A stretch of DNA of 14,269 bases from an uncultured Oscillospiraceae bacterium. GTDB lineage: Bacteria > Bacillota > Clostridia > Oscillospirales > Oscillospiraceae. Of this stretch, positions 1-14,269 are shown in pieces. Location: positions 1 through 14,269 of the forward strand of contig CAKUOS010000051.1 in assembly GCA_934670025.1 (NCBI GenBank), read 5' to 3'. A program made the position numbers and the translations under genes. The notes under the pieces are model-generated. The model was given only the letters and a program-made list of their open reading frames with translations, had not been told where the DNA came from and made no database searches. Position 1 is the stretch's first letter. Every line of letters begins with the position of its first letter.

Positions 1-332
1 GCCGTAACGACTACGAAGCATCCTGGATGCTGCCCACCGACCAGCAGGACGAAACCGGCAAGCAGGGCATGGGCCGCACCGACTCCATCTGGAACGAGAT
101 GAACGTCATCGGCGTCACCGAGGGCATCTACAACGATACCGTTGCCATCTCCAAGGAGAGCCAGTACTACACCCCGGAGATCGTCGCCGCGCTTCAGGAG
201 TGCTTCATCAACATCATCAACACCGATGAAGGCAAGGCCATCTTCGACGTCTACAGCCACACCGGCTATGCCAAGGCGACCGACGCCGATTACGACGGCG
301 CGCGCGCTGCGCTTCAGGCTGTTTCCGAGTAA
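1..332 (+). CDS. phnD: Phosphonate-type ABC transporter substrate-binding protein, 3' end only
   Basis: Open reading frame entering from the left edge (first whole codon at base 3), ending in TAA at 330-332; 109 residues are visible. It would be the extracytoplasmic solute-binding lipoprotein that captures phosphonate, phosphate esters or a related oxyanion and hands it to the membrane permeases. The visible part is the C-terminal lobe, with phrases typical of PhnD-like proteins (SWMLPTDQQD, WNEMNVIGVTEGIYNDTVAIS, and a final helix with GYAKATDADYDGARAAL). The signal peptide and most of the ligand site lie outside the window. The identification rests mainly on the unmistakable phnC-phnE-phnE genes that follow. 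It is separated from phnC by 158 bp holding a terminator-like hairpin, as is common where the binding protein is made in excess. The exact substrate cannot be told from this fragment. Confidence 0.8.
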   Translation, partial: RNDYEASWMLPTDQQDETGKQGMGRTDSIWNEMNVIGVTEGIYNDTVAISKESQYYTPEIVAALQECFINIINTDEGKAIFDVYSHTGYAKATDADYDGARAALQAVSE

Positions 333-361
333 GCAACCAAATACTGCAAGTGACAAGTGAA

Positions 362-394
362 AAGAGCGCCCCGCGAAAACGGGGCGCTTTTCTC
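362..394 (+). terminator. Terminator/attenuator hairpin between phnD and phnC
   Basis: Perfect 8-bp GC-rich stem GCGCCCCG (366-373) / CGGGGCGC (380-387) with a CGAAAA loop, followed by TTTTCTCT. The stem can extend through A-T and G-T pairs on the 5' A-rich side. It lies 33 bp after the phnD stop and inside the operon, so it probably attenuates transcription into phnCEE. Its 3' arm and T-tract are also the 5' arm of a second hairpin (385-398 with 414-427). Confidence 0.8.
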
Positions 395-427
395 TGCACC
401 GGACGCGCGCCGATGCAGAGAAAAGCG
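385..427 (+). repeat. 14-bp inverted repeat overlapping the phnD terminator
   Basis: CGCTTTTCTCTGCA (385-398) and TGCAGAGAAAAGCG (414-427) are perfect reverse complements with a 15-nt loop. The first arm reuses the 3' half of the terminator stem and its T-tract, so the two hairpins cannot form together in the RNA. A role in protecting or processing the upstream phnD message, or in readthrough RNA structure, is only inferred. Confidence 0.6.
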
Positions 428-490
428 TGTGAACAGGACGGGCCGCCCTGTGCGCGCTCCCAAATCTTTGAGAAAGAAAAGAGTCGCAGC

Positions 491-1288
491 ATGATTGAAT
501 TCAAAAATGTCTACAAGACGTATCCAAACGGCTTTACGGCGCTGAAAAACATCAACCTGCAAATCGAGCAGGGTGAGTTCGTCGCCATCATCGGCCTGTC
601 GGGCGCGGGCAAATCGACGATCCTGCGCTGCATCAACCGGATGCACGATATCTCCAAGGGCGAGCTGACGGTCGACGGCGTCGCGGTCGATTCGCTGCGC
701 GGCAAGCAGCTGCGCCGCTACCGCCGCAAGGTCGGCATGATCTTCCAGAGCTTCAACCTCGTCTCGCGCAGCACCGCCATCAAAAACGTCCTCACGGCCG
801 ACGTTCCGGATATGCCGTTTTTCCGCGTGCTCTTCGGCGTTTTCACGAAGGAGCAGAAGATGCGCGCGCTCGAGTCGCTCGATAAGGTCGGCATCCTCGA
901 CAAGGCATATACCCGCTGCGACCAGCTCTCCGGCGGCCAGCAGCAGCGCGTGGCGCTCGCGCGCACGCTCAACCAGAACCCGAAGATCATCCTCGCCGAC
1001 GAGCCTGTGGCCTCGCTCGACCCCATCACGGCCAAGCAGGTCATGCAGGATTTCGTCCGCATCAACAAGGAATACAAGATCTCCATCCTGCTGAACATCC
1101 ACCACGTGGACCTCGCGCTCAAATACTGCGACCGCGTCATCGGCATCCGCGCCGGCGAGATCGTCTTTGACGGCCCGGCCAGCACCATCACGCAGGAGCA
1201 GATCGACGAGGTCTATAACGGCGCCAAGGCGCCCACCATGGGCGAAGGCGAGGGCGAACTGCCCCGCGCGGCCGCGGCAGAGGGCTGA
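491..1288 (+). CDS. phnC: Phosphonate ABC transporter ATP-binding protein
   Basis: 265-residue ABC ATPase that energises import together with PhnD and the two PhnE permeases at the cytoplasmic membrane face. Visible motifs: Walker A GLSGAGKST (35-43), Q-loop FQSFNLV (85-91), signature LSGGQQQR (146-153), Walker B IILADEP (166-172), D-loop SLD, and switch histidine in NIHH (204). The 30 residues after the Q-loop (DMPFFRVLFGVFTKEQK) are typical of PhnC-type subunits. The C-terminus ends in an Ala/Gly/Glu-rich tail (GEGEGELPRAAAAEG). An in-frame GTG at 350 would add 47 residues translated through the terminator hairpin; the ATG at 491 gives the family N-terminus MIEFKNVYKTYP and was chosen, although the upstream purine stretch (GAAAAGAG) is only a modest ribosome site. 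The phnE1 start follows after 3 bp. Confidence 0.93.
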   Translation: MIEFKNVYKTYPNGFTALKNINLQIEQGEFVAIIGLSGAGKSTILRCINRMHDISKGELTVDGVAVDSLRGKQLRRYRRKVGMIFQSFNLVSRSTAIKNVLTADVPDMPFFRVLFGVFTKEQKMRALESLDKVGILDKAYTRCDQLSGGQQQRVALARTLNQNPKIILADEPVASLDPITAKQVMQDFVRINKEYKISILLNIHHVDLALKYCDRVIGIRAGEIVFDGPASTITQEQIDEVYNGAKAPTMGEGEGELPRAAAAEG

Positions 1289-1291
1289 GCC

Positions 1292-2143
1292 ATGGATCAG
1301 AACAACGAATCCGTCCTCAAGCTGACGCTGTACGACCGGATCTTCAAGCCCCAGACCATCACGCTGGCAAACGGCCATACCGTCATGCGCCGCCGCAGCC
1401 GCACGCCGCTGACGGTTCTGCTGCTGGCCGTGGCCATCTGGCTGTCGCTGCGGATGACGGGCTTCGATCTGCACGTCGTTATCACGAAATTCAGCAAGAT
1501 GGTCGACCTGCTGGAGAAGATCCTCCGGCCCGACTGGAGCTTTCTCCCGAAGGTCGTCTCGCCGCTGATCGATACCATCAAAATGTCCATCCTCGGCACG
1601 GTCGTCGGCTGTGTGCTGGCGCTGCCGGTGGCGATTTTGTCGTCGAGCAACATCAATAAGAGCATCCCCGTCGTCTGGATCATCCGCTTCATCCTCGGCC
1701 TGATCCGCACGCTGCCGACGCTCATCATCGCGCTCGTGTGCGCGCTGATCTTCTCGCTGGGCACGTTCTCCGGTACCATCGCCATCGCCGTGTTTACCTT
1801 CGGCATCGTGGCGAAGATGCTCTTCGAGTCCATCGAGACGATCGACATGGGCCCGTTCGAGGCCATGGAGGCGCTCGGCGCAAACAAATTCCAGGCATTC
1901 TGGTCGGCCTGCGTGCCGCAGATCCTGCCGGTCTATCTCAGCCACTGCCTGTACTGCTTTGAAATGAACGTCCGCGCGTCGGCCATTCTCGGCTACGTCG
2001 GCGCGGGCGGCCTCGGCATCACGATCAACGAGCGCATCGGCTGGCGCGATTACAACAGCCTCGGCATGGTGCTCCTGTCGCTGTTCGTCGTCGTCGTGGT
2101 GATCGATTTCTTCAGTGAGTACCTGCGCAAGAAGCTGAGCTGA
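1292..2143 (+). CDS. phnE1: Phosphonate ABC transporter permease (first copy)
   Basis: 283-residue inner-membrane permease. A charged cytoplasmic N-terminus (MRRRSR, 32-37) precedes a first membrane helix at about 39-57. After a linker come the BPD_transp_1-type helices (about 93-115, 128-152, 159-180) and a C-terminal helix at about 257-275. The EAA loop that docks on PhnC is visible at about 190-210 (EAMEALGANKF, followed by VPQILP), and GYVGAGGLG (234-242) is typical of PhnE. The gene starts 3 bp after phnC with no clear ribosome site of its own, so translational coupling is likely. It is related to but clearly different from the next gene, as expected for a PhnE1/PhnE2 heterodimer. Phosphonate import is a family inference; phosphite, phosphate-ester or other substrates are possible. 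Confidence 0.9.
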   Translation: MDQNNESVLKLTLYDRIFKPQTITLANGHTVMRRRSRTPLTVLLLAVAIWLSLRMTGFDLHVVITKFSKMVDLLEKILRPDWSFLPKVVSPLIDTIKMSILGTVVGCVLALPVAILSSSNINKSIPVVWIIRFILGLIRTLPTLIIALVCALIFSLGTFSGTIAIAVFTFGIVAKMLFESIETIDMGPFEAMEALGANKFQAFWSACVPQILPVYLSHCLYCFEMNVRASAILGYVGAGGLGITINERIGWRDYNSLGMVLLSLFVVVVVIDFFSEYLRKKLS

Positions 2144-2156
2144 AAGGAGCGTCACG

Positions 2157-3011
2157 ATGCAAAAGAAAGATAAGATCGCCATGCTGGAGCAGACGCTCGA
2201 CCGCAAGCTCACCACACTCGAAATGTACGCCAACCGCCCGCGCAAGTGGGTGCTGTATCTTGTAATCGTCCTGCTGGTGGCGATCCTCGTCGGCTGGTCG
2301 GCGGACGATATCCACTTCACCGGCCTCACGGCCACGGGCACCGAGGTCGCCAAGGGCGTTGTCCACGGCGTGTTCAGCCCGGATAAGGCGCTGCTGTTCG
2401 GCACGGGCGATTCCGATGTGCCGTATCTGCTGCTGCAAACGATGGCCATCGCCGTGCTCGGCACGATCTTCGGCGCGATCCTGGCCATTCCGTTCGCATT
2501 TCTGGCCTCGTTCAATATCATGCCGAAGGCCGTGGCGTATGTCGTGCGCATCCTGATCCTCATGATCCGCACGATCCCGTCCATCGTCTGGGCGCTCATG
2601 TGGATCCGCGTGACGGGCCCGGGCGCGGCCTGCGGCGTCATTACGCAGTCGGTCTGCTCGATCGGCATGATCTCCAAAATGTACATCACGGCCATCGAAG
2701 ATCTCGATACCCACATTCTCGAGAGTCTCGACGCCATGGGCTGCACGCCGTTTCAGAAGATCCGCTACGGCGTTCTGCCGCAGCTGACGGCCAGCTTCAT
2801 TTCCACCACGATCTACCGCTTTGACATCAACCTCAAGGACGCCACCACGCTCGGTATCGTCGGCGCGGGCGGCATCGGCGCGTCGCTGGTGCAGTGCCTC
2901 AACAGCCGCCGCTGGGGCATGGTCGGCTCGTTCGTGTGGGGATTGATGGTGCTGGTGCTGATCATCGAGCTCATCTCCACGCGCATCCGCAGAAAGCTGG
3001 CGCACGGCTAG
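2157..3011 (+). CDS. phnE2: Phosphonate ABC transporter permease (second copy)
   Basis: 284-residue partner permease, preceded by a good ribosome site (AAAGGAG, 7 nt before the ATG). The cytoplasmic N-terminus is amphipathic (QKKDKIAMLEQTLDRK), followed by a membrane helix at about 31-47 and a soluble loop with DDIHFTGL. The core permease helices lie at about 92-117, 125-150 and 160-180. The EAA loop is at about 189-209 (ESLDAMGCTPF ... VLPQ). GIVGAGGIGASL (233-244) is the counterpart of the glycine motif in PhnE1, and a last helix ends in TRIRRKLAHG. It is the last gene of the operon; repeat copy A, whose second hairpin plus T-run looks like a terminator, begins 1 bp after the stop. No C-P lyase genes are in view, so this window shows uptake only. 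Confidence 0.9.
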   Translation: MQKKDKIAMLEQTLDRKLTTLEMYANRPRKWVLYLVIVLLVAILVGWSADDIHFTGLTATGTEVAKGVVHGVFSPDKALLFGTGDSDVPYLLLQTMAIAVLGTIFGAILAIPFAFLASFNIMPKAVAYVVRILILMIRTIPSIVWALMWIRVTGPGAACGVITQSVCSIGMISKMYITAIEDLDTHILESLDAMGCTPFQKIRYGVLPQLTASFISTTIYRFDINLKDATTLGIVGAGGIGASLVQCLNSRRWGMVGSFVWGLMVLVLIIELISTRIRRKLAHG

Positions 3012-3012
3012 G

Positions 3013-3119
3013 CGTCAGAAACGACCTCGACGAAACGAGTCTTCGCAAGCGAAGCCTCTTATTCTCTGAGCTCGTTTCCTCCTTTCCAAAACGCAAACCA
3101 AGTTTGCGTTTTGGTTTTT
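3013..3119 (+). repeat. Structured intergenic repeat, copy A
   Basis: First of five full-length copies of a roughly 107-bp element (A here; B 3155-3260; C 3481-3587; D 7065-7172 inverted; E 8637-8743). Order of parts: CGTCAGAAACGA at the 5' end; hairpin 1, CTTCGC-aa-GCGAAG (3041-3054); a spacer with TTATTCTCTGAG; TCGTTTCCTCCTTTCC, whose TCGTTTC can pair back with the 5' GAAACGA; hairpin 2, CCAAAACGCAAAC/GTTTGCGTTTTGG; then a T-run. Hairpin 2 with its T-run directly follows phnE2 and probably terminates that operon. A 35-bp tail (about 3120-3154, containing TGTAGGGGCCGA) is shared with copy E. Confidence 0.85.
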
Positions 3120-3154
3120 GGGAGACCTTCCGGGAAGATGTAGGGGCCGATGCG

Positions 3155-3260
3155 CGTCAGAAACGGCTTTGACGGAACGAATCATCGCGGAGCGATGCTT
3201 CTTATCCTCTAAATCCGTTTCCTCCTTTCCAAAATGCAGGCCAGGCCTGCATTTTGGTTC
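3155..3260 (+). repeat. Structured intergenic repeat, copy B
   Basis: Same element in the same orientation, following copy A after its tail. It carries paired changes relative to A: the outer stem is GAAACGG with CCGTTTC (A has GAAACGA with TCGTTTC); hairpin 1 is ATCGC-gga-GCGAT; hairpin 2 is AAAATGCAGGCC/GGCCTGCATTTT. Each stem is preserved although the bases differ. It ends in TTTTGGTTC, a weaker T-run than copy A. Confidence 0.82.
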
Positions 3261-3262
3261 TT

Positions 3263-3332
3263 TGCGCCCGCAGGCGCACATTACAAATTTGGGCTGCACC
3301 GATATCGCCGTCACAACCAATGGCGTGCTCTT
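3263..3332 (+). repeat. Intergenic module M3, left copy (inverted partner at 7175-7235)
   Basis: Roughly 60-70 bp starting GCGCCCGCAGGCGCAC and continuing CAAATTT..GCACCGA..CGCC.TCAC. The reverse complement of 7175-7235 has the same order of blocks with scattered differences and small indels, so the two are diverged inverted copies. No coding role is visible. The first bases form a short GC-rich hairpin (GCGCC-CGCA-GGCGC). Confidence 0.6.
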
Positions 3333-3387
3333 TCGGCAGTCACTCACAGATAGGCAAATGGGACGGCGCAGGGACTGCCAAGTTTCA

Positions 3388-3480
3388 GAGTAGATACGTG
3401 ACGGCGGTTTCTGAGCAAAAAGCGTCCTTTTCTTCCATATCTTTTCCCACGCGAGGGAAAAGATATGGCCGTCGGAGACA
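3388..3480 (-). repeat. Intergenic module M2, left copy (inverted partner at 6929-7021)
   Basis: About 93 bp that is almost identical, in reverse complement, to 6929-7021. Its core is a perfect 14-bp inverted repeat, CCATATCTTTTCCC (3435-3448) / GGGAAAAGATATGG (3455-3468), around a 6-nt loop. The shared flanks are TGTCTCCGACGG on one side and AAAGGACGC-TTTTTGCTCAGAAACCGCC on the other. The stem differs from its partner by matched changes. It abuts repeat copy C. Confidence 0.8.
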
Positions 3481-3587
3481 CGTCAGAAACGACCTTGCCG
3501 AAACGAATCATCGCAAAGCGATGCTTCTTATTCTCTAAGCTCGTTTCTTCCTTTCCAAAACGCAAGCTAAACTTGCGTTTTGGTTTT
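3481..3587 (+). repeat. Structured intergenic repeat, copy C
   Basis: Full copy of the 107-bp element, starting CGTCAGAAACGACCTTGCCG. Hairpin 1 is CATCGC-aaa-GCGATG. Hairpin 2 is AAAACGCAAGCTAAACTTGCGTTTT, whose inner loop differs from the other copies while the stem is kept. It ends TGGTTTT just upstream of the nucleotidase gene and could block readthrough from the left. A 19-bp fragment of the element's 5' end (GAAACGACCTCGACGAAAC) recurs at 3598-3616. Confidence 0.84.
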
Positions 3588-3597
3588 ACAGGGGTTT

Positions 3598-3616
3598 GAA
3601 ACGACCTCGACGAAAC
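3598..3616 (+). repeat. 5' fragment of the structured repeat
   Basis: GAAACGACCTCGACGAAAC exactly matches positions 3018-3036 of copy A, but none of the hairpins follow. It is a truncated copy lying in the short region just upstream of the nucleotidase gene. The TTGAAA beginning at 3596 could act as a poor -35 box, but I see no convincing -10 at the right distance. Confidence 0.6.
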
Positions 3617-3652
3617 ACCATTTATCCACCATTTCAAACACAACACAACACA

Positions 3653-5131
3653 ATGCAACAAACACTGACGATTTTTTATACGAGCGACGTACACGGCTGC
3701 TTCGAATCCCTTGCCTGCTGTATGGCGCAGATGCGCAAAGACGGCAATACGCTCGTGCTCGACGGCGGCGATATGCTCCAGGGCAGTCCTGCCATGACCT
3801 GCCTCGGCCGAAAACCGGGCGGCCTTGCCGCGCCGGCGCGGCTTCTGAATGCGGGCGGCTATGACTTCGTGACGCTCGGCAATCATGATTTCGACTACGG
3901 AAAAGCCGGGATCGAAGCGTATCTCGCCGCGCTGGACGCGCGGTGCCTGTGCGCGAATGTCTCGGGCGTGTGCGGCGTGGAGAAGACCGCGCTCGTCACG
4001 CTCGAAAACGGGCTGCGCGTCGGCCTGACCGGCGTCGTGACGCACTTCGTCACGCGCTTTGAGCGGCCGGAGACGCTTGCCGGTATCGCCGTCTCCGACG
4101 CTTTTGACGCCGCGAAGGCCGCGCTGGCGGAGCTGCGCGCGCAGGGCGCGGACGTGACGGTCTGCATCTACCACGGCGGCTATGAAGAGGATCTGCAAAC
4201 GGGCGCGATTCTGTCCGCAAGCGGCGAAAATCAGGGCGTTCGCATCTGCCGCGAACTGGATTTCGACGTACTGCTGGCCGGGCATCAGCATCTGGCCGTA
4301 CCCGGCGCGCGCGTGGGGAACACCGTGACGTGCCAGCCGCCCGACAAGGCCGCGTTTTTTGCGCGTGTGGACGCCCGAAAGACGCCAAACGGCGTGCAGG
4401 CGGCCGCGCAGCTGCTTCCCGCGGGCAATACGCCGCTTCCTGCGGCGCAGGCGCTTCTAAAGCCCGTTCTCGCCGAGACGGACCGCTGGCTGGACGCGCC
4501 TGTCGGCCATCTTGACGTGCCGATCCCGGCGCAGCCGCCGCTGGATGCCGCGCTGCATGGTTCGCTGCTGGCCAATTTCTTCAATCAGGTGCAGCTGGAC
4601 GCCACCGGCGCGGATCTGTCCGTCACGAGCCTCTCCAACGAGCCCTGCGCCGTCGCGCAGGACGTGACGGTGCGCGATGTCGTCCGCGCCTACGCCTACG
4701 CGAACACGCTGCGTACCATCCGCGTCACGCGCCGCGTCATAAAGGCCGCGCTCGAACGCAGCATGGCGTATTTTTCGCGCGACCCGGACGGTCATATTTG
4801 TGTGAGCGATGCGTTCCTGCATCCCATTGCGCAGCATTTCAACTATGACTACCTCTCCGGGGCCGTCGTCACGGCCGATTTGCGCCGCCCGGTGGGCGGG
4901 CGCGTGGTGTCGATCGTCTATCGCGGGGAAGAGCTTCCGGAGGACCGGGAGCTGACGCTCTGTCTCAACAGCTTCCGCGCCTCGGGCGCGGGCGGCTACG
5001 ACTGCTACCGCGATTGCGAGGCTTTGTCGGAGCTGCCCGACGAGGTCGCGCCGCTGATCCTGCGCTATCTCGAGCGCCGCGGCCGCGTCACGGTCGATAA
5101 GACCGCCTGGCTGCACATTCTGAAAGACTGA
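3653..5131 (+). CDS. Cytoplasmic 5'-nucleotidase / 2',3'-cyclic phosphodiesterase-family metallophosphoesterase
   Basis: 492-residue two-domain protein of the UshA/CpdB/YfkN type. The N-terminal calcineurin-like domain shows the dimetal ligands in order: SDVHG (11-15), DGGD (37-40), GNHDFD (76-81), YHGG (173-176) and GHQH (210-213). The C-terminal 5_nucleotid_C domain (about 290-492) carries the substrate-site motif FRASGAGGYDCY (441-452). Such enzymes remove phosphate from nucleotides or open 2',3'-cyclic nucleotides. There is no signal peptide (MQQTLTIFYTSDVHG), so it should be cytoplasmic, unlike secreted UshA. The ATG at 3653 was chosen because it gives the family N-terminus; a TTG at 3596 would add residues encoded by the repeat fragment. 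The leader is A/C-rich (CAAACACAACACAACACA) with no Shine-Dalgarno sequence. It is followed 35 bp later by a P-loop gene. Proximity to phn genes suggests organophosphate scavenging (inference). Confidence 0.85.
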   Translation: MQQTLTIFYTSDVHGCFESLACCMAQMRKDGNTLVLDGGDMLQGSPAMTCLGRKPGGLAAPARLLNAGGYDFVTLGNHDFDYGKAGIEAYLAALDARCLCANVSGVCGVEKTALVTLENGLRVGLTGVVTHFVTRFERPETLAGIAVSDAFDAAKAALAELRAQGADVTVCIYHGGYEEDLQTGAILSASGENQGVRICRELDFDVLLAGHQHLAVPGARVGNTVTCQPPDKAAFFARVDARKTPNGVQAAAQLLPAGNTPLPAAQALLKPVLAETDRWLDAPVGHLDVPIPAQPPLDAALHGSLLANFFNQVQLDATGADLSVTSLSNEPCAVAQDVTVRDVVRAYAYANTLRTIRVTRRVIKAALERSMAYFSRDPDGHICVSDAFLHPIAQHFNYDYLSGAVVTADLRRPVGGRVVSIVYRGEELPEDRELTLCLNSFRASGAGGYDCYRDCEALSELPDEVAPLILRYLERRGRVTVDKTAWLHILKD

Positions 5132-5166
5132 TCTTGCCGCACAGCGCGGCACAGGAGGAAAAAACA

Positions 5167-6141
5167 ATGAAAGACAACGTATTCAAGGTCGTTCTGCTTC
5201 AGGCGCTGCCGGCCTCCGGCAAGTCTGAGGTGCGCAATTTTATGGCGAACATCGCGCCTGCACGCCTGCAAGAGGAATTCCACATCGGCGAAAATCTCCA
5301 GCTGGACGATTTCCCGTATGTCCACATGATGCGCCGCATCGACAACGAGCTTCAGGCCATGGGCCATGCGCGCGTGTTCTATCCCGGCGAAGAGCCGTTT
5401 ATCGACGGCCGCGACTGGGGCACGCTCATTGCGCTGCTGAACGAGGATTATCACGATCTCATGACGCGCAATGTGCAGAAGCCCGATTCCGCCGCGCAGC
5501 TGCTCTTTGACCGCTATGACCGCGCCGCGCAGATCGCGGGTCTGCCGCCGCGTCTGGGTTTGCTCCCGGCGGAGGTACGCGCGGAGCTGGCAAAGCGGCT
5601 GGAGGATGAGGCGCGCCGGATGCTGGACGAGAAGCACGCGGGCTATCCCGACAGCTTTGAGAATAAGACCATCATCATCGAGTGCGCGCGCGGCGGACCG
5701 GACGGCTCGTCCATGCCGCTCACGGGCACGAACGGCTATCAGTACTCCCTGCCGATGTTCTGCCCGGAGATCCTGCGCGACGCCGCGATCCTCTACATCT
5801 GGGTCACGCCCGAGGAATCGCGCCGCAAGAACGCCGACCGCGCCGACCCCAACGATCCCGGCTCCAACCTGCACCACGGCGTGCCGATGGCCGTCATGCT
5901 GGGTGAATACGGCTGCGACGACATGGAATACCTTATCAACACCGCCGAAGTCAAGGATACCGTTACGGTCCGCGCCCACGGGCAGACGTATCACGTGCCC
6001 ATCGGCGTGTTCGATAACCGCGTGGACAAGACATCCTTCCTGCGCGGCGAACCGGACACGTGGGACGCGGAGAAGGTCGCGGATGTGACCGCCGCCATCC
6101 GCGCGGCGACCGACGCGATGTGGCGCAATTATCACGATTAA
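5167..6141 (+). CDS. P-loop NTPase/kinase-like protein of unknown function
   Basis: 324 residues, with a strong ribosome site (AGGAGG, 9 nt before the ATG). The N-terminus is a beta strand plus P-loop, VVLLQALPASGKSEVRNF (8-25). The phosphate loop is A-x4-GKS, so the first glycine of the usual G-x4-GK[ST] is alanine. A later strand, TIIIECARGGPDGSS (168-182), could be the second NTPase strand. IWVTPEESRRKNADRA (211-226) resembles the arginine-bearing lid helix of small-molecule and nucleotide kinases. There are no membrane segments. I do not recognise the family with confidence. It shares a likely operon with the upstream 5'-nucleotidase (35-bp gap), and a terminator follows 7 bp after its stop. 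A nucleotide- or metabolite-kinase role beside the phosphatase is possible but unproven. Confidence 0.75.
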   Translation: MKDNVFKVVLLQALPASGKSEVRNFMANIAPARLQEEFHIGENLQLDDFPYVHMMRRIDNELQAMGHARVFYPGEEPFIDGRDWGTLIALLNEDYHDLMTRNVQKPDSAAQLLFDRYDRAAQIAGLPPRLGLLPAEVRAELAKRLEDEARRMLDEKHAGYPDSFENKTIIIECARGGPDGSSMPLTGTNGYQYSLPMFCPEILRDAAILYIWVTPEESRRKNADRADPNDPGSNLHHGVPMAVMLGEYGCDDMEYLINTAEVKDTVTVRAHGQTYHVPIGVFDNRVDKTSFLRGEPDTWDAEKVADVTAAIRAATDAMWRNYHD

Positions 6142-6148
6142 AGCACAC

Positions 6149-6175
6149 AAAACGCCGCAGCCGCGGCGTTTTGCA
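6149..6175 (+). terminator. Rho-independent terminator after the P-loop gene
   Basis: Perfect 10-bp stem AAAACGCCGC (6149-6158) / GCGGCGTTTT (6163-6172) with an AGCC loop, the 3' arm itself ending in four Ts. It begins 7 bp after the stop codon of the P-loop gene, ends the nucleotidase-P-loop operon and separates it from the hydrolase-like gene. Confidence 0.88.
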
Positions 6176-6183
6176 CGGATATA

Positions 6184-6201
6184 GGTTAGAAAACTCTAAC
6201 C
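6184..6201. promoter_or_regulatory. Operator-like palindrome upstream of the hydrolase-like gene (site 1)
   Basis: GGTTAGA-AAAC-TCTAACC: perfect 7-bp inverted arms with a 4-bp centre. It lies between the preceding terminator and the ribosome site (AAAGGAG, 6205-6211) of the gene at 6219. The same arms occur at 8503-8520, and a degenerate version at 8569-8584, both before the DUF3793-flavodoxin operon. Position and recurrence argue for a dimeric repressor site. GGTTAG half-sites are reminiscent of DtxR/IdeR-type iron boxes, but the regulator is not identified. A promoter is expected in 6171-6200 (TTGCAC at 6171 is a weak -35 candidate); none is convincing. Confidence 0.65.
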
Positions 6202-6218
6202 GGGAAAGGAGTCATTTC

Positions 6219-6863
6219 ATGAAATATGCAGGAATGCCCATGGGGATGTGGACGCTGTTTGCGGACTCGTTCACGCGCCAGCTGACGCTCTGCTTCGGCC
6301 TTACGAAGCAGGACGCGCGCGCCGTGCGCGCCGCGGCGAAGCCGCGCTACCGCGCGATCATCGGGAGCCTTCCCGAATTTGAGCCTGGCGATCAGTTCAA
6401 AATGAACGCCGTCAACTGCGCGATGCTCTGCGCGTTTGTCAAATCCATGCCCGCGCGCCCGGATGTCGCGCGCCTGACGGATTACTACCGCGACGCGATG
6501 ATGACTGCGCCCATGCGCTGGTTCTGCCGCAAGAGCGGCAAGCGCAAGTTCACCCCCGCTGATCTTGCACAGATGGAAAAGACCGCCCGGCTCAAGGCCG
6601 CCGACCGCAATCCCTATTCGTGGAACATGGACTATTACCCGTACCCGGACGGCAGCGGCTATGAGGCGCGCTTTACGCAGTGCGGCATCTGCACCATCAT
6701 GCGCGAGCAGGGCCTGTACGATCTCACGCCCGCCATGTGCCGGCTCGATTACGCCATGAGCGAGACCGGCGGCGCGTCGACGTTCGTGCGCGAATATACG
6801 CTGGCCTCGGGCGGCCCGTACTGCGACTGCGGCTACTATAAAAAGGGCATGGGACCCAAATAA
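6219..6863 (+). CDS. L-2-amino-thiazoline-4-carboxylic acid hydrolase-like protein
   Basis: 214-residue soluble protein with a good ribosome site (AAAGGAG). I place it in the ATC_hydrolase-like family from its overall pattern: an alpha-helical N-terminal half, then CGICTIMREQGLYDLTPAMC (155-174), a following RLDY, and a C-terminal TLASGGPYCDCGYY (194-207). Cysteines at 155, 158, 174, 202 and 204 are candidate catalytic or metal-binding residues. The named enzyme opens the thiazoline ring of ATC on the way to cysteine. Most clostridial members of the family are untested, so the true substrate is unknown. The gene stands alone between a terminator and a repeat-filled gap, and is preceded by the operator-like palindrome shared with the DUF3793-flavodoxin operon, suggesting joint control under iron, sulfur or redox stress (inference). 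Confidence 0.68.
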   Translation: MKYAGMPMGMWTLFADSFTRQLTLCFGLTKQDARAVRAAAKPRYRAIIGSLPEFEPGDQFKMNAVNCAMLCAFVKSMPARPDVARLTDYYRDAMMTAPMRWFCRKSGKRKFTPADLAQMEKTARLKAADRNPYSWNMDYYPYPDGSGYEARFTQCGICTIMREQGLYDLTPAMCRLDYAMSETGGASTFVREYTLASGGPYCDCGYYKKGMGPK

Positions 6864-6928
6864 GCAGAAAGCAGTAATCGGCGAAAGGAATCCCCTACGA
6901 TTCGTACAGTCTAAAGCCGCTTCCGACG

Positions 6929-7021
6929 TGTCTCCGACGGCCCAATCTTTTCCCGTGCGTGGGAAAAGATTGGGGAGAAAAGGACGCTTTTTTGCTCAGA
7001 AACCGCCATCACGTATCTTCT
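6929..7021 (+). repeat. Intergenic module M2, right copy
   Basis: Reverse-complement partner of 3388-3480. The core is a perfect 13-bp inverted repeat, CCAATCTTTTCCC (6942-6954) / GGGAAAAGATTGG (6961-6973), around GTGCGT. Flanks TGTCTCCGACGG and AAAGGACGCTTTTTTGCTCAGAAACC match the left copy apart from a few substitutions and single-base indels. The stems of the two copies differ by matched changes. It begins 65 bp after the hydrolase-like gene. Confidence 0.8.
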
Positions 7022-7022
7022 C

Positions 7023-7056
7023 AAAAAAGGGACGGCCCACACGGACCGCCCCTTTT
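7023..7056. terminator. Terminator-like hairpin, potentially bidirectional
   Basis: AAAAGGGACGG (7025-7035) pairs with CCGCCCCTTTT (7046-7056) with a single A-C mismatch, around a 10-nt loop. Both sides carry A/T runs, so it could terminate transcription from either side. It lies between the hydrolase-like gene (plus strand) and the convergent flavodoxin operon (minus strand). Confidence 0.6.
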
Positions 7057-7064
7057 GCCTCTCT

Positions 7065-7172
7065 AAAAAACCAAACCGCAAACTTGGTTTGCGGTTTGGA
7101 AAGGAAGAAACGAACTTAGAGAATAAGAAGCATCGCTTGCGATGCTTCGTTTCGGCAAGGTCGTTTCTGACG
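7065..7172 (-). repeat. Structured intergenic repeat, copy D (inverted)
   Basis: Full copy of the 107-bp element read on the minus strand, from CGTCAGAAACGACC at 7172 down to the T-run at 7065. Hairpin 1 is GCATCGCAAGCGATGC. Hairpin 2 is CCAAACCGCAAAC/GTTTGCGGTTTGG, where copies A and C have AACGC/GCGTT, a compensated change. The pyrimidine tract reads TTTCTTCC here rather than TTTCCTCC. It lies 3' of the convergent flavodoxin operon, and its hairpin 2 plus T-run points the right way to terminate it. Confidence 0.84.
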
Positions 7173-7174
7173 CG

Positions 7175-7235
7175 CCCGCGCCTGTTGGTGATGGCGGTGT
7201 CGGTGCTCAGAAATTTGCGGCGTGCGCCTGCGGGC
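7175..7235 (-). repeat. Intergenic module M3, right copy
   Basis: Read on the minus strand it starts GCGCCCGCAGGCGCAC and continues CAAATTT..GCACCGACACCGCCATCACC, matching 3263-3332 block by block with perhaps a quarter of positions changed. It is therefore inverted relative to the left copy, as are copy D and module M2 in this gap. Confidence 0.6.
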
Positions 7236-7238
7236 GCG

Positions 7239-7303
7239 CGTCGGAAACGGCCTTGCCGAAACGAGTCGGCTGTAGGGGCGGACGACTCTGCCGGCCCACA
7301 AAT
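7239..7303 (+). repeat. Internally deleted copy of the structured repeat plus its tail
   Basis: CGTCGGAAACGGCCTTGCCG then AAACGAGTC (7239-7267) is the 5' part of the 107-bp element. It jumps straight to the tail TGTAGGGGCGGACGACTCTG (7271-7290) and GCCGGCCC, which in copy E (8764-8790) lies after both hairpins. Both hairpins are missing, suggesting an internal deletion. The remaining 7304-7372 shows nothing I can identify. Confidence 0.6.
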
Positions 7304-7372
7304 CTGCTCCGTACCTTGCAGAGGCCGGTGCCTGTATCGGCCCGTTGGGCGCCATTGAATTTGCCGCAGGGA

Positions 7373-7798
7373 TTATTCTCCCAGCGTCTTGCCGAGCGCG
7401 CGGCAGGCGTCCAGCGCCGCGTCGTCGGGCGCTTCGCAGCAGATAACGCTCTCACACGCGAGCACGAGACCGCCGTCGCGGCAGTCGGCCTCCCACGTGC
7501 GCATCCATTCGCCGTCGCCCCAGCCGTAGGAGCCGAACAGCGCCACCGGCTTGCCGCCGAGCTGCTGCTTGCACGCGGCGAACATCGGCGCATATTCCGT
7601 CTCCTCGATCGTCTCTTCGCCCATCGCCGGGCAGCCGAACGCCACCGCATCGAGCGCGCCGACCTTTGCCGCGTCGACCTCGTCGGGCGTCAGCATCATC
7701 GCGTCCGCGCCGGCATTCTTCATGCCCTCGAGCACCGCATTGGCCATCGCCTCCGTGTTGCCCGTGCCGCTCCAGTAGATCACAGCTGTCTTTTTCAT
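7373..7798 (-). CDS. Short-chain flavodoxin
   Basis: 141-residue FMN-binding electron carrier of the cytoplasm. The FMN phosphate loop SGTGNTEAM (10-18) follows strand 1 (KKTAVIYW). FGCPAMGEETIEETEYAPMF (54-73) is the 50s/60s loop. LFGSYGWGDGEWMRTWE (87-103) forms the second FMN-ring loop. Length and layout are those of clostridial flavodoxins that replace ferredoxin when iron is scarce. Start ATG at 7798, with a purine-rich ribosome site (AGAAAGGAAA) on the minus strand. It lies 53 bp downstream of the DUF3793 gene in the same direction, so it is probably co-transcribed from the promoter at 8592-8620. The dedicated redox partner is not evident; DUF3793 is the obvious candidate from context. 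Confidence 0.92.
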   Translation of the reverse strand: MKKTAVIYWSGTGNTEAMANAVLEGMKNAGADAMMLTPDEVDAAKVGALDAVAFGCPAMGEETIEETEYAPMFAACKQQLGGKPVALFGSYGWGDGEWMRTWEADCRDGGLVLACESVICCEAPDDAALDACRALGKTLGE

Positions 7799-7851
7799 AA
7801 ATTCTGTTTCCTTTCTGTGTATATATCAAATTTTTGCATGGTTTTCGTGTT

Positions 7852-8403
7852 TCAGGCCGATACGGCCAGCCGTTCGACGGACGAGCCCGCGCGCCAGAGT
7901 CTGCAATACAGCTCCGTACACGAGCGGTACTTTGCGAACTGACGCTTTGCGGCGGCTTCATCGCCGTAGACCTTCCATGTGCCGACGCACTTGAAATCCG
8001 CCGCGTGGTGCTCCATGAATCCGCGCACGTCCTCGGGGGGGTAGCTGAGGAACAGGCCGATCTCGTGCGGGAATTCCGCCGCCGCGCGCAGCCGGCGGAT
8101 CAATCCGCCGAGACACCGCGCACACGAAGTGCAGTCATAGCCGGCCTCGCGCAAAAGCGCCGCCGCATCCCGGTCGGCCAGATCGCTCCGGAGTCTTGCC
8201 GGGCGGTAGAGGTACAGCAGCGCCCGGCCGCCGCCGACGCGCATCGGCAGCAGACACAGACCCTTCGGCGCGAGCCTGCGGTTGAGCTCCCGGATCTGGC
8301 GCATCAGCGCCGCGCGGTCGCGGCAGTCGCAGGAAAACAGATTTCCCGTCTTGATCCCGGCCAATGTCGGCGCGCATTGCCGCACCAGCAGCTCTTCTGA
8401 CAT
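7852..8403 (-). CDS. DUF3793 family protein
   Basis: 183-residue soluble protein of unknown function. Family hallmarks: an N-terminal CAPTLAGIKTGNLFSC (10-25), FPHEIGLFLSYPPEDVRGFM (111-130), and CVGTWKVYGDEAAAKRQFAKYRSC (139-162). There is a cysteine cluster, CTSCARC (91-97), and others at 10, 25, 27, 50, 139 and 162, which could bind a metal or cluster. From general knowledge of clostridial genomes, DUF3793 genes often sit beside flavodoxin genes, as here. The start ATG at 8403 has an excellent ribosome site (AAAAGGAGG, 8-nt spacing). The mRNA leader is about 180 nt, folded, and carries operator-like sites. A role in flavodoxin maturation or iron/redox homeostasis is an inference from context only. 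Confidence 0.85.
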   Translation of the reverse strand: MSEELLVRQCAPTLAGIKTGNLFSCDCRDRAALMRQIRELNRRLAPKGLCLLPMRVGGGRALLYLYRPARLRSDLADRDAAALLREAGYDCTSCARCLGGLIRRLRAAAEFPHEIGLFLSYPPEDVRGFMEHHAADFKCVGTWKVYGDEAAAKRQFAKYRSCTELYCRLWRAGSSVERLAVSA

Positions 8404-8429
8404 TCGGAAGTCCTCCTTTTTGCCGGTTT

Positions 8430-8455
8430 CCCGGTGCTGTGACCGCAGCTCCGGG
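8430..8455 (-). promoter_or_regulatory. Hairpin just above the DUF3793 ribosome site
   Basis: CCCGG-GCTG and CAGC-CCGGG arms (8430-8439 with 8446-8455) pair perfectly apart from one unpaired base on each side, around a 6-nt loop. It sits about 11 nt upstream of the AAAAGGAGG ribosome site in the transcript. A 12-bp palindrome, TTTCCGCGGAAA, lies just above it at 8473-8484. A translational control role is possible, not shown. Confidence 0.5.
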
Positions 8456-8501
8456 TTTCGGATACACCCTAGTTTCCGCGGAAAGCAGCGGCGTTATCCA
8501 T

Positions 8502-8521
8502 CGGTTAGAGATATCTAACCG
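8502..8521. promoter_or_regulatory. Operator-like palindrome in the DUF3793 leader (site 2)
   Basis: CGGTTAGA-GATA-TCTAACCG: 8-bp perfect arms and a 4-bp centre, with the same arms as site 1 at 6184-6201. It lies about 65-80 bp downstream of the predicted transcription start, so it would act by roadblock, by looping with site 3, or on a second promoter that I could not identify. Confidence 0.68.
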
Positions 8522-8568
8522 ACGCGTTGTTTGAAACGCCTTCCAGAAGGAAAGGCGTCCGGATTTGA

Positions 8569-8584
8569 GTTAGAGATATATAAC
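8569..8584. promoter_or_regulatory. Degenerate operator-like site at the DUF3793 transcription start (site 3)
   Basis: GTTAGAGATATATAAC keeps one full half-site (GTTAGA) and a partly degraded second one (TATAAC). It overlaps the expected start point of the TTGACA/TATGAT promoter, a classic place for a repressor. Site 2 shares the left half and centre (GTTAGAGATAT), which supports common recognition. Confidence 0.55.
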
Positions 8585-8591
8585 TACACGC

Positions 8592-8620
8592 ATCATACCA
8601 AAACTCCCGTCGCTTGTCAA
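8592..8620 (-). promoter_or_regulatory. Housekeeping-type promoter for DUF3793-flavodoxin
   Basis: On the minus strand: -35 TTGACA (8620-8615), 17-bp spacer, -10 TATGAT (8597-8592). This is one base from the full consensus with ideal spacing. Transcription should start near 8585, giving a leader of about 180 nt before the ATG at 8403. The operator-like site 3 overlaps the start point. Confidence 0.85.
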
Positions 8621-8636
8621 GCCCCCAATTGCGTCG

Positions 8637-8743
8637 CGTCGGAAACGACCTCGACGGAACGAATCATCGCGGAGCGATGCTTCTTATCCTCTGAGCTCGT
8701 TTCCTCCTTTCCAAACCGCAAACCAAGTTTGCGGTTTGGTTTT
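8637..8743 (+). repeat. Structured intergenic repeat, copy E
   Basis: Full copy starting CGTCGGAAACGACCTCGACG. Hairpin 1 is ATCGC-gga-GCGAT; hairpin 2 is CCAAACCGCAAAC/GTTTGCGGTTTGG followed by TTTT. A 30-bp tail (GACTTCCAAGAGAGGTGTAGGGGCCGA) parallels the tail of copy A. It lies directly behind the -35 box of the DUF3793 promoter (16 bp) and before the convergent end of the ECF operon. Confidence 0.84.
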
Positions 8744-8763
8744 GAGAAGACTTCCAAGAGAGG

Positions 8764-8844
8764 TGTAGGGGCCGACGGCTCTGCTGGCCCGACCGCTCCG
8801 TCAGCTTCGCTGACACCTCCCCTTCACAAGGGGAGGCTTTGGAT
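8764..8844 (+). repeat. Tail module with two short hairpins
   Basis: TGTAGGGGCCGACGGCTC, then GTCAGC-TTC-GCTGAC (8800-8814) and CCTCCCCTT-CAC-AAGGGGAGG (8816-8836), two perfect small hairpins. The first part recurs at 7271 and 3140. Similar CTCCCC..GGGGAG palindromes are, to my knowledge, frequent between genes of gut Clostridia. It is the only hairpin structure directly beyond the ECF operon stop, but has no T-run on the minus strand, so it is a doubtful terminator for that operon. Confidence 0.55.
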
Positions 8845-8882
8845 GGCACATTGGCCCCGACAGGTCCGGCTCTTTGGGATCG

Positions 8883-11510
8883 TCACTCCGCCAGACCGTA
8901 TTTTGTCTTGATGCGGTCTAACTTTTCCAGCATCGGTTCCGCGCCGAGCCAGAGGAAGAAGAACGTGCCGATGGCGCGGACAAGATCGATGGGTACGCCG
9001 GTGAGGTAGTAGCTCTTGATGATGTTCCAGTTGATCGTGTGCGCCCACATGAGTGCCGACGCGGGGTTCATAATGCCGCCGTAGACGACGGTGGACGCGA
9101 TCACGCCGAAGATGCAAAGGCTGATACGGGAGCGTCGGAGAACGCCCTTGCGGTACAGGACACCCGCAAGCCAGCCGATGATGCCCATGGCAAACATCTG
9201 CCACGGCGTCCATTGCCCTTGCGAGAACAGCATATTGGACACCAGCATCGTCATGGCTCCGACGAGGAATCCGGTTTCGCCGCCGAAGGCCACGCCCGCC
9301 AGAATCGTCATGGCAACGACCGGCTTGAACTCCGGCAGCATGAAGAACGCAGCGCGTCCTGCCACATTCAGCGCAACGAGCACGGCAATCAAAACCAGCT
9401 CCCGTGCCTGCGGCTTTCTGCCCTCGAAAATGAGGAAAAACGGCAGCATACATTCCAGCAAAATGAGCAGCGAAATGAAGTAGTATTTCCGCCCGTCGAA
9501 GTAATACACGCCAACAAACAGCGTCAGCGGAATGAGCAGAAGAATCAAAAGCGTCGCAACCACAGTGCGCTTTTGCAGTTTCCGTTTTTCAACTGGCGTC
9601 TGGATGAGGTAGTCCGGGCGCTCGGCTTTGTGGCTCACGGACAGCGCAAAGACGAGCATGGATATGAGCATCACGCCGTAGAGCTTCAGCTGGTCGCCCG
9701 CGAGTGCCGTCAAGCCCTCGGCGGTCACGAGCTTTGTCAGGTCGGTGACGTTGAGTGTCTGGATGATTAAGACCAGCGATACGATTCCCGACACGGCGGC
9801 AAGGAGCTTGCGCCAGACAGGCAGTTTCTTCGCGGCTGCTTTTTCAGCTTTCGGTTCAGGCAGCACACGCGCATACTGCGGCAATTCCGGTTCCGGTTCG
9901 ACCGCGCCGCCGCACGCCGCGATCACGTCCTCGGGCGTGACAGCTTCTGGCAGCACGTCGCGGGCAATGCGGTTTGCGGCGGTCGTATAGAAGCTGTTGC
10001 CCGAGAAAAACGTCTTTGGCTCAGCTTCTGTGACGATATTTCCGTCGAAGAACAAGGCGCACCGGTCGGCGTATTTCGCGCAGAACTCGATGTCGTGGCT
10101 TACCATTAAAATCGCCACACCGGACGCTTGCAGCGCACGCAGGATTTGCCCGAACGTCTGCTTAAACTCCGCGTCCAAACCCTTCGTCGGTTCGTCCAGA
10201 AGGAGAATATTGGGGTTTAACAGAAGGATTTTTGCCAGCGCCGCACGCTGCTGTTCGCCGCCGGATAGGTCGTAGGGATGGCGGTCAAGCAGCTCTGCCA
10301 ATTTACAAAGCGATACAACCTGCGCCAGCCGTTCAGACTTCCGCTCCGCTTTTGGAAGAATCTCCAACAAATCCTCGCGGACAGTGGATTTGACGAACAG
10401 CGCCTGCGGATTTTGGGGCAGCATACCAACAGAACCGCTGATATGGAGTTCGCCGCGATAGGCTTTCCGCAAGCCGGCAAGCAGCCGCATGGACGTCGTT
10501 TTGCCCGTGCCGTTGCCGCCAAGCAGGGTCAGAAATTCGCCCTTGTGCAGCTCCAAGGACAAGCCTTTCACGACATCCGGAGAATCTTGCTCATACTTGA
10601 ACCACAATTCCTGCGCCGAGACAACGGTTTCGCCGTTTGGCGCAGGTTTTTCTTCATTCGGAACTGCCTGTAATTCATGCGTTTTTGCGTAATCCAGCAG
10701 CCAGTTCCGTCCGTCGCAGACGGAGATGGGGCAAGTCGCTTTGGAATCCGTTGCACTCCAGATGCGCATGGCGGCGGGCATCGCTAAATACATCGCGCTG
10801 CCGCGGTCCTTTAATTCCGCGCCTACGTCCGCGGGCGTGCCGGTGCAAAGGAGCCTGCCTTTGTCCATCACGGCCACGCGCGACGCGAAGCCGAACGCTT
10901 CTTCCAGCCGATGCTCCGTCAGAATGATCGTCGTGCCAAGTTCGCGGTTGATCTTGCCGAGGGTGGCAAGAAAATCCGACGCGGCAATGGGGTCGAGCTG
11001 GCTCGTCGGCTCGTCGAGGATCAGCACCTTCGGCTGCAAAACCATGACCGACGCGAGGTTCAGCAGCTGCTTTTGACCGCCCGAAAGCGCCGTGACCGGC
11101 TTATAGAACCACGTCTGGATACCGAAGAACGATGCCATTTCCGCAACGCGGCGGCGAATCGTCGGCGTGTCATAGCCGAGGGATTCCAAGCCGAAGGCAA
11201 GCTCGTGCCAGACCTTATCCGTGACGATCTGATTCTCCGGGCTTTGCTGCACAAAGCCGATCTTCTCGGCCTGTTCGCGCTGGGATAGCTCGTCGAGCTT
11301 CTTTCCGTCAAACAGAATTTCTCCCGAACGTCTGCCGTGCGGCGCGAGAACGGTTTTCAGCTGCCGCAGCAGCGTACTTTTGCCGCAGCCCGAAGGGCCG
11401 CAGAGAACCAGAAACTCGCCCGGTCGGACGGACAATGACAAATCGGAAATTGCGTTCTTCACTTGTTCCGGGTACGCAAAATTCAGGTTTTGGATTGTAA
11501 AGACGTCCAC
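8883..11510 (-). CDS. ECF-type transporter fusion: two ATPase domains plus membrane S-like domain
   Basis: 875 residues. ATPase domain 1: Walker A GPSGCGKST (38-46), signature LSGGQKQ (142-148), Walker B VLILDEPTSQLD (162-173), switch His200. ATPase domain 2: Walker A GGNGTGKTT (331-339), signature LSGGEQQR (415-422), Walker B ILLLDEPTKGLD (435-446), His472. After a Pro/Glu-rich linker (536-562) there are about nine or ten membrane helices (569 to the end). The last 175 residues look like an ECF S-component (ARELVLIAVLVALNVAGR, FGGETGFLVGA, WTPWQMFAMG). The preceding roughly four helices are extra. The GTG at 11510 was chosen: it has AAAGGAGG seven bases upstream and starts the ABC fold. An ATG at 11687 would add 59 residues read from inside ecfT. 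The gene overlaps ecfT by 28 bp. Energised uptake of a vitamin-like ligand is expected. Confidence 0.85.
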   Translation of the reverse strand: MDVFTIQNLNFAYPEQVKNAISDLSLSVRPGEFLVLCGPSGCGKSTLLRQLKTVLAPHGRRSGEILFDGKKLDELSQREQAEKIGFVQQSPENQIVTDKVWHELAFGLESLGYDTPTIRRRVAEMASFFGIQTWFYKPVTALSGGQKQLLNLASVMVLQPKVLILDEPTSQLDPIAASDFLATLGKINRELGTTIILTEHRLEEAFGFASRVAVMDKGRLLCTGTPADVGAELKDRGSAMYLAMPAAMRIWSATDSKATCPISVCDGRNWLLDYAKTHELQAVPNEEKPAPNGETVVSAQELWFKYEQDSPDVVKGLSLELHKGEFLTLLGGNGTGKTTSMRLLAGLRKAYRGELHISGSVGMLPQNPQALFVKSTVREDLLEILPKAERKSERLAQVVSLCKLAELLDRHPYDLSGGEQQRAALAKILLLNPNILLLDEPTKGLDAEFKQTFGQILRALQASGVAILMVSHDIEFCAKYADRCALFFDGNIVTEAEPKTFFSGNSFYTTAANRIARDVLPEAVTPEDVIAACGGAVEPEPELPQYARVLPEPKAEKAAAKKLPVWRKLLAAVSGIVSLVLIIQTLNVTDLTKLVTAEGLTALAGDQLKLYGVMLISMLVFALSVSHKAERPDYLIQTPVEKRKLQKRTVVATLLILLLIPLTLFVGVYYFDGRKYYFISLLILLECMLPFFLIFEGRKPQARELVLIAVLVALNVAGRAAFFMLPEFKPVVAMTILAGVAFGGETGFLVGAMTMLVSNMLFSQGQWTPWQMFAMGIIGWLAGVLYRKGVLRRSRISLCIFGVIASTVVYGGIMNPASALMWAHTINWNIIKSYYLTGVPIDLVRAIGTFFFLWLGAEPMLEKLDRIKTKYGLAE

Positions 11511-12379
11511 TGCCTGTCCTCCTTTCGGTCGAGAATCACCGGTGTCAGCACCAGCGCAAGGTAAACGAGCATAAAGCTCACGGTCAGGGGCGTCCATGCG
11601 GCGGTTTTGACGGTCGGATAGTACCGGAAGTACGTTCCTCCCGCTATCCAACCGGAAATCAGATACGCGCCGCAGAAGATGAGCCACGCGAGCGCGGCCT
11701 TGTCGCGGTCATCAAAACGATAGATGGAAAATGCTGTGCGTCCGGGCAGACCGTAGCCTCGCGAGCGCATGGAATCTGCCGTTTCGATTGCATTTTCCAA
11801 GCTCCATGTGACCATGATGGAGAAGATTTTGACGGCGTTGCCGACGCGCCGAATCACGCTGCCGGTTTTCGTGTCGCGCCCGATACACGCCTGCGCTTCG
11901 GAGACAACTTCCATCTGTGATTTGAACTTCGGAATGAAGCGGAGCGCCATAGAGAGGACGAGGGACAGGGCGGGGATCATGCGCCCGAACAGGTACACGA
12001 ATTTATCTGAGGTCATCACGTCGTTGTAGCTCGAAAACCAGAGTACGACGCTTGCCAGCATGACCGCTGCGGCCACGCCGTACAGGATGGATTCCAGCGT
12101 CAAGGGGTTGCCGCTCGGCAGATACGTCAGCATCGTTTGCCCCTCGTGGTTAAACGCGGGGTTGACCAGCGCGGCGATCACCGTCATGGGGAGAAGACCC
12201 ATGACGGCGAAGCGCACCGCTTTTCTGCCCTTGAGATAGATGTCATACGCCAGCGCGCCGGTCAGCGAGATCGCCAGATAGACCGGGTGCATTAAGCACA
12301 TGGATAGTAAGAGAACCAGCGCGTAGTACAGGAAATTGATAATGGGATGATACCCCGAAAAAGCGTCTTTGTTTTTCAT
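11483..12379 (-). CDS. ecfT: ECF transporter transmembrane component EcfT (CbiQ-like)
   Basis: 298-residue scaffold subunit that couples the ECF ATPases to the S-component. Membrane helices lie at about 15-48, 55-74, 97-116, 126-146, 230-247 and 265-283. The cytoplasmic coupling helices contain ALRFIPKFKSQMEVVSEAQ (145-163) and the diagnostic ENAIETADSMRSRGYG (195-210), where the Arg-containing motif docks into the ATPase groove. The ATG at 12379 overlaps the stop of the DUF4430 gene by one base (TGATG), and its own 3' end overlaps the ATPase fusion, so the whole operon is likely translationally coupled. The C-terminus after the last helix is short (RKEDRQWTSLQSKT). Confidence 0.88.
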   Translation of the reverse strand: MKNKDAFSGYHPIINFLYYALVLLLSMCLMHPVYLAISLTGALAYDIYLKGRKAVRFAVMGLLPMTVIAALVNPAFNHEGQTMLTYLPSGNPLTLESILYGVAAAVMLASVVLWFSSYNDVMTSDKFVYLFGRMIPALSLVLSMALRFIPKFKSQMEVVSEAQACIGRDTKTGSVIRRVGNAVKIFSIMVTWSLENAIETADSMRSRGYGLPGRTAFSIYRFDDRDKAALAWLIFCGAYLISGWIAGGTYFRYYPTVKTAAWTPLTVSFMLVYLALVLTPVILDRKEDRQWTSLQSKT

Positions 12380-13233
12380 CAGCCGCCCGTTGCGTAGCCG
12401 CCGCCTACATCATCTCCGAGGTCGCAGGTATAGACCCACTCGATCACGTCGCCGTCCTGGAGCAGATAGCGGCTGCATCCGTAATTCGGGAACCAGTCAT
12501 TGACACGATACATCCAACCGGATTCATTGCCGACGTCGAACTCATAGAGGTTGTGGATGCCCTCGATGTACGCGGAGTTGTAGACCGGCGTGTTGGAAAA
12601 CTCCATGTGGATGCCCTGCTGCTTGCACGTTCTTTGCAGGACGTTGAAGACGCTCTCGCCCGCGTAGAATGTGACGGTCATCGGCTCCAAAATCCAGCCG
12701 TTTTCCGGAACCAGCTCCCACTTTTCCGGGTCGCAGAGTTCCTGATTGTCGAGAATCGTGGCGCAGGAGATGGAGAGCGTGCAGGTGTATGATGCGTCGC
12801 CGATCTCCACGTCCTCCGGTTCGACGGGCGCGGGTTTGCCCTCCGGTACGGGGTCGGTCAGATACTTGTCCTTGCCCGTGCCGGTGTCGATCATCATACC
12901 GTTGATCTCTTCATACTCGCCGGTCGCACCGGCGCCCATTTCCGCCGGGGTAGGGAACTCCTGCGGTTCGGCGGGTTCTTCCGGTGCTTCATCCGCGGGC
13001 GCGGGCGTTTCTTCGGTGGGAACCGGGTCTTCGGCGGGGTCTGGTTCCTGCACAGGTTCGGGTTCCTGCGCGGGCTGCGCCGGGGCTTCTGCCGGGGCAG
13101 AGACGGTGGGCTGTTCAGCCGGGTCTTTCTGCTTCGGCATATTCCGGTCGCCGAGGAAAAACGCGGCGACAAGCACCAGTACGATCAGAACCGGCGCAAT
13201 GATTTTCCATTTGTTTTTCTGCCAAAATGTCAT
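12379..13233 (-). CDS. Membrane-anchored DUF4430 (transcobalamin C-terminal-like) surface protein
   Basis: 284 residues. A positively charged start (MTFWQKNKWK) and one hydrophobic helix (11-27) form an uncleaved signal anchor. A Pro/Glu/Ala-rich stalk (about 36-98) follows, then a globular domain (about 140-275) of the DUF4430 type, a family grouped with the C-terminal beta domain of transcobalamins. Visible hallmarks: GWILEPMTVTFYAGESVFNV (179-198), YNSAYIEGIHNLYEFD (218-233), SGWMYRVND (238-246), and LLQDGDVIEWVYTCDLG (257-273). Six cysteines (151, 157, 167, 203, 253, 270) could form disulfides outside the cell. It lies 1 bp after the SLH gene and overlaps ecfT, so it is part of the importer operon. 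It probably presents a ligand, perhaps a corrinoid, to the ECF complex; the ligand is inferred from fold relationship only. Confidence 0.8.
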   Translation of the reverse strand: MTFWQKNKWKIIAPVLIVLVLVAAFFLGDRNMPKQKDPAEQPTVSAPAEAPAQPAQEPEPVQEPDPAEDPVPTEETPAPADEAPEEPAEPQEFPTPAEMGAGATGEYEEINGMMIDTGTGKDKYLTDPVPEGKPAPVEPEDVEIGDASYTCTLSISCATILDNQELCDPEKWELVPENGWILEPMTVTFYAGESVFNVLQRTCKQQGIHMEFSNTPVYNSAYIEGIHNLYEFDVGNESGWMYRVNDWFPNYGCSRYLLQDGDVIEWVYTCDLGDDVGGGYATGG

Positions 13234-13234
13234 A

Positions 13235-14269
13235 TCAGATCAACTCCGCAGCGGTCAGCATATTGTAAAGCATCTGCGCGATCTCGCAGCGCAGGATGGC
13301 TTTGGTGGGTTCAATGTTGAGGTCGCTCTGGTCGAGGATATTGACGGAGTAGCAGAACGCCATCGGTTCCTTTGCCCAGGATGCCACGCTGCGGTAGTCT
13401 CCGAACTGCGCCAGCATATCCTTTGTCGCAGCCGCGCCCATCGCAGTGTCCAGCCCGCAGAGCTTTGCCGCTCTTGCCACCATCGCGGCGGCCTCCTGCC
13501 GGGTGATGGTGCCGTCCGGGTTAAACTTGCCGCTGCCGACACCGTTGACAATTCCAGATGCATTTGCCGCGCCGATGTAGCCGGCGTACCACTTGCTGCT
13601 GGGAACGTCGGTAAAGGCTTTCGTGTCTTTCGCGGGCAGACCGAGCGCTCTTGTGACGATGGCGGCAAATTCCGCGCGGGTCATGGTCTTATTCGGCGCG
13701 AAAACGTCTTTGCTCATGCCGTTGATGATGCCGCGGGACGCGAGGGCTTCAATGGCAGTTTTGTTGGCATGGTTTTTCACGTCCGAGAACGTTGTGCCGG
13801 GCGCGGACACGCCGGGGACATTGACCGACGGATCTGCTTTGCTCTTATTGATGTTGGTGTTGGGCTTGGAGGTGTTTTTGGTCACGTCGCCCATGCGGTA
13901 GAGACTGTTTTTGCCGTTTTCCGCGCGGTCGATGGCGACGAGCGCGTAGAAACCCTGTTCGGCAGACATCTGGTTATTGCCGTCCGAACCGTCAAGGACG
14001 TGGGTAAAGCCGCCGTTCGATTGACGGAAGGAGAGAAGATTTTCTACAAGACCGTGACCGTTCTTTACAAAGCGGGAATCGTCAAGGCTGATGCCCAGCT
14101 CGCAGAGTGCGACGATGACCTGTGCTACAGATTCCACGTTTGTCGTGCCCCACGACGCAAAGCCGCCCTTGCTGTCCTGATTCCTGGAGAGCCAGGAGAG
14201 AGCGCTGTCCGTCGCGGTCTTGACGGCTTTCTGATCCTGATATTTTGCAAGCGCCTGCAATGCCATTGC
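13235..14269 (-). CDS. Alpha/alpha-toroid (prenyltransferase-repeat) protein with SLH domains, 5' end missing
   Basis: The frame runs off the right edge; 344 C-terminal residues are visible. The first 115 are toroid-type repeats: ALQALAKYQDQKAVKTATDSALSWLSRNQDSKGGFASWG, then VESVAQVIVALCELGIS, then NGGFTHVLDG and SAEQGFYALVAIDRA. These resemble squalene-cyclase/prenyltransferase repeats and the N-terminal barrel of transcobalamin and intrinsic factor. A Ser/Thr/Asn/Pro linker (about 128-158) follows. Three SLH domains come last: FSDVKNHANKTAIEALASRG with TRAE (196-199), FTDVPSSKWYAGYI with TRQE (255-258), and a degenerate third with LRCE (325-328). SLH domains bind pyruvylated cell-wall polymers, so the protein is surface-held. 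The ATG at 14266 is internal to a longer gene, not the start. It is the upstream gene of the DUF4430-ecfT-ATPase operon, with a 1-bp gap. Confidence 0.82.
   Translation of the reverse strand, partial: AMALQALAKYQDQKAVKTATDSALSWLSRNQDSKGGFASWGTTNVESVAQVIVALCELGISLDDSRFVKNGHGLVENLLSFRQSNGGFTHVLDGSDGNNQMSAEQGFYALVAIDRAENGKNSLYRMGDVTKNTSKPNTNINKSKADPSVNVPGVSAPGTTFSDVKNHANKTAIEALASRGIINGMSKDVFAPNKTMTRAEFAAIVTRALGLPAKDTKAFTDVPSSKWYAGYIGAANASGIVNGVGSGKFNPDGTITRQEAAAMVARAAKLCGLDTAMGAAATKDMLAQFGDYRSVASWAKEPMAFCYSVNILDQSDLNIEPTKAILRCEIAQMLYNMLTAAELI

Follow-up and report, generated by a model that had tools for sequence, protein, structure and literature searches.

The operon on the minus strand of the 14,269-nucleotide stretch of uncultured Oscillospiraceae DNA analysed here (the window) probably encodes a Gram-positive module for corrinoid capture that is linked to an ECF importer of the CbrT type. 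With a probability of roughly 0.6, it is a corrinoid scavenging system in which a toroid and a DUF4430 protein bind the ligand at the cell surface and pass it to the ECF pump. The ligand would be a corrinoid, whether vitamin B12, another cobamide or cobinamide. At the surface it would be bound jointly by a toroid anchored to the wall by SLH repeats and a DUF4430 domain held to the membrane by a flexible tether, as animal transcobalamin and intrinsic factor bind it with their alpha and beta domains; the pair would then hand it to the S domain which, fused to two ATPases and working with EcfT, would import it. Sequence comparisons give good support to the corrinoid reading of the operon, whereas the binding of a corrinoid by the toroid/DUF4430 pair, the geometry of the clamp and the hand-over are steps that we infer.

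The earlier note had described four tightly coupled genes, separated by a 1-bp gap and then overlapping by 1 bp and 28 bp, and the open reading frames, the sequence and the Pfam domains confirm this description. The features, in operon order, are:

13235..14269 (-), toroid/SLH protein, the wall-anchored half; 5' end cut, open at the window edge
about 14269-13855 (-), alpha/alpha-toroid part, its N-terminal part lying beyond the window edge
about 13798-13268 (-), SLH repeats (Pfam SLH, E 5.5e-34)
12379..13233 (-), DUF4430 protein, membrane-tethered (Pfam PF14478 E 3e-19, hydropathy, linker composition, alignment A1)
about 13203-13147 (-), hydrophobic segment of the DUF4430 protein (hydropathy)
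about 13131-12919 (-), Pro/Glu-rich linker of the DUF4430 protein (composition)
about 12660-12427 (-), DUF4430 domain (PF14478, E 3e-19)
11483..12379 (-), EcfT, transmembrane energy-coupling subunit of the CbiQ family (PF02361, E 9.7e-8)
8883..11510 (-), EcfA-EcfA-S fusion, GTG start at 11510 (open reading frame list, Pfam)
about 11498-10752 and 10628-10002 (-), the two ECF ATPases of the fusion (ABC_tran E 6.3e-57, two stretches)
about 9413-8895 (-), C-terminal CbrT-like S component of the fusion (PDB match 6fnp_A, E 8.6e-9)

This arrangement is not due to chance, because relatives repeat the gene order and 28 bp is the commonest overlap of EcfT and EcfA among them. The toroid/SLH protein of the window is 90% identical to a 540-aa protein at locus L001. 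The DUF4430 protein is hydrophobic in a single segment (Kyte-Doolittle value 2.68 from residue 11), and its linker of 71 residues is rich in Pro, Glu and Ala. The ATPase fusion passes the cut-off of TIGR04520 (ECF_ATPase_1; 329.6 against 315), and EcfT and two ECF ATPases are both present in the operon, as in transporters of the ECF-CbrT type. A DUF3793 gene and a flavodoxin-like gene, both downstream in the window, do not appear among the 45 gene clusters that are largest in the neighbourhoods of the relatives.

The S domain points to the substrate. Its sole PDB match at E up to 1 is 6fnp_A (E 8.6e-9 over about 173 residues), with no other solved S component matched in that range, and the S-domain profile A4 reached the same chain at E 4e-15, the next match being at 0.15. 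This chain of 182 aa, named 'Membrane protein' in the PDB, was taken to be CbrT because 6FNP is presented as the structure of ECF-CbrT from Lactobacillus delbrueckii in PMC5997447, which describes CbrT as a proven vitamin-B12 S component that carries cobalamin and cobinamide. The single-sequence and profile matches support the proposal that the operon has its own ECF importer for a B12-type ligand. The window system resembles ECF-CbrT (PMC5997447) in having a homologous S component, two EcfA and EcfT, and differs from it in that S component and ATPases form one fusion protein, EcfT is its own, and two extracellular proteins are added. The predicted cobalamin ECF transporters CbrUVT, named a B12 uptake transporter in PMC8123684, are likewise ECF systems assigned to corrinoids; the terms DUF4430, transcobalamin and intrinsic factor have 0 occurrences in the main text of that paper.

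In sequence, the toroid is similar to the barrels of squalene cyclases and to alpha-2-macroglobulin domains. In the incomplete window copy it matches Prenyltrans at E 8.6e-5, below the cut-off, and the full-length relative at L001 passes that of SQHop_cyclase_C (26.4 against 26.1 bits). The toroid profile matched squalene cyclases in the PDB (E 1e-10) and did not match transcobalamin; SQHop_cyclase_C is listed for 25 of 26 toroid members at E up to 10, and PF01122 (Cobalamin_bind) is neither among the families (25 at most) listed for these 26 at E up to 10 with HMMER filters on, nor in the complete Pfam lists of single toroid proteins. Since Pfam also labels the S-type domain of the fusion PF07155 ECF-ribofla_trS (E 1.9e-10, besides PF12822 at E 1.9e-7), the toroid might be read as a terpene cyclase-like enzyme and the operon as an importer of an unrelated vitamin such as riboflavin. 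Such a reading is very improbable, given that CbrT is the only solved S component matched by the window domain at E up to 1, that the toroid protein is anchored to the wall, and that the upstream metabolite riboswitches are those for cobalamin. Moreover, where squalene-hopene cyclases carry the catalytic motif DxDD, the 22 listed rows covering the site read D/E-x-D-[IVM]-T; the window copy, cut off by the window edge, does not extend to this position.

Cobalamin riboswitches (RF00174) were found upstream, on the operon strand, at 29 of 50 DUF4430-seeded loci scanned, and within 16 kb upstream at 23 of 40 S-seeded loci, against 0.25 expected; they were undetected upstream of the other 21 and 17 loci, respectively. 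A profile of divergent riboswitches found one more at L014, below the Rfam threshold. The earlier note had regarded a different riboswitch, such as one for thiamine or queuosine, as evidence against its proposal; the metabolite riboswitches found upstream of the relatives' operons are cobalamin riboswitches, and the scans found none for thiamine or queuosine. No riboswitch was found within the window, the DNA upstream of the operon falling outside it. Genes of corrinoid metabolism adjoin the operon in two relatives: at L100, in the genome of the closest relatives, the order is TIM barrel-cobT-cobU-cobS-cobC-toroid-EcfT-EcfAAS, and the cobT of this locus is the sole match in that genome; at L003 the order is TIM barrel-cobT-cobU, with cobC downstream. 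Eight of ten genomes checked possess cobT, which could be placed beside the operon only in G001.

The window copy presumably serves the same ligand as the copies of its relatives. That its substrate is heme or another tetrapyrrole instead is improbable, although Gram-positive ECF heme importers do exist, as in S. lugdunensis (PMC7299338). The two closest relatives with known surroundings, L001 and L002, show no upstream riboswitch by Rfam or by the profile of divergent riboswitches; an Rfam search of L001, L002, L097 and L098 found none, and a genome-wide search of G001 (90 of 166 candidates scored) gave three matches, none of them on the contigs that carry L001 and L002. The heme ECF cluster of Lactobacillus sakei reportedly includes a DUF4430-type protein as well, which was counted in favour of heme. 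Against this stand the cobalamin riboswitches and cob genes of the relatives, the exclusive match of the S domain to CbrT, and the description of hemin as no competitor of cobalamin in the ECF-CbrT assays reported in PMC5997447. The ligand, which the earlier note had given as a corrinoid or related tetrapyrrole, is accordingly narrowed to a corrinoid, and the wider class of tetrapyrroles is not kept.

The two surface halves are closely associated with the pump and with each other. Around DUF4430, in the loci seeded with this domain, the toroid is present in 72/73, EcfT in 67/72, EcfA in 61/65 and the S component in 55/58; starting from the S component, DUF4430 is present in 33 of 40 loci and both halves in 31 of 40. 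The predicted co-occurrence of toroid, DUF4430 and ECF genes in relatives was therefore seen from either starting point. Single-chain proteins with a toroid and a DUF4430 domain also occur: one adjoins EcfT (L076), and two lie about 2.3-2.5 kb before an S component (L161 and L169). Among 120 listed homologues of the L076 protein, 18 are of this kind, that protein included, and 15 of the 18 have a lipobox-like start; in most bacterial fused forms seen the toroid comes first, as in transcobalamin. These natural fusions lend indirect backing, at the level of sequence, to a clamp formed by toroid and DUF4430.

Alternatively, the ECF part may be a corrinoid importer while the toroid and DUF4430 form no vitamin clamp, and instead act singly, bind another target first, such as a glycan or a B12-binding protein, or have an organising role at the cell surface. 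This is unlikely but draws on several observations besides the toroid's resemblance to proteins other than transcobalamin. DUF4430 is absent from seven of the 40 S-seeded loci within the DNA fetched, one of which is a contig end of 4.9 kb, and L100, with its cob genes, has a toroid and no DUF4430 gene, which means that the pump does not strictly require the pair; L136, L139 and L149 have an S component and a riboswitch with neither half in the DNA fetched; and giant multi-domain proteins precede many of the relatives' operons. What nevertheless speaks for a single functional unit near the membrane is the existence of single-chain proteins close to ECF genes, together with the high frequency at which both halves accompany the S component. 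Of the two-part surface layout proposed earlier, the split between wall and membrane stands for the window; it is one of several layouts among relatives, which are split, fused, SLH-anchored, dockerin-anchored (a dockerin replaces the SLH anchor at four loci), built into giant proteins with both domains, or, at L100, provided with a toroid only. Gene lists inspected by eye at four loci without nearby ECF genes (L013, L037, L038 and L048) contained no other recognisable corrinoid importer. A conserved 'TDPVPEGKP' before DUF4430 was considered as a pump-docking signal and rejected as a general feature, because in the S-seeded set the strict pattern occurs in 4 of 32 DUF4430 matches near an S component (0 of 24 others); the DUF4430-seeded loci are biased for this motif because they were found partly with it.

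Animal transcobalamin, intrinsic factor and haptocorrin resemble the window pair in combining an alpha/alpha toroid with a C-terminal DUF4430-type domain; DUF4430 is placed in the C-terminus of TCN proteins, and Arg357, Trp359 and Tyr362 are named as corrinoid-contacting residues, in PMC4350170. Unlike the animal proteins, the window halves are on two surface-anchored proteins rather than one chain, PF01122 is not among the matches listed, and the sequence link is very weak. Of the alignments searched against the PDB for this link (A2, A3, A6, A7 and A10), only the DUF4430 profile A7 reached transcobalamin-1, at E 1.5; the broader A10, from which the L168 row was omitted because its cut lacked the DUF4430 domain, gave no transcobalamin match. 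In the A7 alignment the R-x-W-x-x-Y of transcobalamin-1, which has the spacing of Arg357/Trp359/Tyr362, falls on a conserved VYNSAY stretch, and Tyr222 of the window protein falls on Tyr362, a correspondence that is suggestive only because the score is weak (E 1.5).

Tentatively, at somewhat less than even odds, Clostridia and Paenibacillus may possess a modular counterpart of the animal B12 carriers, in which toroid and DUF4430 close over a corrinoid and usually feed a CbrT-type ECF pump; the two would be divided between wall and membrane, joined in a single lipoprotein, or paired through dockerin and cohesin, and the module may share ancestry with the source of transcobalamin. Surface proteins that catch a tetrapyrrole and pass it to an importer are familiar from the Isd/NEAT heme relay of Gram-positives and from BtuG of Bacteroides, which share this working principle and are unrelated in folds and transporter classes. 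A literature search found no account of such a Gram-positive surface corrinoid-capture module. The proposed system bears on how Gram-positive gut bacteria capture scarce corrinoids outside the membrane and could shape competition for B12 in the gut, whose host depends on a similarly built carrier of two domains; for DUF4430, a family whose function is unknown, it offers a role that can be tested directly. Of 196 genomes drawn from the class to which a Flavonifractor genome belongs, 73 encode a CbrT-like S domain (E <= 1e-20).

The operon on the reverse strand of the window encodes four proteins, recognized as open reading frames with family matches:

14269-13235, reverse strand, alpha/alpha-toroid (toroid) protein with SLH repeats, its start cut by the window edge
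13233-12379, reverse strand, membrane-tethered DUF4430 protein
12379-11483, reverse strand, EcfT
11510-8883, reverse strand, fusion of two ECF ATPases and a C-terminal S component (EcfAAS)

The spacing given in the earlier note (a 1-bp gap, then overlaps of 1 bp and 28 bp) is reproduced by the window sequence, and 28 bp is the most frequent EcfT/EcfA overlap in relatives. The DUF4430 domain is tethered through a hydrophobic anchor followed by a Pro/Glu/Ala linker of 71 residues. In one DUF4430 relative (P0011), about 40 residues of the linker region are duplicated in tandem. The fusion of the S component to its ATPases suggests that the pump module is not shared with other S components.

Among solved structures, the window's S domain matches only 6fnp_A by its single sequence, and a profile search agrees; this chain is taken to be CbrT, the S component of a cobalamin/cobinamide transporter. 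Because 6fnp_A is the only match, the riboflavin label that Pfam gives to this domain is probably a superfamily match. The window pump belongs to the known CbrT/CbrUVT kind, and its ECF part very probably imports a corrinoid. Transport of cobalamin and cobinamide by the CbrT transporter is proven, and hemin does not compete with cobalamin, according to the published account (PMC5997447).

An alignment of DUF4430 relatives was searched against genome contigs, and the best 80 of 102 loci span Oscillospiraceae, Flavonifractor, Butyricicoccus, Tissierellales, Lutispora, Paenibacillus, Cohnella and others. Among those of the 80 with a contig long enough on the relevant side, a toroid is upstream of DUF4430 or fused to it in 72 of 73, with EcfT (67/72), EcfA (61/65) and an S component (55/58) downstream. 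The S component is a separate open reading frame in 11 of these loci, two of which (L015 and L039) have apparently broken frames; it is separate in five of seven Paenibacillus loci (L066, L072, L073, L078 and L079) and fused in the other two (L026 and L055). Since linker motifs were used to find these loci, the set is biased, and a second search was therefore seeded by the S domain, which has matches at E <= 1e-20 in 73 of 196 genomes of one class. In a sample of 40 such loci with upstream DNA included, same-strand DUF4430 is present in 33, a toroid in 31 and both in 31; the ten loci with weaker S matches (<280 bits) give the same co-occurrence in nine. The pairing of both halves with ECF genes, as the earlier note had proposed, thus extends to relatives. 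DUF4430 is not needed at every such pump, being missing from the DNA fetched for seven of the 40 loci and from L100, a locus described below.

Riboswitches upstream of the operon in relatives are of the cobalamin type (RF00174), in keeping with the corrinoid ligand that had been suggested. Of 50 DUF4430-seeded loci scanned, 29 carry one upstream on the strand of the operon:

L003, L006-L009, L015, L016, L026, L031, L033, L034, L036, L040, L042, L043, L047, L052, L055, L060, L061, L063, L066, L068-L070, L072, L073, L077, L079

No upstream RF00174 was detected in the other 21, some of which have truncated upstream DNA; in L044 a cobalamin riboswitch is downstream on the opposite strand. No other metabolite riboswitch was found upstream in these scans; the only one elsewhere is in L099, where a SAM riboswitch lies some 2 kb beyond the DUF4430 gene on its downstream side. 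In the S-seeded sample, same-strand RF00174 matches lie no more than 16 kb upstream in 23 of 40 loci; the riboswitch density of the genomes (at most 48 candidates scored per genome) predicts 0.25. Anywhere in the genome, RF00174 is matched at least once in 37 of the 40. In L034, L042, L043, L006, L007 and L008 the operon has two or three cobalamin riboswitches in front of it, close together in L034 (7225-7425 and 7769-7954) and L042.

Scans of the window, which stops short of the operon's promoter region, turned up neither an Rfam family nor a tRNA, and Rfam and profile searches detected no cobalamin riboswitch in its nearest relatives. G001, the nearest relative whose surroundings are known, has two operons with 80-82% DNA identity to the window; proteins closer to those of the window are on metagenome contigs. 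G001 possesses several toroid copies. One of its loci, L099, lacks ECF genes, and a low-scoring riboswitch (34.3 bits) stands before its giant-toroid-DUF4430 genes. Another, L100, has an extra toroid-EcfT-EcfAAS set directly after cobT (the sole cobT match in G001), cobU, cobS and a cobC-type phosphatase. In L003, cobT, cobU and cobC are downstream of the operon; in seven other genomes with cobT, the gene could not be placed beside the operon. Because the nearest relatives lack a detectable riboswitch and G001 has several toroids, the window copy could serve a different corrinoid or be under different control.

The two surface domains are displayed in several layouts. Single-chain toroid-DUF4430 proteins adjoin EcfT in L076 and precede the S component by about 2.3-2.5 kb in L161 and L169; such a chain occurs in 18 of 120 listed homologues of the L076 protein (itself included), 15 of the 18 with a lipobox-like N-terminus and none with SLH listed, and in P0208 the order is reversed. 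Giant upstream proteins combine toroid, SLH and DUF4430 regions (two DUF4430 stretches in L068, three in L026); that of L001 has DUF4430 and SLH by Pfam and a toroid by BLAST. Four toroid proteins have a C-terminal dockerin above the Pfam cut-off, each followed by a tethered gene (its cluster present in eight loci) and then DUF4430; the dockerin-toroid and tethered genes together span:

L059, 6205-9533
L063, 5962-9461
L069, 5896-9254
L080, 6765-9297

The tethered gene of L080, the one cluster member scanned, matches cohesin (PF00963) at E 1.3e-4 and 22.6 bits, below the cut-off of 24.1. L058, scanned likewise, has no dockerin and is outside the tethered-gene cluster. Two dockerin loci are binned as Ruminococcus, one as Clostridia and one as Alistipes, the last probably misbinned. 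At these loci, docking in the style of a cellulosome perhaps serves corrinoid capture. Because the toroid is placed near membrane-bound DUF4430 across layouts, these fit one functional unit.

In the best-supported mechanism, the toroid and DUF4430 proteins would catch a corrinoid at the cell surface and pass it to the CbrT-like S domain for ATP-driven import with EcfT. Corrinoid import together with this putative two-sided clamp is given a probability of about 0.6. The likeness to animal B12 carriers claimed in the earlier note holds in part. Several results count against the mechanism, among them the loci without DUF4430 and the nearest relatives without a detectable riboswitch. By family and PDB profile searches, the toroid is closer to squalene cyclases than to transcobalamin, though the toroids of relatives have an altered form of the cyclase acid motif. 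The DUF4430 profile reaches transcobalamin-1 at E 1.5 only, and a second, broader profile did not reach it. Animal B12 carriers share DUF4430, according to PMC4350170. The literature searched, which takes in few subscription journals, yielded no account of an ECF transporter combined with a toroid/DUF4430 capture module, and the surface module is, as far as seen, undescribed.

Several other genes accompany these operons. Xylose-isomerase-like TIM-barrel genes, possibly new corrinoid enzymes, recur within them as one cluster of 11 loci (PF01261 shown for L008), between EcfT and EcfAAS in L005-L009, L011, L021, L022 and L029, before EcfT in L023, and in L077 (2705-3676). A different subfamily of these genes, which may be new corrinoid enzymes too, is beside cobT in L100 (271-1071, PF01261 shown) and L003 (7748-8506). 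A predicted metal-binding DUF2284 gene (shown for L011, 12782-13345) recurs in the vicinity of the operon, its cluster covering four loci. Three sequences of a phage collection from human faeces, labelled 'Bacteriophage sp.' (MT839226, MT837027 and MT835727), contain unannotated stretches that match DUF4430 in part, over 32-49% of the query and at 38-46% identity.

In the window, a DUF3793 gene and a gene judged flavodoxin-like by eye (7373-8403, reverse strand) are downstream of the operon on its strand and are absent from the 45 largest gene clusters in the neighbourhoods of relatives. A phosphonate-type ABC transporter (3-3011, forward strand) has PhnC and two PhnE-like permeases above NCBIfam cut-offs, preceded by the end of an open reading frame with no family match, perhaps a binding protein. 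A family of intergenic repeats of about 110 nt, 67-94% alike, is dispersed in both orientations:

3012-3125
3155-3261
3417-3587
6913-6992
7060-7173
8637-8743
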